Assembly (NCBI GenBank): GCA_026388155.1
Contig: JAPLKI010000022.1
Location: 186,001 to 250,000, forward strand
DNA from: Elusimicrobiota bacterium
GTDB taxonomy: Bacteria > Elusimicrobiota > Elusimicrobia > Elusimicrobiales > UBA9959
DNA length: 64,000 bases
Direction of reading: 5' to 3'
Below the pieces are notes generated by a model. That model saw nothing but the letters and a program-made list of their open reading frames with translations. It made no database searches and was not told the origin of the DNA. This document shows positions 1 to 64,000 of the stretch, one piece after another. The position numbers and the translations under genes are program-made. How positions within the stretch are numbered: position 1 is the first letter of the stretch; every line of letters begins with the position of its first letter.

Positions 1-572
1 ATTTTTTCGCCTTTTGCCAGGCGTCCGGCTATTTCAATTATCTGTTGTTCGCCCATGCCGTAAACCAGCAGGTCGGCTTTGGAGTCAAGCAGTACGCTTT
101 TGCGGATTTTGTCGGACCAGTAGTCGTAGTGGGCGAAGCGGCGCATGGTGGCTTCTATGCCGCCTAGTATCACGGGGGCGTCGGGATAGGCTTCTTTGGC
201 CCTTTGGGAATATATTATGGCGGCGCGGTCGGGGCGGCGGCCGGGCTTGGCTCCGGGGGAAAAATCGTCTTCGGAGCGGATCTTTTTGTTGTGGGTGTAC
301 TTGTTTATCATGGAGTCCATGTTGCCGGACGAGACTCCGAAGAAGAGGCGGGGTTTGCCGAATTTTTTGAAGTCGTTGCAGGTTTGCCAGCTGGGCTGGG
401 GGAGGATGGCGACGCGGTAGCCCTGGGCTTCCAATACTCTGCCCAGGAGGGCCATGGCGAAGCTTGGGTGGTCAACATAGGCATCGCCGGTAACCAGGAC
501 GATGTCAACGTAGTCCCAGCCTCTGGCTTTGACCTCTTCAGGCGTTATGGGGAGAAATTTATTGATGTTCAT
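1..572 (-). CDS. YgiQ family radical SAM protein, N-terminal part
   Basis: Partial gene: it starts at the ATG complementary to 570-572 and runs off the left edge, so only about 190 N-terminal residues are visible. Near the start it reads [17 protein letters not shown], then VAILPQPSW and, further in, [11 protein letters not shown] and [12 protein letters not shown]. These are the family signature of the YgiQ/UPF0313 proteins, in which a cobalamin-binding-like N-terminal domain precedes a radical SAM core. The CxxxCxxC iron-sulfur motif would lie beyond the window. The cellular reaction of the family is not established. The leader upstream (616-707) holds a perfect 11-bp inverted repeat. A smaller hairpin with a T-run on the minus strand lies just before the start codon. 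Confidence 0.9.
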
Positions 573-1156
573 AATGTTAAAAACCGCTGGGTTCGGGGGC
601 CTGCCAGCGAATTTATCTGAGGGGGTCGGGTCGGCCAGCGCGGCCGCCCTTATCCTCGGCCTCCTCTGACTGCAAGCCCAAGTCGGCCTCCGGAAAACCC
701 CCTCAGACAAACCCGCCGGCACCCCTCCAGGAAATCTGCCTTTTTAATTTAAGGTGTTTGTCCCCACCCAAATTATAACTTGAATGTCCCGCCCTTTCGC
801 TTTATTGTTGTTTGCAATATGGAAAATGCCTGACCGACGGGGTAAAACTCCGGCTAGATTATAACATTTTGAGGATTTTGAGAGATTGGAATACTATGGC
901 AAGTTTAGTATTATAAATGAAAGCAACTGGTCTGGTTTACAGGGAGAAGGTCAGGATATGCCCCATACCAAAAAATTGGGGACATAACACTAGTTTTGTG
1001 GTAGCGAAAATGGAATGGCGGCAGGGGGCGTTGCTTAAATGCTTAAATACTCGGCTTTCGTGTTTTTATTGTTCTCCTTGGGGATATGGGACATAACTTT
1101 GTTTCTTGGTTTATAAAAGGGTCGCGTTTGACGGGCTGAAGACGGGGAGGTTCGGG
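573..1156. other. Intergenic region with an 11-bp inverted repeat at 616-626 / 697-707
   Basis: No convincing gene. The arms TCTGAGGGGGT and ACCCCCTCAGA are perfect complements closing a GC-rich 70-nt interior. The interior contains a smaller GGCC-agcgc-GGCC hairpin. Beside it, CGCTGG/CCAGCG at about 585-609 forms a second stem, followed on the minus strand by a run of T. On the minus strand this would be a structured leader directly before the YgiQ-like gene. On the plus strand the T-run at 742-746 could end a transcript. The part 780-1100 is AT-richer and I see nothing firm in it. Confidence 0.4.
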
Positions 1157-1747
1157 ATGAATGGGGGGAAAATAATATTTTTCGGGTTGATATTAACGGT
1201 GGGTGTGTTGGCGGCGGCAAAGGGGGGGGCGGTTAATCACCTGGCCGAAGCCGATGCGCGGTGCGCTTCTATTTCATCGGGGAGCGGGGATAACAACCCG
1301 GAGTCTTCCAACCAGCGGAAAGACAATTCGCTGGATAGGGGGCAGGGCCTGGGGGATTGCTGTGGAATTTTACGGGAAATAAAGGCTGAATTCTCCGCGT
1401 GGCCGGCACAGCGCGATCAGGTGCGGTTGAAGCACTTTCAGGAAGCGATGGCGGACCTTATCGCCAGAAAACAGACTCCGTCACTGGCCGACGCTAAAGG
1501 TTTTTGCAATAGCCGGCTTTACGGCAAAAATCCACCGCCCGTAAAAGGGAAAACTGGGACGATAGCAAAAAAAATGCGCACAGGTTGTGACCTTCTTCAA
1601 CTGGCGCAGAGCGAGGCTGTCAGACGGGGCAAAATATCGCCCAGGCCCCTGAACTATTTCGACGCGGTTGCGGCTGCTAGAGTCACCGCAGCGTCTGTCG
1701 TCACACTGGAAGAAACCTGGCGCATATATGATAAGGAAAATAGGTAA
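1157..1747 (+). CDS. Secreted protein of unknown function
   Basis: Not recognised. An ATG at 1157 is preceded by GGGGAGG at 1144-1150 with 6-nt spacing, so it is preferred over the in-frame upstream start at 1106. The 196-residue product begins with a hydrophobic signal-like segment (residues 5-20) and is exported by inference. The rest is basic and contains four or five Cys, including a CC pair near residue 75. The middle looks helical, with EIKAEFSAW and KHFQEAMADLIARK. A run of eight G at 1222-1229 lies in the early coding region, just after the signal segment, and could cause slippage. The gene ends 34 bp before the next secreted protein gene on the same strand, which may be co-transcribed. 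Confidence 0.6.
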   Translation: MNGGKIIFFGLILTVGVLAAAKGGAVNHLAEADARCASISSGSGDNNPESSNQRKDNSLDRGQGLGDCCGILREIKAEFSAWPAQRDQVRLKHFQEAMADLIARKQTPSLADAKGFCNSRLYGKNPPPVKGKTGTIAKKMRTGCDLLQLAQSEAVRRGKISPRPLNYFDAVAAARVTAASVVTLEETWRIYDKENR

Positions 1748-1780
1748 GCGGCATAAAATCGTCTTATGAGAGGCGCGAGT

Positions 1781-2539
1781 ATGAAACAGTCAGGTATTAT
1801 GTTGGCGGTTTTTATGCTGCCATGCGTGGCTTTTGCGGCGGAGGGCAATCCCGCCGCGGCGGCGAAAAAAGAGAGGCAGCCGGCCGATATGGCGCTCATT
1901 TCCGCCGGACAATTCATGATGGGTTCCCCCGATGGCGTGGGAAGCGACAGCGAGCATCCGCGCCATAAAGTGAATCTTGATGCCTTCTACATCGACAAAC
2001 ATTTGGTGACTGTGGCGCAATATCGCAAATTCGCCCGGGCGACGCACAGGAAAATGTGCCAACAGCCTCCCTACAGCGCGGGCAATCATCCTGTGGTCTA
2101 CGTTGTATGGGACGACGCCGACGCCTACTGCCGCTGGGCGCGGAAGCGCTTGCCGACCGAGGCGCAATGGGAGAAAGCCGCGCGCGCCGGCACGGCTACG
2201 CGCTGGAGCTTCGGCGATGACGCGCGCCGGCTTGGCGAATACGCATGGTACGACGGCAATTCGGACCAAAAAACTCATCCGGTCGGGCAGAAAAAGCCGA
2301 ATCAATATGGGTTGTACGACATGCAGGGGAATGTGTGGGTCTGGACAGCCGACTGGTACGATAAGAATTACTATCACAACAGTCCCGAGAAGAATCCGAA
2401 GGGACCTTTGACCGGCAAAGAGCGCGCTCTGCGGGGCGGCGCGTGGAATAACCCCCCGGACAATGTCCGGGCCGCCAGCCGCGGCAGGACTACCCCCAAC
2501 TTGAGGTACGCCGCCTTCGGTTTGCGGTGCGCCCGCTGA
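1781..2539 (+). CDS. Secreted FGE-sulfatase (SUMF1/PvdO-type) domain protein
   Basis: The 252-residue product has a signal peptide (residues 1-20) followed by one FGE-sulfatase fold: MALISAGQFMMGS at the start, DAFYIDKHLVTVAQYRKF, then RLPTEAQWEKAARAG, GLYDMQGNVWVWTADWY, ALRGGAWNN and a final FGLRCAR. These are the hallmark blocks of the SUMF1/EgtB/PvdO superfamily. The two catalytic Cys of true formylglycine-generating enzymes are not at the expected positions near the C-terminus. A sulfatase-activating function is therefore unlikely; a structural or other periplasmic role is more plausible. The start at 1781 is chosen because AGAGGCG lies just upstream. Confidence 0.8.
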   Translation: MKQSGIMLAVFMLPCVAFAAEGNPAAAAKKERQPADMALISAGQFMMGSPDGVGSDSEHPRHKVNLDAFYIDKHLVTVAQYRKFARATHRKMCQQPPYSAGNHPVVYVVWDDADAYCRWARKRLPTEAQWEKAARAGTATRWSFGDDARRLGEYAWYDGNSDQKTHPVGQKKPNQYGLYDMQGNVWVWTADWYDKNYYHNSPEKNPKGPLTGKERALRGGAWNNPPDNVRAASRGRTTPNLRYAAFGLRCAR

Positions 2540-2590
2540 ACTTATGGACATAATATTGTTTTTATCAGGAACGAAAGAAAAACCGTTTCT

Positions 2591-3298
2591 ATGAGCCAAT
2601 TTACCGCGATACTGCTGGTTTCCCCGTTGGCTGACGGGAGGACTTGGGTTATTCGCAGCGAGTTCGGGTATGATGTGGGGGCGGAAGGAAGCGGGGACAG
2701 GATAGATGTTCCTATAGGGTTTAAGACGGATTTCGCTACGGTGCCGCGGCTGTTTTGGGCGGTTCTGCCGCAATGGGGATGAGGGCTTGCAACGGAATAA
2801 TATGACCATTTGGCTGAGTCGATTTTGGAGCGAGCCGAAGTGGCGTGAAGCGACGCGTACTACACGTACGTTAGCGGAACACCGCAAAGGCGTAGCCCGA
2901 AAGCGGCTCAGCCCCCTGGGGGAGGCCCATCTTTAAACCGGCTGCCGCGTTGCTCCTCAGTTACATAGGCACCGCTATGCTCCCTCGTCGCGCCTTGCAT
3001 CCGGCTCAAATATGGGCCTCCAGATGATCATATTATTCCGCTGCAAGCCCCTAACGGAAATGCCGCGGTGATACATGACTTTCTTTACTGGACGCAGAAG
3101 AGGAGCCGCAGGGAGAGCGACGATATTTTTCTTGAGGCGATGGGTGTGCTGAAGGTGTCGCCCTTTCAGAAGCTGCCGCTTTATTGGGCGGTTAGATCAT
3201 TTGGCTGGTGGGTCTGGGCGGTGAACGATCGCAAGCGCCACAGAGGGATCAAGCGGGTGGCGGGGACAATGCCTAAAAAATCGGTTGAACTGACGTAG
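2591..3298 (+). pseudogene. DUF1353 family gene interrupted by a 268-bp element
   Basis: The first part (2591-2782) encodes 63 residues ending FKTDFATVPRLFWAVLPQWG and then hits a stop. The second part, in frame from about 3053 to 3298, continues with NGNAAVIHDFLYW and a tail of about 75 residues. Together they make a full DUF1353 protein, whose family pattern is TDFASVPR-FW followed by a glycine and then AAVLHDYLY. The break falls exactly between the PQWG and NGNAAVIHD blocks. The insert is bounded by long inverted repeats, described separately. DUF1353 proteins are often phage-linked but also occur alone in chromosomes; no phage neighbours are seen. The gene is probably non-functional unless the insert is removed from DNA or RNA. 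Confidence 0.75.
2783..3050. mobile_element. MITE-like element with 31-bp terminal inverted repeats
   Basis: The ends 2783-2813 and 3020-3050 are inverted repeats matching at 28 of 31 positions, starting GGGCTTGCA. Inside are two further fold-back structures. GGCTGAG at 2812-2818 can pair with CTCAGCC near 2906, and GGCCCAT followed by an AT-rich stretch near 2927 pairs imperfectly with ATGGGCC near 3012. No ORF of useful length lies within, so it cannot encode its own transposase. It splits a DUF1353 gene, which fixes its boundaries to within a few bases. No clear target-site duplication is visible, so the exact insertion mechanism is unknown. Confidence 0.7.
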
Positions 3299-3316
3299 GG
3301 AATTTAGTTTACATAT

Positions 3317-3356
3317 AAAAACGGGCGGAGCCTTAAAAGCTCCGCCCGTTTTATTT
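3317..3356. terminator. Strong bidirectional hairpin terminator
   Basis: An 11-bp perfect stem, ACGGGCGGAGC with its complement, has a 7-nt loop. It is preceded by AAAA and followed by TTTTATTT. It lies between the end of the split DUF1353 gene and the convergent end of the hydrolase pseudogene, so it can serve both. Confidence 0.85.
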
Positions 3357-3380
3357 ATAGAAAAGCAGGTGCCTTTCCGA

Positions 3381-4399
3381 TTACAAATAGCTTTTGCTCG
3401 TGCAAGCGGCTATCTCCGGTGCGATCTGGGAGTCGAACACCTCAACGTCGATTTTCCGGTTTATGGATTTGAGAATGGTCTTGAATCCTTTGTAATAAGA
3501 CTTATGCCAGGCATGCACGTTCATCAGGTGCAGAAGATCCATGTCTATTTGCAGCCTAAGATCCATGCGGATAGCGCCCAGGCTGGTCAGATAGATTTCC
3601 GGGAACCCAAGACTTTCGTCTATTTGCACATTTAGATCGGCTGCCGGAACGATATTGGAGAAAGGGTCCCTTCTGGCCCATATATTTTTCCAGTAGCGGA
3701 GATTGACCGGCTTCGAAACCACTTTCAACAGGTGGAATTTGTTCACCTGATAATTGGTGATCGGGCTTATCATCCAGCGGGACATGAGCGGAGTGCCGAT
3801 GGTGATGAATTTGTCTATTTGGACATCGGGTCTTATTTTGGCGACCCGGTGCATAACATCGTGCATAATAACGGCGCCCCAGCTGTGAGCCAGAATGTAG
3901 ATCGGGCGGCCGGTATTTTTATAGGTGTCGTAAACCGCTATGAGCTGCGGCACGAACCTGTCCAGGGCGTTCTGGGTGTCGCTGAATGTCCTGGCCCAGA
4001 TGAACGGAACAAAATGGTAATAGCGGCGCTTTGGGGCAGTTGCTCCAGCCTATCCTGCAGGTAGGAGTCCGGATCAGGTGTCGGGTTTCCTATCGAGCTG
4101 ATAAAGCTCCCGGCTAAAATACGGGAAGACAGGCCGGGTATGGTTATTACAACGGGGTCCCCGGCTATGGGTGCGGCCTGGAAGAAACGCGGAGCCGGGA
4201 CGGGCAGACTGCTGGTCTTCGACATTTGGAGCAGATCGTCGGCGTTTAAAGATGCCAGGGCATCGGTTGTGTACGCTGCGTTGCCCGCCGCCAAATCCGT
4301 TGTATCAGAAGCAAAAAGAGCACGGGGGGCGGACAGTGTTGAGACAGATAGGAAAAAAACGGGCAATAGGGCAAGGAGTCTGCTGGCATTTTTTTTCAT
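3381..4399 (-). pseudogene. Secreted alpha/beta-hydrolase (lipase-like), single-base frameshift
   Basis: Two overlapping minus-strand frames make one protein. The N-terminal part (4399 to about 4005) has a signal peptide and a segment GDPVVITIPGLSSR. The C-terminal part has IYILAHSWGAVIMHDV, which is a nucleophile elbow of the AHSWG type with Ser as candidate nucleophile. It continues with FITIGTPLMS, as in lipase-like alpha/beta-hydrolases. Near 4005 the frame changes. Reading through with one extra base gives a continuous sequence (ILF, then FIWARTFSDTQNALDRF), so a 1-nt deletion explains the break. It could be a real null allele, a phase-off state or a sequencing/assembly error. The intact product would be about 339 residues and exported. 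Confidence 0.7.
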
Positions 4400-4753
4400 G
4401 TATAAAATCCCTTATGAACCGCTGTGCTGACAATTCAACTAACAAACATAGTATAGTGCGAAAACAGCCCGGACGTAAGAGGCGGAATGCCCCTAAAAAA
4501 AGAAAAAAAGGCCTAGTTCCAGTTGGGCCTTTTGGCACAAAGCTGCACTTCCAAGTTGAACCCGCCTTCCAATTAGAATGCGCCCACAAATCGGCTAAGC
4601 CAAAGGTTTAACTAAAGGCGTTTTTGATAAACCCCCGCTCCTGGGTCATTTATCCGAAATTTAAGGGACTTTTGAACCTTATGGGATATCAGGCAAAGGC
4701 TATATAATTTATCCAGACGGTAAATACACAGCAGTAATTAGGAGACAAACAGC
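4400..4753. other. Divergent intergenic region
   Basis: This region separates the minus-strand hydrolase gene and the plus-strand proline-rich gene, so it should hold two promoters. AAAGGCC (4507-4513) and GGCCTTT (4526-4532) form a hairpin. A TATAAT box at 4703-4708 is a reasonable -10 for the gene at 4754; no good -35 is seen at the usual spacing. No gene is seen here. Confidence 0.4.
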
Positions 4754-5359
4754 ATGAAAAAAAACAGTAAAAGCGCTTTCATCGCAATGATGGCGCTCTT
4801 AGGCTACGCGAGCTTCGCCACGGCTCAGGTAGTTTCGTTCGACACTCCCGGTGACAACTCCAAAACGATCGGTTCCATGGTAGAAACCATGCAAGCCGAA
4901 AATCGCATCAACATAGGAGGGATCATCGGAGATGTATTACATGGCAACCACGGAGACCACAACGGACCGCAGCCAGGCCCTCAGCCCGGTCCATGGCATC
5001 CGCAGCCAGGCCCTCAGCCCGGTCCATGGCATCCGCAGCCCGGACCCCAGCCCGGCCCATGGCATCCGCAGCCCGGACCCCAGCCCGGCCCATGGCATCC
5101 GCAGCCCGGACCCGGCCCCGACCCATGGCATCCGCACCCCGGACCTCATCCCGGTCCGTTCCCTCCGCCGCCTCCTCCTCCGCCTCCGCCGCCCCCTCCG
5201 CCCCAGCCGTATTGTACTGCCAGTGATACCGGCTTTGAGGAACATTGGGGAGGACATCAAGGCTGGACCAAAGAGGAAGCTTGCGGCAAATGCCTCAGTT
5301 TCCATGGTTCCTGTAATATCACCTGCCAGGGATGGCCACAGTCGTATCCGTGCAGATAA
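4754..5359 (+). CDS. Secreted proline-rich tandem-repeat protein with Cys-rich C-terminus
   Basis: The 201-residue product has a signal peptide (about 1-24, cleavage after FATA) and a short linker. Six copies of an 11-residue unit of the type HPQPGPQPGPW follow (about residues 72-136), then a run of 14 Pro. The C-terminal domain of about 50 residues has six Cys in the pattern C, C, C, C, C, C (YC, AC, KC, SC, TC, PC). The Pro/Gly/Trp/His repeats suggest an extended surface stalk and the Cys-rich end a small disulfide-bonded head. This is inference from composition; no family was recognised. A GGAG site lies at 4740-4743. A perfect hairpin terminator follows. Confidence 0.75.
   Translation: MKKNSKSAFIAMMALLGYASFATAQVVSFDTPGDNSKTIGSMVETMQAENRINIGGIIGDVLHGNHGDHNGPQPGPQPGPWHPQPGPQPGPWHPQPGPQPGPWHPQPGPQPGPWHPQPGPGPDPWHPHPGPHPGPFPPPPPPPPPPPPPPQPYCTASDTGFEEHWGGHQGWTKEEACGKCLSFHGSCNITCQGWPQSYPCR
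4967..5161 (+). repeat. Six tandem 33-bp repeats in the proline-rich gene
   Basis: Units start at 4967, 5000, 5033, 5066, 5099 and 5132. Units 1 and 2 are identical and units 3 and 4 are identical; 5 and 6 are more diverged. This pattern points to recent pairwise duplication and likely copy-number variation between strains. Confidence 0.9.
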
Positions 5360-5383
5360 GTTGAGTTTAAGTTCAAGTCGTAT

Positions 5384-5416
5384 AAAGGGCGGGAAGAAAT
5401 TCCCGCCCTTTATTTT
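5384..5416 (+). terminator. Hairpin terminator after the proline-rich gene
   Basis: A 12-bp perfect stem AAAGGGCGGGAA with a GAAA tetraloop is followed by TATTTTA, 25 bp after the stop codon. Confidence 0.9.
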
Positions 5417-5629
5417 ACCCGGAAAAGCCGTTCGCCGGTTGGCGGGTGCCGGACGAGGGGGAGCGCTGCAAAATTAAATAAAAACGCCCCGACTTTTTGT
5501 ATTATAAATAAAATGGTGGATACGGGAGCATTTTTCCGGATTTTTTCAGGCAGCAGTAAGCGTGAGGTGCGGGGACTTTCGATAATCTGCATTATATTGT
5601 CTTAAACAGGCAGCGCAGGAGGTAAACAT

Positions 5630-6667
5630 ATGGCGGAATTAATAGTGGATAGAAAGTATAAGTCCATGCTGTCGCTGAGGGAGACGGAGAGGGCCATTAA
5701 GTTTATCAAGGATGCTTTTCAGACTAATCTTGCCAGGGATTTGCGGCTGCAGAGGGTCTCGGCTCCGCTGTTCGTGCGAAAGGGCACCGGGATCAATGAC
5801 GACCTGGGCGGAACCGAGAATAAGGTGTCTTTCAGGATAAAGGACGGACGTTCAAGCGCTGAAGTGGTATTCTCACTGGCTAAGTGGAAAAGGATGGTGC
5901 TGGCCGATTATCAGTTCGGTCCGGGCGAGGGCTTGTATACCGATATGAACGCCATCCGGCCCGACGAGGATTGCCTGGACAATATCCACTCCGTGTACGT
6001 CGACCAGTGGGACTGGGAGAGGATATTGACCGGAACACAGAGGAACCTCGCCTTTTTGAAAACTATCGTCCGGAAGATATATAAGGCTTTGAAGGAAACG
6101 GAGGCCGCCGTTCATGGAAAATATCCCGGGATACGGCCCGTGCTTCCCGAAGATATAACTTTCATCCATTCCGAAGACCTGGCAAAAATGTACCCCGGGC
6201 TGACGCCCAGGGAGAGAGAGAACCGGGCCGCTAAAACCCACGGCGCCATCTTCATAATAGGCATAGGGGCCGAGCTGCATGACGGGAAAACGCACGACAA
6301 CAGGGCGCCCGATTATGACGACTGGACAACGTCCACTATCGGCGGCAGAAAGGGGCTTAACGGGGATATTTTTGTATGGTACGAGCCTCTGCAGGTCGCT
6401 TTGGAGCTAAGCTCGATGGGCATCAGGGTAAATAAAAAGGCGTTGTTGAAGCAGCTGAAAATCAAGAACGCCCTCGGCAGAAAGGGGCTTTATTGGCACA
6501 AACGGTTATTGGCCAACCGCCTGCCGCAGACCATAGGCGGCGGCATCGGCCAGTCCAGGCTCTGCATGTTCCTGCTCAAAAAACTGCATATCGGCGAAGT
6601 GCACGCCAGCGTCTGGCCCGCCCCCATGGCCGCCGTCTGCGCGAAAGCCGGTATCAGGCTGCTGTAA
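5630..6667 (+). CDS. asnA: Aspartate-ammonia ligase (asparagine synthetase A)
   Basis: This enzyme makes asparagine from aspartate, ammonia and ATP in the cytoplasm. The 345-residue length fits AsnA (about 330 in E. coli). The class II aminoacyl-tRNA-synthetase-like fold is recognisable: RVSAPLFVRKGTGINDDLGG near residue 42, VVFSLAKWKRM, GLYTDMNAIRPDED, VDQWDWE, GDIFVWYEPL and the motif-3-like GGGIGQSRLCMFLL near the end. AGGAGG at 5617-5622 sets the start at 5630. The gene stands alone, with a terminator upstream and a minus-strand operon downstream. Confidence 0.96.
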   Translation: MAELIVDRKYKSMLSLRETERAIKFIKDAFQTNLARDLRLQRVSAPLFVRKGTGINDDLGGTENKVSFRIKDGRSSAEVVFSLAKWKRMVLADYQFGPGEGLYTDMNAIRPDEDCLDNIHSVYVDQWDWERILTGTQRNLAFLKTIVRKIYKALKETEAAVHGKYPGIRPVLPEDITFIHSEDLAKMYPGLTPRERENRAAKTHGAIFIIGIGAELHDGKTHDNRAPDYDDWTTSTIGGRKGLNGDIFVWYEPLQVALELSSMGIRVNKKALLKQLKIKNALGRKGLYWHKRLLANRLPQTIGGGIGQSRLCMFLLKKLHIGEVHASVWPAPMAAVCAKAGIRLL

Positions 6668-6811
6668 AGGACAGCGGGCGAACTGTCCATGGCAAAAAAT
6701 AATTCTATTAGCGTCGGTTCGTTTCTGCGGTTTTTCGGAAGTGCCGGGGGCTTCAGACGTGCAGGGCACATACGGTAATGGCCCTTATATTTCCTGCCAG
6801 ATGGTAACTGG

Positions 6812-7450
6812 TTAATATTTTAATTCTGTTCTCTCAAGATCGCCGGCCGGAATGCCGTCAAACCGTGCGGCGCCGTCTTCCGGTCCGCGCCGGGACAGCA
6901 TTGAGATTATCTCGTCCGCGCTTAAAAATGTGGTCGGCTTTTCCCCGGGCCCGGGAAAAAATATTACCCTGTGCGCCGGCAACCCCGCTTTTTGCGCAGC
7001 CGCTATTTCGGCTGGATTTTCGCCCTGATAGACGGCCCCGTCAGGGCCTGCCGTTTTCAGGGCCTGCAGGAACAGATACGGGTTAGGCTTACGAAGTTCG
7101 TTCTTCGGCGGGAACAGCACCGCTTCGAACATGTCCCAATCGAACGGGGCCGGATCGTTCCAGCCGTTGAACAGGAATTGTTTGACCAGTTCCAGTTTCT
7201 CCGCGTTGCTGTTCCCTTCTTCTTCCGGCCAGTTTATCAGCATCCCCAGATGAAAACCGCGTGATTTTAAGTCTTTGAGGTATTTCCGGGCCCCCGGAAT
7301 GTACTTCATGTCAGTGTATTGCGGCGTGTGGTCGATCAGTGTTTTGCCCAGGTCGAAGAAAACCCAGGGGTGCGCATTCTGGGCAGCGGCGGGCGCGGCC
7401 ATCAGCGGAAGCAGTAATACCAGTTTTTTCAGTATGTATGATACGTTCAT
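6812..7450 (-). CDS. Exported HAD-like hydrolase
   Basis: The 212-residue product starts at the ATG in an ATGA overlap with the end of the MFS gene, so an upstream reading (335 residues) is a shadow. Signal peptide residues 1-22 end AAPAAAQ. Mature protein: WVFFDLGKTLIDH is HAD motif I, but the second Asp (D+2, the general acid) is Gly. Later, KPNPYLFLQAL resembles the region around the motif III Lys, and YQGENPAEIAAAQKAG matches motif IV, with GEN in place of GD. The missing acid suggests weak or altered phosphatase activity. It is the last gene of a three-gene operon. Periplasmic location is inferred from the signal peptide, which is unusual for HAD proteins of this type. Confidence 0.75.
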   Translation of the reverse strand: MNVSYILKKLVLLLPLMAAPAAAQNAHPWVFFDLGKTLIDHTPQYTDMKYIPGARKYLKDLKSRGFHLGMLINWPEEEGNSNAEKLELVKQFLFNGWNDPAPFDWDMFEAVLFPPKNELRKPNPYLFLQALKTAGPDGAVYQGENPAEIAAAQKAGLPAHRVIFFPGPGEKPTTFLSADEIISMLSRRGPEDGAARFDGIPAGDLERTELKY

Positions 7451-8691
7451 TTCGTCCTCCTGATTATCACGAACAATATGCCTATGCAGACGGCCGTCAC
7501 CAGCGCGGAAATATGAAGGAATAAATTCAACTTCCCTCCGGCCACGAACGGGGCGATCATCGGAACGATGCAGGCGCAGACGCCGCGGTCTATAAGGGAT
7601 TCCATTGAAAGCAGCGTGGCGCGGTAGCGCGAATCGGTTATGGCGTCGTTCAGTATCTGCTTTTGGATAGGATAGGCAAGGCCCGAGGCGTAAGCGAAGA
7701 TCATCAGGCCGGCGAAAGTGCCGGCTTTTCCGGATACGGCCATCAGCGACAGGCTGCCCGCGATTATAAGCGTCAGCGCGGAAACCATGTTTATATCGCC
7801 CATGACGCGCTTTGTCCATTTATGACGCATGGAGCCGGCCGCCTCAAAGATCGTCATTACGGACATTATCCACCCGTAGGAAACCAGATCGAATTTTCTC
7901 GCCTCGAGTATAGGCTGGTAGAGGTTGATCTGGCAGATCCGGCCCAGTATGAATATGCCTATTCCCTGAAGCATTAACAGCGCCAGCAACGGAGAGTTTC
8001 TGAGGATCTTGAACACAGGCAGCATGTATTCGCTCATATGCGTCCAGATCCTGGACACCCAGAATACATTTTCCTCCTCACCATTCTCTTCCCATATCCC
8101 GGAACCGCGGTCCCAGGCCTTCCGCGGCAGGATGCGGCGCTCAGGCAGCCGCTGCGCGTAGACAAACGAAAGGACGGCGCAGATAAACGTAAGCCAGTAC
8201 GGCAGGGTTATGTGCCATTTCATGGCGGCGCCTATCCCCGCCCAGCATACGACTTTCCCTACCAGGCCGTATGCCCTGGCGTTGCCTTCCGCCTGTTTAT
8301 ATACGGCCTCCGCGCCGCCGGCTTTCAGGTATTCGTAAAGATAGGCGCTTGAGGCGCCCGAGACGAACGACCGCGACAGGGCTATGAGGATAAAATGCAC
8401 GAGGAATCCGCTGTAAGACGTCCAGAAGATCGGCAGCAGATTGGAAAGCACAAGTATGGCGGCTCCCACCCGCATACTCTGGCGGTATCCCCATATATCC
8501 GCGAAAAAACCGGTAGGTATCTCAAAAAGAAAAAAAGCCAGATAGTAGAAGCTTTGTATTCCGAAGATCTGATGGTCGTTCAGGCCCATCCGCTTCTGAT
8601 ATTCGTAGAAAATAGGGAGCCACAAAAAAAGCGGGAAAAAGAACTGGAAACCGTAATATAAACGTATTATTTTCTTCAGCTCATCGCGCAT
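7447..8691 (-). CDS. MFS transporter
   Basis: The 414-residue membrane protein has about 12 predicted helices and is a major facilitator superfamily member. The motif-A-like loop GFFADIWGYRQSM between helices 2 and 3 (about residues 62-74) is clear, and the second half begins near PLLALLMLQGIG. The substrate cannot be told from sequence. Its start codon lies inside the last codons of the upstream PEP-dikinase-like gene (11-bp overlap), and its stop overlaps the HAD gene start. All three are therefore likely translationally coupled. Confidence 0.88.
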   Translation of the reverse strand: MRDELKKIIRLYYGFQFFFPLFLWLPIFYEYQKRMGLNDHQIFGIQSFYYLAFFLFEIPTGFFADIWGYRQSMRVGAAILVLSNLLPIFWTSYSGFLVHFILIALSRSFVSGASSAYLYEYLKAGGAEAVYKQAEGNARAYGLVGKVVCWAGIGAAMKWHITLPYWLTFICAVLSFVYAQRLPERRILPRKAWDRGSGIWEENGEEENVFWVSRIWTHMSEYMLPVFKILRNSPLLALLMLQGIGIFILGRICQINLYQPILEARKFDLVSYGWIMSVMTIFEAAGSMRHKWTKRVMGDINMVSALTLIIAGSLSLMAVSGKAGTFAGLMIFAYASGLAYPIQKQILNDAITDSRYRATLLSMESLIDRGVCACIVPMIAPFVAGGKLNLFLHISALVTAVCIGILFVIIRRTK

Positions 8692-10681
8692 ATGGTCTTG
8701 CCTGCAGAATATAAATGTCGTCCCCTTTCGCCGCCCATTCTATGTCCAGCGGGTTGGCGAAGGTGTAGTCCTGCGAGAAATGCGACTGGAGCAGGCGGCC
8801 CGCCAGCGCCAATTTCGCCAGGACCGTTTTTTTCTGAGCGTTAAGGTCTTCCTTCGCGCTCCCGAGCGAGAGCGTGCGGCCGCCGCCCTCCACCGTGTTG
8901 TAGAGGAATTGGTATGGCATATCGGAGCCCTGGACCACGCTGACCACGGATTTGGAGGAGACGTTTATGTAAATATTCCTGAAGTCGGCGCTGTTGGCGG
9001 GATTCTTGGTGATCATCACGCCGCCCATGTCCGCCGATACCTCTTCCTGGATGATAACGCCCATGTACGAATCGTCGAGTGAGATCCCGGCTTCGTCGCG
9101 CAGGCGGGTGCTCCTCGGTGAAACCAGCGACGCCCATACGGTGCGGATGCTGTCGAATATTCTGTCGGACGTGGCGACCTGGTTGATGGATTCGTAAATG
9201 CCGGCCGCGGAAAAATTTTCCAGGTCCTCTGCGTTGGACGAACTGCGCACCACGAAACTGGAAACGCCGCCCAGATGCCGCACTATCTGCGAATCTATAT
9301 AGTCGCGGAGCTTGTCCGGGATGCGGGCCGCGGTGATCATCTGATGGAGGGCCAGGCACAGCGGTTCCACCGCTTTTGAGCGCAGCTCCAGCGCCATTTT
9401 AAGCTTGCCGATCTGCTGCTGTATCTGCGGCGAGCCCTGCAGGAATTCCTGCTGTATCGAGAACGGGATAGCGATCCCGCGCGGGATGCTTATGTTCGAC
9501 TTCAGGAAATCCCAGGCCGCTTTCTCGAGGTTGGACCCGGGCCGCGTTTTAAGCTGCTCAGCCAGGTACGGCAGCAGGTTTTCCCGCGGCGGCCGGCTGA
9601 TCTGATAAAAACCCAGAAGGCGCGAAGAGCCTTTCCTGACGAGCCGGTTGAGTTCGCCCAGGTTGGCCGCCTTTGTGCCGTAGCGGAACCGGTCGGTCAG
9701 GCGCAGATCTTTCAGATGCTCGATGGGGGTGCGCACAGTTTCCGGCTGGTCCATTTTCACGCGTTCCGCGTACCAGACGGGGCGGGCGCCCCGGTCCGCC
9801 GGGGGCTCGGTCTTTTCAAGAATGATGCCTCCGGCGTTGGAGTCCACTTCGTAGCGCACCCACTGGCTGTCAAGATTTTCCTTTTCTATCTTTTCCTCTA
9901 TCCCGATCTGTATGGCGTTCGGTATCTGCCAGCCGCTGGCCAGCACGTTGGTATGGGAAAGCGGAGTGGTGTGCGCGGTATTTATAATGCCGGCCACGCG
10001 CGGAATGTCGTCGGGTACGCGGGCCATTACCAGGATGTCGTGCCACTCTATGTCAGGGAGCTGGCGGCGGTATTCGTCCTCGCTTTTAAAGAATCTCAGC
10101 CTGCCCGCGGTTTTGCCTTTGTTGAGCGCTATGAACTTCGCGGAAGCGAATATCTCGTGGCTGTATATGCGGGGGATGTCCGCCGCGTCTATTTCCGCGA
10201 TAAATTCCTCCTGGAGATGATTGGCCGGCTTGAAAAGCAGCGGCAGGCCGGGGTCCAGGTTTTTCTTGACGAAATCGTAAAAGAACTTCAGCATGGCGGC
10301 GTCCATGGTATCCACTTCCACCGTTTCAAGCGTGAAGAACGGGTTTTCATTTCTCGCGTGGAGGGCCGCTATACCGAGGTAAAAACGCCGCTGCGGATCA
10401 AAGTACACGCTGCGGTTGAAATCGTCTATCTTGCTTTCCAGCTCCCGCACATTGGTTTTCAGGATCCGCTCCCCGATATAGTCGAGATGGAACTGATACC
10501 TGGCGTTGTTGACAAAATGAATGGTTTTCTCCTGCCGGTCAACGACGATCTTGACGAACGGATATCCGGCCAGAACTCCCGCCAGCTGGTGGAACGCCTG
10601 CAGGGTAAGCCTTTCGCCTATAAGAGACGCAACCGTTTCCTCGGCGGAAAGCTGAACTGCCGCTGAATTCGCTTCGGACAT
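8681..10681 (-). CDS. PEP-synthase/glucan-water-dikinase-like phosphotransferase
   Basis: 666 residues. The N-terminal 150 residues are unrecognised. A swivelling phosphohistidine-like domain is at about 200-290, with TTPLSHTNVLASG placing candidate His at 243. The PPDK/PEP-synthase ATP-binding domain starts at YGTKAANLGELNRL (334-347), includes SSFVVRSSSNAEDLENFSAAG, and ends DIYILQARPYAR at the C-terminus. The order (His domain before ATP-grasp domain) is that of alpha-glucan water dikinases, the reverse of PEP synthase, and no PEP/pyruvate barrel is present. The acceptor is unknown. GGGGGGA lies just before the start. It heads a coupled operon with an MFS transporter and an exported HAD protein. 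Confidence 0.8.
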   Translation of the reverse strand: MSEANSAAVQLSAEETVASLIGERLTLQAFHQLAGVLAGYPFVKIVVDRQEKTIHFVNNARYQFHLDYIGERILKTNVRELESKIDDFNRSVYFDPQRRFYLGIAALHARNENPFFTLETVEVDTMDAAMLKFFYDFVKKNLDPGLPLLFKPANHLQEEFIAEIDAADIPRIYSHEIFASAKFIALNKGKTAGRLRFFKSEDEYRRQLPDIEWHDILVMARVPDDIPRVAGIINTAHTTPLSHTNVLASGWQIPNAIQIGIEEKIEKENLDSQWVRYEVDSNAGGIILEKTEPPADRGARPVWYAERVKMDQPETVRTPIEHLKDLRLTDRFRYGTKAANLGELNRLVRKGSSRLLGFYQISRPPRENLLPYLAEQLKTRPGSNLEKAAWDFLKSNISIPRGIAIPFSIQQEFLQGSPQIQQQIGKLKMALELRSKAVEPLCLALHQMITAARIPDKLRDYIDSQIVRHLGGVSSFVVRSSSNAEDLENFSAAGIYESINQVATSDRIFDSIRTVWASLVSPRSTRLRDEAGISLDDSYMGVIIQEEVSADMGGVMITKNPANSADFRNIYINVSSKSVVSVVQGSDMPYQFLYNTVEGGGRTLSLGSAKEDLNAQKKTVLAKLALAGRLLQSHFSQDYTFANPLDIEWAAKGDDIYILQARPYAR

Positions 10682-10829
10682 AAAATCCCCCCGATATTAG
10701 CTTTCATGCTCGCGGCGGGCCGCCAGCTAGTTGTAATATATATTTTAAGATAAGACGGTAACAAAGGCTTTGGGCCTATTTGACGGAAGGAATTGGACCT
10801 ATCCGCATGCGAGCCTTTTGGACCGCGTG

Positions 10830-10859
10830 TTCACCCCGCCCGCGCGAATAGTGTATTAT
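10830..10859 (+). promoter_or_regulatory. Putative sigma-70 promoter of the ATP-grasp gene
   Basis: TTCACC at 10830-10835 and TATTAT at 10854-10859 are 18 bp apart, with the start codon 36 bp downstream. The region is divergent with the PEP-dikinase operon. Confidence 0.45.
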
Positions 10860-10894
10860 ATCCGCAGGGTTTCCATTTGGCTCCAGGGGTCTTT

Positions 10895-12127
10895 ATGAAA
10901 AAGCATATTTTACTTATTGAGAGTTCCGACATCGGCGCGCATTACAGCGCCCAGGCCGTTATGGAAATGGGATACGTCCCGGTTTTCCTGTGCGACTTGA
11001 GCCACTATCACGGTGACACGCTTGACCAGATCCGGCGTTATCGGCACTTTGACGTCCACACCGGAAATGTCGAAAAACTGGAGGGCTTTGTCAGGACGAA
11101 CGGGCTCGCGGACGCTCTGGCGGCGGTGGCCTCTTTCCAGGACGCGAGGATCGCGGCGGCGGCGGAACTTGCCTTGCGTCTCGGAGTTCCGGGCCTGGAC
11201 AGGAATGTCTCCAAGCTGAAGGATAAAAACTTTTCCTTCAAGCTCGTTCCGGAGTATATCCCTATAACTATCGGCTTCAGGGCCGGGCAGGTCCCGCAGG
11301 ACGAGATACTGGACCTCCTGGGAATTTTTAAAATTCTCGTCGCGAAGCCCACTCTCGGCGCAGGCGGTACGGGCGTACTGAGGCTGGAGACCCCGGAAGA
11401 TGTCGCGCGTCTTCCCGGGCATATCGCCGGCTGCAAGCTGCCGAAAGAACTGGATTCCGGCCGCTGGATCGTGCAAGCCTTCGCCACCGGGCCTTTGTTC
11501 AGTCTGGAAGGCTATGTCATAGACGGGCGGATCAATTATCTGGGGTTTACGGGGCGGAGGAAAGTGGGGACGACCGAAACAGGCGCCAGTTTTCCTATAG
11601 ACCCGGGGATGAACCCGTCCGTCCGGGAAAACGCCAAAAGGGCCGTTGGAATTCTGGTCGAGCGCTCCGGATTCCGGAACGGCTATTTCCATGTGGAGTT
11701 TATCGAATGCGAGGAGAGCTGCCATATGATAGATCCCAATGTCGGGCGGCCCGGCGGAGGGCCGATAGCCGAGCTTCTGGCGCTTTCCTATAATGTGCCT
11801 CCTTCGGAAATATACAAGCATGCGCTCCAGGTCGGGCTGTTCCACTCTGATACGGGCAATCCGTACGGCGATCTATCGCGCAGGCGGGAGACGGAGGCGA
11901 TCCTTTACGGTCTGAAAAGCGGAGGGACCATCAGGGATGTGATCTTACCGGGGCCCGTCTCCTGCCTTCACACCCGTATCCTCGGGAACGGGGCCAAGGC
12001 AAGCCCTGTCGGACAGGACGACTGGTCATGGGTGGGTATCCTGTCCGGAACATCCGGGCAGGCGAAAAAAACCGCCGGGCGTATCCGGATAGTCACTGAC
12101 GAGGGGGAATTCGGCGCCTGTTTCTAG
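10895..12127 (+). CDS. ATP-grasp ligase
   Basis: The 410-residue protein is an ATP-grasp superfamily member that joins a carboxylate to an amine or similar nucleophile through an acyl-phosphate. The N-terminal pre-ATP-grasp domain begins MKKHILLIESSDIGAHY. The core has LVAKPTLGAGGTGV (ATP-binding Lys and Gly-rich loop, about 138-150), RWIVQAFATGPLFSLEGYV, GYFHVEFIECEE and MIDPNVGRPGGGP (metal-binding). The layout resembles BacD/carnosine synthase-type enzymes, but the substrate is not predictable. ATG 10895 with AGGGG upstream is preferred over an in-frame start at 10793, which has no ribosome site and poor coding composition. It is not in an obvious operon. Confidence 0.85.
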   Translation: MKKHILLIESSDIGAHYSAQAVMEMGYVPVFLCDLSHYHGDTLDQIRRYRHFDVHTGNVEKLEGFVRTNGLADALAAVASFQDARIAAAAELALRLGVPGLDRNVSKLKDKNFSFKLVPEYIPITIGFRAGQVPQDEILDLLGIFKILVAKPTLGAGGTGVLRLETPEDVARLPGHIAGCKLPKELDSGRWIVQAFATGPLFSLEGYVIDGRINYLGFTGRRKVGTTETGASFPIDPGMNPSVRENAKRAVGILVERSGFRNGYFHVEFIECEESCHMIDPNVGRPGGGPIAELLALSYNVPPSEIYKHALQVGLFHSDTGNPYGDLSRRRETEAILYGLKSGGTIRDVILPGPVSCLHTRILGNGAKASPVGQDDWSWVGILSGTSGQAKKTAGRIRIVTDEGEFGACF

Positions 12128-12174
12128 CCAATGGCTATGCCTATCAGACGGCCTAGTCTATAGCCGGCGGCCTG

Positions 12175-12768
12175 TTAATTGGAGAAAGTGTAGGAAATCC
12201 TGCCAGTGTAGCGCCCTTCCCAGGGATGCGCGTCAAGTCCTAACTGCATCATGGCGCCCACGGAGATCTCGCCAAACGCCGGTCCGACTTCACGCACTTC
12301 GGCGGTTATGCATTTACCGGTTGCCAGCACACAGACCTTGGCGACCTTGTTCAGCAGCTTGCGCTGGCTCCCGGGAACGACCACATAGGCGATCTGGAAG
12401 GGATTTACTTTTCCGGTAGCGGTCGTATTCTGGTGGCTGGGGTCCCGCCATTTCGCGCTTTTCCCTATGTTGCGCTGGTATTCGGCCCATTTTTTGAGGT
12501 TCTCGTCTATATATTCGCTGCTTTTGAATTCCGTCACGATCTTCATGCCGTCCGAGCACACGTTGGTGGCACTGGTCGTGATGGAGCAGGAATCCCCGTA
12601 GCAGAGATACTGGCCGTCAAGCACTTTCTCCGACTCTACAGCGGGGACGGGCGCGGGTACGGATATTTCCAACGCCCTGATTTCTGAAGCATGAATATTG
12701 TTAAGATCGGCGGCGTAAACCGAGGGGGCTAAAAGTATTGCGGCGGACAGAAGAATTGAGGGTTTCAT
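12175..12768 (-). CDS. Secreted protein, possibly chitosanase/RlpA-like beta-barrel
   Basis: 197 residues with a clear signal peptide (1-19, ending VYAA). The mature part has Cys pairs (YLCYGDSC and KVCVLATGKC) that may form disulfides. The C-terminal half, with FQIAYVVVPGSQ, then KVAKV, VREVGPAFGEISVGAMMQLGL, recalls GH75 chitosanases and double-psi barrel proteins, in which a GP-x-GE-S block follows a catalytic Asp. The usual DxGP Asp is replaced by VGP here. This assignment is weak. It may act on cell-wall glycans or be a non-catalytic binding protein. It is convergent with the ATP-grasp gene. Confidence 0.5.
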   Translation of the reverse strand: MKPSILLSAAILLAPSVYAADLNNIHASEIRALEISVPAPVPAVESEKVLDGQYLCYGDSCSITTSATNVCSDGMKIVTEFKSSEYIDENLKKWAEYQRNIGKSAKWRDPSHQNTTATGKVNPFQIAYVVVPGSQRKLLNKVAKVCVLATGKCITAEVREVGPAFGEISVGAMMQLGLDAHPWEGRYTGRISYTFSN

Positions 12769-12836
12769 AAAAATTCTCCTGGATATATGTTACCAGCTGC
12801 CGGGGCGTTTTGTCAGGGTCCATCGTCCCTATGCGT

Positions 12837-12854
12837 ATAGGCCTAAAGGCCTAT
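12837..12854. promoter_or_regulatory. Palindromic AGGCCTAAAGGCCT motif upstream of a secreted-protein gene
   Basis: An 8-bp perfect inverted repeat (ATAGGCCT/AGGCCTAT) is separated by AA, 159 bp before the gene at 13013. Related sequences occur at 14003-14018, 17336-17350 and 24251-24290, each upstream of another secreted-protein gene. A TATAAT box follows at about 12914-12919. Confidence 0.4.
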
Positions 12855-13012
12855 GCCGGCGGGAAACTCTTATATGAAAAGGAGAGGGGGAATAATCTTT
12901 AAGTCTTTGAGGTATAATGTGTATGGCCGGTTGAAAGCGGAAATACAGGTACAGGCAGGGGACAAAGTCGCCTGATATGCCGTGAACTTGCCGAGAGTAC
13001 TTTGATTTCAAT

Positions 13013-13939
13013 ATGAAGAGAATATGTTTTCTTTTGTTAATCGCGGTTCCCATCCTGGTATTTTTGTCCGGGAAATCCCAAGCCTCTGACATAGGCAGCG
13101 CTTCCTGCTCCGTAACGGCGGAAATAGTCGCTGTCGGCTCTGAAACCAAGCTTCTTGATTCAGGCCGGGAATATGAAAGTACCTACATTGATTTGAAGAT
13201 ACGCGCCGTTGACATCAAAGCGATGCACGCAGGTCAGGAAGAGAAATGCCCGGTGGAAAAGGGGCGGATCTACAGGGCGATCGACAACGATCCCGGCACT
13301 TTCAGCGCGGGGCAGAAAATCAGGGCAGATATAGAAGCAGGTTCCGCGATGGGACCAGGCGGCGCTGTCTCTTTTTTAAACTGGGATCATCCCGCCTACG
13401 CGGACGGCGCATCGATAAGGAGCAGCCGCAATGGAGCGAATATCTCCCTCATCCAGAGCGGCGACAAGCCTTTGATCCCGTCCAAGAAGACGCGTCCCAG
13501 GAAGCCTGAAAAGCGTATGCGCGGCCTGGCCGGGCGATACCCGGACCCCGACGAGAAATATCCGTCAGCCGCGATCAGCCGGCTCAACAAGAACGGCCAG
13601 GCGGGGATCTTCAATACGGAAGGCTATATCGCCTATATCGCGCCTGATTCAAAATGCGGTCAGGATTGCGGCGGCGGTCCGACATCGTATGTCGTCATCT
13701 CAGAGAGCCCGCGCACCTTCAGCCGGTCGTCTTTCCAGTGCTCCGCGCGGGAGCTCGTGGTTTCTTTCCCCACGGACGTTCCGGTCTGGGATCTATTCCG
13801 GCTCGGCCGGAAATATAGATTCACCCTGAAGATCATCCGGCTGGGCCCGGGGGATGTGATAGTCTATCATTACCCCATGCTTGCAAAGCCGAAGATCGTC
13901 GCCGAACCCATCGGTGTTGCTGACGCCGGCGGGAAATGA
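13013..13939 (+). CDS. Secreted protein of unknown function
   Basis: 308 residues; not recognised. Signal peptide about 1-24 (ends KSQAS). The mature protein seems to have two beta-rich halves. The first, about 30-135, has SASCSVTAEIVAVGSE and an FSAGQKIRADIEAGS segment. A basic Pro/Lys/Arg linker follows (about 155-185), then a second half with KCGQDCGGGPTSYVVISESP and RLGRKYRFTLKIIR. Both halves look like OB-fold or small barrel domains, each with a Cys pair. The gene is monocistronic with its own terminator. Role unknown; an envelope location is inferred. Confidence 0.6.
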   Translation: MKRICFLLLIAVPILVFLSGKSQASDIGSASCSVTAEIVAVGSETKLLDSGREYESTYIDLKIRAVDIKAMHAGQEEKCPVEKGRIYRAIDNDPGTFSAGQKIRADIEAGSAMGPGGAVSFLNWDHPAYADGASIRSSRNGANISLIQSGDKPLIPSKKTRPRKPEKRMRGLAGRYPDPDEKYPSAAISRLNKNGQAGIFNTEGYIAYIAPDSKCGQDCGGGPTSYVVISESPRTFSRSSFQCSARELVVSFPTDVPVWDLFRLGRKYRFTLKIIRLGPGDVIVYHYPMLAKPKIVAEPIGVADAGGK

Positions 13940-13952
13940 TCCGATAAAAGCG

Positions 13953-13985
13953 GGCGGGGCCTCAAAAGCTCCGCCTTTTTTATTT
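13953..13985 (+). terminator. Hairpin terminator
   Basis: GGCGGGGC and GCTCCGCC (with one G-U pair) enclose a CTCAAAA loop, followed by TTTTTTATTT. The stem-loop resembles the one at 3317-3356 in sequence. Confidence 0.85.
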
Positions 13986-14002
13986 GTAACTAATTAGGGC
14001 GT

Positions 14003-14018
14003 GGGCCCTAAAGGCCTA
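14003..14018. promoter_or_regulatory. GGCCCTAAAGGCC motif upstream of a secreted-protein gene
   Basis: GGGCCCTAAAGGCCTA lies 106 bp before the ATG at 14124. It is another member of the recurrent motif described at 12837. The AT-rich stretch 14041-14060 that follows is a likely -10 region. Confidence 0.35.
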
Positions 14019-14123
14019 CTTTTTGGGCCAGCCGGACCTATATAAATAATAGGTATTAAAACTTCCTTGATCTGGGTACTTGGCCTCTTATGGAACAGCC
14101 CCGTTTACGCTAAACTATCAGCA

Positions 14124-15506
14124 ATGACCTACAACAAATCCGTTTCCAAAGCCACCTCCGCAATAGTTTTTTTCGCGTTGGTCTGCGCCCTGTCGGCGCC
14201 GGCCCGCGCCGCCGGCGACTTCTCTTCTTTCTTGGACGGCTCCAACAAGGGCTCCATGGCCGAACTGATCGTAGGCCTGCGCGCCAAGAGCGCTAAAGTT
14301 CCGGCCCCTAAAGCTCCCGAAAGCAATGTTCAGCCCGATCAGGGTTTTGTCAATCAGGAAGGGACCGCGCATATATGGCCCGACATTCTTTTTCTCCGCG
14401 GGGCCGACTACGCCGAGTTCTCGTATACGATGAGCCAGAACAGGGATATGGTGCGGAAGATGCTCCTGCAGGAATTCGGCGAGCTATTCATCCCCATGGC
14501 CGCGTCCAACGCGGACCTGAACGAGCTGGCGAAAACCCTTGCCCAGATCGTCCTGACTTTTGACGAGGTGCATAACAAGCATAAGGACGAGGCCGTGCAG
14601 GGAATACCGGTATCGTTTGAAAACCAGTTCCGCGCCGAGCTTGACGAGCTTTACCGCGCTTACGGCATCGGAGACGGACTCCGCAGGGTGGATTTCCTGT
14701 ATTCCGGTTCCCCCGTGGTCGTGGACGTGAAAGCGCGTTCGCAGCGCAAATCTCTGCCGATGGATATCTTTAAATCCATGGATTATGTCCTTTATGGTTC
14801 CTATACCATGCTGGGCGGAGCCAATATCTCCGTTACCCTGACCGTGGAAAAGATCAAGACCGGGCAGATACGGGGTTTTGAGGTATCCGCTCCGATCAAT
14901 ATCTCCATGAAACTCCTGGCCAGAAAGGTTTTTGATTTCTTACAGTCCAACGAGTACGCCGACTGGGTAAATCCCCAGCCGAACCTGCAATGGATACCTT
15001 CCGCTCCCACGCAGCCCCACACGACCGCGACCTCCGCCAGGCTTTACTGCCACGGGCAGGGAGCCAGGTTCCCTTACGCGAGGGAGCTTATTATGGCAAG
15101 CCAGGGCACCGCGTATCGCCCCGGAGGGATTCCTCCTCTTAATGAGAATGATATTTATATAGTCCTGGACAAGCAGCGCTGGGATGAGCAGCACTATTTC
15201 TTTACCGGCTCTTCCGGAGAGGCGACCGGCGGGCCGGTCAGGACCGGCGCCGGATACGGGGTGATAAACGGCGCTTACTGGTGTGTGCGCGGGCCGGTGA
15301 GCCGGGATGTCAGCTTTTATGAAGACGTCTACGCGCTTATAAGAAAACCCGAAACGCCTCAGCCGGTCCGTGCCGCTTTGGAATGCATACTGGCCAAACT
15401 GAATGACTTCGGAGCCAGGCAGGAGAACTCCGGTGCCTTTTCTACCATAGAAAAGGCGGTTGAGTTCCTTGCCAAGGAAGGCTATACCATTCAACTGCCG
15501 GACTGA
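14124..15506 (+). CDS. Large secreted protein of unknown function
   Basis: 460 residues; not recognised. ATG 14124 gives a good signal peptide (KSVSKATSAIVFFALVCALSAPARAAG); a TTG further upstream adds an unlikely extension. The central part, about 190-285, contains VDFLYSGSPVVVDVKARSQ and DYVLYGSYTMLGGANISVTL, followed by a segment with a VEKIKTGQIRGFE strand. This resembles the CsgG/FlgO-type fold in which MDYVLYGS-like strands precede a regulatory beta-meander. The C-terminal third is rich in Tyr/Gly and contains isolated Cys (LYCHGQG, YWCVRG, LECILA). A strong terminator follows. It is likely an envelope protein. Confidence 0.6.
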   Translation: MTYNKSVSKATSAIVFFALVCALSAPARAAGDFSSFLDGSNKGSMAELIVGLRAKSAKVPAPKAPESNVQPDQGFVNQEGTAHIWPDILFLRGADYAEFSYTMSQNRDMVRKMLLQEFGELFIPMAASNADLNELAKTLAQIVLTFDEVHNKHKDEAVQGIPVSFENQFRAELDELYRAYGIGDGLRRVDFLYSGSPVVVDVKARSQRKSLPMDIFKSMDYVLYGSYTMLGGANISVTLTVEKIKTGQIRGFEVSAPINISMKLLARKVFDFLQSNEYADWVNPQPNLQWIPSAPTQPHTTATSARLYCHGQGARFPYARELIMASQGTAYRPGGIPPLNENDIYIVLDKQRWDEQHYFFTGSSGEATGGPVRTGAGYGVINGAYWCVRGPVSRDVSFYEDVYALIRKPETPQPVRAALECILAKLNDFGARQENSGAFSTIEKAVEFLAKEGYTIQLPD

Positions 15507-15524
15507 TTGTTCTTGCCAGTCATC

Positions 15525-15561
15525 AAAACTGCGCGGGCATAGCCTGCGCAGTTTTGTTTTA
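15525..15561 (+). terminator. Strong hairpin terminator
   Basis: A 14-bp stem begins AAAACTGCGC and has an ATA loop (one G-U pair). TTTTGTTTT follows, 18 bp after the stop. Confidence 0.92.
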
Positions 15562-15701
15562 TCAGGGGGATATGCACATTATTGAAAGATTGAATACTAA
15601 GTTGTAGTTTCATAAGGTATTGTATGCCGCGACAAGCGATCAAACTTTTAACAATATTCCCTATGGCCGGAAGGTAAGGGGGGCTCATTAGAACTCATGG
15701 C

Positions 15702-16538
15702 GTGATACTTGGATTGTGTGCTGGTCTCCTTGGGTGCGCCGGCGCAGCGCGGACAGATATCGCAAGGCCGACGGACTCCGGCATTCGGGCCGGCGTTTCA
15801 GCTTTTGATATTCATTTCGTTATTGACAAGGATTTTGACCGTACTCATATCTACGGGATGCTCCATCACGACGACCCCGCCGGACTGGCTTCGCGGGCCG
15901 CCTCCATGGGCATAACGCGCGATGTGGCGGAGCGCATACACGCCGCCAAAGATGTCGCGGAGGTGGCGGATGTCATCGCAAAGCTGGTGGACGAGCGGTA
16001 CGGCCGGTTGGCGGCATCTCTGGGCAGTGCCCGGCAGGAGTACACCGCCCTCTGGCAGCCCATCGTTGAAAAATTCTCGAAAACAGTGACCTCAATGACC
16101 GGGCATACGTGGTTTCACCCGGGGTATGTCTGCGTCGTGTCTGTGTTTCATCCCGGTATAAGCGATTGGTACGGCAGCAAGATCGCCGCCCGATACGACC
16201 TTTCCCCGAAGCTGAAACTGCGGATAGTGGCGCATGAAATCGTGCTGTCCCATGTTTTTCAGCTGGCGCGCGCCAGCTACGGCCGGCAGCAGCTTGACGA
16301 TCAGCGCTTATGGGCCTTCTCCGAAATATCGGCGGCCTTCATTCTCGGCGAGCCGTCTTTGGCCTCTCTGTGGCCGGAGCAGGCCAGGCCGGGAGAGTAC
16401 TTCAGTCATTCCAACTATCCCCAGCTTGCTTCGCTTGAGGCCGAGCTTTTGCCGCTCTTCTCAGGCCGCCGCGATTTTGGGAACTATATCGACCGGTCGG
16501 TCCCGGTGCTGCTGCGGTTCCAGCAGACACGCCCTTAA
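15702..16538 (+). CDS. Putative lipoprotein of unknown function
   Basis: 278 residues; not recognised. The only available start in frame is GTG 15702, which gives a short lipoprotein signal (LLGCAG lipobox, Cys near residue 12) without the usual basic N-terminus. A G-rich ribosome site lies 19-30 bp upstream, too far, so the true N-terminus may be lost to a small indel. The central sequence LRIVAHEIVLSHVFQLA resembles a zinc-peptidase helix but the His spacing (HEIVLSH) is not HExxH, so peptidase activity is not supported. It is flanked by terminators on both sides. Confidence 0.55.
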   Translation: MILGLCAGLLGCAGAARTDIARPTDSGIRAGVSAFDIHFVIDKDFDRTHIYGMLHHDDPAGLASRAASMGITRDVAERIHAAKDVAEVADVIAKLVDERYGRLAASLGSARQEYTALWQPIVEKFSKTVTSMTGHTWFHPGYVCVVSVFHPGISDWYGSKIAARYDLSPKLKLRIVAHEIVLSHVFQLARASYGRQQLDDQRLWAFSEISAAFILGEPSLASLWPEQARPGEYFSHSNYPQLASLEAELLPLFSGRRDFGNYIDRSVPVLLRFQQTRP

Positions 16539-16539
16539 T

Positions 16540-16565
16540 CCGAAAAATTCAGTTTGCTTTTTCGG
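16540..16565 (+). terminator. AT-rich hairpin terminator
   Basis: CCGAAAAA and TTTTTCGG pair across a 10-nt loop directly after the lipoprotein stop codon. Confidence 0.65.
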
Positions 16566-16566
16566 G

Positions 16567-16597
16567 AAGGCTGAGGGCTTAAGGCTGAAGGCTGAAG
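16567..16597. repeat. Heptamer tandem block (AAGGCTG type)
   Basis: Four consecutive 7-mers: AAGGCTG, AGGGCTT, AAGGCTG, AAGGCTG. The same 7-mer family appears at 29738-29822 and 63173-63268. No matching inverted arm is present here. Confidence 0.8.
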
Positions 16598-16643
16598 ATT
16601 CACAAGTGAATTAGGGATATAACATTATTTTTTGTGGGAAGAA

Positions 16644-17186
16644 ATGTATAAAACGGCTAAATTATCGCGTATCTCCGGGTGCGCTCATAAAACCGGGTTC
16701 CCGCCCATAGCCGGGGGAAAACCCAGAGTGCTTATATTAGGAAGTATGCCGGGGGAGGAATCGCTGAGAAAAAAGCAGTACTACGCGAATCAAAGAAATT
16801 CATTCTGGTTCATATTGAGCCGTCTGCTGAAATTCGACCCTGCCGCCGGCTATAAAGAAAGGAAAGAAATATTAAAAAAGAATAATATCGCCCTTTGGGA
16901 TGTTTTGAAGGCCTGTGAAAGGGAAGGAAGCCTGGACTCGTCTATAATTGAAGCATCACTGGTCGAAAATAATTTTTTGCCTTTTTACGCGAAACATAAA
17001 ACCATCAGGCGTGTTTTTTTCAACGGAGGCAGGGCTGAGAGAGATTATAAAAAGCGGGTTCTTCCGGTCGTGCAGAGCAAATACCCGCGGATTAAGTACT
17101 TAAGGCTGCCTTCCACAAGCCCTGCGATGGCAAGCCTGACAAAAGGGGGAAAGCTGGCGCGGTGGTCGGTAATTATTAAGTTTTAA
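16644..17186 (+). CDS. DNA-deoxyinosine glycosylase (UDG superfamily)
   Basis: About 180 residues, matching the hypoxanthine-DNA glycosylase family (UDG family 6). This enzyme removes deaminated adenine from DNA in base excision repair. Visible motifs: VLILGSMPGEESLRKKQYY (about 29-47) is the GSMPGxxSL box that replaces the family 1 water-activating motif. NQRNSFWFIL supplies the conserved Asn/Phe. ALWDVLKACEREGSLDSSI follows, and LPSTSPAMA (about 159-167) is the intercalation loop. ATG 16644 is used; an in-frame TTG four codons upstream is possible, and no clear Shine-Dalgarno decides between them. Confidence 0.88.
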   Translation: MYKTAKLSRISGCAHKTGFPPIAGGKPRVLILGSMPGEESLRKKQYYANQRNSFWFILSRLLKFDPAAGYKERKEILKKNNIALWDVLKACEREGSLDSSIIEASLVENNFLPFYAKHKTIRRVFFNGGRAERDYKKRVLPVVQSKYPRIKYLRLPSTSPAMASLTKGGKLARWSVIIKF

Positions 17187-17278
17187 TCAGGGCTCGGTTT
17201 ACACAGGTAAGAGAGTGATCACATGGATAAGGTTTCCAGGAAAAATCCGTGCGATCTGTCTTAAATTCGTGTGAGCAT

Positions 17279-17306
17279 GGGGCTGCCTGGCTTTTCCGGC
17301 AGCCCC
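17279..17306 (+). terminator. GC-rich hairpin, weak terminator
   Basis: GGGGCTGCC and GGCAGCCCC are a perfect 9-bp stem with a 10-nt loop. There is no T-run after it, so termination would be weak or factor-assisted. Confidence 0.4.
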
Positions 17307-17335
17307 CAAGGATGGGCCTTTTGGGAAGGCTCGCT

Positions 17336-17350
17336 ATAGGCCTAAAGCCT
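17336..17350. promoter_or_regulatory. AGGCCTAAAGCCT motif adjoining the -35 box
   Basis: ATAGGCCTAAAGCCT ends one base before the TTACAT -35 box at 17352, a suitable place for an activator site. It is related to the motifs at 12837, 14003 and 24251. Confidence 0.4.
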
Positions 17351-17351
17351 C

Positions 17352-17380
17352 TTACATAACCCGGTATTTAAAGTTATAAT
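17352..17380 (+). promoter_or_regulatory. Sigma-70 promoter
   Basis: TTACAT at 17352-17357 and a consensus TATAAT at 17375-17380 with a 17-bp spacer, 57 bp upstream of the secreted-protein gene at 17438. Confidence 0.7.
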
Positions 17381-17437
17381 TTAACCAGGAAGTCCGTACC
17401 GTTTGTACACGATGGAAACTCGGGGAGGCAAAACTGC

Positions 17438-18139
17438 ATGAACAGTAAATTGATCATAGGTCTTGTTTGCTTAGGCTTCGTAGCTTCAGCCAATGCCGCC
17501 GTAAACTTCGACCAGGGAGTAGACGTAAAAAGCGTTATCCAGCAGGCCAAAACGTCGGATACCGTAATTCCGGCCGCCAAATTTGGTATGCCGGTTTATA
17601 TCAGCCGCGACTGCAAAAACATCACATTCGGTCCGTCCGATCCGCTGACCTCGGCGGTGGTGCCTCTTTCCAGCCGTGAAGAGGACCAGGATTGCCAGAA
17701 CATGGGTCCCTACGTAGGCCAGATCTGCACCCCTTCGTTCCAGAACTACAGCGCCGACGCGCAGATAGTCGTAACGGAGCCCAGGGTGCTTCAGCCGGGA
17801 CAGAAAGAAGTTTTTGAAGTCTGTCTCTGGGGCTCGTTCCTCAGCATGAAGCCTGTCACCACGGTTTACAAGTACTCCGTCAACAGGGTGCTGGATGTTT
17901 TCCAGATCACGCCCAAGGGTCCGATACAGGCCGCCGCGAAGGCCGCGCCGGCGCAGGATGTCTGCCAGCTGGCCATGGACGACGGCCACTTCTGCACCTA
18001 TCGCTGTAAGGACGGCAGCTATATCTCCAACCCCAACCCGTTCCCGACGATACCGTCTCCCAGTCCGTGGGTGGGCCCGATATCCACACCCTGCAGGCCT
18101 ACCGTGCCCAATACTCCGCTGATAACTATCATTAAGTAA
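17438..18139 (+). CDS. Secreted Cys-containing protein of unknown function
   Basis: 233 residues; not recognised as a named family. Signal peptide 1-20 (ends ASANA). The mature protein starts AVNFDQGVDVKSVIQQA and has about nine Cys, including DQDCQNMGPYVGQICTPSF, VFEVCLWGSF and a C-terminal cluster CQLAMDDGHFCTYRCKDG. This points to a disulfide-stabilised extracytoplasmic protein. The tail is Pro-rich (NPNPFPTIPSPSP). The gene has a good promoter, a ribosome site GGGGAGG at 17424-17430 and a strong terminator, so it is probably well expressed on its own. Confidence 0.65.
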   Translation: MNSKLIIGLVCLGFVASANAAVNFDQGVDVKSVIQQAKTSDTVIPAAKFGMPVYISRDCKNITFGPSDPLTSAVVPLSSREEDQDCQNMGPYVGQICTPSFQNYSADAQIVVTEPRVLQPGQKEVFEVCLWGSFLSMKPVTTVYKYSVNRVLDVFQITPKGPIQAAAKAAPAQDVCQLAMDDGHFCTYRCKDGSYISNPNPFPTIPSPSPWVGPISTPCRPTVPNTPLITIIK

Positions 18140-18160
18140 CTTTCGGCATTTAAAATAAAG

Positions 18161-18190
18161 ACAGCCGGTTTAAAAACCGGCTGTTTTTTT
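18161..18190 (+). terminator. Strong hairpin terminator
   Basis: A perfect 10-bp stem ACAGCCGGTT with a TAAA loop is followed by seven or more T. Confidence 0.93.
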
Positions 18191-18244
18191 ATGCCTTTTT
18201 ACCGGAACTATTTAGTCGTAACACTGGCCCGGAGCATAGTCCCT

Positions 18245-18274
18245 TTGACGATATCCCCTGAAGGATTGTATTAT
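18245..18274 (+). promoter_or_regulatory. Sigma-70 promoter of the WD40 gene
   Basis: TTGACG at 18245-18250 and TATTAT at 18269-18274 with 18-bp spacing; the start codon lies 22 bp further on, with AAGGGG as ribosome site. Confidence 0.65.
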
Positions 18275-18295
18275 AAAGGCATAAGGGGATAAAAA

Positions 18296-20137
18296 ATGAA
18301 AACTATTTTTCTATGTATTTGTTTTCTCGGCGCATATGTTTACAGCCCGGATAATCTCTCCGGACAGGAAAGTTTGCTGCTGAAAACCATCAAAGGGCAT
18401 TCAAAAATAATCTATTCGGTCGCATTTTCACCCGACGGAAAATATATCGCGTCAGGGGGGGTGGATAATACCCTGAAAATTTGGCGTCTGGAAGATGGCT
18501 TGTGCGTTAAAACGCTTAAAGGACATAAGAGTTTCGTTAATTCAGTGGCGTTTTCTCCGGATGGGAAAAATCTTGCGTCTGCCAGCGAAGACAATACTGT
18601 GAAAATATGGAACATCGAAGACGGTTCCTGTATAAACACATTTAAAGGACACAGGGATTCCGTCTGGTCGGCGGCTTTTTTTCCGGATGGAAAACGAATC
18701 GCTTCAGGAAGCACCGATGGCACGATCAAGATCTGGCGGGTTGATTCCAGAACGCCCGACAAAACGCTAAAGGGGCATTCAGGATATGTTTATTCGGTCT
18801 CCATCTCGTCCGACGGTAAACACATCGCTTCCGGAAGCGCGGATCACACCATAAAGATCTGGGATGTCGAAAGCGGCGGCTGCGTAAGAACGCTTGAGGG
18901 GCACCGCGATGCCGTCAGTTCAGTGGCTTTCTCTAAAACAGGCAATTATCTTGCCTCCGGAAGCGATGACGGCTCTGTTAAGATCTGGCGGATTAAGGAC
19001 GGTGTGTGCGTAAAAACTTTTACCGGCCAGCAACAGCCGGTTCTTGCCGTCGCGTATTCCCCGGACGGCACTTACGTCTTTTCCGGGGCCGGCGATAACA
19101 CGGTAAACGCCTGGCATGTTTCCGACGGCGCGCTCACGAGAACGTTTAAAGGGCACAGTGGTTCGGTAAAATCCGTGGCTCTTTCCCCGGATGGGAAATA
19201 TCTGGCGTCCGGAAGTTTTGATAAAACCATTAAGCTATGGCTGACGCCATGGGAGGCGGACAGCCGCGACAAAGAAATGCAGACACTGGATGGAATAGAA
19301 GCCGAGAAAAACAAAAATTACGATATCCACTATGAGGCGGGGCTTCAGCTGTTGTCTTCGCCGACAATGTCGAACCTTAAAAAGTCGATAGCGGAATTTA
19401 AACAGGCGCTTTCCTATAAACAAAACATAAGCTGTGAGGAAAAACTTAATGAGGCTGTGAACTCCCTGAACCGAAAGAAACAGGAAATAAAACGACTGGC
19501 AGCAACAGGTTTGGAATATTTGCTGTGCGCTTTTGCGCTGCTGGCTGTTGTGTGGGCTGTTTTCAAGTCAAAAAGGAACGCCAGATTAAGGAAGACTTTG
19601 CCGGATGCGATAAAAAACGAGACGCTTTCCGGAAGCTATGAAAACGCCTTTAAACTATACACTGAATACAAGGCGATCGGCGGAAAACCGCAGAACCTGC
19701 CCCAGCAGGAGCTGCTTGAGCTTTATCGCGGCATGCGGGCTCTTGACGATCTGCCTAAGGAAGATATCCCTTATTATTTTTTATTGTCTTACGCGGTTAA
19801 GTTCGTGAAAGAAGGCAATTATAAAATGGCGGTAAACATGTTGCGTTCCGGCCGGCTATCGGACGAGTTTGTAAAACCCGAGGACTATGACGCGTTTGTC
19901 GCTATATACGAGGAAATCAACAGGCCGGAAACTCTGCTGATGTTAAAGCTCGATCCTTCCACCTTTTCAGGCCTTGCTGAAGCGTTCTTTAAGATCAAGA
20001 ACTACGACTGCTGTGAAAAAATGTGCGGTTTAAAAAAACAGTTTTATGCCGCGAAAATTTCACCCAGGGACACGGAACTTCTATCCGCCTGCCAAAAGGC
20101 CATAGAAGAAGCCAGGGTGTTGAAGAAAGACTCCTGA
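18296..20137 (+). CDS. Seven-bladed WD40 propeller membrane protein
   Basis: 613 residues in three parts. A signal sequence or N-terminal anchor (1-23) comes first. Exactly seven WD40 repeats follow (about 30-320), each built as GHxxxVxSVAFSPDGKxIASGSxDxTIKIW; repeat 6 is the most diverged (GQQQPV in place of GH). A transmembrane helix at about 406-426 (YLLCAFALLAVVWAVF) leads to a C-terminal helical region of about 185 residues with TPR-like pairs. If the first segment is a signal peptide, the propeller is periplasmic and the helical tail cytoplasmic, a receptor- or scaffold-like layout. The partner is unknown. The high similarity of the repeats suggests recent internal duplication. Confidence 0.85.
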   Translation: MKTIFLCICFLGAYVYSPDNLSGQESLLLKTIKGHSKIIYSVAFSPDGKYIASGGVDNTLKIWRLEDGLCVKTLKGHKSFVNSVAFSPDGKNLASASEDNTVKIWNIEDGSCINTFKGHRDSVWSAAFFPDGKRIASGSTDGTIKIWRVDSRTPDKTLKGHSGYVYSVSISSDGKHIASGSADHTIKIWDVESGGCVRTLEGHRDAVSSVAFSKTGNYLASGSDDGSVKIWRIKDGVCVKTFTGQQQPVLAVAYSPDGTYVFSGAGDNTVNAWHVSDGALTRTFKGHSGSVKSVALSPDGKYLASGSFDKTIKLWLTPWEADSRDKEMQTLDGIEAEKNKNYDIHYEAGLQLLSSPTMSNLKKSIAEFKQALSYKQNISCEEKLNEAVNSLNRKKQEIKRLAATGLEYLLCAFALLAVVWAVFKSKRNARLRKTLPDAIKNETLSGSYENAFKLYTEYKAIGGKPQNLPQQELLELYRGMRALDDLPKEDIPYYFLLSYAVKFVKEGNYKMAVNMLRSGRLSDEFVKPEDYDAFVAIYEEINRPETLLMLKLDPSTFSGLAEAFFKIKNYDCCEKMCGLKKQFYAAKISPRDTELLSACQKAIEEARVLKKDS

Positions 20138-20309
20138 ATCGGACGGCGCTGCAGTAACTGCCGTTATGTCCGCGAGGGACATGAACCGCCCGCTGCATGC
20201 CCGGCCTGCGGACATCTCAAGGCTTATTTTAAGGTGCCGGCGGAGCACTGATAATAACAGGCGATGGGTAAAGGGTTTGATTCTGCCGGAAAATATAAAG
20301 GAGATGCAT

Positions 20310-20471
20310 ATGCGCTATGTCTGTATGCTGCTGGGACTGTTGACGGGCAAGACTAAAGTCAAGTGCGTGGAGTGCAAAAACCTTGATTCCGAGAACAAAT
20401 GCTACGGCCATAAGATGCCGGACGATATTATCAATAAACCGATCATGTGCGGGTTTTATAAGTCAAAGTAA
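20310..20471 (+). CDS. Small Cys-rich protein
   Basis: A 53-residue product starting at ATG 20310, 7 bp after AAGGAG. It has four Cys in the C-terminal part: KCVECKNLDSENKCYGH then IMCGF. The spacing CxxC-x8-C-x14-C suits a small zinc or iron-sulfur site, but no family was recognised. The first 12 residues are mildly hydrophobic. It lies 27 bp before the MOSC gene and may be co-transcribed. Confidence 0.6.
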   Translation: MRYVCMLLGLLTGKTKVKCVECKNLDSENKCYGHKMPDDIINKPIMCGFYKSK

Positions 20472-20497
20472 TTTCCAATTATGGTATCGGATCATCG

Positions 20498-21046
20498 ATG
20501 AAACATTTGACCTGGAACGAGCTCGAAGCCGGATTGGACGGGGTCCGGCAGTCGCCCAAAGACGAGGGCTCGCTGGAACTGATAGTCAGACGGCCTGAAG
20601 CCGGAGAGCGTGAGGTGTTGGAAGAAGGCGAACTTAATCCGGCGGAAGGGCTTGTGGGGGACAATTGGAGCAAGCGCGGCAGTTCCCGTACACCGGATGG
20701 AAAGCCTGATCCCGCGACCCAGCTTACTATCATGAATTCCCGCGCTGCCGCCCTTGTGGCGCGGGAGAAAAACAGATGGCAGCTTGCGGGGGATCAGCTT
20801 TTTATAGACCTCGATCTGAGCTCCGGAAATTTACCTCCCGGGACTAAATTAGTTCTCGGCTCGGCAGTGATAGCGGTCAGCGCCGAGCCTCACACAGGCT
20901 GTAAACAATTTTCGGAGTGGTTCGGGCCGGATGCGGCGAAGTTCGTTAATTCCCCGGCGGGCAAACAACTCAACCTCCGCGGCATCAATGCCAGGGTCGT
21001 TAAATCCGGAACGTTCCGTGTAGGCGATGTGGTTAAAAAAATTTAA
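20498..21046 (+). CDS. MOSC domain protein
   Basis: 182 residues. The MOSC domain is at about 28-182: SLELIVRRPEAGEREVLEEGEL, the NWSKRGSS block, QLTIMNSRAAALVA, GDQLFIDLDLS, LPPGTKLVLGSAVIAVS and the family's conserved TGC Cys in PHTGCKQFSEWFG, ending RVGDVVKK. MOSC domains bind sulfur carried on Cys and act in molybdenum cofactor sulfuration or N-hydroxylated base reduction. Stand-alone proteins like this one have unproven substrates. The next gene, an ABC transporter ATPase, starts 33 bp downstream. Confidence 0.88.
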   Translation: MKHLTWNELEAGLDGVRQSPKDEGSLELIVRRPEAGEREVLEEGELNPAEGLVGDNWSKRGSSRTPDGKPDPATQLTIMNSRAAALVAREKNRWQLAGDQLFIDLDLSSGNLPPGTKLVLGSAVIAVSAEPHTGCKQFSEWFGPDAAKFVNSPAGKQLNLRGINARVVKSGTFRVGDVVKKI

Positions 21047-21079
21047 CGCGCGAAACAGCGCGGATTTGAGCGCAAAAAG

Positions 21080-22054
21080 ATGGATAAAAAAACTGAAATA
21101 CCCAGCGCCGCCGCCGCTGAGGCCGCGAACGTCTCAGGCGCCCGGACAGCGGTAGAGTTGGCAGGTTTGTGTAAGACGTATTCCCTGCTTTTCGGGTCTA
21201 AGGTCGATGCGCTCTCCGATGTCACAGCAACCCTTTACTGGAACGAGGTGGTCGGTATAGCGGGCCCTAACGGCGCCGGCAAATCCACACTGCTTTCTAT
21301 CCTGCTGGGGTTCCTCGGTCCAACCGGAGGAACGGCGCTTATACGGGGCATGGCGCCGCGCGAATATGTCCAGAGGGAGGGTATCGCTTATCTCCCCGAA
21401 CTTATCCGCATACCCCCGAAATGGACCGTGGAAACGGCTTTGCGGCGCCTCGGCGCCCTGGGAAGCATGCCCCGCGCCGCTATGGGGCCGCGCGTGGAGA
21501 CTGTTATCGCGGAGCTGGGGCTTGGCGAGTACAGGGGAGCGCCGGCGGGGCGTTTATCCAAAGGCACCCTGCAAAGGCTTGGCATAGCCCAAACGCTCAT
21601 GGCCGACAGCGACCTTATGATCTTTGACGAACCGTCAAACGGTCTGGACCCCGTGTGGATACCGCGCTTTCGGGAGCTGGTGCGCAAGCTGCGCCGTCCC
21701 GGGCGCCTGATCCTTATCGCCTCGCACAACCTGGACGAGTTGGAACGCCTCACGGACCGGGTCGCTATCCTTGACCGCGGCCGCCTGCAGCGCGTAGTGC
21801 GGTCCGGAGCCGTCGTTCCCTCGGCTTCGTTCCGGCTGAAGCTTGGGGCGCCTTGCGCGGCGCTCAAAGAAATATTTCCCGAAGCCGTGTCAGTGGAAGG
21901 GCGGGAGAACGAGTACAGGCTTGAAGGGGATGCAGGCGCCCTGAACCTCGGGCTGGCAAAATTACTGGCGGCCGGCGCCGTTGTTTCCGCGTTCCAGCCG
22001 GACCAAAGCGGCCTTGAGCGCGCCTTCCGTTCATCTGTAAAAAAACCAGTATGA
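21080..22054 (+). CDS. ABC transporter ATP-binding protein
   Basis: 324 residues. ABC ATPase with Walker A GPNGAGKST (about 64-72), signature-like RLSKGTLQRLGIAQ in place of LSGGQ, Walker B LMIFDEPSNGLDP and the H-loop IASHNLDELERLTDRV. The C-terminal 90 residues form the extra domain seen in CcmA/NatA-type exporters. The gene overlaps the following permease gene by 4 bp (ATGA), so the two form one ABC-2-type exporter acting in the inner membrane. Substrate unknown. Confidence 0.93.
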   Translation: MDKKTEIPSAAAAEAANVSGARTAVELAGLCKTYSLLFGSKVDALSDVTATLYWNEVVGIAGPNGAGKSTLLSILLGFLGPTGGTALIRGMAPREYVQREGIAYLPELIRIPPKWTVETALRRLGALGSMPRAAMGPRVETVIAELGLGEYRGAPAGRLSKGTLQRLGIAQTLMADSDLMIFDEPSNGLDPVWIPRFRELVRKLRRPGRLILIASHNLDELERLTDRVAILDRGRLQRVVRSGAVVPSASFRLKLGAPCAALKEIFPEAVSVEGRENEYRLEGDAGALNLGLAKLLAAGAVVSAFQPDQSGLERAFRSSVKKPV

Positions 22055-22746
22055 TAAAACTGCCATGGGGTTATGCCGGCTGGATGCTGCGTGATATGTC
22101 GGGAGCTTTTCTGACCCCGCTACTTATGCTTGCGGTGGCGTTCTTATTGCCCGCCGTGGTGTCGGCAGGCGGCCCCGGCGGCCCCCTGGGTCTTTTCCCC
22201 TATGTCCTCAACTTCTGCGCTTTCGTGGCGATCCTGTCGCTGACAAAGTCCATCGTCAACAGAGACCTGAAACGCGGTTATTACAGGATCTTTTTTTCCC
22301 GCCCCCTGGACCCCCGCGGCTATTATATTCTGCGCTGGCTGTTGGGCGGAGTCTCCCTGCATGTTTTCGCTGTGTTATTTGAGGGGATATACTATTGGAA
22401 GTACGGGTTTTTTCCGCCGGTTTTGCACTATGCGTGGCAGCTTTCTTTGCAATACCTCGTGGCGGGAGGCCTCGTCTTCTTCCTTTCAAGCATATTCCCC
22501 ATGGACATATTTGTCGCCCTGCCCCTTTGTCTTCTCTCCCTTTACGCGCACAATACATTATTCTGCCCCGACTGGCTCCGGCATATCTCGGTTCTCCTGC
22601 CGCCGCTTTACTTGTGCAGCGCGGTCGGGCCGGTGACCGGCGGGCTTGATCTGATATACGCCGCGGTTTACGGCGGATGTCTGGTCGCGGGGGCTCTTCT
22701 GGCTCTTAGGCTCCGCCGTTTCGGAGAAGGCGGACGGGGGGATTAG
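22051..22746 (+). CDS. ABC-2 type permease
   Basis: 231 residues with about six hydrophobic helices (for example 15-40, 45-65, 100-120, 130-150, 160-180, 195-220). It has the ABC-2 permease style: a loop NRDLKRGYYRIFFSRPLDPRGYY between helices 2 and 3 that may contact the ATPase. It starts within the ATGA overlap of the ATPase gene. It is the membrane partner of that protein. Confidence 0.85.
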   Translation: MIKLPWGYAGWMLRDMSGAFLTPLLMLAVAFLLPAVVSAGGPGGPLGLFPYVLNFCAFVAILSLTKSIVNRDLKRGYYRIFFSRPLDPRGYYILRWLLGGVSLHVFAVLFEGIYYWKYGFFPPVLHYAWQLSLQYLVAGGLVFFLSSIFPMDIFVALPLCLLSLYAHNTLFCPDWLRHISVLLPPLYLCSAVGPVTGGLDLIYAAVYGGCLVAGALLALRLRRFGEGGRGD

Positions 22747-22774
22747 GGGAAAGCCATTAGCCTGCTGAAATATT

Positions 22775-23503
22775 TTAGAAGGTGTACACAAACCCGCCTG
22801 TGAGGCCTATCCCGTAAAATTTTGGAGAGTTGCTGCCGGCGAAGGATCTGTATCCTTCGGCCAGCAGGTGCGCCCGCCAGTTGGAATTGGCGAACTGCCA
22901 TTCGTAGCCGACTCCCGCGTTCCATGCGGTGTACCAGCCCAGCAGGGGGGTCTTGAAGTCGGATTTGTCAGCCGGGCCGGATATAGAGTGAGCGGACAGG
23001 CCCAGGCGCATGATCACATAGCGCGTTTGCGGCGTGCCCAGCGGGATAAGCGCAAGTTCCATTCCCACGGGAATTTCAAAATGGGTCAGCCGGGCTTCGG
23101 TTCCGTCCAGTTTCTGCCGGCTCAGCCGGTTGTATTTTAACCCGCCGTAGTAGCGGACCCATGAGAAAAGATGCCCGCCCAAAAGCACTTGGGGACCTGA
23201 ATTCTGCGTTATGGTTTCCACTTTCCCGTCGGCTGCCGTCGCAAGCAGTGTGTCGGTGACCATGTTCAGGGTAAAATAGCGGGCTTTCCTGGGCGCGGCG
23301 CGTTCGCCCTTCGCGGCGGCTACTTTTTTTACCTGGCCGGTAATAGGGACCTGCTGGTCGGATTTGAGGAATTTCAGGAACTCCTGCTTCTCTTTTTCTC
23401 CCCATGCCGCCTGGGCCTTCAAATCAGGCAGCGCCTGCGCGCGGACCGGCGCGAGCTGGCTTACTATTATCAGACAGAAGAGCATGAAAACCGCTATTTT
23501 CAT
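22775..23503 (-). CDS. Outer-membrane beta-barrel-like protein
   Basis: 242 residues from ATG 23503. A signal peptide (1-22, ends PVRAQA) precedes a Lys-rich N-terminal region of about 60 residues with VPITGQVKKVAAAKGERAAPRK. Alternating beta-strand patterns such as LFSWVRYYGGLKYNRL and WNAGVGYEWQFANSNWRAHLLAEGYR follow, ending GLTGGFVYTF with a terminal Phe, typical of BAM-inserted barrels. No specific family recognised. Divergent from the NlpC/P60 gene and convergent with the ABC operon. Confidence 0.65.
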   Translation of the reverse strand: MKIAVFMLFCLIIVSQLAPVRAQALPDLKAQAAWGEKEKQEFLKFLKSDQQVPITGQVKKVAAAKGERAAPRKARYFTLNMVTDTLLATAADGKVETITQNSGPQVLLGGHLFSWVRYYGGLKYNRLSRQKLDGTEARLTHFEIPVGMELALIPLGTPQTRYVIMRLGLSAHSISGPADKSDFKTPLLGWYTAWNAGVGYEWQFANSNWRAHLLAEGYRSFAGSNSPKFYGIGLTGGFVYTF

Positions 23504-23612
23504 GGGAATTAGATTACACGGATTTAAAAAACGATCGCACATATTTTTTAGCAGACCCCATATAATACACTATTGCATTTGCCACCGGCAAATATGCTAA
23601 AAATATATCTGA

Positions 23613-24089
23613 ATGATACTGTTCCGCGCCAAAGTTTTTAAGTGTTTCCGGCTGTCTGCCGGCCTGTTATTCTTTGCGGCGGCGGCGCAGGCCAGGTCCA
23701 TTGCCGACGCCAGAAATGAGGTCGTTCACGAGACGCTGAGATATCTGAACGTGCCCTATTTATGGGGAGGCATGCACCCGAAGACCGGGTTGGACTGCTC
23801 GGCATTCGTCCAACTGGTATACCGTACGGCGGACCTGCACGTGCCCCGCGTTGCCCGTGATCAGTTTGACGAGACCCTGTATTTGAAGCCTGCCGGCGTA
23901 CTGCCGGGCGATCTGCTTTTCTTCTCGATGAAGAATCCCGGAACGGCAAAAGTGGATCACGTGGGCATTTATGTCGGGAAGGGCTTTTTTGTGCATGCCT
24001 CCGTTACTAACGGAATTCACATAGACTCTATTACAAACCCGTACTACTTCCAGCGTCTGGTCAGCCTCAGAAAATACCGCGGATTTTAG
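23613..24089 (+). CDS. NlpC/P60 family peptidoglycan endopeptidase
   Basis: 158 residues. Signal peptide about 1-27 (ends AAAAQA), then a single NlpC/P60 domain. Catalytic Cys62 in GLDCSAFVQLVY, His116 in KVDHVGIYVG and the third polar residue His128 in FFVHAS make a complete triad. The family cleaves the D-gamma-glutamyl-diaminopimelate bond in cell-wall peptides in the periplasm. The short length, with no SH3 or LysM domain, suggests a minimal soluble or weakly anchored hydrolase. Confidence 0.93.
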   Translation: MILFRAKVFKCFRLSAGLLFFAAAAQARSIADARNEVVHETLRYLNVPYLWGGMHPKTGLDCSAFVQLVYRTADLHVPRVARDQFDETLYLKPAGVLPGDLLFFSMKNPGTAKVDHVGIYVGKGFFVHASVTNGIHIDSITNPYYFQRLVSLRKYRGF

Positions 24090-24098
24090 CGACATTCA

Positions 24099-24195
24099 GG
24101 TTGTCCGGTTCACGGTTCATCGGTTCCCGGTTATTTTTTTTACAATCTTTTTGTGTTCCCTGATTCCCAACCGTTGAACCGCTGAACTGTGAACC
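24099..24195. repeat. Heptamer inverted-repeat hairpin (GGTTCAC type)
   Basis: The left arm at about 24107-24133 reads GGTTCAC, GGTTCAT, CGGTTCC and so on. The right arm at 24169-24195 is its approximate reverse complement, again in 7-nt units (AGTTCAG, GGTTCAC when read backwards). The loop is T-rich. It may terminate the NlpC/P60 transcript. Confidence 0.8.
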
Positions 24196-24250
24196 TGCAT
24201 TTCCCCAGCTTTAGCCGGAAATTTCCCTGCCCATTCGGCCTATTTTATAA

Positions 24251-24290
24251 TAGGCCTTAAAACTTAATAACTCTGCCCTAAAGCCTTTGG
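24251..24290. promoter_or_regulatory. Double AGGCCTTAAA / CCTAAAGCCT motif
   Basis: TAGGCCTTAAA at 24251-24261 and CCCTAAAGCCTTTGG at 24276-24290, 83 bp before the start at 24373. Same family as the motifs at 12837, 14003 and 17336. An AT-rich -10-like stretch (TATAAATATTATA) follows at about 24311. Confidence 0.35.
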
Positions 24291-24372
24291 AACGGCGGTA
24301 ATTAAGAGGTATAAATATTATACCGGAGAAATTTACCGGCCAGCGACACAGGTATATAGGGAGATGCAACAG

Positions 24373-25647
24373 ATGAAAAAAACTGCAAATATCCTGATAG
24401 CGGCGTTTCTCGCCATTTCCGCCTACGGTGTTTTGAAGGCTTCTGATTTTGAAACAGACCTAAATAATATAGAGAACAAATCAGCCGTCGCGGCCGTAAA
24501 TCCGGTTTCACCTCCGGCGCCGGCGAACTCCGGAACAAGATGGTGGAGCGTAGCTTTCTTCGGTTCCGCTCACAACGCCATTACAAAAGCCGCCCTGAGT
24601 TTTACGAATAAAACGGAATTCCCCGATATCGGGCGCGCCAATAGTGTCCTAATGACCGGCGGCAGCGATGAATCGGGGCATCCCAACAGCGCGGCCAACG
24701 GCGGCCTGACGAAAGATCTGTGGTATGGGAAAACGCCTGCCAGCAAAGGCGGGGTCCTTTATAATTACGAGCAGTTCGATTCCACTTCGGCGTATGAAAG
24801 GCTTGGAATTATCTGCCATCTCACTCAGGACCAGGCCGTTCCCACTCACGCTGCCAACATAAAACACAGCACCGGTGACAGTTTTGAGGGTTGGCCTTCC
24901 TGGGACAACAAAGTGAATATTTCCGCCTCCCGTTACAATGCGGATATTGAGCCTTACGCGTATTACCAGCAAGTTCAGGACGAGACAAGAAGTCATCTTT
25001 CACAATGGGTGAATCCCGCCACAGGCAAACCTTACTGGGTCCCGGCGGATAACGCTCCTCCGCTCGGTCAGGACATTACTTACGGGCCCTGGGGCCATTA
25101 CGGCGGCGACCGGAACAGCGACCTTTGGGCCGTTCCGGAGCAATCGAATAATTCGGACGGGGGCAATAATAACAATAAATGGATTACAGCGACCCCGGAA
25201 ATACGCTTCCGTCAGCTGGCGGAGGCGGGAGCAGCCACTGTGGCGGTGTTGGAATCCGCTTCAAAAAAGCTGCCTCCTTTAGTGGCGAATCTTTCCGTCA
25301 GCCCGAAAACTGTCCGCGCCGGTGAAGCGGTCTACATAAAATTCACCGCTCTGGATAACCGCTCGAACGAAGTGACTTACAAGCTGAATGTTTACCGGGA
25401 CGGGGTTTTACAGGGCGTGGCGCTGCAGGGAATAATGGCGTTAAAAAATCCCGCTTCCGGCGATATCATGCTGAGCGCCGCGACCGCCGCTGTGTGGATG
25501 CCCGAGATAAACGGCCGGCCCATGGCGCCGGGGAAGTATGTGCTGGAACTCAGCCTTACCGACGGCGACGGCAATATCACTCCGGATGAAGTGAACTTGG
25601 ACTCAAATCCCCTGAACGACACAAAGACCGCGCTTACGGTAAATTAA
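24373..25647 (+). CDS. Secreted zinc-dependent phospholipase C / S1-P1 nuclease-fold protein
   Basis: 424 residues from ATG 24373 (AGGGAG lies 9 bp upstream; an ATG three codons earlier would abut the site). Signal peptide 1-20. The helical zinc-enzyme fold is suggested by RWWSVAFFGSAHNAITKAAL (N-terminal Trp plus a His helix) and GIICHLTQDQAVPTHAANIKH, the H-x3-D-x3-P-x-H pattern that binds the metal cluster in phospholipase C and P1 nuclease. An Asn-rich insert is near residue 270. The last 120 residues form an Ig-like domain (NLSVSPKTVRAGEAVYIKFTAL). A role in lipid or nucleic-acid degradation outside the cell is inferred. Confidence 0.72.
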   Translation: MKKTANILIAAFLAISAYGVLKASDFETDLNNIENKSAVAAVNPVSPPAPANSGTRWWSVAFFGSAHNAITKAALSFTNKTEFPDIGRANSVLMTGGSDESGHPNSAANGGLTKDLWYGKTPASKGGVLYNYEQFDSTSAYERLGIICHLTQDQAVPTHAANIKHSTGDSFEGWPSWDNKVNISASRYNADIEPYAYYQQVQDETRSHLSQWVNPATGKPYWVPADNAPPLGQDITYGPWGHYGGDRNSDLWAVPEQSNNSDGGNNNNKWITATPEIRFRQLAEAGAATVAVLESASKKLPPLVANLSVSPKTVRAGEAVYIKFTALDNRSNEVTYKLNVYRDGVLQGVALQGIMALKNPASGDIMLSAATAAVWMPEINGRPMAPGKYVLELSLTDGDGNITPDEVNLDSNPLNDTKTALTVN

Positions 25648-25688
25648 ACCGCGTGCCGGATGCGGGAAAATATACAGGAGTTTTTATA

Positions 25689-26093
25689 ATGAAGAAACTG
25701 ATAGCTGCGATGTTTATAGCCATATCCGCCGGGACGTTTGCCCTGGCGCAGGAGACGGGAAATGGAGCGAAAATAGCGGCGCCGAATCTCCCCGCGTATT
25801 TTGACGAGAGCGCGGCCGGCAAAGTGTTTGCGGTGCCGGTTGACGGCACGATAGAAATCCGGCTTGCCGAAAATCCAGCCACGGGATATATGTGGTCTGC
25901 GGATAAGCCCGATACACGGATTTTTCAGATCGTTTCAGATGAATTCGTTGCCGCGAAGGGTGTTCGTGTGTTCAAACTAAAATGCCTGCGGATGGGCAGT
26001 GCGGTACTAAAATTCGCCTATACGCGGCCCTGGGAGGAAAATGTGAACCCGGCGAAAACATTTCACATGAAGTTCGAGGTCGTGCAATTCTAG
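25689..26093 (+). CDS. Chagasin-type cysteine protease inhibitor (I42)
   Basis: 134 residues with a signal peptide (1-20, ends FALAQ). The mature domain matches chagasin/ICP. The first loop is NPATGYMW (the family NPTTGY-W wedge loop), VFKLKCLRMGSAVLKFAYTRPWE supplies the RPW loop and strand, and the end is FHMKFEVVQF. The family blocks papain-like (C1A) peptidases. A giant C1A protease is encoded at 55732, so self-protection of the envelope is a reasonable inference, though not shown. The gene lies 41 bp after the phospholipase C-like gene, with ACAGGAG as ribosome site. Confidence 0.87.
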   Translation: MKKLIAAMFIAISAGTFALAQETGNGAKIAAPNLPAYFDESAAGKVFAVPVDGTIEIRLAENPATGYMWSADKPDTRIFQIVSDEFVAAKGVRVFKLKCLRMGSAVLKFAYTRPWEENVNPAKTFHMKFEVVQF

Positions 26094-26112
26094 TGGTTGT
26101 GCAGTATCAAAA

Positions 26113-26140
26113 AAAAGGCTCCCGGAGAAGGGAGCCTTTT
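26113..26140. terminator. Bidirectional hairpin terminator
   Basis: AAAAGGCTCCC pairs with GGGAGCCTTTT across a GGAGAA loop, between two convergent genes. Confidence 0.9.
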
Positions 26141-26177
26141 GATTTTCAGCTGCTTGGGCCCTGTAGCTAAAACCTGG

Positions 26178-26549
26178 TTATTCTTTTTTTGCCAGTGCGG
26201 TTTTTACCGCTTCCGTGAAGTCGTCCATGTGGAAGGGTTTGGTAAAGAAAGCGGCCACCTGCGGGAAACGCTCAAACATTACCTTTGAGGAGTCCAGACC
26301 GGATATCACTATGATAGGCAGACGGTTGAATCCCACACTGTCGGAAATTGTAATGACCAGCGAATAGCCGTCTATTCCCGGCAGCATTACATCCATTATT
26401 ACCAGGTCGGGTTTATAGGACTGCAGAGTGTCAAGCGCTTCTTGTCCGTTGGCGCAGATTTCCACCTGATGTCCAAGCGGTTCCAAAACTCCCCGCAGCG
26501 CGTTCGGAATATCAGGGTCGTCATCCACAATAAGTATTTTGTTTCCCAT
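26178..26549 (-). CDS. Single-domain response regulator (CheY-like receiver)
   Basis: 123 residues, receiver domain only. The acidic cluster is VDDDPD (9-13), the phospho-acceptor is Asp53 in VIMDVMLPG, the switch Ser is in IVISGLD, and the conserved Lys is in FFTKPFHMDD. There is no output domain, so it should work through protein contacts or phosphorelay. No kinase gene is nearby. ATG 26549 is chosen because the protein then starts MGNKILIVDDD; a GTG five codons earlier is possible and neither has a clear ribosome site. Confidence 0.9.
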   Translation of the reverse strand: MGNKILIVDDDPDIPNALRGVLEPLGHQVEICANGQEALDTLQSYKPDLVIMDVMLPGIDGYSLVITISDSVGFNRLPIIVISGLDSSKVMFERFPQVAAFFTKPFHMDDFTEAVKTALAKKE

Positions 26550-26838
26550 ACCGTAATTAAACACAAATTAAGAAAAGCGGTCAAGCGAAAATCTTCCCGC
26601 AAAACAAATACCGCGGCAGGTTTGCGCGTGCGGGCGGGAGTTTTAAAAGCGCAATTATCCCGCATGCAATGAAAGTCCCGTTTCACTTTTACGTCGCCGC
26701 GTTGGTGAATTTGCTATTATTGATTGAGAATTGAAGTTTACTTAAATTAACGCGGGGAGATGGGGTTTCAAAGCTTGCTTTTGAGGGCTGTGCCGCAATC
26801 TTCAAATATCGAAGCGAGGATCAAAAGGCGGCTGAACT

Positions 26839-27231
26839 ATGACTAACAACACGCAGTTTGGAGTTGCCGGACGGGTTAGAAGCGTTTTTCATGCCGTTAA
26901 CGGCTTATCGCTTATGCTGAAATCCCAGCATAACGCCCGGATCCACGCCTTCTTTACGATTGCCGTTATTGTTTCAGGTTTCTGCTTCCATCTCGGCAAT
27001 TGCGAGTGGTGCGTGATTATTCTGGCCATTGCCGCCGTATGGGCCGCCGAGGCTTTCAATACGGCCATTGAATCACTTGTGAATCTGGCTTCTCCCGAGT
27101 TCCATCCGCTGGCAGGCAGAGCTAAAGATATCGCCGCCGGAGCTGTGTTGATTTCCGCCATCGGTTCGGCGGCAGCGGGCCTTGTCATATTCGGCCCTTA
27201 TTTCCGGGCGTTGTTTATACGGGTTGAATAG
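26839..27231 (+). CDS. dgkA: Diacylglycerol/undecaprenol kinase (DgkA family)
   Basis: 130 residues; small integral membrane kinase with three helices. The signature EAFNTAIESLVNLASPEFHPLAGRAKDIAAGAVL is clear in two parts: AEAFNTAIE (about 74-82) and KDIAAGAVLISAIG (about 97-110). The N-terminal amphipathic part is SVFHAVNGLSLMLKSQHNARIHAFF. It phosphorylates diacylglycerol or undecaprenol at the inner membrane for lipid and cell-wall recycling. The E. coli-type versus Gram-positive-type substrate cannot be settled from sequence here. Confidence 0.92.
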   Translation: MTNNTQFGVAGRVRSVFHAVNGLSLMLKSQHNARIHAFFTIAVIVSGFCFHLGNCEWCVIILAIAAVWAAEAFNTAIESLVNLASPEFHPLAGRAKDIAAGAVLISAIGSAAAGLVIFGPYFRALFIRVE

Positions 27232-27354
27232 AATCCCATACGACATCAGGCAGTTTGAAAAGGCGCGGGTGATTTTCTCCGACAGGGATGAAAATGTTTT
27301 CTGCAATATTGTAGAATTTAGCATGGGCGCGGACGGGGTTCGTGCCTGTGCGTT

Positions 27355-27370
27355 AAAAAAAAGGGGGGGG
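27355..27370 (+). promoter_or_regulatory. A8G8 homopolymer ribosome-binding site
   Basis: The G run ends two bases before ATG 27373 and is the only Shine-Dalgarno-like sequence available. A change in the run length would alter spacing and so translation. Confidence 0.45.
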
Positions 27371-27372
27371 AC

Positions 27373-28104
27373 ATGAATTGTATTGCGATAATACTGTTGC
27401 TGGGGGGCATAAACTGTATAGCCGGAGAAATGCCCAAAAACTGGGAGTTCAAGTCCGGCGACGTCCTGTCCATTCAGGCGGAGACGGCCTCGGGGGAAAT
27501 AAAACTCGTCGTTTCGGAGGCGCCGACCGTAAAAGTGGAGCTTATCGGCGAATATTCCCCGGATAAATGCGAAATAACTTCCGAGCTGAACGGCGGAACG
27601 CTTTTCCTGAAAGCCAAAAATAACGAGAAAAAAAAGCATTTCTGGAACAGCGGCTGCAAGGCCGGCTTTTCCGTGACGGCCTCGGCGGAAAAACAGCTTG
27701 AAATAAAAACCGGCGCCGGCGCCGTTTATGTCAGCTCTTTTTCGGTGGGCGCCGCGATCACGGCGGGAGCTGGAACCATCAAGCTGGACGGCCTTTCCGG
27801 GGCGATCCGCATAACAAGCGGGGCCGGCAGGATTCTCGGCGATATCTATTCCGAAAAATTTGACTGTAAAAGCGGCGCCGGCGATGTAGCCGTCAACTGG
27901 CTCAGGCCGCCTAAATACGGTTCCGCCGCGATTACTACGGGCGCGGGCAGAGTGTCCCTTGGATTCCCCAAAGACAGCAGACTGAATATCTCCCATAAAA
28001 GCGGGTTCGGTAGCTTTAACAGCGACTTTGCAAGCGACTCTTCCGCGCCGTTCATTTTAAATATAAAAACCGGAGCGGGCAGCGTGAAGGTAAAGCGGAA
28101 GTAG
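27373..28104 (+). CDS. Secreted DUF4097-type beta-helix protein
   Basis: 243 residues. A short signal peptide (about 1-18) is followed by a DUF4097 (putative adhesin-like) right-handed beta-repeat. Recurrent GAGxV/ITxGAG turns are seen at IKTGAGAVYVSSFS, AITAGAGTIKLDGLSG, RITSGAGRILGDIYS, CKSGAGDVAVNW, ITTGAGRVSLGF and IKTGAGSVKV. Two Cys in the N-terminal half (KCEIT, SGCKAG) may pair. The start is preceded by eight A and eight G (27355-27370), so the ribosome site itself is a homopolymer that could vary in length. Function unknown. Confidence 0.75.
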   Translation: MNCIAIILLLGGINCIAGEMPKNWEFKSGDVLSIQAETASGEIKLVVSEAPTVKVELIGEYSPDKCEITSELNGGTLFLKAKNNEKKKHFWNSGCKAGFSVTASAEKQLEIKTGAGAVYVSSFSVGAAITAGAGTIKLDGLSGAIRITSGAGRILGDIYSEKFDCKSGAGDVAVNWLRPPKYGSAAITTGAGRVSLGFPKDSRLNISHKSGFGSFNSDFASDSSAPFILNIKTGAGSVKVKRK

Positions 28105-28192
28105 CGCTGTTTCCCTCGTAGAATTACGATGAATTCCCCTCATGCATGCACATGCGGAAAAAACAGAGGCGGGAATTAAGGCGCGGGGGGGA

Positions 28193-28221
28193 TTGATTTT
28201 TACGGTGGCGTGTGTTAGACT
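28193..28221 (+). promoter_or_regulatory. Putative sigma-70 promoter of the glycoside hydrolase gene
   Basis: TTGATT at 28193-28198 and TAGACT at 28216-28221 with a 17-bp spacer; the start codon lies 15 bp downstream, leaving a very short leader. Confidence 0.5.
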
Positions 28222-28236
28222 AGAAACAAGGCCATC

Positions 28237-29562
28237 ATGAATATTAAAGGAACCCGGGTTTTATTTTCGGCCGCGCTTCCGCTTGCTTTTGCCGGCCGCT
28301 TATTCGCCGCCGGTCAGCCGGTTTCCTCCGACGCCGATTTTGCGGCGCAGCTTTCCGCTGTGCAGCAGGCGTCTTTCAAACAGGTCAAGGCCGTTAACAG
28401 GCCGGCAACTGACAGATACCCCGACCTTCCTCCTACCCGCAAGGTCGAGGGGATAGGCATCTCACACTCAGGCACACCTTTTGACATACCGTATTTTTCA
28501 TTCCCGCAGATAGCCAAACTGATAAAAGAGTCGGGCGGCACGCATTACAGGTCCCATCTTCCCCTGAACGAGCCTATTGCGCTTATTTCCAAAGCGGACA
28601 TGGCGCGCCTAAGGCAGGCAACGACCGATTTCGCGCTTTTGGACTCCATGATCGGCGAACTTTCCAAAAACGGGCGCTGGAACAGGATGGATATTCTGGT
28701 TAACGCATTCACCGTACAGGGTATAAAGGTGTCATTTGTGACCGGCTGCGGCTACCGGAAAGAAGCCCCGTTCGCTGAAATGGAAGACGGGAGCACCGTG
28801 CAGGTTTCCCCTGACAGGCTTGGGCGGGATGTTTACGTGACGTTCCTGAAATGGGTGGTAGGCGCCGGAGTGCGCAGGTACGCGGACCGGGTTTTTGTCT
28901 GGCAGGTTGAAAATGAGATAAATGTGGCCCAAATCCATGCAATGTCCAACTGGCGGATAAAGGAGCCCTCATGGGGGGATAAGGATTTTCAGCACCGCCT
29001 GTTGCGCGAACTTGCCGCCGTGGTTCATAACGAGGGGGCGAAGCGCGGAGTTGTTTTACGGACTACGCAGAATTACGCCACACTGGCCGCGGAATGGGAA
29101 AGCTATGTAAAGGCTGCGGGCGACGACGGGATAGACATCGTCGGCGTGGATCTTTACGGCAACTATTTCTTCGGCCTCCCGCTCAGGGACAAGGAAATGG
29201 CCGATATCGTAGCCAGAGCCAAGCAGCTCGCAGGCGTCCGGTCCGTATGGGTGCTTGAGGCCGGCTACTCCCGCGAACCGCTCGTGCGCGGCTTTTCGCC
29301 GGAGACGCAGGCCGAATATTTCAAAAGGCTGTTTGACCGCTGTTTCAGGTCGGGGGCGGATGTCGTGCTCGCCTTTGGCTGGTTCTGGAATCCCAAAGGC
29401 TGGTTTATGGACGGCGACAGCCAGCCTCAATGGTGGTCTCCGATGGCGGCGGAGCCTTATTGGAGCCCCATAGAAATACGCCCCGGCGACAATGGAAAGG
29501 AAATTTTTCACCCCGCCTGGACGGAATTCCATAAAGCCGCCTCCAAGTGGCTTCCGCGCTGA
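28237..29562 (+). CDS. Secreted glycoside hydrolase, clan GH-A-like
   Basis: 441 residues with a signal peptide (about 1-25, ends RLFAAG). The rest fits a (beta/alpha)8 barrel. FVWQVENEINV carries the NE pair, with Glu227 as candidate acid/base at the end of strand 4. VWVLEAGYSRE places Glu341 as candidate nucleophile at the end of strand 7. IDIVGVDLYGNYFFG and LAFGWFWNPKGWF are typical barrel-strand ends. GH39/GH5/GH53-like families are possible and the substrate cannot be read from the sequence. It probably degrades polysaccharide in the periplasm or outside. Confidence 0.78.
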   Translation: MNIKGTRVLFSAALPLAFAGRLFAAGQPVSSDADFAAQLSAVQQASFKQVKAVNRPATDRYPDLPPTRKVEGIGISHSGTPFDIPYFSFPQIAKLIKESGGTHYRSHLPLNEPIALISKADMARLRQATTDFALLDSMIGELSKNGRWNRMDILVNAFTVQGIKVSFVTGCGYRKEAPFAEMEDGSTVQVSPDRLGRDVYVTFLKWVVGAGVRRYADRVFVWQVENEINVAQIHAMSNWRIKEPSWGDKDFQHRLLRELAAVVHNEGAKRGVVLRTTQNYATLAAEWESYVKAAGDDGIDIVGVDLYGNYFFGLPLRDKEMADIVARAKQLAGVRSVWVLEAGYSREPLVRGFSPETQAEYFKRLFDRCFRSGADVVLAFGWFWNPKGWFMDGDSQPQWWSPMAAEPYWSPIEIRPGDNGKEIFHPAWTEFHKAASKWLPR

Positions 29563-29737
29563 CAAGTTCCCGCTGTCCCCGATTATTATGTTTTAAGGTT
29601 TTATCACCGCGATATGTCGTCGCGGTGGCCTGTTATGCTATCCGGGCTTGTATAAAACATCCGCAGGATTTTTGTGCGCGGGTATGTCGTTTCAAGCGGC
29701 AAATTGTTATTATTAAGGATGATGTTTTGTAACTATC

Positions 29738-29822
29738 CAGGCTGTTCAGGCTGCAGGCTGAGGGCGGAAGAACCCAAGAGAGTTTTCCAAACTTCAGCCT
29801 TCAGCCCTCAGCTTTAAGCCTT
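29738..29822. repeat. Heptamer inverted-repeat hairpin (CAGGCTG/AAGGCTG type)
   Basis: Left arm: CAGGCTG units at 29738, 29747 and 29754, then AGGGCGG. Right arm 29792-29820, read backwards: GGCTTAA, AGCTGAG, GGCTGAA, GGCTGAA. The loop is about 24 nt. It lies 20 bp upstream of the Aas-like gene. Confidence 0.82.
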
Positions 29823-29842
29823 CCGATGTTTTTAAGGATTAC

Positions 29843-32677
29843 ATGGACGGAGAGTTGAAAAAGTCCGGGAAAGGCGGATTCAGCCGGCCAGCCGTAGGTG
29901 CGGCGGGCGCTGACTTGCCGTTGCCCGTCTTTTTGAATAGCGACAGGTATTTTTTCTACGCCTTGCTTGCCGCGGCAATTTTCGCCATGCTTTGCGCTTA
30001 CCTGCAGTTCAATCTAATCCCTTACGGCATAGAGCGGTTTCACTTAAGCCCCGGGCTTGCCGCCTGTCTGGCTTTCCTGTCGGCGCTGGGCATTGGCTGC
30101 GGCAAATTCTGCTCTGACCGGCTTTCCGGCCGTGATATAGAGTTCGGCGTTGTACCGGCGGGAGCTTTCTTGCTGGCGTTTTCCATGTCGGCTTTGGATT
30201 TCCTGCCGCCGCGTCTTCAACTGGCGGCGCCTGTGATAGCGCTTGCCGGTTTGGGAGCCGGGCTTTTCATGGCGCCCATAGACAGCTATCTACTGCGCCG
30301 CGCCGCCGGCGATGCGCCTACCGCGTCCGTCGCCGCGCGCGTGGGGCTGGCCGGCGCGCTTTTAGGCGCGGGTTTTGCCCTTCTTAATTATGCCCTTGGT
30401 TTTAGCGCCGGGCGGGGGTTCCTGGTTATGGGCTTTGTTACGCTGGCGCCCGCGGCGGCTTCCCTTAAGCTTATGCCGGATTTCCTGCTCAGGTTTATAG
30501 CCCTGGTTTTAACGCGCGGTTTATACAAGATACGGGTAAGCGGCCTTGAGAACATTCCGCTGGAAGGCCCTGCGCTGCTCGTATGCAACCATATCTCTTA
30601 CATGGATCCGCTGCTTTTAATAGCCACCCAGCGGCGCCGTCTGCGTTTCATCATGACGCGGGAGATCTACCAGGGCTGGTCTTTCATCACGCCCATCTTC
30701 CGGATTTTCGGCTGCATACCCATAGAGATGACGGATCCCCCCAAGAAAATAGTGGCGTCTCTTCAGGCGGCGCGTAAGGCCATGGACGACGGTTTCCTGG
30801 TGGTCATCTTTGCCGAGGGAGCGGTTACGCGCACCGGGATGCTAAGGGAGTTCCGCCAGGGTTTTACAAAAATAATGAAGAACAGCGCCTATCCCATTAT
30901 CCCGGTGTATATCGGCGGAGCGTGGGGTACTCTCACCAGCTATTATCACGGGCGGTTCGTAAAACAATGGAAAGGCTGGTTCCGCTGCGAAGTATCGGTC
31001 ATATTCGGCCGGCCCATGCCCGCCGCTTCAGGCGCTGGTGAAGTGCGCCTGGCGGTCATGGAGCTTTCCTGCGACTATTTCAAAGAAAGGAAATCCGCCC
31101 GCGTAAGCCTGGGCCGCGAGTTTATCAGTATCGCGCGCGCGAACTGGGACCGCGTTATATTAAGCGACAGTTCGGGCGTAAAACTGACCTACGGCGCCCT
31201 GCTCACAGGCGCCCTTGAACTGACCGCGGCTATAGAGGAAAGGACCAAGGGCTGTGAGAATGTCGGCCTGCTCCTGCCGCCGTCTGTCGCGGCGGCGCTG
31301 ATGAACCTGGCCGTGACTTTGGCGGGAAAGATCCCCGTCAACCTGAATTACAAGGTTTCAAAAGAAGCTCTTGGCGCGGCTATAGAGGAATGCGGTATAC
31401 GGTCCGTGATAACTTCCCGGGTTTTCCCGGGGGATACCGGCGTCCCGCTCAGCGAGGACCAGGCCTTATATCTTGAAGACCTTCTTCCGGGCGCCGGTAA
31501 AGAGCCGGGAGATTTTTCCGGAATAAAAGCCAGGGTGTCGCCCGCTTCCAGGCTCCTGAAAGAAAAGGCGTTTGACCCGGGCGACACGGCCGCCATACTA
31601 TTCACTTCCGGTTCCACCGGCGCGCCCAAGGGAGTAATGCTGAGCCATCACAATATACTTTCAAATATAGAATCCCTGCGCATTGTTTTCGCTCTGACGG
31701 GAAAAGACCGTATGTGCTCGGCTCTGCCTTTCTTCCACTCGCTCGGTTACACGGCTTCTTTCTGGTATCCCCTGCTAAGCGTTGTGCCTGTTGTTTATCA
31801 CCATAACCCGCTTGACGCCGGGACTATGGTCCGGCTGGTGCGTGAGCGCGGTGCCACCATGCTTTTTGCCACCCCGGCGCTTCTGCGCCTTTACACCCGC
31901 AAAGCGAAAAAAGAGGATTTATCAACGCTGCGGCATGTAATAGTGGGGGCGGAGAAGCTTAAGGCATCGCTTGCCGAAGCGTTCAGGGCAAAATTCGGCC
32001 TGCGCCCGCTTGAGGGCTACGGCTCCGCCGAACTGTCGCCCGTAGCGGCTTTGTCGGTGCAGCATGCCGACTTTGACAAGGAGTTTCAGACGGGCTGGAA
32101 AGAAGGCAGCGCGGGCCTGCCTTTGCCCGGCGTGGCTATGAAAGTTGTGGATTTTAAGACCGGCGGGCCCGCGGCGCCGGGCAGTGAGGGGCATTTGCTG
32201 GTGAAAGGGCCCAATGTTATGAAAGGCTATTTGAACCGTCCTGAACTCAGCGCTGAAGCGCTTAAGGACGGCTGGTACAGGACTGGGGATGTCGCCCGTG
32301 TGGACGAGGAAGGCTTTGTAACGATAGAGGACCGCTTATCCCGCTTTACTGAGATCGCGGGTGAAATGGTGCCGCACCTGGCGCTTGAGGAAGCGCTGCA
32401 GGACGGGCTTGGCCTGGAGAAGCGGGTGGTGGGGGTCAGTTCGGCTCCGGACGGCCACGGCGGAGAGCGGCTGGCTGTGTTGTATACCTCCAGAGCCGGA
32501 GACGCCCAAAAATTGCGTTCTATAATTGCCGCAAGCTCTCTGCCGGATTCCTGGAAGCCGCGGCACGCCAGCTATTACAAAGTTGACACCATACCTCTTA
32601 CAGGCGGCCGGCTGGATCTGAAAGCCCTTAAACAAAAAGCCCTGGAACTGACAGGCGCAGACAACCTGAAAAAGTAG
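29843..32677 (+). CDS. aas: Fused MFS-half / lysophospholipid acyltransferase / acyl-ACP synthetase
   Basis: 944 residues in three parts. Residues about 30-215 hold five to six helices resembling half of an LplT-type MFS flippase. About 225-410 is a PlsC acyltransferase with the HX4D box NHISYMD and the FAEGAVTRTG block. About 425-944 is an AMP-forming acyl-ACP/CoA synthetase with ILFTSGSTGAPKGVMLSHHN, GYGSAELSP and DGWYRTGDVARVDEEGFV. Together they flip 2-acyl lysophospholipid inward and re-acylate it, as LplT and Aas do in E. coli. Full-length fusions usually carry a complete 12-helix MFS part; here only half is present, so transport may be lost or need dimerisation. Symbol used by analogy. 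Confidence 0.85.
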   Translation: MDGELKKSGKGGFSRPAVGAAGADLPLPVFLNSDRYFFYALLAAAIFAMLCAYLQFNLIPYGIERFHLSPGLAACLAFLSALGIGCGKFCSDRLSGRDIEFGVVPAGAFLLAFSMSALDFLPPRLQLAAPVIALAGLGAGLFMAPIDSYLLRRAAGDAPTASVAARVGLAGALLGAGFALLNYALGFSAGRGFLVMGFVTLAPAAASLKLMPDFLLRFIALVLTRGLYKIRVSGLENIPLEGPALLVCNHISYMDPLLLIATQRRRLRFIMTREIYQGWSFITPIFRIFGCIPIEMTDPPKKIVASLQAARKAMDDGFLVVIFAEGAVTRTGMLREFRQGFTKIMKNSAYPIIPVYIGGAWGTLTSYYHGRFVKQWKGWFRCEVSVIFGRPMPAASGAGEVRLAVMELSCDYFKERKSARVSLGREFISIARANWDRVILSDSSGVKLTYGALLTGALELTAAIEERTKGCENVGLLLPPSVAAALMNLAVTLAGKIPVNLNYKVSKEALGAAIEECGIRSVITSRVFPGDTGVPLSEDQALYLEDLLPGAGKEPGDFSGIKARVSPASRLLKEKAFDPGDTAAILFTSGSTGAPKGVMLSHHNILSNIESLRIVFALTGKDRMCSALPFFHSLGYTASFWYPLLSVVPVVYHHNPLDAGTMVRLVRERGATMLFATPALLRLYTRKAKKEDLSTLRHVIVGAEKLKASLAEAFRAKFGLRPLEGYGSAELSPVAALSVQHADFDKEFQTGWKEGSAGLPLPGVAMKVVDFKTGGPAAPGSEGHLLVKGPNVMKGYLNRPELSAEALKDGWYRTGDVARVDEEGFVTIEDRLSRFTEIAGEMVPHLALEEALQDGLGLEKRVVGVSSAPDGHGGERLAVLYTSRAGDAQKLRSIIAASSLPDSWKPRHASYYKVDTIPLTGGRLDLKALKQKALELTGADNLKK

Positions 32678-32728
32678 CTGTTTTTACCACTGATCGCCGC
32701 TTAAATTTTAACCGGAAAACTGAACTGT

Positions 32729-33760
32729 ATGGAAGAAACCAAAAGCGGACTTGAAGAAAAAATAAAAGAAATGCCTAAGGCGGAGCTGCACCGGCACCTT
32801 GAGGGCTGCGTGCGCGTACCCACTATAATAAAACTGGCACGCCAATATGGCCTTAAACTGCCCACTTTTGATGCAGGGGAACTTGCCAAAACAGCCAAAC
32901 TCCACGCCCCCATGAATTCTTTGGCCGCCGTGCTAAAGATGTTCGAAATAGTTCAGTCGGTTTTTGTTTCCTATACGGCGCTCGAAGAGATAACTTTCCA
33001 GGCGCTTGAAGACGCTTATAAAAATGAGAATATAAAGCTTCTGGAATTGCGCTATAGCCCCGATTTTATGCTTCAAGGAAAGGATCTGGACTGGCAGAAG
33101 TCTTTGGAGGTCATGCGCGGGGTAGTGGAAAAATTTGAAAAGGCCAACGCTTTCGTCGGCGGGATAATCGTTATCGCTTCCCGGAGCTATGGCATGAATT
33201 CGGTGCTTAAAACAATTGATTTTGCCGTTAAGAACAAAGCCGGCATAATAGGTTTTGACCTGGCGGATAACGAAATAGATTATCCCTCCCGCATATACAG
33301 GGAAGCCGTAAAAAAACTCCGACAGGCCGGAATACCGCTTACGGTGCATTCCGGCGAGGAGGGAAAGTACACGCAGGTAATAGAGACTATCGAAGCGCTG
33401 TGTCCCCGGCGCATCGGCCACGGAGTTAAAGCGGCCGACGACCCTTCCGGCCGCGCGATGCGGCTTATAAAAGAAAACGCCATAACCATCGAGGCTAACC
33501 CGTACAGTAATTATCTTACCCATGCCGTAGATTCACTTGAAGCTCATCCGCTGAAAAAATTTATCGAATCCGGCTTAAGCGTATGTATCGGCGCCGACGA
33601 CCCTGAAATACTGGATACCAGCCTTAATAAAGAATATCGTTTATGCGTGGAAAAAATGGGCCTTTCATTTAGGGACCTTGATTACACCATAAAATGCGCC
33701 CTGAACGGTTCCTTTCTTAACCGGGATAAAAAACAGCAGGCTGCGGATTTTCTCCGCTAA
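32729..33760 (+). CDS. add: Adenosine deaminase family protein
   Basis: 343 residues. Metal-dependent deaminase converting adenosine to inosine in purine salvage. Motifs in order: PKAELHRHLEGCVRV (zinc-binding HxH, about 17-21), LELRYSPDFM, LTVHSGEEG (zinc His and catalytic Glu region), RRIGHGVKAADDP, IEANPYSNYLTHAV followed by HPLKKF, and VCIGADDPEI in place of the usual TDDP. All catalytic residues are present. Adenine deaminase activity, seen in some relatives, cannot be excluded. It lies 51 bp after the Aas-like gene with no terminator seen between. Confidence 0.9.
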   Translation: MEETKSGLEEKIKEMPKAELHRHLEGCVRVPTIIKLARQYGLKLPTFDAGELAKTAKLHAPMNSLAAVLKMFEIVQSVFVSYTALEEITFQALEDAYKNENIKLLELRYSPDFMLQGKDLDWQKSLEVMRGVVEKFEKANAFVGGIIVIASRSYGMNSVLKTIDFAVKNKAGIIGFDLADNEIDYPSRIYREAVKKLRQAGIPLTVHSGEEGKYTQVIETIEALCPRRIGHGVKAADDPSGRAMRLIKENAITIEANPYSNYLTHAVDSLEAHPLKKFIESGLSVCIGADDPEILDTSLNKEYRLCVEKMGLSFRDLDYTIKCALNGSFLNRDKKQQAADFLR

Positions 33761-33789
33761 CCAGCAGATGGTGCCTCCCGCCTATAATT

Positions 33790-33817
33790 TGCTAATCGCT
33801 ATTTGCTATTCGCTGTA
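33790..33817. repeat. Heptamer tandem block (TGCTATT/CGCTATT type)
   Basis: Four 7-mers: TGCTAAT, CGCTATT, TGCTATT, CGCTGTA. The reverse complement matches the 7-mer family at 35973-36007, so the two blocks flank the genes at 33897 and 34754 as a distant inverted pair. Confidence 0.8.
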
Positions 33818-33896
33818 ACTTCGGTAGACAGGCGGCCTTTTATTTTGGGATAATATCCCTGTAGCGGGCAACTTGCTGTATTAAGGAGAGGTAACA

Positions 33897-34646
33897 ATGA
33901 AAAACATATTAAAAATAGCGCTGTTTTCTGTCTTAACTGTGGGGTTATTTGCAGGTATGGCAAAAGCTGACCCTTTTTCCGACTTCAAGAAGCAGGTGCA
34001 GTTGCAGGGTACTGCCCTGCTGAAACCCTTCGCTGAAGACTTCGGCGGGCTGCTGGGCGGGGCTGATTTCACCACCGGCCGCTCTCTCGGTTTCCCCGGT
34101 TTTGACGCGGGCGTTGCGGTTACCATGCAGTCAAAGCCTAACTCAAAGGACCTTCTCCTTAAAAACGCCAAGGTTAACGCTTTCGGAGTGCCGCTGGCGC
34201 AGATTTCGGCCGGCCTGCCGCTGATCGGCGCGAATATAGCGGTGCGCGGCATCACGGTTTCGGGCTTATCAATAATGGGCGGAGGCCTGCGCTATCCGGT
34301 GTTTAAGAGCGGAACACTCACCAAGTTCATACCTGATGTGTCCGTTTCGGCCTTTTACGACACTATTGATTACAAATATTTCAAAGGCAGCCACATGTCT
34401 TTTGACGTGTCGGCCTCGCTGAATATCCCTATTATTAAGCCTTTTGTCGGCCTTGGTTTAGACCATACCAGCCTTGAGGTAAAGGGTGTGCCCGGGTTCA
34501 ATGGCGTGACCGCCAAAACATCGTTCAAACCCCGCTACACGGCGGGCATTAAATTCTCTCCCATGCCGCTGCTTTATGTGTATGGTGCCTACAGTTCACT
34601 GCATGGCAATAGCGGTTACCAAGCCGGCCTTGGGGCGAGATTCTAA
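33897..34646 (+). CDS. Outer-membrane beta-barrel-like protein
   Basis: 249 residues; no named family. Signal peptide 1-24 (ends GMAKA). Amphipathic strands run throughout (for example PDVSVSAFYDTIDYKYF, HMSFDVSASLNI, YTAGIKFSPMPLLYVYGAYSS) and the protein ends GYQAGLGARF with a terminal Phe, typical of an outer-membrane barrel. The ribosome site AAGGAGAGG lies 6-7 bp before the ATG. Confidence 0.72.
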   Translation: MKNILKIALFSVLTVGLFAGMAKADPFSDFKKQVQLQGTALLKPFAEDFGGLLGGADFTTGRSLGFPGFDAGVAVTMQSKPNSKDLLLKNAKVNAFGVPLAQISAGLPLIGANIAVRGITVSGLSIMGGGLRYPVFKSGTLTKFIPDVSVSAFYDTIDYKYFKGSHMSFDVSASLNIPIIKPFVGLGLDHTSLEVKGVPGFNGVTAKTSFKPRYTAGIKFSPMPLLYVYGAYSSLHGNSGYQAGLGARF

Positions 34647-34649
34647 TAA

Positions 34650-34738
34650 GAGTGTAGAGAATATAGACGAGAGTGTAGAGTAAGAAGCAAACATTCGTAA
34701 GGAGACCTCTACACTATCCGCTATTTACTCTCTACTAT
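34650..34738. repeat. Heptamer inverted-repeat hairpin (GAGTGTA type)
   Basis: Left arm 34650-34684: GAGTGTA, GAGAATA, TAGACGA, GAGTGTA, GAGTAAG. Right arm 34706-34738 is the approximate reverse complement in the same 7-nt phase (TAGTAGA, GAGTAAA, TAGCGGA, TAGTGTA when read backwards). It fills most of the space between two genes. Confidence 0.85.
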
Positions 34739-34753
34739 GCAAAGGAGTTTATC

Positions 34754-35968
34754 ATGGAAACCAATCAAACACTTAGCACGGAGTCCCAGAACTGTCTTGA
34801 AATGATCGAAACTTATGGGGCCAACAATTATCACCCTCTGCCGATAATAATCGCGCAGGGAAAAGGCGTGTGGGTTAAAGATCTGGAAGGCCGCAGATAT
34901 ATGGACATGTTAAGCGCCTATTCGGCTCTTAACCACGGCCACAGGCATCCGAAAGTGATCAAGTCGCTCACCACGCAGGCTAAAAAGGTCACGCTCACTT
35001 CGCGAGCTTTCAATAACGACCAGATAGGGCCGTTTTTTAAAGAGCTTTGTGAATTTACCGGCTATGAAATGACTCTGCCCATGAACACCGGCGCTGAAGC
35101 CGTTGAGACCGCCCTCAAGGCGGCGCGCAAATGGGGTTACAAAGTAAAGGGCGTGCCGGAAGGCCAGGCCGAGATAATAGTCTGCTCCAATAATTTCCAT
35201 GGCCGCACCGTGACCATAGTGTCTTTTTCCACCGAGCCGCAGTACAAGGATGGTTTTGGGCCGTTCACTCCCGGCTTTAAGGTAGTGCCCTACGGCAACC
35301 TTGAAGAGTTAAAAGCCGCCGTAACGCCTAATACCGTGGCTTTCCTGGTGGAACCGATACAGGGCGAGGCGGGCATAATAGTGCCGCCGGCGGGCTACCT
35401 GAAAGCCGCCTACGATATCTGCAAAGCCAGCAGGGTCCTTTTCGTGGCCGATGAAATACAGACCGGTTTCGGCCGCACCGGAAAAAAATTCTGCTGCGAG
35501 CACGAGGGCGTGAAGCCGGACATGATGATACTCGGCAAGGCGCTCGGCGGGGGGGTAATGCCCATTTCCGCCGTGGTGTCCTCCAAAGAAGTTCTGGGCG
35601 TGTTCAACCCGGGGGACCACGGAAGCACTTTCGGAGGCAATCCGCTGGCCTGCGCGGTGGCCCGGGCCGCCTTAAAAGTTCTAACCGAGGAAAACCTGGT
35701 TGAAAATTCACGCGAGATCGGCGAATATTTCATGGACAAATTACGCTCCATAAAAGGCCCGAACATAAAAGAAGTACGCGGCAAAGGCCTGCTTATAGGC
35801 GTTGAACTTAACGGTCCCGCCAGGCCCTTTTGCGAGCAGCTTATGAACCTTGGCCTGCTTGCCAAAGAAACGCATGACCATGTGATCCGCTTCGCTCCGC
35901 CGCTGATCATCACGAAGAAAGAGATCGACTGGGCTTTCAGGCGGATAAAGAAAGTGCTGCGTAAATAA
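34754..35968 (+). CDS. rocD: Ornithine aminotransferase
   Basis: 404 residues; class III PLP-dependent transaminase. [19 protein letters not shown] (phosphate-binding and substrate region), [38 protein letters not shown] (Asp stacking on PLP) and [15 protein letters not shown] (Schiff-base Lys) are all intact. The N-terminal [17 protein letters not shown] is characteristic of ornithine-oxoacid rather than acetylornithine enzymes. It converts ornithine and 2-oxoglutarate to glutamate semialdehyde and glutamate. AAGGAG lies 6-7 bp before the ATG. Confidence 0.93.
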
Positions 35969-35972
35969 TAAA

Positions 35973-36042
35973 TAGCGAATAGCAAATGGCGACTAACGGA
36001 TAGCGTGCGGGGAACTTATATTCCCCCGGCGCTATCCGTTGG
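35973..36042. repeat. Heptamer block (TAGCGAA type) running into a long terminator-like hairpin
   Basis: Five 7-mers from 35973: TAGCGAA, TAGCAAA, TGGCGAC, TAACGGA, TAGCGTG. The last units extend into a stem (AACGGATAGCG ... GGGGAA, loop CTTATA, then TTCCCC ... CGCTATCCGTT to 36040) followed by a T-containing stretch. It probably terminates rocD. Confidence 0.82.
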
Positions 36043-36080
36043 ACTTTTAGACCCATACCTTTTTAGGGTTCTCTTCTGCT

Positions 36081-36108
36081 TGTGACATGTGACTTGAAAC
36101 CTGTGACC
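36081..36108. repeat. Heptamer tandem block (TGTGACA type) at the start of the EamA gene
   Basis: Four 7-mers: TGTGACA, TGTGACT, TGAAACC, TGTGACC. They end 7 bp before ATG 36116, where a ribosome site would be expected. The inverted partner is at 37004-37031 at the other end of the gene. Confidence 0.82.
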
Positions 36109-36115
36109 TTTCTTT

Positions 36116-37057
36116 ATGGCTGTTCCGTCAAAAAACCGTAACTGGCTCTATTTCCAGGTAACTTTTGCCGCCGCGGTCTGGGGCGCGTCTTACCCCTTTA
36201 CAAAGTATCTCGTTACCGAAATCTCGCCGCTTTCAATAGTAACCGCCCGCACGCTTATAGGCGTGCTGCTGCTTCTTTTCCTGAGCGGTGCGCGCCTTAA
36301 AGCGGCGGATTGCAAGCCGTCCCTGTTGTGGAAAGTGCTGCTAATGTCCCTGCTGGGCGTTTCAATCCAGCAATATGTGCAGGCCTACGCGCTGAAATAC
36401 ACACAGGCCTCCCACGCGGGGTGGCTTATAGCTACCATACCTATCCTGGTGGCCGGATTAATGGCCGCCTTTGGTGAAAAAATAGGTCCCTTCAAAATAG
36501 TTGCCTTCATTTTAGGCTTTGCGGGCGCAGTGCTGGTGGTGTTCTCAAAAACAGGGGCGGCGGCTTTTTCTCTGCCTTCCACGCGCGGCGACCTTATCTT
36601 CATGATAAGTTGCTTCGCCTGGGCCTTTTACGTCCTGCTTAACAGGAAATGGCTTACCTTTTGGCCGCAGGCCAAGGTGACCACGGTTACCATGCTGGTG
36701 GCGCTTTTAACCCTGCTGCCGGCCTGGCTGGTTTCCGGCGGGCCCGCTGAGTTTGTCCGGGTAACGGCGCGCGGCTGGGTAAGCCTTGCGTATCTTGGCG
36801 TGCTTTCTACGGCTTTTGCGTACCTGTTCTGGAATAATTCGGTTGAAGGACTGGGCCCTGTAACATCTTCCTATTTTATATATCTTCAGCCTTTTGCCAC
36901 TTTGCTTTCCGCTTATTTTTTTCTGGGCGAGGCGGCCGCTCCGTCCGCGATCTTCGGCGGTCTGCTTATACTTGCAGGGGTATATTTTGTTAACATTAAC
37001 AGAGTCACGGGTTTCAGGTTTCAGGCCGCAGGTCCGAACGGCTTTAAACCGGACTGA
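36116..37057 (+). CDS. EamA/DMT family exporter
   Basis: 313 residues with ten predicted helices in two five-helix EamA repeats. WGASYPFTKYLVTEISPLSIV marks the first repeat and SCFAWAFYVLLNRKWL the second. LGVLSTAFAYLFWNNSVEGLG and the YLQPFATLLSAYFFLGE block are typical of drug/metabolite exporters. Substrate unknown. The last 15 or so codons (after VNINR) lie in a heptamer block, so the C-terminal tail (VTGFRFQAAGPNG) is repeat-derived and probably dispensable. No canonical ribosome site; the upstream block occupies that position. Confidence 0.88.
   Translation: MAVPSKNRNWLYFQVTFAAAVWGASYPFTKYLVTEISPLSIVTARTLIGVLLLLFLSGARLKAADCKPSLLWKVLLMSLLGVSIQQYVQAYALKYTQASHAGWLIATIPILVAGLMAAFGEKIGPFKIVAFILGFAGAVLVVFSKTGAAAFSLPSTRGDLIFMISCFAWAFYVLLNRKWLTFWPQAKVTTVTMLVALLTLLPAWLVSGGPAEFVRVTARGWVSLAYLGVLSTAFAYLFWNNSVEGLGPVTSSYFIYLQPFATLLSAYFFLGEAAAPSAIFGGLLILAGVYFVNINRVTGFRFQAAGPNGFKPD
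37004..37031. repeat. Heptamer tandem block inside the 3' end of the EamA gene
   Basis: Units GTCACGG, GTTTCAG, GTTTCAG, GCCGCAG. Read backwards this is TGAAACC, TGAAACC, CGTGAC, matching the block at 36081-36108. The two form an inverted pair around the gene, and this one is translated. Confidence 0.75.
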
Positions 37058-37089
37058 TAAATAAAAAACGGAAAAAGGAACCACGCGCC

Positions 37090-37989
37090 ATGCCTGATTA
37101 CGATGCACTTAAAGATAAATTCGGGACCTTCTGTTTTTTTAACGAGCCCGCGGCCAATTTCACCACTTACCGGGCCGGCGGCGCCGCCCATGCGCTGGTC
37201 AAGCCCGCTTCCCCCGACGAAATGTGCTGGCTTTGGCGCTGGTGTCTTGAAAAAAACCTGCCTTTTCGCGTACTGGGCAAAGGTTCTAATGTACTGGTCA
37301 GCGACAAGGGGCTTGACGGAGTTACGGCGCTTACGGAAAGATTTTCACAGCTTACAATCTCGGGCAACGCCGCAACGGCGGGCTCAGGCGTTTTATGGGA
37401 CGACCTGGCGCGCGTTTGCGCGGAAAAAGGCCTTGGCGGTCTGGAAAAAACCTCAGGTATCCCCGGTACGGTCGGCGGCGCTGTGCGCATGAACGCGGGG
37501 GCTTATGGCCAGGAAACATTCGACCGTCTTGTTTCGGTTGAGACTATGGACGCCGAGGGGCGCGTTTTTACGTTAAAGAAAAATCAAATCGCGCATGGTT
37601 ACAGGATCGTGCTCGGGCTGGAAAACCTGATCGTTCTTTCGGTCTCTTTCGCGTTTGAGCCTTTGGGGAGCGAGAAACTTCTGGCGGAACGGGCCCGCAT
37701 ACTGGCTAAAAGGGCCGAAAAACATCCGCTTGACTATCCCTCGGCAGGCAGCGTCTTCAAACGTCCTGTCGGCGATTTCGCCTCCCGCCTTATAGACGAA
37801 TGCGGCCTTAAGGGGCTTAAAATAGGCGGAGCGCAGGTGTCGCAAAAACACGCGGGTTTTATAATGAATTCGGGCGGGGCCACGGCGTCGGATATTTACC
37901 GCTTGATACAAAAAGTGCGGGCCGAGGTTAAGGCCAAAACCGGCATTGAACTTGATCTTGAACAGGTACTGCTCGGGGATTTTGAGTAG
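37090..37989 (+). CDS. murB: UDP-N-acetylenolpyruvoylglucosamine reductase
   Basis: 299 residues, normal for type II MurB. This cytoplasmic FAD enzyme makes UDP-N-acetylmuramate for peptidoglycan. Visible: NFTTYRAGGAAHALVKPAS, LGKGSNVLVSDKGL (FAD-binding), SGIPGTVGGAVRMNAGAYG, YPSAGSVFKRP (catalytic Ser) and VSQKHAGFIMN followed by TASDIYRLI. All main motifs are intact. It starts 32 bp after the EamA gene and stands apart from other mur genes. Confidence 0.96.
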   Translation: MPDYDALKDKFGTFCFFNEPAANFTTYRAGGAAHALVKPASPDEMCWLWRWCLEKNLPFRVLGKGSNVLVSDKGLDGVTALTERFSQLTISGNAATAGSGVLWDDLARVCAEKGLGGLEKTSGIPGTVGGAVRMNAGAYGQETFDRLVSVETMDAEGRVFTLKKNQIAHGYRIVLGLENLIVLSVSFAFEPLGSEKLLAERARILAKRAEKHPLDYPSAGSVFKRPVGDFASRLIDECGLKGLKIGGAQVSQKHAGFIMNSGGATASDIYRLIQKVRAEVKAKTGIELDLEQVLLGDFE

Positions 37990-38042
37990 AAATACCGCGA
38001 TATTGACATGCTCAGCGGAAGAAACATTTCAGGGAGGCGGAT

Positions 38043-38624
38043 ATGAAGAAAATGGCTTTTGTTATGATGGCGGCAATAAGCTGCTATCCGGTTTTGTGTC
38101 AGGCTTTTGACGCCGGTAATATTTCGTATGGTTTTGGATACGGTTTTTCCAGGCCTATCAGCGGGGAATGGGGCAAACAGTACAAAGCTTCTTCCGCGCT
38201 TGCGGTTTCAGCCGAGTACCAGGTTGACGAGGGACACCGGCTGGGGCTTGAGATCGGGTATGATTCCGGGCACCCGCACTTCGTTGTTACAGAGTGCAAA
38301 CCCAGGGTGCTTTATTTCGCGCCTTTTTACAAAGAGGTCAAAGAGCTGGGCCCCTTTGATTTTTACGGGAGGATCGGCCTTGGCTTGTATGACAGGTGGA
38401 CGCCCGCCTATACGGACTCGCGCGACGGTGCGAAATATTCCACCAGCTTCAGCGATAAGCTGGGTTATAACGGCGGTTTCGGCCTGATTTACAAGAAGCA
38501 GTCAGGTCTCACGTTCGGGATCGACCTGCGGATGCATAAGATACTGCGTTTTATCGGTATAGGGAACGCTAAAGTATCCGCTACAAATATTGTGACCACC
38601 TTCCGGCTGGAAAATATGTTTTAA
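38043..38624 (+). CDS. Outer-membrane beta-barrel-like protein
   Basis: 193 residues; family not recognised. Signal peptide 1-22 (ends LCQAF). The mature part is a run of amphipathic strands with tyrosine/glycine-rich ends: ISYGFGYGFSRPISGEWGK, LAVSAEYQVDEGHRLGLEIGY, GPFDFYGRIGLGLYDRW, GYNGGFGLIYKKQSGLTFGIDLRMH. It ends VTTFRLENMF with terminal Phe. It resembles small eight-stranded outer-membrane proteins. GGGAGG at about 38031-38036 is the ribosome site. It is convergent with the next gene. Confidence 0.72.
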   Translation: MKKMAFVMMAAISCYPVLCQAFDAGNISYGFGYGFSRPISGEWGKQYKASSALAVSAEYQVDEGHRLGLEIGYDSGHPHFVVTECKPRVLYFAPFYKEVKELGPFDFYGRIGLGLYDRWTPAYTDSRDGAKYSTSFSDKLGYNGGFGLIYKKQSGLTFGIDLRMHKILRFIGIGNAKVSATNIVTTFRLENMF

Positions 38625-38625
38625 C

Positions 38626-38970
38626 TCAAAAACGCCGGGAAACAAAAAATTTTTTAGTTTCTCCGAAGGTAAGCGCGTTGAGCAGCAGCCAGATAAGCAA
38701 GACTCCGACAAGCATCAGAGGTATCCCCAAAATCGCCCCTATTACGGTGGAAGTAAGCACGGCGCCCGTTATTATAAGCGCCAACGCTACAAGGCCTATC
38801 ACTCCCGCGAAAAGCAGTTTAAGTTTGAATATAAAGGCGCGAAACCGCGACATTGCGCTTCCGGCTTTCTGTCCGCCATGCGCGCCCCGTGAGGGGCTGC
38901 TTACTATCTCCGGTTCTATGGCGTCATCCTCAGCTTCTGTTTTTAAGGCCGGAGTACAATTCCTGTGCAT
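38626..38970 (-). CDS. Small membrane protein of unknown function
   Basis: 114 residues. About 45 polar N-terminal residues precede two adjacent hydrophobic helices (about 52-72 and 77-97; LLFAGVIGLVALALIITGAV and AILGIPLMLVGVLLIWLLL), with a basic tail ending KKFFVSRRF. Two-helix hairpins of this style suggest an inner-membrane protein with both ends on one side. No family recognised. An internal ATG at residue 40 (SAMSRFRAF) is an alternative start. Confidence 0.55.
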   Translation of the reverse strand: MHRNCTPALKTEAEDDAIEPEIVSSPSRGAHGGQKAGSAMSRFRAFIFKLKLLFAGVIGLVALALIITGAVLTSTVIGAILGIPLMLVGVLLIWLLLNALTFGETKKFFVSRRF

Positions 38971-39425
38971 AATAAGAATTATACTCCCTAAAGCGCCGCG
39001 CGCGCAACATTTTAAAAAATCACAATGTCTATTATCTGCACAAAAGCGCGGTAAAATCCGTTCGACGCCTCCACAACCATTTTCCTCACACCGCGAACCG
39101 CTGCAATATTGCCATAGTAAACTGCGTTATATAAATGGGCTTTACTATGTTGTGGAGCCGCAGTTATCCATTGTGTCCGGCTAAACCAGCCCCCGGCGTA
39201 TTGGGTAATGCTAATTTTGCTGTGCGACCGGCTTTTAACATTTTTTGTGGGGGGGGCCGGTCCCGGACTAGGACGTTAATATCTTTCGGATGCCCTGTGC
39301 AGATTCAAAGTGCCGGGGTCTTTTGGCGCGATGCGGTGTTAGTGGCGCCGCTGCCCGCGACACTTTTGACGTCTTGCGGTGTCTAATAATAAATAACTGC
39401 AATTATATTTCAATGAAAGGTGACT
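38971..39425. other. Long intergenic region with nested inverted repeats
   Basis: No gene supported. CTCCACAAC (39069-39077) pairs with GTTGTGGAG (39149-39157), and CATAGTAAA (39113-39121) pairs with TTTACTATG (39141-39149); the two right arms are contiguous. AACTGCG (39120) could pair instead with CGCAGTT (39160), which would exclude the inner stem. Further on, GACCGGC (39226-39232) pairs with GCCGGTC (39256-39262), with a run of eight G in the right side of its loop. It precedes the ECF sigma gene and may hold its leader or a small RNA. Confidence 0.45.
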
Positions 39426-40013
39426 GTGCTTATTTCTGAACCAAGCGACACAGAGTTGATTACCGAAGTTCTAAACGGAGATACCGACTCTTTTTCCGTC
39501 CTTGTCATCCGCCATCAGCAGAAGGTGCTTGGCTTTTGCCTTTCAATGCTCTCTAACAGGCAGGCGGCGGAAGATGCCGCCCAGGAGATATTCGTAAAAG
39601 CCTTCACCGCCATGCCCGGTTTCCGCCGTGGCTCTTCCTTCTCCACCTGGCTGTACCGCATAGCCTTCAACCACTGCTGCAACCTCCGCAGAAAAACCTG
39701 TAGAGCCAGACAGGAAAGTTTTGACGCCATGACCGAGGCGGCGCGCGAGAAAGCCATGCGCGCGGCCGCTCCTGAAGCGGCCCCTCATGAGGATCCTGAA
39801 ATTGCAGCCGGGGCAATGGCGGCGCTGCCCGCCGCATACAGGGCCGTGGTAGCTCTGCGTCTGGAGGGGGAGAATTACGCCGAGATAGCAGTCGCGCTGG
39901 GGGTTTCTATGGATTCGGTAAAAGCCAAACTGAGGCGCGCCAGGGTAATACTGCGCGCCCGACTGCGACACGTTTTGCCTGAACAAGTGTCTAAACATAC
40001 GGAGAGAGAATGA
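39426..40013 (+). CDS. ECF-type sigma-70 family RNA polymerase sigma factor
   Basis: 195 residues. Region 2 is at about 9-75: LITEVLNGDTDSFSVLVIRHQQKVLGFCLSM, the RQAAEDAAQEIFVKAFTAM core-binding helix and FSTWLYRIAFNHCCNLRRK for the -10. Region 4 is at about 125-185: LPAAYRAVVALRLEGENYAEIAVALGVSMDSVKAKLRRAR. Sigma factors of this class answer to envelope or metal stress. GTG 39426 has AAAGG 5 bp upstream; a GTG two codons earlier is less well placed. It overlaps the anti-sigma gene by 4 bp. Confidence 0.93.
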   Translation: MLISEPSDTELITEVLNGDTDSFSVLVIRHQQKVLGFCLSMLSNRQAAEDAAQEIFVKAFTAMPGFRRGSSFSTWLYRIAFNHCCNLRRKTCRARQESFDAMTEAAREKAMRAAAPEAAPHEDPEIAAGAMAALPAAYRAVVALRLEGENYAEIAVALGVSMDSVKAKLRRARVILRARLRHVLPEQVSKHTERE

Positions 40014-40468
40014 ACCCGGATGATTTTTGCGCTAAATTAGAGGCCTTTCACGACGGCGAATTGCCGCCGGCCGAGGCCCGCGCCGTTGCGGCGCACATAA
40101 ACACCTGCCCCTGCTGCCGCGAGGAACTGTCCCACCTGCGTGCCATGGAAGTAATTCTTAAACCGTGCGTTACAACTTCGAATATTTCAGTGGCCGTTAT
40201 GGCGCGTATAGCTGTGCTGGACTCGGTCGGCGTGTACCACACCCCCGCATTCGCCGGCTGGTGGAAAGTCCCGGTGCTGGCGCTGGCGTCCTGCGCTGTA
40301 TACGCGCTATGCGTTGAAACCGGGCTTTTACCCGTCAGCCAGTCGCCGCTGCTGGCCGCTGTGGCGGCGCATAAAGAAGCTGAAAAACTTTCAATTATGA
40401 TTTTCGGCGGCGGAGAAACCGGCAGCGAACAGCTTCTGGCCATGTTACTTGAAGGAGGGAAAAAATGA
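40010..40468 (+). CDS. Zinc-finger anti-sigma factor
   Basis: 152 residues. The N-terminal zf-HC2/ASD domain has AHINTCPCCREELSHLRAM, giving the H-x3-C-x2-C site near residues 29-36, after FHDGELPPAEARAVAAH. One transmembrane helix (about 85-103, VPVLALASCAVYALCV) leads to a short periplasmic tail of about 45 residues. It should hold the sigma factor at the inner membrane until a signal releases it. It overlaps both neighbours by 4 bp (ATGA), which fits fixed stoichiometry. Confidence 0.9.
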   Translation: MNPDDFCAKLEAFHDGELPPAEARAVAAHINTCPCCREELSHLRAMEVILKPCVTTSNISVAVMARIAVLDSVGVYHTPAFAGWWKVPVLALASCAVYALCVETGLLPVSQSPLLAAVAAHKEAEKLSIMIFGGGETGSEQLLAMLLEGGKK

Positions 40469-40857
40469 CCATACGTTGGAACCAGGTGGCGGTAGCCGCC
40501 GCGGCAGGTTTTCTGCTGGGAGCCGTCTTCTCCGACTTTTACCGCATGCACCGCATGCCATGGCCTCCGCCGCCGCACCACATGGACGGGCCCATGGAGA
40601 TGTTCAACCACGAATTGGGACTTACAGAGTCTCAGCGGGAAAAAGTTTCGGCTATTTTTAAAAAGTACCAGCCGGAGATGGAAAAGATAATGGAGGAGAA
40701 CAGACCCAAAATGGAAGAAGTGCGGCTGCGGATCAAGTCCGAATTGAAGGCGGTGCTTACACCCGAACAGGCTGCCAAGCTTGAGGAACTTGAAAAAGAC
40801 TTCAGGCCGGAGGGACACCACGGTCCGCCCATGCGGCGCGGCCATGGCGGTTTCTGA
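40465..40857 (+). CDS. Spy/CpxP-like periplasmic sensor or chaperone
   Basis: 130 residues. N-terminal membrane or signal segment (about 5-22). A His/Met/Pro-rich stretch (RMHRMPWPPPPHHMDGP) suggests metal binding. The helical LTxxQ domain reads GLTESQREKVSAIFKKYQPEME, then EELEKDFRPEGHHGPP. The second LTPEQAAKLEEL is the paired motif typical of Spy, CpxP and CnrX/ZraP proteins. It could be the periplasmic sensor that feeds the anti-sigma factor. It ends in a His-rich tail (PEGHHGPPMRRGHGGF). Confidence 0.85.
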   Translation: MTIRWNQVAVAAAAGFLLGAVFSDFYRMHRMPWPPPPHHMDGPMEMFNHELGLTESQREKVSAIFKKYQPEMEKIMEENRPKMEEVRLRIKSELKAVLTPEQAAKLEELEKDFRPEGHHGPPMRRGHGGF

Positions 40858-41128
40858 TACCTGGCCGCATCATAAATTTCAGCAGTAATAGTGACAGTAG
40901 CCGCAGCAGCGGAACAGGCAAGAGTTTACCGCAACGCCGATTCCTGCCCCGGCAGCTTGAGAGCTTTTGCGCCGCCATAAAAACTGCCGCTCGCTTTTCC
41001 ACTGAATTTAAAGGCCCGGCTTCCACTTAGCTGGAATACTCCGGTAATTTCCGAAAACGCCTTTTTTACACATAATTACAGGCGGCTTGGTTATAAAATT
41101 TCAGGGACATTCGTTAATGGAGGCTGTT

Positions 41129-42058
41129 ATGAAAAACCGTATAAGTTCATATAGTGGTACGGGCAGGCTGGGTGTAAGACTTTGCGCCGCCACGGGTTTT
41201 GCCCTTATTATGGCATCTACCGCCTGTGCGGGCCTTTTCGGTGCCAAAGAAATACCCAGCGCATGGAACGAATCGGCGATAAAAGTGGATGGAGACGGGG
41301 CAGAATGGGATGCGGATGGGATGACGGAAAAAGGAGGGTTGGCGGTTTCGGCGGCCAATGACGATAAGAATCTTTATATCTACGCCGCCGCCCTGGATCG
41401 CGACTCCGCCGCGCAGCTTTCCGGAATATTCAAGCAGACTTTCACGCTCTGGCTGGACGGCAAAGACGGAAAAAAAAAGGTTTATGGCATAAAGCTTGAG
41501 ATCAAGGGAGTAAAAGAAAAGGAGGGGGAGGCTAAAACTCAGCCGTCCCAGGAGCAGTCTTGGGAAAGGAAGATGCCGGAGCCGAGAGCGGTTTCATATG
41601 AAGCAGGCATTGTGGACAAAGATGGCCCGCTGTTTTCGCTTGATTCCGAGGGCGTGGAATTCAAATCCGGGCTTAACAGAAAAAAAAGGCCGGTTTTCGA
41701 GTTTAAGATCCCGCTTGCCAAGTTAATTTCAAAAAACGTCGCTGTTGTGGGAGCGGGCTTTGAAACATCCGAAATAACCGAAAGCTCCATGCCCGGCAAA
41801 AGGAATTCAGAATCGGGTTCGGAAGGCGGCAGAAGCGGCGGTTCAGGTATGGGTGGCCCCGGGGGCAGATCGGGCGGCGGCAGACGTGGTCCTCCGCCCG
41901 GCGGTGGTTCGGGTATAGGCGGACCGGGCGGCATTTCGGACAATGGCCCTGGTATGGGCGGACCTGGCGGCGCAAACAACTCCGCTCCCACCCTGCCTGA
42001 CCCTATAAGCTTCTGGCTGAAAATAAAGCTGGCGAGAAAAATCGTAATGATGCGATGA
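41129..42058 (+). CDS. Secreted CBM9-like protein with Gly-rich tail
   Basis: 309 residues from ATG 41129 (GGAGG 5 bp upstream). Signal peptide about 1-31 (ends MASTACA). The domain at about 35-210 begins IPSAWNESAIKVDGDGAEWDADGM, which is typical of CBM9/DOMON-like domains with a DGxxxEW opening, and continues KNLYIYAAALD and VFEFKIPLAKL. After it comes a low-complexity Gly/Ser/Pro/Arg stretch (about 235-290) of repeated GGPGG and GGSG units. Ligand unknown. It opens the efflux operon, 271 bp after the Spy-like gene, and overlaps the next gene by 4 bp. Confidence 0.7.
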   Translation: MKNRISSYSGTGRLGVRLCAATGFALIMASTACAGLFGAKEIPSAWNESAIKVDGDGAEWDADGMTEKGGLAVSAANDDKNLYIYAAALDRDSAAQLSGIFKQTFTLWLDGKDGKKKVYGIKLEIKGVKEKEGEAKTQPSQEQSWERKMPEPRAVSYEAGIVDKDGPLFSLDSEGVEFKSGLNRKKRPVFEFKIPLAKLISKNVAVVGAGFETSEITESSMPGKRNSESGSEGGRSGGSGMGGPGGRSGGGRRGPPPGGGSGIGGPGGISDNGPGMGGPGGANNSAPTLPDPISFWLKIKLARKIVMMR

Positions 42059-42432
42059 AAAATATCAGCCGTCAATATTTTCCGGCTGCCCTGTATAGGC
42101 TTAAAGCGCCGCGGCCTCTACGGAGAAATGCGGCGTTTGCGGCGCTGTTAGCCGCGCCGCTTTTGAGCTCATGTGCCCCGCGCGCACAGCTGGCTAGGCC
42201 CGGCTTTGTGTCTCAGAATTCCGTTCCTGCTGCCTTGGCGGAAAAACGCGGACTGTCCCCCGCACCGGGCGCTCAAGCTGTGCCTTCGGGGCGGAAAACG
42301 GACATAACCGGAGAAAAAGAGGATTCTTTCGGAGATTTCGGACATGACGACGACGATTTTGGCGGGCTTAAGCGGGATTGGCCGATGGCGCTTTTTATCG
42401 CGCTAATTGCTGCGGCCGTAGGTATGCTGTGA
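42055..42432 (+). CDS. Small lipoprotein with C-terminal hydrophobic helix
   Basis: 125 residues. LAAPLLSSCAPRAQ near residue 35 is a lipobox; the stretch before it is basic and long (about 30 residues). The middle is charged and Asp-rich (GDFGHDDDDFGGLKRDW). A final helix WPMALFIALIAAAVGML is at the C-terminus. Not recognised as a family; its position points to an accessory to the efflux pump. Confidence 0.6.
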   Translation: MKNISRQYFPAALYRLKAPRPLRRNAAFAALLAAPLLSSCAPRAQLARPGFVSQNSVPAALAEKRGLSPAPGAQAVPSGRKTDITGEKEDSFGDFGHDDDDFGGLKRDWPMALFIALIAAAVGML

Positions 42433-42502
42433 TACCGCATACGGCCCTGACGGCAGTAAAAGAAGCGCGTTTCCAGACTGCTTCGCTGCGGTGAACACAT
42501 CT

Positions 42503-43768
42503 ATGACCATATTAAAAACAATACTTACAGCCGTGGTTGCGCTGCTGCCTGCCATTGCGGTCGCGCAGGAAGTAAAAACGCTTACATGGAGGGACTGCCA
42601 GGAAACAGCTATGCTGTCAAATCCTGTATTGGCAGGATACCGCCGGTTGTTGGAGTCGGCCCGCTATAGTTATTATGCCGGCCGAAGCCAGAGTCTGCCA
42701 TTTCCCGGTATATCTGTTTCTAACTCCTATTCCCGCAATGGTTCCGTGAATTCCAGCCCTGGTAATAACTTTTCAGTCAATCTGAACGCGTCGGAAACAT
42801 TGTTCAGTATGAAGTCATATGCCGATTTGGAAGTGCAATTTAAATCCGTGGAGAAAGCGGATGTGAGTTTGCGCGCGGCTTTGGCGGACACGCGCAAAAA
42901 CCTGCTTACTTCTTTTGTTTATCTGCTTTACGCACAGGAAAGGATCGGAGTGATGGAAAACATCCTCGCTATCCGTGAGAAAAGCGCGGAGATGATAAAT
43001 CTAAAGTATGAAAGCGGCCGTGAAAGCGAAGGCAATCGCCTGCGTACCGAAGCCCAGTTGGCGCAGGCCAAAGCGGATCTGGCGCAGGCAAAGCGTGATA
43101 TGCTCACCGCCCAGCGCGGCCTAACCGCCGACATCGGAGCGGATGACTTTGTTCCGGTTGTCGCGTCCGGCACACTCTCGGTTCCCGCAACGGTTTCTGA
43201 CATCGATATTGATAAAGCGGCGCTATTAATCCCAAGCGTGCTATCCGCAAAGAAGTCAGTGGAATTATACAGTCTGAAAGTTAAGCAGACGAATGCGGAC
43301 CTGTTCCCCATTCTGTCAGCCACCCAGGGTCTCGGTTGGAATGGAGTGTCGGAATTGCCCGGGAACCGTGCCTGGTCGCTGGGACTTTCGCTTTCCTGGC
43401 CGCTTTTCAGTAATGGGCCGACCTATTTCAAAAACAATCTGGCTAACGCCAAAAGTACCATGCAAAAAGCGGAAGAAGACTACCGCAGCACTCTTTTTAG
43501 CGCCAAGACCAATTTACAATCAGCCCTGGCGGCGCTGGAAACGAATATTGAAAATGTGGCCACGGTTGCCATGCTGCTCAACGCCGCTCGGCAGCGCTAT
43601 TCAGAATCTGAAATACAGTACCTCTCCGGCACAATGTCTTTTCAGACCTGGGAAGATGTGGAAGAGGAGCTTGTTTCTTCGGAACAGACCTATTTAACCT
43701 CACTCAGGTCAGTAAACATCGCACGTACGGAAGTTGACAGTTTGCTGGGGATACCGCTTGGAGACTGA
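42503..43768 (+). CDS. TolC-family outer-membrane efflux protein
   Basis: 421 residues. Signal peptide 1-21 (ends IAVAQ). The sequence has the two-fold outer-membrane-efflux-protein pattern. The first half opens LTWRDCQETAMLSNPVLAGYRRLLESARYSYYAGRSQSLP and has strand SNSYSRNGSVNSSPGN. The second half opens with PSVLSAKKSVELYSLKV. Long helices alternate with short strands as in TolC trimers. It forms the outer-membrane tunnel of the pump with the two genes that follow, 5 bp downstream. ATG 42503 is used (GGTGA at 8 bp); a GTG at 42491 is possible. Confidence 0.88.
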   Translation: MTILKTILTAVVALLPAIAVAQEVKTLTWRDCQETAMLSNPVLAGYRRLLESARYSYYAGRSQSLPFPGISVSNSYSRNGSVNSSPGNNFSVNLNASETLFSMKSYADLEVQFKSVEKADVSLRAALADTRKNLLTSFVYLLYAQERIGVMENILAIREKSAEMINLKYESGRESEGNRLRTEAQLAQAKADLAQAKRDMLTAQRGLTADIGADDFVPVVASGTLSVPATVSDIDIDKAALLIPSVLSAKKSVELYSLKVKQTNADLFPILSATQGLGWNGVSELPGNRAWSLGLSLSWPLFSNGPTYFKNNLANAKSTMQKAEEDYRSTLFSAKTNLQSALAALETNIENVATVAMLLNAARQRYSESEIQYLSGTMSFQTWEDVEEELVSSEQTYLTSLRSVNIARTEVDSLLGIPLGD

Positions 43769-43773
43769 AAATT

Positions 43774-44766
43774 ATGAAAAAAATCATCATTGCTTTAATC
43801 GTTATTATAGTCGCAGCCGCAGGCTACCGGTTTTATAATCAAAAAAAACAACTAAATACGCCGGTTTACGTTCCGGTGACCGCCGAGCGCGGTGAAATAA
43901 GTGATGTTGTTGACACCACGGGTGATATAGCGCCTTTGAACCGTGTGGTTGTGAAACCCGCTGTAGCCGGCCGGGTAGATAAAATAATTGCGGAAGAAGG
44001 GGATACTGTTAAAAGCGGTCAGGTACTGGCCTACCTTAGTTCCACCGACCGGGTGGCGATATTGGATGCCGCGCGCGCCAAGGGCGACGAAGTGTTGGCT
44101 AAATGGGAAAACACCTATAAACCCACGCCCGTGCTTTCCCCGCTTGACGGCACGGTGATAAAGCGCGGTGTAGTTAAAGGGCAGACGCTGGATACATCAA
44201 CCGAGATGTTCGCACTTGCAGATGATCTGATTGTAGTCGCGCAGGTGGATGAATCGGACATCGGGCGCATCAGGAAAGGGCAGCGCGCCGTTATCACGCT
44301 TGACGCCTATCCGAAAGACGCATTCCAGGGCACGGTATTCCAAATACTGCGGGAAGGAGTGAGCGTCAGCAATGTCATCACCTATTCCGTGAAAATACGC
44401 CCGGACCATGTGCCCGCTTCTTTTGCATCGGAGATGTCCGCAAATATCAAGGTTATAGTCACGCGTAAACAGAGGGCGGTGTTGCTGCCTGTTACGGCGC
44501 TCACCGACACCGAGGACGGGACGCGTTGCGTATACAAGGGCGACCCGAAACATCCTGTGTTGACCCCGGTAAAAACAGGCCTTGATGACGGAACTAATGT
44601 CGAAATACTTTCCGGAGTGGCGGATGGCGAAATCATCTTTTCCCCAGGCGATGGTTCTATGCCGCAACAGGCGGCCTCGGACTCAGCCAGTCCTTTTATG
44701 CCGAGCGGTCTCAAGAAAACCAAATCCGAAAAAACTGGCGGAAATTCCGGGCCTCCGCCGATGTGA
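43774..44766 (+). CDS. MacA-like periplasmic adaptor (HlyD/MFP family)
   Basis: 330 residues. N-terminal membrane anchor (3-18), then barrel-sandwich halves VVVKPAVAGRVDKIIAEEGDTVKSGQVLAYL and PLDGTVIKRGVVKGQTLDTS, a beta-barrel domain (VVAQVDESDIGRIRKGQRAVITLDA) and the membrane-proximal domain. Between the two sandwich halves only about 35 residues occur, so the long coiled-coil hairpin that reaches TolC in MacA is almost absent. Contact with the outer-membrane partner must differ, or the adaptor acts like YknX. The tail is rich in Ser/Lys/Pro. Confidence 0.88.
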   Translation: MKKIIIALIVIIVAAAGYRFYNQKKQLNTPVYVPVTAERGEISDVVDTTGDIAPLNRVVVKPAVAGRVDKIIAEEGDTVKSGQVLAYLSSTDRVAILDAARAKGDEVLAKWENTYKPTPVLSPLDGTVIKRGVVKGQTLDTSTEMFALADDLIVVAQVDESDIGRIRKGQRAVITLDAYPKDAFQGTVFQILREGVSVSNVITYSVKIRPDHVPASFASEMSANIKVIVTRKQRAVLLPVTALTDTEDGTRCVYKGDPKHPVLTPVKTGLDDGTNVEILSGVADGEIIFSPGDGSMPQQAASDSASPFMPSGLKKTKSEKTGGNSGPPPM

Positions 44767-44768
44767 CA

Positions 44769-46745
44769 ATGATTATGACTGAAGAAACTTCTCCATTAAT
44801 AGAGATAAAAGGCATTAAAAAGGTTTACAACCTGGGTGATAGCGACCTTGAGATACTGTGCGGGATTGACCTGAAGATCCGCGAAGGCGAATTCGTGGCC
44901 ATTATGGGCCCCTCCGGGTCGGGTAAATCCACACTAATGCACATAATGGGACTGTTGGACCGGCCTACGACGGGGCAGTATTTCATAGGTGGCAGAGAAG
45001 TTCTGGGCCTTTCAGACGAGGAAACTGCGTTTTTGCGCTCAAAAACCATCGGCTTTGTTTTTCAACAGTTTAACCTGTTGCCCCGCATGACCTCAACCGA
45101 TAACGTGGCCTTGCCGCTTGTCTACACGCGTACGTCAAACCGTCAGGCCGTAGCCGAGAAATACCTAAGACAGATGGGACTGCAAGACCGTATGCTTCAT
45201 CAGCCGAACCAGCTTTCCGGCGGCCAGCAACAGCGCGTGGCTATCGCCCGGGCGCTGGTAAACAGCCCGAAGATCATTTTTGCGGATGAGCCCACCGGTA
45301 ACCTCGCCTCTTCGCAGACCGGCGAAGTGATGAATATTCTGAAGGGTCTCAATGCGGCGGGTATTACCGTGGTGATGGTTACACACGAGGCTGATGTGGC
45401 GGCCTGGGCCAATCGCGTTATTCACATCAGGGACGGACAGATAGTTGAGGATACCTCCAAACCTGGTGTTCCTCCGCCACCCGAAACCAAAAAATCCCGG
45501 CATGCGCCGCGCGGCTCGACAGGGCTCACTCCGGCCGAATTCGGAGAGCATTTTATGTCCGCGCTGCGGGCTATGGCGTCCAATAAGATGCGCTCATTCC
45601 TTACCATGCTGGGTATTATTATCGGCGTGGGAGCGGTGCTTGCCATGTTGGCGCTGGGCCGTGGCGCGCAGCAGTCAATGGAAGAGAAATTATCCAACCT
45701 TGGTTCTAACCTGATTGGTCTTATGCCGGGCTCGTCAGCGCAGCGCGGCGGGGCGTCCGGAGCCAGGACCAGCCGGTTTACGCTTGAAGACGCAAAAGCC
45801 CTGGCGGGAAATAAACGGCTTATCGCATATGTGGACCCTAATGTGGGTGGTAATGTGCAGGCTGTTTACGGAGCAAAAAACACGAACACTTCGGTAAAAG
45901 GGACAACTATCGCATACCCCGCCATGCATAACGCCAAACCTCGCTATGGGCGTTATTTCGTCCAGCGGGAAAATGACGAGATGGCGGCGGTGGCGGTTAT
46001 AGGCCAAACCGTGGCCACCAACCTGTTCGGCACCGGGAATCCTATCGGGCGCACAATAAAGATAAACCATAAAAATTTCCGTGTGATAGGATTGTTGCCG
46101 GCTAAGGGTTCCGGAGGATTCCAGGACCAGGATGACGTCATAATGATTCCGCTCGATACCGCGATGAAACGCTTATTGGGAAACAAATATGTAAGCGCTA
46201 TCTGGCTCCAGGCTAAGGATAAGAATAGTGTGGACGCGGCTAAAACCTATGTTACGGCTCTTATGCGCAAGCGTCACAAACTAACTGAGGATAAGGACAA
46301 CGACTTTCAGTTAATGGATATGTCAGATATCCGCGAGATGGTGGGGTCCATGGTCACAACAATGACAATGCTGCTGGGCGTAATAGCCGGGATATCGCTG
46401 TTGGTCGGAGGTATAGGCATTATGAACATAATGCTTGTAAGCGTAAGCGAGCGCACCCGCGAGATAGGGTTGCGCAAAGCTATAGGAGCCACGCGCACAG
46501 CTATATTGACGCAATTCCTTATAGAGGCGTCCGCTTTATCTATTGCAGGCGGTGTTATAGGCGTGGCGTTGGGAGCGGGTTCGGCCTTGCTGTTGGCTAA
46601 ACTGGCAAAGTGGACCCTGATAGTTACGACCGGATCTGTAATAATGTCAGTCGGTTTTTCAGCTTCGGTGGGTATTATTTTCGGGTTCTGGCCAGCCAAA
46701 AAGGCTTCGGAACTATCTCCTATAGAAGCGCTCCGTTATGAATAA
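44769..46745 (+). CDS. macB: MacB-like ABC transporter (ATPase-permease fusion)
   Basis: 658 residues. The ATPase domain (1-235) has Walker A GPSGSGKST, Q-loop FQQFNLLPRMT, signature LSGGQQQRVAIARAL and Walker B IIFADEPTGN (D-loop NLASSQTG). The permease part has one helix before a large periplasmic domain (about 295-520) and three helices at the end with GVIAGISLLVGGIGIMNIML and RTREIGLRKAIGATR. This is the MacB/FtsX layout, a mechanotransmission pump. With the adaptor and TolC-like protein it makes a full tripartite exporter, possibly for peptides, lipoproteins or drugs. Start is one of two close ATGs after the adaptor stop. Confidence 0.93.
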   Translation: MIMTEETSPLIEIKGIKKVYNLGDSDLEILCGIDLKIREGEFVAIMGPSGSGKSTLMHIMGLLDRPTTGQYFIGGREVLGLSDEETAFLRSKTIGFVFQQFNLLPRMTSTDNVALPLVYTRTSNRQAVAEKYLRQMGLQDRMLHQPNQLSGGQQQRVAIARALVNSPKIIFADEPTGNLASSQTGEVMNILKGLNAAGITVVMVTHEADVAAWANRVIHIRDGQIVEDTSKPGVPPPPETKKSRHAPRGSTGLTPAEFGEHFMSALRAMASNKMRSFLTMLGIIIGVGAVLAMLALGRGAQQSMEEKLSNLGSNLIGLMPGSSAQRGGASGARTSRFTLEDAKALAGNKRLIAYVDPNVGGNVQAVYGAKNTNTSVKGTTIAYPAMHNAKPRYGRYFVQRENDEMAAVAVIGQTVATNLFGTGNPIGRTIKINHKNFRVIGLLPAKGSGGFQDQDDVIMIPLDTAMKRLLGNKYVSAIWLQAKDKNSVDAAKTYVTALMRKRHKLTEDKDNDFQLMDMSDIREMVGSMVTTMTMLLGVIAGISLLVGGIGIMNIMLVSVSERTREIGLRKAIGATRTAILTQFLIEASALSIAGGVIGVALGAGSALLLAKLAKWTLIVTTGSVIMSVGFSASVGIIFGFWPAKKASELSPIEALRYE

Positions 46746-46783
46746 AGACGCTGAAAATAAAAAAATCAAAAAAACCTAAAAAA

Positions 46784-46909
46784 ATGCCCGGTGTAGAAAA
46801 ATCCAGCGGCTTTCTTGACAGGGAAACATATTTTCTGGCCAAGGAATGGCTTTTGAAAACGTACCGGAGGCCCGCACACATTTTTAATCGCCGCACTTTC
46901 AAAAAATAG
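46784..46909 (+). CDS. Possible small protein
   Basis: A 41-residue frame (MPGVEKSSGFLDRETYFLAK at the start, ending NRRTFKK) between macB and the next gene, on the same strand. It is charged and has plausible codon use, but there is no clear ribosome site and no family. It may be a fragment of an older gene. Confidence 0.3.
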   Translation: MPGVEKSSGFLDRETYFLAKEWLLKTYRRPAHIFNRRTFKK

Positions 46910-46933
46910 TGAATTAAACGGGGAGTAAACATT

Positions 46934-47236
46934 ATGACAAAGGCGACAAAAAAGCAAAAAACAGAAAGATATATCACGATAGATTACCCTAAGACCAATG
47001 AAGTCATTCGGGGCGGATACTATGCGGTAAGAATAAGCGCTCCCCGGGGTGAGAAGGTTGAGGTTTTAGTTGACGGGAGTGACTGGACGCTATGCAGGAA
47101 TGAAGCCGGCCATTGGTGGTTCGACCTTAGTGACCTTGCGGACGGCGAACACAAACTGGCGGCGAGAATACTCAAGGATGGAGAAGCCGTTGTTTCCCTG
47201 CGAAAGTTTAAAATATCATGCAGATGGGTTATTTAG
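46934..47236 (+). CDS. Small Ig-like beta-sandwich protein
   Basis: 100 residues, no signal peptide. A Lys-rich N-terminus is followed by ITIDYPKTNEVIRGGYYAVRIS, VEVLVDGSDWTLCRNEAGHWWFDLSDL and DGEHKLAARILKDG, ending in short beta strands. The IDYP...VLVDGSDW...WWFD pattern is a recurrent small family in related genomes by my memory; its function is not known to me. The fold looks like a bacterial Ig or CBM48-like module. GGGGAG (46920-46925) is the ribosome site. It overlaps the start of a decayed receiver gene. Confidence 0.65.
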   Translation: MTKATKKQKTERYITIDYPKTNEVIRGGYYAVRISAPRGEKVEVLVDGSDWTLCRNEAGHWWFDLSDLADGEHKLAARILKDGEAVVSLRKFKISCRWVI

Positions 47237-47513
47237 TTGCGCTGGTTGACAACATCGCTGAAGCGGAGATTATGAGAAACAAGTGCGATTTATTTATTAC
47301 CGACTTAATTCTATCTGATGGTAGTAGGGACGGATCTTATAAATTTAATCAGGGCAAAAAAATGGGGGAGCTAAAATTTTGCTTATAACCGGCAGTCTTA
47401 CGCATGAAGAATGCCTGATCTATGTTAATAAATTTAAGCTCCACGGCTGTTTTGGTAAACCTTTTGGTGTTTATAAGTTTATGGCGGTAGTTGAGAAATC
47501 TCTGGGTGCATAG
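47224..47513 (+). pseudogene. Decayed response-regulator receiver domain
   Basis: Two frames give parts of one receiver. Frame 1 from 47224 reads VALVDNIAEAEIM and KCDLFITDLILSDGS, where the Asp in ITDL is the phospho-acceptor position. From about 47379 another frame reads LLITGSLTHEECL, then GCFGKPFGVYKFMAVVE, covering the conserved KPF Lys, and stops at 47511. The start of the domain (acidic pair) is missing. A frameshift near 47378 plus the lost N-terminus mark it as a pseudogene. It lies between an IDYP-type small protein gene and an autotransporter gene. Confidence 0.65.
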
Positions 47514-47608
47514 TTTTGCCACCCTGGGCTGTCCCGGAATTATGATTTAAAGTTGACGCCAGTTTCACTGGCGTACCGGTGGGTACCTTACACGAAGGAG
47601 TGCATCAT

Positions 47609-49942
47609 ATGCCCATGTCATACGTGTTCAAGTATGTCCGAAAACTTGGCAAAGTCTTATCCATAGCCTGCCTCCTGGCACTTATTTCTTCTCTGTGCCG
47701 TGCGGCTATTGTTTATGTGGACAGCTCCGATGATTCCGGCACGTACACCCTGCGCAATGCTATAACGACCTCCAACAGCGATAACGCGGACACAACTATC
47801 CGCTGGAGATACACCGGCGGCACAATTTCGCTCGGCAGCTCGCTGCCTAATATAAACGGGGTAACCACCCTTGACGTTGACAACGCCTATTCCGCAGTCA
47901 CGCTTTATTCTTCTGACGACGACTACACGCTCGGCCTGGGCGGAACCGTAACGATAAGAAACGACGCCACGGCGAACCCAATGACCATCTCCGTCATACT
48001 AATAAGCACCGGTTCCCTGACGAAAGACGGTGACGGGACACTATACCTCACAAAAGACAACACTTATAGCGGCGGAACGATCTTTAAAAAAGGAATAATC
48101 AGCATATCGGAAGATTCAAACCTGGGCGCCGCTTCCGGCGCGCTTACCTTTGACGGCGGAACGCTGCATATCAGGGACGACGTTTCCTCGGCGCGCGGTG
48201 TAATACTGAACTCGGGCGGCGGCACTATTGACACCAATCAAAGTTACACCCTGGCTCTTACGGGCGTTATAAGCGGCGCGGGTGGTCTTACAAAAATAAG
48301 CGATGGGACTCTTGTCTTAAGCGGCGCCAATACCTACACTGGTGGAACCATGGTGAGTTCCGGCACGCTCCAGCTTGGCGCGGACAACACTCTTCCCATT
48401 TTCGGGGCGGTGGCGGTAACTGGCGGTGCTACTCTCGCGCTGGGCGGCTATACGCAGGCCATAGGCGGCTATTCCGGCGGCGGCACGCTTTCGATGTTGC
48501 TGCAAACGGGGGTTCCGAACCTCAATGTTACAGGAACCGCGGTTTTAACGGATGGAAAGCTTGTTCTTTCAATCAGTCCTCAAATTATACTCGTGGGCCA
48601 GACTTTCACTCCCATAACAGCGGGAACCATCACGGGAACATTCTCAACGATAGTTTCTCCGGCGGCAATAATATTTACACCCTCTTACAGCGGCAACGAT
48701 GTGGTGCTGACCGCCGGATTGGTTCCCTTCACCGATGTGGCCGCAACCGCCAATCAGCGCGCCGTAGGCGCCAGCCTTGAACCTCTGCGCATATCACCCT
48801 CCGGTGATATCACAACAGTGATCGCAAACATGTATACCCTTAATACCGCTCAACTGAGATCGGCCCTGGACCAGATAGGCCCGTTTTCCCTGGCGTCCAT
48901 GAGGGGGATAGGCATGGCTGGGGCCGGTCTCCAATCCGCCGCCGTGAACCAGCGCATGTCCGCATTGGCCGATGGTTCCGACCGCGGCGGATTCGCCTCT
49001 TACAAGTTCAGCGGCCCGTCGTCTTATCCCGGCACGATTCCCGCTGCCGCCGTCCGCGGAGAAAAGGCCGCTGCCCGGCAGAGCGCTGAGAAAGGGCCGG
49101 ATATGCCGTGGGGTTTCTTTGCCTCCGGAGTGGGAACTGTGGGCAGAGTCAAGGAGGCAACTGATATTCAGCCCGGCTACAAATTTTATAGCGCCGGCCT
49201 GATTGTGGGTTCGGACTACCGCATAAATGACCATCTAGCGGCGGGTTTTTTTGGTGGCTATCTGGCAGGTCGCGCCTCCGTTTCTTCGCCCGATATCGCC
49301 ACGGTGGACAACCGCAGCGCCCGTTACGGAGTCTATGCTTCCGGATACAGCGATACCTTCCATGTAAACCTGTACGCGGGCAGGGCGGTGGATTACTATA
49401 CTACCGGGCGGGACATTGTTTTCGGCGACATTTCACGGAAAGCGACCGCCAAGCCCGACGGTGACGAGGTAAACCTGTCTGCAAACGCAGGCTACGACAT
49501 CAAAATGGGTGGGCGTGCGGCTTTTTCACCGTACGCCGGCCTGAACTATGACCGGCTAAAGATTGATGCGTTCAGGGAAAAGGGCGCCGAAAGCCTGAAC
49601 CTGAATGTGTCCGCCCAAGAGGCGGAGTCGCTTAGATCAAGCCTTGGGGTGAGATACTCGGATGTTTTCATAGTGGACTCATACCTGCTTGCGTCATACG
49701 TGCGCGCGGGTTGGCAGCACGAGTTCAAAGACCAGAGCCCGATAGAGTCGCAACTGGCTTCGGGAGCGGGCGGCGTATTTTCCGTGGCGACGGGGAATTT
49801 TGCGCGCGATGCCGCGTTGCTTGGAATAGGATTCTCAGTAAACTGGGGCGAGCGGACTACGGCCAGCCTGGACTATTCCTGCGATTTGTATTCCCATTTG
49901 ACGGAGCAGGTCCTTAGTGCCGGCGTACGCATAAAGTTTTAG
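47609..49942 (+). CDS. Type V autotransporter with PATR passenger repeats
   Basis: 777 residues from ATG 47609 (AAGGAG 9 bp upstream). Signal peptide about 1-30 (ends LCRAA). The passenger (about 35-390) is a beta-helix. It holds two passenger-associated transport repeats: GSLTKDGDGTLYLTKDNTYSGGT and GGLTKISDGTLVLSGANTYTGGT. The C-terminal beta-barrel (about 500-777) starts PWGFFASGVGTVGRV and ends SAGVRIKF with terminal Phe, a full 12-strand autotransporter barrel. It exports its own passenger to the surface. The passenger is short, with no enzymatic motif, so an adhesin role is inferred. Confidence 0.9.
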   Translation: MPMSYVFKYVRKLGKVLSIACLLALISSLCRAAIVYVDSSDDSGTYTLRNAITTSNSDNADTTIRWRYTGGTISLGSSLPNINGVTTLDVDNAYSAVTLYSSDDDYTLGLGGTVTIRNDATANPMTISVILISTGSLTKDGDGTLYLTKDNTYSGGTIFKKGIISISEDSNLGAASGALTFDGGTLHIRDDVSSARGVILNSGGGTIDTNQSYTLALTGVISGAGGLTKISDGTLVLSGANTYTGGTMVSSGTLQLGADNTLPIFGAVAVTGGATLALGGYTQAIGGYSGGGTLSMLLQTGVPNLNVTGTAVLTDGKLVLSISPQIILVGQTFTPITAGTITGTFSTIVSPAAIIFTPSYSGNDVVLTAGLVPFTDVAATANQRAVGASLEPLRISPSGDITTVIANMYTLNTAQLRSALDQIGPFSLASMRGIGMAGAGLQSAAVNQRMSALADGSDRGGFASYKFSGPSSYPGTIPAAAVRGEKAAARQSAEKGPDMPWGFFASGVGTVGRVKEATDIQPGYKFYSAGLIVGSDYRINDHLAAGFFGGYLAGRASVSSPDIATVDNRSARYGVYASGYSDTFHVNLYAGRAVDYYTTGRDIVFGDISRKATAKPDGDEVNLSANAGYDIKMGGRAAFSPYAGLNYDRLKIDAFREKGAESLNLNVSAQEAESLRSSLGVRYSDVFIVDSYLLASYVRAGWQHEFKDQSPIESQLASGAGGVFSVATGNFARDAALLGIGFSVNWGERTTASLDYSCDLYSHLTEQVLSAGVRIKF

Positions 49943-50024
49943 AAACAGTGGTAAAGGGGGTATGGCGGTTCTTTAAAACGCGCAACATTTATGTAAAGTA
50001 CAGTTGATATAATATATATAAGGC

Positions 50025-50052
50025 AGGGGTTAGGGAACAGGGATTAGGCATG
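50025..50052 (+). repeat. Heptamer tandem block (AGGGATT type) reaching the start codon
   Basis: Four 7-mers: AGGGGTT, AGGGAAC, AGGGATT, AGGCATG. The last contains ATG 50050 and the third supplies AGGGA as a ribosome-binding site. No inverted arm is seen. Confidence 0.78.
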
Positions 50053-51051
50053 AAGGATATTGTGAATAAAATTGTTTTACTGGCGGCCCTGGGTTTTTTG
50101 TATTTGCCCGCGGGTGTTTGCGCGCAGGAGGAAACTCCGGCGAACGCGCTGCTGCTCCTGCCTTCGGACAAAACGGCTTTTGACACTAAATTCCAGTCTT
50201 TTCTGGCGTCTAAGGACGCCAAGCTGCTGCAATCATTCCCTCCGGTTGCGTTTATAGGCTATATTCCGCAAACGCTGGACGCGGACCTGGAGAGAAAATA
50301 CGGGGCGCAGGTTTACAGGGACAAGGTGGAGGATATGTCCGAATTTTTCAAGCGCGGGGAAAACGCGGTTTTTGCCGTCAACGCCTGGAACAAGCGCTTT
50401 CTGGAAGATCCCTCGGCGGCCCCGGTTGTGGTTACCTCCAGGGTAAACCAGGCGCAAAACGGAGCAAAGATGATCCTGCGCTGGAACTACGTAATGAAAG
50501 CCGACCGTTACAGGCTGCAGATAAGCTCCGACAGCGATTTTTCGGCTAATCTGGTGGAAACTACGGTTGATGACAACTTTTACAATATCTATCCTGCTTT
50601 TTTCCACGAAGGCGTTTACTACTGGCGGGTGGAAGGGCTGCTGACTTTAAACAACGGGGAGAAAAAAGAAGGCTCCTGGTCCGAGACCTATTCTTTCGCT
50701 GTGCCGGGGCAGCCCGGAGCCCCAAAAAGTTCGGCCCCGCAAAAGGCAAAATTGCCGGCTTACCTGACCGTAAAGGGGGGGAAGGTTTTTACCTGGGAGA
50801 AAACGGCCAAATATTACAGGCTGCAGATAGCTGAAACGGCTGATTTTGAAGGTGTTATTGTAGACGAAATGACCGATAAGAACACGCGCAAGCCTTTATG
50901 GCCGGTTCTGGAATCCGGCAGAACATATTATCTGCGTCTGACCGCCTCCGACGGCGCGGGCCCCTATCAATGGTCGATTCCGGTGGAACTAAATCTGGAC
51001 CGGGCAAATCCAGCGTCCCGCAGCGTCATGAAAATAAAACCCGCTAAATAA
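50050..51051 (+). CDS. Secreted protein with FN3/Ig-like modules
   Basis: 333 residues. Signal peptide 1-25 (ends GVCAQ). An N-terminal domain of about 110 residues (ALLLLPSDKTAFDTKFQSFL) recalls the prodomain-like region of subtilase/protease accessory proteins. Two FN3-like modules follow, each with RYRLQISSDSDF or YYRLQIAETADF strands and a YYWRVEG or YYLRLTAS edge. It precedes the M6 protease gene by 18 bp and is likely co-transcribed. The arrangement suggests a role linked to that protease (chaperone, inhibitor or surface partner), but this is inference. Confidence 0.62.
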   Translation: MKDIVNKIVLLAALGFLYLPAGVCAQEETPANALLLLPSDKTAFDTKFQSFLASKDAKLLQSFPPVAFIGYIPQTLDADLERKYGAQVYRDKVEDMSEFFKRGENAVFAVNAWNKRFLEDPSAAPVVVTSRVNQAQNGAKMILRWNYVMKADRYRLQISSDSDFSANLVETTVDDNFYNIYPAFFHEGVYYWRVEGLLTLNNGEKKEGSWSETYSFAVPGQPGAPKSSAPQKAKLPAYLTVKGGKVFTWEKTAKYYRLQIAETADFEGVIVDEMTDKNTRKPLWPVLESGRTYYLRLTASDGAGPYQWSIPVELNLDRANPASRSVMKIKPAK

Positions 51052-51069
51052 TACCAGAAATTTTAATTT

Positions 51070-54000
51070 ATGAAAAAGCGTTTTAACTCTATGCCGCGGG
51101 GTTTCCTGGATCGTTCTATCTTGCTGATTTTAGGTTATCTTTTCCTCCCCGCGGTTTCCATGGGAATGCCGGCCAATCCCAAGCCCGTCGAAGTTATGCA
51201 GTCCGACGGCGCCAAAGTAAAACTTATCCTCAGGGGCGATGAATTCCATCATTGGCATGAAGATGAGAGCGGTTATACGGTCTTGAAGGATACCTCCACC
51301 AATAACTGGGTTTATGCTGAACGGGATGCGAAGGGTTCGCTAAGGCCCGGGAAGTATAAAGCCGGGGTTAATAACCCGGCTTCCCTGGGTTTTTTGAAAC
51401 ATTATATGGACTCGGATAAGGTCAGGCGCGCGACAGAATTGCGCAATAAGAGGGATTCCTCCTCCGCTTTCCATGTTTTCGGCAGCCGCACCGTTACCGG
51501 AGCGCGGGTCTCCGCTGCGCCGGCCAAAACCCCGATACTGACCGGCACAATGAAGAACCTGGTGATATTAGCCGAGTTCCCGGACATTCCACACACCCAT
51601 ACTCAAGCCGAGTTTGACGCCCTGTTTAACCAGGCCGGATATGCCACCGACCATGCTCTGGGGTCGGTAAAGGATTATTATCATGAGGTCTCTTATAACA
51701 ATCTCACGGTTCAGTCGGTGGTGACCCAGTGGGTAACCCTTCCTCACAACCATGATTATTACGGCGCGAACACTGCCGGCCAGGGAACTGATATCGATCC
51801 TCAGCAAATGGTAATAGACGCCATAAACGCGCTGGCTGCCACGGGGTTTAATTTCACCACGGTGGACGGCAACGGAGACGGAATGGTGGATGGTCTGGAT
51901 ATTATACACTCGGGCAGAGGCGAAGAATGGGGGGGCAATGATCCCAATTATATATGGTCCCATGAATGGGAACTGGATACGCCGGTAACGAAACAGGGTA
52001 AAACAATGCAGATGTATCATACCGAGCCGGAAGTGCGGGGCTGGGATGACGATAACACTTCCTGGGGCTTAACGCGCATAGGGACCATCTGCCATGAAAC
52101 AGGCCATTTTCTGGGATTGCCCGATCTTTATGACACGACCGGCGCCAGCGCGGGGATCGGGGCATTCTGCCTGATGTCCGGAGGTTCCTGGAATGGTCCG
52201 AGTGATAATGGAGCTTCCCCCGCGCATATGAGCGCGTGGTGCAAAAAAACGCTGGGCTGGGCCACACCCGCCCAATTGACCATGATCGGAACCGATTCCC
52301 TGCCCAGAATTGAAGATAATTCCGGCGCTATGTACATGCTGCAGGATGCTTCTTTCCCGTCAACCGAATATTTTCTGGTGGAGAACAGGCAGGGCTACGG
52401 TTTTGACGCCTATCTGCCCGGCTCCAGCCGGGGCATACTTGTCTGGCATGTGGACGAAAGTATGCCCGATAACTCCGATAAAACGCATTATCTGGTAGAT
52501 CTGGAAGAAGCGCATGGGGGGGTGCAGATCCTGCAAACTGATCCCAATGCGACCGGGGAAGACTCAGATTATTTCCGCTACGGCAATAAAACCATTTTCG
52601 GCGACAGCACCGACCCCAACAGTAAAAGTTATGGAGGGAAGAATCTGAAACTGCTGCTGAAAAATATTTCGGCTACCGGCAATCCGATGAGTTTTGATCT
52701 GGGCAGCACCGACACGACCCCTCCCGCCAATATCGCAGTTGTAAATGACGGGCTTACCGCGGATATCTCCATAACAGGTTCCTTAACGCAATTATCGGCT
52801 AACTGGACCGCGTCCAGCGACTCAGAAACCGGCTTGTACGGGTATTGGTATGCCATAGGAACTTCGCAGGGAGCCAATGACGTGGCAGGCTGGACTTTCA
52901 ACGGGACGGGACTATCGGGACAATTTGTTACTAAAACCGGGCTGAACCTGATCAGCGGCACTACCTATTATTTCGGAGTTAAGGCGGAAAACGGGGTGGG
53001 CCTTTACTCCGCTGTTACCTGGTCCAACGGTCAAAGGGTAGATCTGGGTTCCCCTACGGATATCCCTTATGTCAACGACGGCACGGGTGCGGATATCCAA
53101 TATGTTTCCTCGCTGAATACCCTGTCGGCCAATTGGGGAGCTTCCACCTATACCGGCGGCAGCATCGATCATTATGAATACTGCATAGGAACCACACCGG
53201 GCGCCGTTAATGTGGCTGGCTGGACGAGCGTGGGCGGCAATCGCGCCGTTACCAAAACCGGGTTGTCGCTTACGGATGGAAATACCTACTATTTCGGGGT
53301 ACAGGCTTTTACCGCGGTCGGGCACTCGGGCGTAGCCCTGTCCGACGGCCAGCAGGTGGATGTTACAAGTCCCACGGCTAAAGTTATAATTACTTCCGCT
53401 TTGCCCGCCCGCCCCGGCGCGTTCAGCGCGAAGCTGATAGTTAACGAGGCCAACGGCCTGGCCGGCGCGCCCGCGCTTAAAATCGCTCCCGGCTGCGGCG
53501 CGGCTTATAATACAGCCCTGTCGTGGGTGACGCTTTCCACCTGGACGGTTTCCTCTTTCATCGAAACTTATTTTTCCACCGGCGCCGCCTGCTTTGTGTT
53601 TTCCGCCGCTGATCTGGCCGGCAATACCGGCACGGTTATAACATCAGGCGGAAGTTTCGATATTGACACTTCCATTTCCGGCGCGGCCGGCGGCACGGTG
53701 GCGAACAGCGATGGTTTCGGTGTGACCGTGCCGGCCGGGGATGTCAGCGGAAACTTTTTTGTAACTATCTCAACCGTGGCAGCCTCTCTTACCGACTCTG
53801 CCGACGCCTTAAGCCCCGGTTCGGTAAGGCTGCGCGTAAACGATCTTGTAAGGGATTTTTCCGCCAAAGACGCGCTTGGCGGGTCAATACATTCTTTTTC
53901 CGCGCCCCTTACGATAACTCTGCCTTATTCGGATGCCGACGCGGACGGCAGGATAGACGGCGACAATATCCGCGTGGACCTGGCCTGGATTTATTGGCTG

Positions 54001-54420
54001 GACGAGGCATCGGGTAGGTGGACTCCGGTAGCGGGAACCGCGCACAACACCGCGGCCAACACGCTGACGGCTGCGGTAAATCATTTCTCGCTCTATTCCA
54101 TAAGAGCGCAGGCATCTTCGGCCCTCACGCTTGCCAACCTCAAGGCCTACCCGAATCCCTGCGACTTCAATAAAACCCCGTACCACTTGACCATAGTCGG
54201 CATTCCGACGGATGAAACAGCCCCCGCAATTTATATCTACAACTCGGCAGGCGAGCTGGTGCGCGTTTTAAAACGCGGCGCCGGCATTGACCCGCTTAAC
54301 GAAGCCTCGTGGGACGGCAGGGGCAAAGGGGGAGGCAGGGCCGCGAGCGGGCTTTATATTTATATGGTAAGGACGGAAAAATACGGCAATGGAAGCGGAA
54401 AGTTTTTTGTGAGCTGGTGA
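51070..54420 (+). CDS. Giant secreted M6-type metalloprotease with C-terminal sorting domain
   Basis: 1116 residues. Signal peptide about 1-34. An N-terminal prodomain-like region (EFHHWHEDESGYTVLKD) precedes the M6 catalytic domain (about 165-540). Zinc site CHETGHFLGLPDLYD has His342, Glu343 and His346 (HExxH). Two FN3-like repeats (about 552-770) resemble those of the giant C1A protease. Then comes a shared C-terminal region of about 350 residues with LKAYPNPCDFN, IYIYNSAGELVRVL, WDGRGKGGGRAASGLYIYMV and end GKFFVSW. This last part is the FlgD-Ig/type IX-like sorting domain. A porV-like gene follows 19 bp downstream. Extracellular protein degradation is likely. Confidence 0.88.
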   Translation: MKKRFNSMPRGFLDRSILLILGYLFLPAVSMGMPANPKPVEVMQSDGAKVKLILRGDEFHHWHEDESGYTVLKDTSTNNWVYAERDAKGSLRPGKYKAGVNNPASLGFLKHYMDSDKVRRATELRNKRDSSSAFHVFGSRTVTGARVSAAPAKTPILTGTMKNLVILAEFPDIPHTHTQAEFDALFNQAGYATDHALGSVKDYYHEVSYNNLTVQSVVTQWVTLPHNHDYYGANTAGQGTDIDPQQMVIDAINALAATGFNFTTVDGNGDGMVDGLDIIHSGRGEEWGGNDPNYIWSHEWELDTPVTKQGKTMQMYHTEPEVRGWDDDNTSWGLTRIGTICHETGHFLGLPDLYDTTGASAGIGAFCLMSGGSWNGPSDNGASPAHMSAWCKKTLGWATPAQLTMIGTDSLPRIEDNSGAMYMLQDASFPSTEYFLVENRQGYGFDAYLPGSSRGILVWHVDESMPDNSDKTHYLVDLEEAHGGVQILQTDPNATGEDSDYFRYGNKTIFGDSTDPNSKSYGGKNLKLLLKNISATGNPMSFDLGSTDTTPPANIAVVNDGLTADISITGSLTQLSANWTASSDSETGLYGYWYAIGTSQGANDVAGWTFNGTGLSGQFVTKTGLNLISGTTYYFGVKAENGVGLYSAVTWSNGQRVDLGSPTDIPYVNDGTGADIQYVSSLNTLSANWGASTYTGGSIDHYEYCIGTTPGAVNVAGWTSVGGNRAVTKTGLSLTDGNTYYFGVQAFTAVGHSGVALSDGQQVDVTSPTAKVIITSALPARPGAFSAKLIVNEANGLAGAPALKIAPGCGAAYNTALSWVTLSTWTVSSFIETYFSTGAACFVFSAADLAGNTGTVITSGGSFDIDTSISGAAGGTVANSDGFGVTVPAGDVSGNFFVTISTVAASLTDSADALSPGSVRLRVNDLVRDFSAKDALGGSIHSFSAPLTITLPYSDADADGRIDGDNIRVDLAWIYWLDEASGRWTPVAGTAHNTAANTLTAAVNHFSLYSIRAQASSALTLANLKAYPNPCDFNKTPYHLTIVGIPTDETAPAIYIYNSAGELVRVLKRGAGIDPLNEASWDGRGKGGGRAASGLYIYMVRTEKYGNGSGKFFVSW
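53374..54418 (+). repeat. Duplicated protease tail, copy 1
   Basis: This region (from TSPTAKVIITS to the C-terminus) is paralogous in order and length to 62109-63163. The encoded residues are largely identical: EANGLAGAPALKIAPGCGAA and SGAAGGTVANSDG match, for example. Together with the porV-like gene that follows, each copy forms a module of about 2 kb. Confidence 0.9.
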
Positions 54421-54439
54421 AAAGTAAGTTCCAGTTAAT

Positions 54440-55459
54440 ATGGTCAAGATAATCTCAGCGTGTATTATAGCTTTAAGCCCGGTTAGCGCACGGGCCGAGA
54501 CCGGCACTACCGCTATGCCTTTTTTAAAAATAGACTCGGGCGCCAGGGCCGCGGCTCTTGGCGGGGCTTACTCCGCGGCGGGCGACGACGCCGCCAGCGT
54601 TTTTTACAATCCGGCGGGCGCCGCGCTCGCTGACAGGAAAGAACTTGAACTTTCGCATAACGAGTGGCTTCAGGGGCTGCGGAACGAAAACCTGGCCTAT
54701 GTCCAACCGCTTGGCAAAAACTTTACGGCTTTTGGCGGCGCGAACGTGCTGCTAAGCGGCGCTATGAATAAATACGACGCTTCAGGGGGGAATACCGGCT
54801 CTTTCAATTCCCTGGAAGGAGCTTTTAGCCTGGGTCTTGCGGCTGGTCTTGGCGGGAACTGCTACGGAGCCGCCGCCTTGAAGACATTTTACCAGAAAGC
54901 TGATAAAAACAGCGCCTTCGCCTTTGGGGGGGATGCGGGACTGCTGAAAATTTATGGAGATTGGAGTTTTGGCGCGTCGGTCTCCAATCTGGGCGCTAAA
55001 CTGAAGCTTGGTTCCACCGCCTTTAGTCTGCCGCTTATTATACGGGCAGGCGCGGCAAACCGTTTGAACGAACAGTTTTTGCTTTCGGCGGATGCGGTGA
55101 AAGCGGGTGAGAGTCAGACCGCGTTCTGCGCGGGTGCCGAGGGCGAGTTTATGATCAGGGAAAACGAGGCTTTTTTTGTCAGGGCGGGGTATAAAAGCGG
55201 CAGGAGTCAGTACACCGGCCCCGGTTTTACGGCCGGCATCGGTATCAAAAACAATGATCTGCGCCTGGATTACGCCTTTTCCCCGTACGGCGACTTGGGA
55301 GACTCCCACAGGATAACGCTTTCTTTCCGTTTTGGCGTGACGCGGGAGGATATTCAGTCCACAAAAAAGTATCCGCGTCCTTCTCGCAAGCCGGCCGGAA
55401 AGCGCAACAAGCCGGCTGAAAAGAAAAAAGACAAAGAAGGCATTCCGCTGATATGGTAG
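54440..55459 (+). CDS. PorV/PorQ-like outer-membrane protein, copy 1
   Basis: 339 residues. Short signal peptide (1-19, ends VSARA). The family opening MPFLKIDSGARAAALGGAYSAAGDDAASVFYNPAGAA is clear, followed by barrel strands and a basic tail (KKYPRPSRKPAGKRNKPAEKKK). PorV is the outer-membrane shuttle of the type IX secretion system that carries substrates with a C-terminal sorting domain to the attachment complex; relatives also occur without a full T9SS. The gene lies 19 bp after the M6 protease gene. The lysine-rich end may contact peptidoglycan or partner proteins. Confidence 0.85.
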   Translation: MVKIISACIIALSPVSARAETGTTAMPFLKIDSGARAAALGGAYSAAGDDAASVFYNPAGAALADRKELELSHNEWLQGLRNENLAYVQPLGKNFTAFGGANVLLSGAMNKYDASGGNTGSFNSLEGAFSLGLAAGLGGNCYGAAALKTFYQKADKNSAFAFGGDAGLLKIYGDWSFGASVSNLGAKLKLGSTAFSLPLIIRAGAANRLNEQFLLSADAVKAGESQTAFCAGAEGEFMIRENEAFFVRAGYKSGRSQYTGPGFTAGIGIKNNDLRLDYAFSPYGDLGDSHRITLSFRFGVTREDIQSTKKYPRPSRKPAGKRNKPAEKKKDKEGIPLIW

Positions 55460-55474
55460 TAAGGGAGTAAAAAA

Positions 55475-55567
55475 GTCGTGGCGTCTAAGAGTCTTGGAGT
55501 CAGGGAGTATCTTTAGAGGAGATTTTTCAACAGACTCTATGACTCCCGACTCTCAGACTCTTGGATT
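55475..55567. repeat. Heptamer inverted-repeat hairpin (GAGTCTT type)
   Basis: Left arm from 55475: GTCGTGG, CGTCTAA, GAGTCTT, GGAGTCA, GGGAGTA. Right arm from 55533: GACTCTA, TGACTCC, CGACTCT, CAGACTC. The loop is about 23 nt. It follows the first porV-like gene by 15 bp. Confidence 0.83.
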
Positions 55568-55588
55568 TTCACTGTAATATTTCGCAAA

Positions 55589-55617
55589 TTGACAAATGCT
55601 GACACGCCATATATACT
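55589..55617 (+). promoter_or_regulatory. Consensus sigma-70 promoter of the C1A protease gene
   Basis: TTGACA at 55589-55594 and TATACT at 55612-55617 with a 17-bp spacer; leader of about 110 nt to the ATG at 55732. The leader contains GTTATGTCCCTAA, a motif seen elsewhere in reverse (near 978). Confidence 0.85.
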
Positions 55618-55731
55618 ATGAACATAGTGACAAGGCTTCTGTGCCCCTTAATATCGCGCCGGCTTGTCTGCCACCGGGGCGGTGTTGAGCGGTAGTGTTA
55701 TGTCCCTAACCGCGGAGCTATGGTTTTTTAA

Positions 55732-58700
55732 ATGAAGACCTTTTCCAAAACGGTTTTTACAGCGATCACGGCGCGTTCAGCCGCGCGTGGTTTATTCTTT
55801 GCCACCGCAGCCGCTTTTTCGATGCTCCTTCCCTCCGCGCTCATCGCCCAGAGTGCAGTTCCTTCCTCCGCGCCGCTTAACCCTAAGTTCGTGGCTTATA
55901 TGGCCGCCTCGTCCGGCAAGCAGCAGCGGGTGAAAGCAGTTTCAGGTTCCAGTCATACATTGGGTTTACTTCCTGCGCCGTTCGACTTTTCGTACATGAA
56001 AGGCCGGCACCCCGCGCTCAAGGGGGGGGCTCATGTGCCCAAGTTGGGATACGATTCCACCTATGACCTAAGGAGTCTCGGTAAAGTCTCCTCTGTTAAG
56101 GACCAGGGCGGCTGCGGTTCATGCTGGGCTTTTGCAACCATGGCGTCTCTTGAATCCCGCCTGCTTCCGGGTGAATCGCGGGATTTCTCCGAAAATAACC
56201 TTAAAAACACGTCCGGCTTCGATTACGCCCCCTGCGACGGAGGGGAGTATGCAATGGCAACGGCATACCTGGCCAGGTGGAGCGGTCCTTGGAACGAAAC
56301 GGCCGATCCATACGTTATTACGGAAAATAAACAGGCCCCCATATACCCTTCCCCCAACACCCAGAAGCATCTGCAGGAGGCCCTCTTTCTTCCGGACAGG
56401 TCCGGCCCTGCCGATAACGACAATATAAAATACGCATTGACCGCTTACGGAGCGGTGTTTACCTCGATCTATATGAATGAGGATGACCCCAACTACTCCG
56501 ACTACTATGATCCCGCCAACAAGTCCTATTATTACAACGGCGCCGCCGACACCGACCATTCCGTTACCATAGTCGGCTGGGACGATAATTTTGACAAGAA
56601 CAAGTTTAAAACTGTGCCGGCCGGCAACGGCGCCTTTATTGTCAAGAACTCCTGGGGCGCCGGCTGGGGCGACAGCGGCTATTTTTATATATCGTATTAC
56701 GACGCGGGCCTGAAGCAGAATACCGCTTTCTCGGTGGCCGAGTCCACCGGCAACTATAACAGGACTTACCAGTATGACCCGCTGGGCCAGACTTCAGCCA
56801 CAGGCTACGGCACCAATACGGCCTGGTTTTCAAATGTGTTTACCGCGGCTGAAAATAACACCCAGGTGACCGCCGTAGGTTTTTATACCCTGGCTGTGGA
56901 TTCAGCCTATGACATATACGTTTACCGCGGCGTCACAGCCGGCAACCCGCGCTCCGGCACTCTGATCTCCAGCCAGCCAGGAGGGTCGCAGCCCTATGCC
57001 GGCTATCATACTGTTCCTCTTGCCACCACAGTGGCGCTGACCAGCGGCCAAAAATTTTCAGTAGTAATAAAGATGACCACCCCCGGCTATAATTTCCCTA
57101 TCCCTATGGAATTACCCATAACCTCCCCCAGCCCGTCCTATTCCAGCGGCGCGACGGCCCATGCGGGAGAAAGTTATATCAGTGAGTTAGGCAGCGTATG
57201 GACGGATCTTATTACGCCAAATCCCAACGCCAACGTCAATATAAAGGCTTTCACTTCCGACACCACGCCCCCGTCCAACATAACCACCGTCAACGACGGT
57301 TTATCCACCGACATTACTTATGTTAACTCCCTCAGCCAACTGTCGGCCAACTGGACGGCGTCCGTGGACGCCGAAAGCGGGATACGGCGCTACTTGTACG
57401 CCATCGGCAACACGCTCGGAGGGAACGACGTTCTAGATTGGACTGACAACGGCAACAATACTTCCGTGACACAAACAGGGCTTATCCTTACCAACGGGCA
57501 AATATACTACTTCAAGGTAAAAGCGGAGAACTGGGCAGGGATGTCCTCCGCTGTCACTAATTCCAACGGGCAGACTACAGATAACACCGCTCCTTCAACC
57601 CCGGCGTTCATAAACGACGGCACGGGGGCTGACATAGCCTGGACAGGCTTCCCATCGCAGTTGTCCGCGAACTGGGCCGCCAGTTCCGACGCGCAGAGCG
57701 GCATAGCTAAATATTGGTACGCAATAGGCCACTCGCCTGGCGCGGCTGACGTATTGGGTTGGACTGACAACGGCAACAAAACTTATGTCACGAAGACGGG
57801 TCTGCCCTTGGTGGACGGGTATCCATATTATTTTACGGTAAAAGCGGAGAACGGAGAGGGCCTGCAGTCCGACGCGGTGAATTCCGACGGCCAGACGGTG
57901 GATGAGACCGCCCCGTCAAACCCCGGAGCGGTCAATGACGGCATGGGGGCGGATATAACATATGCGAATTCAAACACTCAATTATCGGCCAACTGGATAG
58001 CCGCGACAGACGCGCAGAGCGGGATAGGCAGATATTGGTACGCAATAGGCACCACCGCGGGGGGCACGAATGTAGTTAATTGGACCGACAACGGCATTCA
58101 TACTTCTACTACAGCGGCCGGTCTGACCCTGGCTAACGGGCAGATATACTATTTCACGATCAAGGCGGAAAACGGGGCGGGCCTGCCGTCCGGCGCGGTG
58201 AGTTCCAACGGCCAGAAGGTGGACACCACTTTCCCTTCCGCCCCCGGCGCGGTCATTGACGGCACTGGAGTTGGTGATATAACCTATGTGAATTCAAGCA
58301 CGCAGCTGTCCGCCCACTGGACAGGCGCTGCGGACGCAGAGAGCGGTATAGCCAGATATTGGTACGCGATAGGCACCACCGCGGGGGGCACGGATACCCT
58401 GGATTGGACCGACAATGGCTCCAACATTTCTGTTTCAACGGCGGGGTTGAGTCTGACGAACGGGGTGACCTATTACTTTACCGTTAAAGCCGAGAACGGC
58501 TCGGGACTGCAATCCACTCCGGTAAACTCCAACGGCCAGACCGTGGATATTACGGCGCCTTCCAGCCCCGCGCCCGTAAACGACGGCACGGGGGACGATA
58601 TCTCCGAAACCGGCATCCCGAATCAGTTGTCCGCAAATTGGGCCGCCAGTTCCGACGCGGAGAGCGGCATAGTCAGATATTGGTACGCGATAGGCACCAC

Positions 58701-61700
58701 TGCGGGGGTCACGGATACCTTGGATTGGACCGACAATGGAACCAGCACTTCTGTTACTAAGACCGGCCTGAGCGGCCTGGTCAACGGCGTAATATATTAC
58801 TTCACGGTCAAGGCGGAGAACGGCGCGGGGCTGCAGACTACGCCGGTAAACTCCAACGGCCAGCTAATGAACGTAGATGTCACGCCGCCAACCAATCCGG
58901 CCCAGGTCAGGGACGGCGCCGGAGCCGATATTGACTGGTCCGGCTCTCTGACCCGGCTGTCGGCCAACTGGGATCCCAGTTCCGATCCACAGACTGGTAT
59001 AGCCAAATACTGGTACGCGATAGGCACCACTGCGGGGGGCACGGATGTAGTGGCTTGGACCGACAACGGCACTAATACCTCTACTACAACTACCGGCCTG
59101 AGCCTGAGCAACGGGCAGATATATTATTTCACGGTCAAGGCGGTGAACGGCGCGGGGCTGTGGTCCGGCGTGGTGAATTCCAACGGCCAGACGGTAGATA
59201 TTACCGCCCCGTCGCTTCCCGGCGCGGTCAATGACGGCACGGGGGCGGATATAACCTATGCGAACTCAAACACGCAGCTGTCCGCCAACTGGACAGGCGC
59301 GACAGATGATCAGAGCGGAATAGCCAGATATTGGTACGCGATAGGCACCACCGCGGGGGGAACGGAGGTGACAGACTGGATAGATAACGGTCCCAACATT
59401 TCTGTTACAAGGTCCGGGCTGAACCTGACCAACGGGCATATATATTACTTCACGGTAAAAGCGGAAAATGGGGCGGGGCTGCCTTCCAGCGCGGTGAATT
59501 CCAACGGCCAGAAGGTGGACACGACCGCCCCGTCAAACCCCGGCGCGGTCAATGACGGAGCGGGGGCGGACATAACTTATACGAATTCCATCACGCAGCT
59601 GTCCGCCAACTGGACAGCCGCGACAGACGCGGAGAGCGGAATAGCCATGTACTGGTACGCGATAGGCACCGCTCCGGGAGGCGCGGATGTTTTGTGGTGG
59701 ACGGACAACGGCGCCGGTATGTCCGTCACAGAGAACGGGCTGGACCTGACTACCGGTGTAACCTATTACTTTACTGTTTATGCCGAGAACGGCGCTGGGT
59801 TGCCGGGCTTAGCCGCCAATTCCGACGGCGTAACTGTTGACACTACTCCGCCTTCCAATATCTGGGCCGTAAATGACGGCACGGGAACCGATATAGCCGA
59901 AACCGGTATCCCGACCCAGTTGTCGGCCAACTGGACCGCCGGTATCGACACGCAGAGCGGGATAGCCATGTACAGGTACGCGATAGGTACCACTACGGGG
60001 AGCACCGACGTGACAGGCGGCTGGAGGAATAACGGCACTATTACTTCTACTACAACAACCGGTCTGACCCTGACAGACGGCGTGACCTACTACTTCACGG
60101 TCAAGGCGGTGAACGGCGTCGGGCTGGAGTCCTCCTCCACCACCTCCAACGGCCAGTGGCTGAACACGGATGTCACGCCGCCCTCCAATGTGGCCCAGGT
60201 AAGGGACGGTACAGGAGCCGACACCGCCTGGTCCGGCTTTTCGGATCAACTGTCGGCCAACTGGGACCCAGGTTTCGACGCGGAGAGCGGCATAGCCGAA
60301 TACTGGTACGCTATAGGCACCACTGCGGGAGACACGGATACCCTGGTGTGGACCGATAACGGCAACAGCACCTCCGTTACAAGTACATCCTTGATCCTGA
60401 CTTTCGGGCAGAAATACTACTTCACGGTAAAAGCGAAGAACGGCGCCGGGCTCTGGTCCGGCGTAACGAATTCCGACGGCCAGACGGTGGACACGACCGC
60501 CCCGTCAACCCCCGGCGCGGTCAATGACGGCACGGGGGGGGATATAACTTATACGACTTCCACCACGCAATTGTCGGCCAACTGGACCGCCGCGACAGAC
60601 GCGGAGAGCGATATAGCCAGATATTGGTACGCGATAAGCACCACCGTCGGCGGCACTAATGTGGTGAACTGGACTGACAACGGCACTAACACTTCTACTA
60701 CAACTACGGGGCTGAGCCTGGCGAACGGCGTGACCTATTACTTTACTATTAAGGCTGAGAACGGCGCCGGGTTGCAGTCCGGCGCGGCAAATTCCAACGG
60801 CCAGACGGTGGACACGACCGCCCCGTCAAACCCCGGCGCGGTAAATGACGGTGCGGGAGCGGATATAACTTATGTGAATTCCACCACGCAACTGTCGGCC
60901 AACTGGACAGCCGCGGCAGACGTTCAGAGCGGGATAGCCAGATATTGGTACGCGATAGGCACCACCACTGTGGGGAGCACGGATTTTCTGGGGTGGACTG
61001 ACAACGGCGCCAACACTTCCACTACAACTACGGGGCTGAACCTGGTGAACGGCGCGACCTATTACTTTACCGTTAAAGCCGAGAACGGCGCGGGGCTGCA
61101 GTCCGATGTATCCAACTCAAACGGCCAGACGGTGGATACGACCGCCCCGTCAAACCCCGGAGCGGTCAATGACGGTACGGGGCAAGATATAAATTATGTT
61201 AACTCCCTCAGCCAGCTGTCCGCCAACTGGATAGCCGCTGCCGACGCTCAGAGCGGGATAGCCAGATATTGGTATGCGATAAGCTCCACCACCGCGGGGG
61301 GCACGGATTTTGTGGGGTGGACGGACAACGGCGCCAACATATCTGTTTCAACGGCGGGGCTCAGCCTGACGGACGGAGTGACCTATTACTTTACCGTTAA
61401 AGCCGAGAATGGCGTAGGCCTGCAATCCGGTGTTTCCAACTCGAACGGCCAGGTGGTGACTTTGGATTTCACTCCGCCGACAAACGTGGCCCAGGTCAGG
61501 GACGGCACCGGAGCCGACGCCGCCTGGTCCAACTCGCTTACCCAGTTGTCGGCCAATTGGGACTCGAGCTCCGCTCCGCAGAGCGGCATAGCCGGCTACT
61601 GGTACGCTATCGGCACCACGGTGGGCGGGACTAACGTGGCGGGCTGGACTGATAACGGCAACAACACTTCCGTTACCAGGACCGGGCTGTACCTGACGAA

Positions 61701-63165
61701 CGGCGCTACCTATTATTTCGGGGTTAAGGCGGAAAACCTGGTGGGCGTTTACTCCGATGTTACCTGGTCCAACGGGCAAATATTAGATACAAGTTCCCCC
61801 GCGGATATCACTTATGTTTACGACGGCACGGGCTCCGACATAGATTATATTTCTTCTTTGAACACGCTGTCAGCCCATTGGGGGGCTTCCGCCCATCCCA
61901 GCGGTATTAACCGTTATGAAGTCGCTATCGGCACATTCACGGGAGGCCTGAACGTGAAGGATTGGACCGCCAACGGGGTGGCGCTCAGCACCACTGTCGC
62001 CGGTCTTGCTTTGACCGAGAGCACAACTTATTATTTTTCAGTGAAAGCGTACAGTAACAGCGGCTCTTCTTCCGCCGTGAAAGTATCCGACGGCCAGATG
62101 GTGGATATTACAAGCCCCACGGCTACGGTGATAATTACCTCCGTCCAGCCTGCCACACTCGGCGTTTTCAGCGCGAAGCTGATAATTACCGAAGCCAACG
62201 GCCTGGCCGGCGCGCCCGCGCTTAAAATCGCTCCCGGCTGCGGCGCGGCTTATAACACGAATGTCTCCTATCTGGCCTATTCCACCTGGACGGTTTCCTC
62301 TTTCATAGAAACTTATTTTTCCACCGGCGCCGCCTGCTTTGTGCTTTCCGCCGCCGATCTGGCCGGAAATATCGGCACGGTGATAACATCAGGCGGAAGT
62401 TTCAATATTGACACTGCCATTTCCGGCGCGGCCGGCGGCACGGTGGCGAACAGCGATGGCTGCGGCGTGAGCGTACCGGCCGGGGATGTCAGCGGAAACT
62501 TTTTTGTAACTATCTCAACCGTGGCATCCTCTCTGACCGACCCGGCTGACGCCTTAAGTCCCGGTTCGGTAAAGCTGCACGTAAATGATCTTGTAAGGGA
62601 TTTCTCCGCCAAAAGCGAGCTTGACGCGCAAATACATAATTTCCCCGCGCCCCCTACGATAACTATGGCTTATCCGGATGCCGACGCGGACGGCATGGTA
62701 GACGGCGACAATGTCCGTGAGGACCTGACCTGGATTTATTGGCTGGACGAAGTATCGGGCAGCTGGGTGCCGCTGCCGGGAGTCAGTCACGATTATAGCG
62801 CCAACACCTTATCGGCGGATGTCAACCATTTCTCGGTCTATTCAATAAGGGTAAAGTCAGTTTCCGGGCTTACGTTCTCGAACCTGAGGGTTTATCCGAA
62901 TCCCTGCGACTTCAATAAAACCCCTTACCGCTTAACCATAGCCGGCATTCCGCAGGATGAAACAGCCCCCGCAGTTTACATCTACAACTCGGCAGGCGAG
63001 CTGGTGCGCGTTTTAAAACCCGGCGACGGCATCGATCCGATTAATGAGGCCTTGTGGGACGGAAGGCTTAAAGGGGGGGGGAAGGCCGCGAGCGGGCTTT
63101 ATATTTACCTGGTAAAGACTAAAAAATACGGTAAGGGAAGCGGAAAATTTTTTGTGCGCTGGTAA
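55732..63165 (+). CDS. Giant secreted C1A (papain-like) protease with 15 FN3-like repeats and C-terminal sorting domain
   Basis: 2477 residues. N-terminal signal/anchor about 1-40, prodomain, then the catalytic domain (about 108-340). Oxyanion Gln125 and nucleophile Cys131 are in QGGCGSCWAF, His276 in DHSVTIVGWDD and Asn306 in VKNSWGAGWG: a complete papain triad. A beta-domain follows (about 345-505), then 15 FN3-like repeats (about 510-2126). The last 350 residues are the same tail as in the M6 protease, ending YPNPCDFN, IYNSAGELVRVL, ASGLYIYLV, GKFFVRW. It is predicted to be exported by a type IX-like route with the downstream PorV. Runs of eight or nine G occur at 56022, 60534 and 63073. 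A chagasin-type inhibitor is encoded at 25689. Confidence 0.9.
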   Translation: MKTFSKTVFTAITARSAARGLFFATAAAFSMLLPSALIAQSAVPSSAPLNPKFVAYMAASSGKQQRVKAVSGSSHTLGLLPAPFDFSYMKGRHPALKGGAHVPKLGYDSTYDLRSLGKVSSVKDQGGCGSCWAFATMASLESRLLPGESRDFSENNLKNTSGFDYAPCDGGEYAMATAYLARWSGPWNETADPYVITENKQAPIYPSPNTQKHLQEALFLPDRSGPADNDNIKYALTAYGAVFTSIYMNEDDPNYSDYYDPANKSYYYNGAADTDHSVTIVGWDDNFDKNKFKTVPAGNGAFIVKNSWGAGWGDSGYFYISYYDAGLKQNTAFSVAESTGNYNRTYQYDPLGQTSATGYGTNTAWFSNVFTAAENNTQVTAVGFYTLAVDSAYDIYVYRGVTAGNPRSGTLISSQPGGSQPYAGYHTVPLATTVALTSGQKFSVVIKMTTPGYNFPIPMELPITSPSPSYSSGATAHAGESYISELGSVWTDLITPNPNANVNIKAFTSDTTPPSNITTVNDGLSTDITYVNSLSQLSANWTASVDAESGIRRYLYAIGNTLGGNDVLDWTDNGNNTSVTQTGLILTNGQIYYFKVKAENWAGMSSAVTNSNGQTTDNTAPSTPAFINDGTGADIAWTGFPSQLSANWAASSDAQSGIAKYWYAIGHSPGAADVLGWTDNGNKTYVTKTGLPLVDGYPYYFTVKAENGEGLQSDAVNSDGQTVDETAPSNPGAVNDGMGADITYANSNTQLSANWIAATDAQSGIGRYWYAIGTTAGGTNVVNWTDNGIHTSTTAAGLTLANGQIYYFTIKAENGAGLPSGAVSSNGQKVDTTFPSAPGAVIDGTGVGDITYVNSSTQLSAHWTGAADAESGIARYWYAIGTTAGGTDTLDWTDNGSNISVSTAGLSLTNGVTYYFTVKAENGSGLQSTPVNSNGQTVDITAPSSPAPVNDGTGDDISETGIPNQLSANWAASSDAESGIVRYWYAIGTTAGVTDTLDWTDNGTSTSVTKTGLSGLVNGVIYYFTVKAENGAGLQTTPVNSNGQLMNVDVTPPTNPAQVRDGAGADIDWSGSLTRLSANWDPSSDPQTGIAKYWYAIGTTAGGTDVVAWTDNGTNTSTTTTGLSLSNGQIYYFTVKAVNGAGLWSGVVNSNGQTVDITAPSLPGAVNDGTGADITYANSNTQLSANWTGATDDQSGIARYWYAIGTTAGGTEVTDWIDNGPNISVTRSGLNLTNGHIYYFTVKAENGAGLPSSAVNSNGQKVDTTAPSNPGAVNDGAGADITYTNSITQLSANWTAATDAESGIAMYWYAIGTAPGGADVLWWTDNGAGMSVTENGLDLTTGVTYYFTVYAENGAGLPGLAANSDGVTVDTTPPSNIWAVNDGTGTDIAETGIPTQLSANWTAGIDTQSGIAMYRYAIGTTTGSTDVTGGWRNNGTITSTTTTGLTLTDGVTYYFTVKAVNGVGLESSSTTSNGQWLNTDVTPPSNVAQVRDGTGADTAWSGFSDQLSANWDPGFDAESGIAEYWYAIGTTAGDTDTLVWTDNGNSTSVTSTSLILTFGQKYYFTVKAKNGAGLWSGVTNSDGQTVDTTAPSTPGAVNDGTGGDITYTTSTTQLSANWTAATDAESDIARYWYAISTTVGGTNVVNWTDNGTNTSTTTTGLSLANGVTYYFTIKAENGAGLQSGAANSNGQTVDTTAPSNPGAVNDGAGADITYVNSTTQLSANWTAAADVQSGIARYWYAIGTTTVGSTDFLGWTDNGANTSTTTTGLNLVNGATYYFTVKAENGAGLQSDVSNSNGQTVDTTAPSNPGAVNDGTGQDINYVNSLSQLSANWIAAADAQSGIARYWYAISSTTAGGTDFVGWTDNGANISVSTAGLSLTDGVTYYFTVKAENGVGLQSGVSNSNGQVVTLDFTPPTNVAQVRDGTGADAAWSNSLTQLSANWDSSSAPQSGIAGYWYAIGTTVGGTNVAGWTDNGNNTSVTRTGLYLTNGATYYFGVKAENLVGVYSDVTWSNGQILDTSSPADITYVYDGTGSDIDYISSLNTLSAHWGASAHPSGINRYEVAIGTFTGGLNVKDWTANGVALSTTVAGLALTESTTYYFSVKAYSNSGSSSAVKVSDGQMVDITSPTATVIITSVQPATLGVFSAKLIITEANGLAGAPALKIAPGCGAAYNTNVSYLAYSTWTVSSFIETYFSTGAACFVLSAADLAGNIGTVITSGGSFNIDTAISGAAGGTVANSDGCGVSVPAGDVSGNFFVTISTVASSLTDPADALSPGSVKLHVNDLVRDFSAKSELDAQIHNFPAPPTITMAYPDADADGMVDGDNVREDLTWIYWLDEVSGSWVPLPGVSHDYSANTLSADVNHFSVYSIRVKSVSGLTFSNLRVYPNPCDFNKTPYRLTIAGIPQDETAPAVYIYNSAGELVRVLKPGDGIDPINEALWDGRLKGGGKAASGLYIYLVKTKKYGKGSGKFFVRW
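57262..62109 (+). repeat. Array of 15 FN3-like repeats (about 321 bp each)
   Basis: Each unit encodes about 107 residues of the form NDGTGADITY, QLSANWTAATDAESGIARYWYAIGTTAGG, TDNG, TGLxLxNG, YYFTVKAENGAGL, SNGQTVDTTAPSNPGA. Repeats 1-14 are close; repeat 15 is more diverged and resembles the second FN3-like repeat of the M6 protease. The codon-level similarity suggests ongoing homogenisation and probable copy-number variation. Confidence 0.9.
62109..63163 (+). repeat. Duplicated protease tail, copy 2
   Basis: Paralogue of 53374-54418. It contains a run of nine G at 63073-63081, where copy 1 has GGGGGAGG, inside the sorting domain. Confidence 0.9.
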
Positions 63166-63172
63166 GAAGGGA

Positions 63173-63268
63173 AAGGCTGAAGGCTTAAGACTGAAGGCTG
63201 AAGGATTAGGAATGAAACCGGAAAAATAATTTTTGTTTTTGTTTCATCCTTCAGCCTTCAGCCTTGCG
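63173..63268. repeat. Heptamer inverted-repeat hairpin (AAGGCTG type) inserted between protease and porV copy 2
   Basis: Left arm from 63173: AAGGCTG, AAGGCTT, AAGACTG, AAGGCTG, AAGGATT, AGGAATG. Right arm 63241-63265 is the approximate reverse complement (CATCCTT, CAGCCTT, CAGCCTT). In copy 1 of the module the same space is only 19 bp and lacks the hairpin. Confidence 0.85.
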
Positions 63269-63275
63269 GGCTAAT

Positions 63276-64000
63276 ATGGTCAAGATAATCTTAGCGTGTA
63301 TTATAGCTTTAAGTCCGGTTCGCGCTTTTGCCGCCGGCACTACCGCTATGCCTTTTTTGAAAATAGACTCGGGCGCCAGGGCCGCGGCACTTGGCGGGGC
63401 TTACTCCGCGGCGGGCGACGACGCCGCCAGCGTTTTTTACAATCCGGCGGGCGCCGCGCTCGCGGACAGGAAAGAACTTGAATTTTCGCATAACGAGTGG
63501 CTTCAGGGGCTGCGAAACGAAAACCTGGCTTATGTTCAGCCGTTCGGCAAAAACCATACGGTTTTTGGCGGCGCGAACGTGTTGTTAAGCGGCGTTATGG
63601 ATAAGTACGACGCTTTAGGGGTTAATACCGGCTCTTTCAACTCCCTGGAAGGAGTTGTTAGCTTCGGGCTTTCGACTGCTCTTGGCGGGAACTGGTACGG
63701 CGCTTCCGCCTTGAAAGTGTTTTACCAGAAAGCCGATAAAGACAGCGCCTCCGCCTTTGCGGTGGACTCGGGGCTGCTGAAAATTTCAGGGAATTTGCGC
63801 TTTGGCGCGTCGGTCTCCAACCTGGGCACTAAACTGAAGCTCGGTTCCACCGCCTTTGGTCTGCCGCTTATTATACGGGCAGGCGCGGCAAAGCGTCTGA
63901 ATGAACAGTTCTTGCTTTCGGCGGATATGGTGAAAGCTGGCGAAAGTCAGACCGCGTTCTGCGCGGGCGCTGAGGGCAAGTTTGTGATCAAGGAAAACGA
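63276..64000 (+). CDS. PorV/PorQ-like outer-membrane protein, copy 2 (partial)
   Basis: The frame from ATG 63276 is open to the right edge (241 codons visible). It closely matches the copy at 54440, with MPFLKIDSGARAAALGGAYS and DAASVFYNPAGAALADRKEL identical, and diverges mainly in the middle (for example LGVNTGSFNSLEGVVSFGLS). The signal peptide is short (ends VRAFAAG). It is expected to carry the C1A protease to the surface, as copy 1 would the M6 protease. The start ATGGTCAAGATAATC is conserved between copies. Confidence 0.85.
   Translation, partial: MVKIILACIIALSPVRAFAAGTTAMPFLKIDSGARAAALGGAYSAAGDDAASVFYNPAGAALADRKELEFSHNEWLQGLRNENLAYVQPFGKNHTVFGGANVLLSGVMDKYDALGVNTGSFNSLEGVVSFGLSTALGGNWYGASALKVFYQKADKDSASAFAVDSGLLKISGNLRFGASVSNLGTKLKLGSTAFGLPLIIRAGAAKRLNEQFLLSADMVKAGESQTAFCAGAEGKFVIKEN

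Follow-up and report, generated by a model that had tools for sequence, protein, structure and literature searches.

The two heptamer blocks that flank an EamA-family transporter gene in this Elusimicrobiota genome are probably unconnected with each other, each a solitary member of a population of short-period repeat arrays that extends across the genus and gathers at the 3' ends of genes. An earlier note on this DNA had read the blocks as a single inverted pair with the gene enclosed between them, open to inversion or to a transcript-wide hairpin. In the population, purine-rich arms nearly always precede pyrimidine-rich arms, and solitary arrays mostly keep the same order within the gaps between genes. 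If each gap keeps the purine type on its left and the pyrimidine type on its right, blocks at the two ends of a gene would look inverted without a stem that encloses the gene or an invertible cassette.

The EamA locus and its two blocks

The EamA gene had been named from its letters alone, and a profile match to PF00892 (E = 3.9e-42) confirms it. The features of the locus are listed below. Positions are those of the window, the whole 64,000-nucleotide stretch of DNA that was analyzed, unless they are given for contig C22 of the source genome.

33782–33821, − strand: ATAGCGA-family array of pyrimidine type, upstream of DUF6588 (periodicity)
34651–34736, unstranded: AGAGTGT-type hairpin in the DUF6588–amt gap, arms 34651–34680 and 34707–34736 (from contig coordinates)
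34754–35968, + strand: amt, class-III aminotransferase gene, conserved neighbor upstream of EamA (domain match; family loci)
35958–36006, + strand: purine-rich ATAGCGA-type array, immediately 3' of amt (periodicity; gap-placement analysis)
35995–36040, unstranded: strong hairpin in the amt–EamA gap whose left arm prolongs the ATAGCGA array (inverted repeat, 85%)
36081–36108, + strand: upstream heptamer block of TGTGACC/TGAAACC units, in the right-arm orientation of its family (periodicity; family comparison)
36116–37057, + strand: EamA-family transporter gene, 313 aa (profile match; orthologues)
about 37003–37032, − strand: downstream heptamer block of TGAAACC units, in left-arm orientation (periodicity; translation)
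37090–37989, + strand: murB, conserved neighbor downstream of EamA (domain match; family loci; orthologue comparison)

The gene order DUF6588–amt–EamA–murB is recurrent in the family, and amt, EamA, and murB all lie on the same strand in the 16 loci that hold all three (family loci L003–L022). The order amt–EamA–murB is kept in other genera, whereas two relatives from the same genus, G001 (locus L081) and G002 (locus L080), have an amt–murB junction without EamA. A genome-wide search for EamA returned one match of only 22% identity in G001 and none in G002. Trees of amt (support 95/87) and of murB (93/83) both make the source genome and G001 sisters; the EamA tree does not fix the place of the source-genome gene and shows no clear transfer. 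Two losses of EamA, or a loss followed by a regain, are thus both possible. A σ70 scan of 35940–37140 identified two promoter-like sites, both on the − strand, versus 1.0 in shuffled sequences, and gave no start for EamA.

The upstream block has the sequence TGTGACATGTGACTTGAAACCTGTGACC and is separated from the EamA ATG by 7 nt. Its units are mostly of the TGTGACC type, with TGAAACC present once. The perfect double unit TGAAACCTGAAACC is found inside the downstream block and nowhere else in the genome. The best inverted pairing joins 36081–36107 with 37004–37030 and is 74% complementary over 27 nt; the blocks are inverted across 0.9 kb as had been described, but the description of both as TGAAACC blocks does not suit the upstream one. 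The downstream block codes for EamA residues 296–306 of 313 and is followed by 7 more residues. A further far-apart inverted pair is formed by the ATAGCGA-family arrays at 33782–33821 and 35958–36006, with DUF6588 and amt enclosed.

On its own, each block shows a modest level of periodicity, with 18 of 28 matches at period 7. At that level or above, 450 kb contain 91 regions at period 7, 20–26 at periods 6, 8, and 9, and 1–5 at periods 5, 10, 11, and 13. The upstream block is a member of a dispersed repeat family that has 79 genome matches at three mismatches or fewer, versus 14 for the reversed pattern. A close inverted partner was found for none of the 11 family arrays examined in the source genome, the two EamA blocks included. 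The upstream block, a right-arm type, stands at the right end of the amt–EamA gap (relative place 0.86), and the downstream block, by family a left-arm type, at the left edge of the EamA–murB gap. With a purine content of 0.54 the downstream block is near neutral, so its arm type rests on family likeness. GGG runs are absent from the upstream block and number one in the downstream block, fewer than a quadruplex-type pattern of G-runs calls for.

The downstream block as a derived feature

By comparison with orthologous sequences, the downstream block is derived, because the tail that goes with it and the broken EamA–murB overlap are both foreign to the orthologues. Beyond the last conserved motif, the EamA tail differs from the 21 homologues listed. 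In 17 of the 18 orthologues with an adjacent murB, murB starts 8–17 nt inside the end of EamA (for the eighteenth, the script found no murB start codon), versus 32 nt past the EamA stop in the source genome. The suggestion that the gene was partly overwritten is supported by both observations, and no orthologue was seen that had the same C-terminus and no repeats. In the simplest reading, the block would have arrived late, replacing the tail and uncoupling EamA from murB.

The upstream block does cover the Shine-Dalgarno position, as the earlier note had stated. A Shine-Dalgarno-like site is, however, absent before EamA in all 20 family orthologues (the outgroup locus L023 has one), so the block removed none, and the loss of such a site through the block was rejected.

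A genus-wide population of short-period arrays

Degenerate arrays of 7-nt repeats, and also of 8-nt and 10-nt repeats, form a population specific to this lineage or genus. At a strict cut of 16 matches in 21, contig C22 (450 kb) holds 60 arrays at period 7 versus 0, 5, 14, 7, 1, 0, and 0 at periods 5, 6, 8, 9, 10, 11, and 13, respectively. Strong period-7 arrays number 99 in 507 kb of G002 and 15 in 103 kb of G001; other genera have 6 in 400 kb. Several unit families are recurrent, about ten by reading of the listing, and some of the period-8 arrays form hairpins like the period-7 ones. Three examples from the window are as follows.

16560–16611, + strand: GAAGGCT-type array (periodicity)
29783–29829, − strand: reversed GAAGGCT-type array that forms a hairpin, as its right arm, with 29743–29772
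63162–63274, unstranded: typical short hairpin, a GAAGGCT array and its inverted partner

The arrays favor gene 3' ends. With gene calls on C22 made by a custom script, 64 of 90 arrays are intergenic, and those in same-strand gaps lie a median of 24 nt past the upstream stop. Divergent gene pairs hold 5 of the 64 intergenic arrays, where about 14 would be expected from their share of intergenic bases. A hairpin is present in 92 of 206 gaps, at a score that gave 3 in one letter-shuffled copy per gap.

Other repeats were also encountered. Hairpins of 8-nt units occur at C22 74757–74885 and 177099–177183, and G002 also has 10-nt units, with a close inverted partner for 17 of its 20 period-10 arrays. 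Two giant open frames (C22 285771–296579 and 298824–316511), scanned in pieces, contain kelch and fn3 domains; both carry in-frame heptamer arrays, and most of the translated ones adjoin an fn3-like TTYYFRA motif. The window also contains a tandem array of a 321-nt unit at 57824–61430 (11.2 copies, 71% matches) and a 33-nt tandem array at 4967–5204 (5.7 copies) that is followed by CCGCCT-type repeats.

Pairing and polarity of the arrays

Inverted and direct matches were counted by distance in a census of 129 arrays with a score cut of 12. Inverted matches exceed direct ones below 150 bp only (15 versus 3 of 27 pairs). The counts are 0 versus 2 of 12 pairs at 150–400 bp, 3 versus 2 of 37 at 0.4–1.2 kb, 6 versus 7 of 123 at 1.2–4 kb, and 20 versus 23 of 315 at 4–12 kb, beyond which they are much alike. 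The EamA pair, 0.9 kb apart and with a score of 11 that is below the cut, is outside the kind that shows the excess.

A close inverted partner was found for 28 of the 60 period-7 arrays on C22. Among 135 arms with such a partner in three genomes of the genus, 115 were typed by purine content, the two arms of a hairpin being counted separately, and 112 of these place the purine-rich arm first across periods 7, 8, and 10. Purine-rich arms are first in 63 cases and second in 3, and pyrimidine-rich arms are second in 49 and first in none. Hairpins below the periodicity cut are purine-first only weakly (32 versus 21, p = 0.17). The same order is apparent from placement within gaps: purine-type arrays are on the left in 22 cases and on the right in 4, pyrimidine-type arrays are on the left in 6 and on the right in 23 (p = 2.4e-6; 17 of the 87 arrays in this set are purine-neutral, and 17 deep in genes were left unplaced). 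Solitary arrays taken alone follow suit, with purine types 10 left and 2 right and pyrimidine types 2 left and 9 right (p = 0.003). Three genes have typed arrays at both ends, in the order purine–gene–purine twice and pyrimidine–gene–purine, the expected order, once.

Within the family of the upstream block, the purine-type arrays in G002 that have a partner have it downstream (3 of 3), and the pyrimidine-type arrays with a partner have theirs upstream (3 of 3). The arm order of the EamA pair is opposite to that of these hairpins, and on this ground a single population-type hairpin element with EamA as the loop was rejected.

T-runs accompany 7 of the 29 periodic hairpins, compared with 17 of 45 hairpins of other kinds and 33 of 206 random gap positions. 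The candidacy of the periodic hairpins as classical intrinsic terminators is weakened, their T-runs being not clearly above random gaps and below other hairpins.

Explanations for the EamA blocks

A gene-long RNA stem between the blocks, covering the EamA start region and controlling translation or mRNA stability, is unlikely, although several predictions point toward it. When 36070–37045 is folded as an isolated 976-nt transcript, 23 expected pairs join the blocks. A block–block duplex is predicted at −33.3 kcal/mol, a strength that 1% of 2000 randomly drawn array pairs reach, and the complementarity of the EamA flanks ranks third among 269 genes tested. The high rank is to be expected, however, since the pair was picked for its pairing in the first place, and predicted equilibrium folding leaves out ribosomes and the 0.9 kb of intervening RNA. 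A pair-probability control gave EamA a value of 35.1, equal to the highest among 40 sampled genes, probably because EamA itself was drawn in the sample. Against the stem are also the census, in which far-apart inverted pairs show no excess over direct ones, the arm order, which is contrary to the hairpin rule, and the strong hairpin at 35995–36040, which stands between amt and the upstream block. The transcript-wide hairpin suggested earlier keeps the predicted pairing in its favor. It is also improbable that the heptamers arose in place by 7-nt polymerase slippage, each block being an accident without relation to the other. Heptanucleotide repeats are reported to be the most abundant class in the majority of genomes with many such repeats, and slippage has been proposed as their source (Mrazek, as told in the available text of PMC4679880). 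A small number of unit families keeps reappearing across the genome and the genus, however, and slippage alone does not yield the pairing of arms and their polarity.

There is very little to recommend the view that the blocks bound a cassette, invertible or mobile, that carries EamA either as a phase switch or as a regained gene. The blocks are near both gene ends, and the same junction without EamA in both same-genus relatives makes loss and regain possible. On the other hand, EamA occupies its old family position, on one strand in all 16 complete loci, and its tree is without clear transfer. The arms, 74% alike over 27 nt, are far from the near-identical inverted repeats of an invertible switch, and inverted pairs are not in excess beyond 150 bp. 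The inversion of the gene raised in the earlier note is not upheld. The blocks are probably better described as two solitary arrays, each in the gap position of its type.

Turnover and spread beyond the genus

Hairpin presence at orthologous gaps was compared between C22 and G002 or G001. Of 21 gaps, 7 have a hairpin in both genomes, 2 in C22 only, 6 in the relative only, and 6 in neither, an association that is not significant. In all 7 gaps with a hairpin in both, the arms are unrelated (likeness scores 2–5); in one of these, C22 carries a GC hairpin that ends in A and T tails where G002 carries a heptamer hairpin, and another has a hairpin of just 10 nt in the relative. The units of the DUF6588–amt gap across the three genomes are AGAGTGT, GCTGAAGC, and GAGTTTAG-type. 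The AAAATGC array of C22 261293 is conserved in G002, so turnover does not extend to every array.

Across the phylum, 8 of 340 genomes (G004, G015, G334, G335, and G337 among them), from 4 of 100 genera, have a match to the ATAGCGA family, and reversed-pattern controls gave none. A close inverted partner accompanies 2 of the 19 ATAGCGA arrays examined, both downstream as the rule predicts; the family is thus mostly solitary.

One exact 23-nt heptamer pattern was found in at least 120 stretches from Nostoc, Acidobacteria, Nitrospirae, Bacteroidetes, Verrucomicrobia, and others, where about 0.06 chance matches would be expected by our own arithmetic at even base composition. Among the matches listed, 80 loci (L122–L201) contain 83 arrays, 76 of them far enough from a sequence end; many of the loci are from Nostoc and are not independent. 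For this one family in other phyla, again among the matches listed, a close inverted partner is downstream of 18 of the 76 arrays and upstream of 1, while direct partners are downstream of 4 and upstream of 2.

Comparison with described repeats

REP and REPIN elements are numerous small intergenic palindromes that are associated with RAYT transposases. The population described here is likewise made of numerous small intergenic palindromes, and the source genome has four Y1_Tnp domains; unlike REP/REPIN, the arms are built of tandem short units. GTAG/CGTC tags are at the feet of 9 of 74 hairpins, as in the random control (0.112), and the four Y1_Tnp loci (about 3.3 kb) contain no strong period-7 or period-8 array. 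A REP/RAYT origin was rejected on these two results.

Little detailed work exists on heptameric repeats according to the available text of PMC4692102, and the closest described system appears, by analogy, to be the Xanthomonas GGGAATC population reported there. Its GGGAATC/GGGANTN arrays are 89–93% intergenic at a mean of 28 nt from the nearer 5' neighbor, with 7–8% between divergent ORFs, are not generally associated with mobile elements, and form 70 and 75 close convergent pairs in two genomes, apparently with the G-rich arm first (PMC4692102). Shared with the arrays described here, as far as that text goes, are dispersal, degenerate heptamer units with constant and variable positions, a mostly intergenic placement near the end of the 5' neighbor, rarity between divergent genes, and close inverted pairs. 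The EamA blocks themselves have no close partner, and one is intergenic while the other is in a gene end. Xanthomonas has one G-rich, quadruplex-capable family whose repeat type is usually preserved between two species; here there are about ten families at periods 7, 8, and 10 with few G-runs, and the unit family is replaced at orthologous junctions.

The TAACTGA repeats of marine Beggiatoaceae are heptamer arrays that often stand just before start codons; some extend over gene ends or stop codons, the residues that they code are mostly at protein ends, and they are patchy over phyla (PMC4679880). The arrays at the start codon and protein end of EamA resemble them in position, but have TGTGACC/TGAAACC units, whereas TAACTGA is a single unit, mostly direct with one indirect case, and no hairpin polarity is described for it in the available text of PMC4679880. 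A search of the open-licence literature returned nothing that was recognized as a polarity rule or as replacement of the unit alphabet. Many families and unit lengths per genome, polarity as a rule, and persistence despite exchange of families appear to be new, not having been seen described in the available text of these sources.

Proposed role and significance

Complete elements may serve as transcript 3'-end structures that are usable from both strands, either in bidirectional termination or in protection of 3' ends. Pyrimidine-rich RNA forms a weak hybrid with DNA. The polarity would suit use from two strands, because the second arm, read from either side, gives pyrimidine-rich RNA. The EamA blocks would be halves or leftovers of such elements and would do little by themselves.

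A broader proposal is put forward tentatively, as somewhat less likely than its alternatives taken together. The arrays may represent a class of 3'-end hairpins present in several phyla, with interchangeable units of 7, 8, or 10 nt that are nearly always purine-first. The unit alphabet would be rewritten at the same junction between congeneric species while the hairpin stays, a copying process spreading the units and bidirectional transcript ending keeping the polarity.

For the EamA gene, a switch hypothesis gives way to a simpler one. For the population as a whole, the near-strict polarity across unit lengths and families, together with the replacement of unit families, provides a testable handle on both role and origin: the role in view would be that of 3' ends that serve both strands, and the origin a process that spreads units while keeping both arms matched.

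Follow-up and report, generated by a model that had tools for sequence, protein, structure and literature searches.

Intergenic heptanucleotide repeats have been described in several phyla, with no agreement on their origin or role. The P6b stem-loop of the tRNA-Leu(UAA) intron in Nostoc has a stem built from 7-nt repeats of the classes TDNGATT and NNTGAGT, and related strains carry different word classes at the same position, where whole stems have been replaced repeatedly (PMC4476775). Geobacter metallireducens contains multicopy intergenic sites of tandem hepta- or octanucleotides, several classes of which are strand-paired and capable of forming hairpins (PMC2700814). Tandem TAACTGA repeats are found in intergenic DNA near start codons in Beggiatoaceae and cyanobacteria, with many sets per genome (PMC4679880). 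In clostridial selective RNA processing and stabilization (SRPS), intra-operon stem-loops located behind a gene set product ratios (PMC8219983, PMC4423207). A literature search with partial coverage found no description in Elusimicrobiota of heptamer hairpins of the kind reported here.

The window, the whole 64-kb stretch of DNA analyzed here (C22:186001–250000), comes from a 3.36 Mb Elusimicrobiota MAG (the own genome, G000) with 32 PorV-family matches, and it contains two copies of a module consisting of a protease tail and porV, all features being on the forward (+) strand. The copy 1 protease (51070–54420) has an M6 catalytic domain, fn3-like repeats and a T9SS-type C-terminal tail, and is followed by a porV of the PorV/PorQ family (54440–55459; 339 aa; NF033709, E 5e-41). 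The copy 2 protease (55732–63165) has papain-like (C1) and lectin-like domains, a long fn3 array and the duplicated tail, and its porV (63276–64000; 357 aa) extends past the window to end at C22:250349. As originally predicted, the flanks are paralogous, with 79% nucleotide identity in the tail and 89% in porV; the two proteases are unlike in their N-terminal halves, making copy 2 a chimera. Identity per 100 bp was patchy (44–98%), which suggests gene conversion and would blur the dating of the duplication. Copy 1 retained the upstream neighbor, a gene with a weak DUF4962 match (50050–51051), and copy 2 retained the downstream convergent genes. In G016, G023 and contig C84 of G019 a single module lies between these two neighbors, so that their split between the two copies is the pattern left by a tandem duplication; the DUF4962-type neighbor lies upstream of the single module in these three genomes and also in G004 and G006. 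In the congener G001 (Elusimicrobia bacterium UBA9634, contig DMES01000030.1), the M6 gene stops at the end of contig C30 and contig C36 begins within the fn3 array, hence the number of modules there is one or two.

The gap between protease stop and porV start (gap A) is 19 bp in copy 1 (54421–54439; stop at 54420, start at 54440) and 110 bp in copy 2 (63166–63275; stop at 63165, start at 63276), with TAAT ahead of both porV ATG codons. The original prediction had these coordinates right, and the copy 2 gap is, as it stated, occupied almost entirely by an AAGGCTG-word hairpin. Sequence, inverted repeats and predicted fold define a 5′ arm (63173–63210) that reads AAGGCTG AAGGCTT AAGACTG AAGGCTG AAGGATT AGG, an upper stem with an A/T-rich loop (GAAAC...TTTTTG...GTTTC; 63211–63245) and a 3′ arm (ATCCTTCAGCCTTCAGCCTT; 63246–63265) that is 95% complementary to 63187–63206, the arms corresponding with a 7-nt offset. 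The fold was −45.2 kcal/mol compared to −25.9 ± 3.3 kcal/mol for shuffles (z −5.85; 0 of 200 shuffles as good), and the period-7 score of 17/21 was reached in 0 of 3000 dinucleotide shuffles and in 1 of 1860 equal-length coding pieces. Among short periods in the own genome, lag 7 was likewise the most frequent, with 25 segments compared to 0–8 for each of the others between 3 and 13, and only periods 7, 8 and 14 were enriched. With AAGGCTN words in both arms and an intergenic position, the hairpin belongs to the AAGGCTG-word class as defined here, and it has the tandem, mutually complementary 7-nt-word arms of the wider family. Its apex is GAAAC...GTTTC and not the AAGGANNTCCTT of the main family, and a covariance model of the apex elements gave it 13.5 bits (E 0.21); architecture and a common slot are what would tie it to the apex family. 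Neither a GTAG/CGTC tag nor a 20–40-bp REP palindrome was present in 63166–63275, and the whole window had 0 Rfam matches above the gathering score. A clean source copy for the copy 2 element was looked for and not found.

Matches to AAGGCTG 18-mers numbered 140 in the own genome, 110 in G001, 245 in G004 and 266 in G015, with approximately none for the reversed control. The commonest palindromic apex in the gaps of the own genome was AAGGNNNNCCTT (33), followed by AGGANNTCCT (32). The AAGGNNNNCCTT apex was common to arms of GATAGGG/CGAATAG words, arms of GCCATAA words and one 8-mer class (C22:396099), and several word classes shared the one apex AAGGANNTCCTT. The arms of these dispersed palindromes are best read as tandem, interchangeable words of 7 or 8 nt. 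In an alignment of 16 elements from a single class, the variable heptamer letter covaried across the stem, and each of three pairs showed six double changes; these elements were chosen by apex, and apex conservation in the alignment is thus by construction. The covariance model derived from this alignment found at least 70 sites in each of the own genome, G001, G004 and G015, with 57 in G002, 52 in G019 and fewer in G003 (34), G010 (28), G006 (12) and G020, compared to 0–8 in genomes of genus g4 (none in most) and none in family f2. The family is abundant in several related genera. It matched the gap A element of G001 with an E value of 1e-19, that element being in the training set. An exact apex pattern searched over the phylum was too strict, missing G002 and G010, both of which the model found. 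The same words, the same apex and sometimes whole elements of ~108 bp were repeated at dozens of unrelated loci. Strict elements occurred at 0.80 and 0.84 per kb in co-directional gaps and at 0.13–0.38 per kb in divergent or convergent gaps. Arms matched better within than between elements in the own genome (p 0.008; 7 elements), the corresponding value in G001 being p 0.33 (9 elements). No insertion footprint and no mobilizing enzyme was found for the heptamer elements. Two more weak members of the model lie in the window at 34644–34736 (25.9 bits) and 35981–36047 (24.5 bits). Beyond the window, two giant fn3-array frames of 3682 and 5896 aa (L050 and L051; C22:291526–315991) contain in-frame heptamer runs that use different words (CAGCCTT, ACAACTC, GGTATCC), at what appears to be an equivalent position in homologous fn3 domains.

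Occupancy of the slots turned over rapidly between related genomes. 101 conserved neighboring gene pairs were compared between the own genome and G001, with strict elements in 12 own gaps and 14 G001 gaps. Both genomes had an element in 2 cases, where independent occurrence would give 1.7 (Fisher p 0.67), and a loose threshold gave 8 doubly occupied gaps compared to 5.5 expected (p 0.17). Judged by eye, the word class of doubly occupied gaps was kept in approximately five (C22:251662, C25:177513, C25:182637, C25:286868, C25:419249) and changed in approximately seven. Examples of such changes are GAGTTAG to CAAGTCA (C25:177010), ACCGGTT to AAGGCTG (C22:57566) and CTATTCG to CAAGTCA (C25:403317). 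Clean filled/empty pairs were found between G004 and G015, for example 12 vs 120 bp with a stop codon on one side and a ribosome-site-like GGAGTTT on the other, although these regions were picked for their elements and the turnover rate there is biased. The two gaps of the duplicated module do differ by a heptamer hairpin, as expected of the natural before/after pair that the original prediction saw in them, but with such pairs abundant between relatives this one is not special. At one gene gap G004 carries a long array of (AAGGCTAAAGGCTG)n (L103:10272–10565) where G015 carries an array of (GGGGCTA)n (L159:1333–1399). Short repeats in G004 (L107:16521–16609 and 15053–15195) have about ten equal-identity copies in G015, often near contig ends, and are possibly the ends of a mobile element.

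Gap A was ≤16 bp in 28 of 39 homologous modules and mostly 1 bp (TGA T ATG). Judging from these sequences, a tight (~1 bp) gap is ancestral in the homologous modules as a whole and the hairpin is the derived state. Longer gaps contained a TATAGGG-word hairpin with the AAGGANNTCCTT apex in G001 (92 bp), a decayed element of the same family as that of G001 in contig C44 of G019 (72 bp), TATGGCC words in contig C84 of G019 (124 bp), a AAGGTGAT 8-mer in G006 (75 bp) and one arm of GGGTATA words in G004 (45–102 bp depending on the start chosen), while L018 and L020 have a long gap A without period 7 or 8. GTAG-type palindromes (GTAGTGGCAAAGCTTGCTTTGC) were also seen in heptamer-hairpin slots, namely at gap A of G015 (C177), where the palindrome is REP-like, and at L146 and L149 of G001. 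A tight gap A and rarity or absence of the family coincide in genus g4, with the exception of G010, in which the family is present and the gap is 3 bp. In a tree of concatenated porV and protease tail the two own copies were sisters (96/91) within a 100/99 clade that also contained G001 and G019:C44, the nearest outgroup modules, both of which carry words other than AAGGCTG. At least four to five changes of gap A state were required on the tree, and gains at the slot happened several times. Under a two-state model, the probability of an occupied gap at the time of duplication was 0.96 when every palindrome counted as an occupant, 0.74 under equal rates, 0.74 and 0.49 when G019:C44 was scored as unknown and as empty, respectively, 0.89 when only heptamer elements proper counted and 1.00 when the trait was a gap over 12 bp. 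The 19-bp gap of copy 1 contains no hairpin and no detectable remnant, its similarity to the gaps of G001, copy 2 and G019:C44 being at shuffle level (p 0.39, 0.62 and 0.86, respectively); an apex-like AAGTAAGTTCC within it was considered as a remnant and dropped, the resemblance being post hoc. The elements of G001 and G019:C44 were alike beyond shuffles (p 0.0005). Nine other apex elements matched G019:C44 equally well or better, and a single element inherited by both was rejected; their likeness speaks for a common class and not for a common copy. With element positions changing this quickly between congeners, polarity at this single locus is uncertain and G001 may have acquired its element independently.

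Copy 1 is not hairpin-free, a point the original prediction omitted. The gap behind its porV (gap B; 55460–55580, +) contains a GAGTC-type 7/8-mer hairpin (−45.3 kcal/mol), the left arm of which is common to copy 2 just beyond the window end (C22:250350–250480). In that copy the right arm, apparently rewritten in part, is now akin to AAGGCTG words, with a weaker fold (−29.5 vs −45.3 kcal/mol). Because the left arm is present in both copies, the GAGTC hairpin behind porV belonged to the duplicated block; it was missing at the corresponding place in G001. A promoter-like site (55589–55617; TTGACA-17-TATACT, 11/12) lies between the copy 1 gap B hairpin and the papain-like protease gene.

The reading we favor, with moderate confidence, is that the copy 2 gap is one of the slots filled by a lineage-specific set of intercistronic palindromes that are dispersed in high copy number, and that the element was present before the duplication and was then lost in copy 1. 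A post-duplication gain of the hairpin in copy 2, copy 1 showing the old state, would fit the short gap of copy 1, which resembles most homologous modules, as well as the recurrent gains at this slot and the even odds obtained with G019:C44 coded as empty. However, gap A is long and carries an element in each of the two nearest outgroups, the 19 bp of copy 1 are unlike the usual 1–3 bp, and five of the six codings give 0.74–1.00 for an occupied ancestor, so that loss from copy 1 is more likely and a late gain rather unlikely. The pair was originally taken as direct evidence of a gain inside the duplicated module, a view that a long ancestral gap would overturn. With elements already in the gaps of G001 and G019:C44 that claim is not supported and the ancestral gap was probably long already; what stands is that the hairpin is derived over the homologous set, and the loss from copy 1 named there as the alternative becomes the likelier branch.

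The remaining explanations concern how such a hairpin arises or what it is. Growth in place from a short seed, by 7-nt slippage and quasi-palindrome templating with no mobile or dispersed element, is consistent with the offset of the copy 2 arms, the restriction of enrichment to periods 7, 8 and 14 and the long pure arrays of different words in one slot of G004 and G015, and slippage of heptanucleotide repeats is an idea cited in PMC4679880. Local growth leaves unexplained why words, apex and whole elements recur at unrelated loci, and we consider it unlikely as the origin; slippage may still have a secondary effect on elements once inserted. Mobilization of a REP-type element by a Y1 (RAYT) transposase would account for dispersed intergenic palindromes and for GTAG-type palindromes in the same slots, and Y1_Tnp genes are present in the own genome (4) and in relatives. 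They are, however, equally common where heptamer elements are few or absent (G005, 4; G016, 3; G047, 4), and the elements have neither the GTAG tag nor the REP core. Y1_Tnp counts being uncorrelated with the number of heptamer elements, the Y1 transposase was rejected as the mover and this origin is highly improbable. The strong GC-containing stem between co-directional genes could also suggest an intrinsic terminator or attenuator between protease and porV, but the 3′ arm is followed by GCGGGCTAATATG with no T-run and the window scan listed no terminator-like site there, on which grounds a terminator at this gap was ruled out and the explanation retains next to no credibility. Finally, a lineage-restricted machinery might use templated word-wise synthesis to write or rewrite the 7-nt words of hairpin arms that surround a shared apex, which we regard as quite improbable. 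Were it true, a whole stem would switch word class at a fixed slot with complementarity kept, through neither ordinary transposition nor slippage.

Under the favored reading of an element that preceded the duplication and was lost in copy 1, the protease stop and porV start would ancestrally have been ~1 bp apart, and the element would have entered gap A in this branch, most likely ahead of the module duplication. It would subsequently have been lost or deleted from copy 1, and the copy 2 element replaced or reworded, giving the present AAGGCTG words compared to TATAGGG in the G001 orthologue. As the elements are densest in gaps flanked by co-directional genes and are seldom found in divergent ones, most would be transcribed within operons. 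Transcribed mid-mRNA directly behind the protease stop, the copy 2 hairpin may uncouple the translation of porV from that of the protease and could protect the upstream message against 3′ decay. Protease and porV might then be expressed in differing ratio, a role suggested by likeness to the clostridial operon stem-loops.

The Elusimicrobiota set combines many copies, many word classes and gaps that can be matched across relatives, with element-lacking genomes as a control. Gain, loss and word switching can be counted slot by slot, and the many natural filled/empty pairs are available for tests of operon expression. The pair formed by copy 1 and copy 2 is one example among these, and the slots taken together provide stronger evidence.

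Clostridial SRPS stem-loops resemble the copy 2 hairpin in standing behind a gene in an operon, where they can set the product ratio of neighbors; they have no repeat words and are not dispersed, and their function has been measured, whereas that of the heptamer hairpins is proposed here (PMC8219983, PMC4423207). REP and GTAG-tagged RAYT palindromes are likewise dispersed, intergenic, palindromic and transcribed, but have tagged cores of 20–40 bp, in contrast to the ~90–110 bp of the present elements, which have heptamer arms and whose numbers do not follow Y1_Tnp counts (PMC3733652). The TAACTGA repeats share the intergenic position, the 7-nt tandem unit and the many sets per genome; they consist of one word, are almost exclusively direct (169 direct sets and one indirect) and are not hairpins (PMC4679880). 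The Geobacter metallireducens sites come closer, being multicopy, intergenic and made of tandem 7–8-nt words in hairpin-capable pairs, although they were read as regulator binding sites, the spacing of their paired arms is variable and no slot-by-slot turnover was shown (PMC2700814). The nearest precedent is the Nostoc P6b stem-loop, which has both a hairpin stem of 7-nt repeats and replacement of word classes at one position (PMC4476775). P6b occupies one fixed group I intron site, whereas the Elusimicrobiota elements occupy hundreds of intergenic sites per genome, with more word classes and a shared apex.
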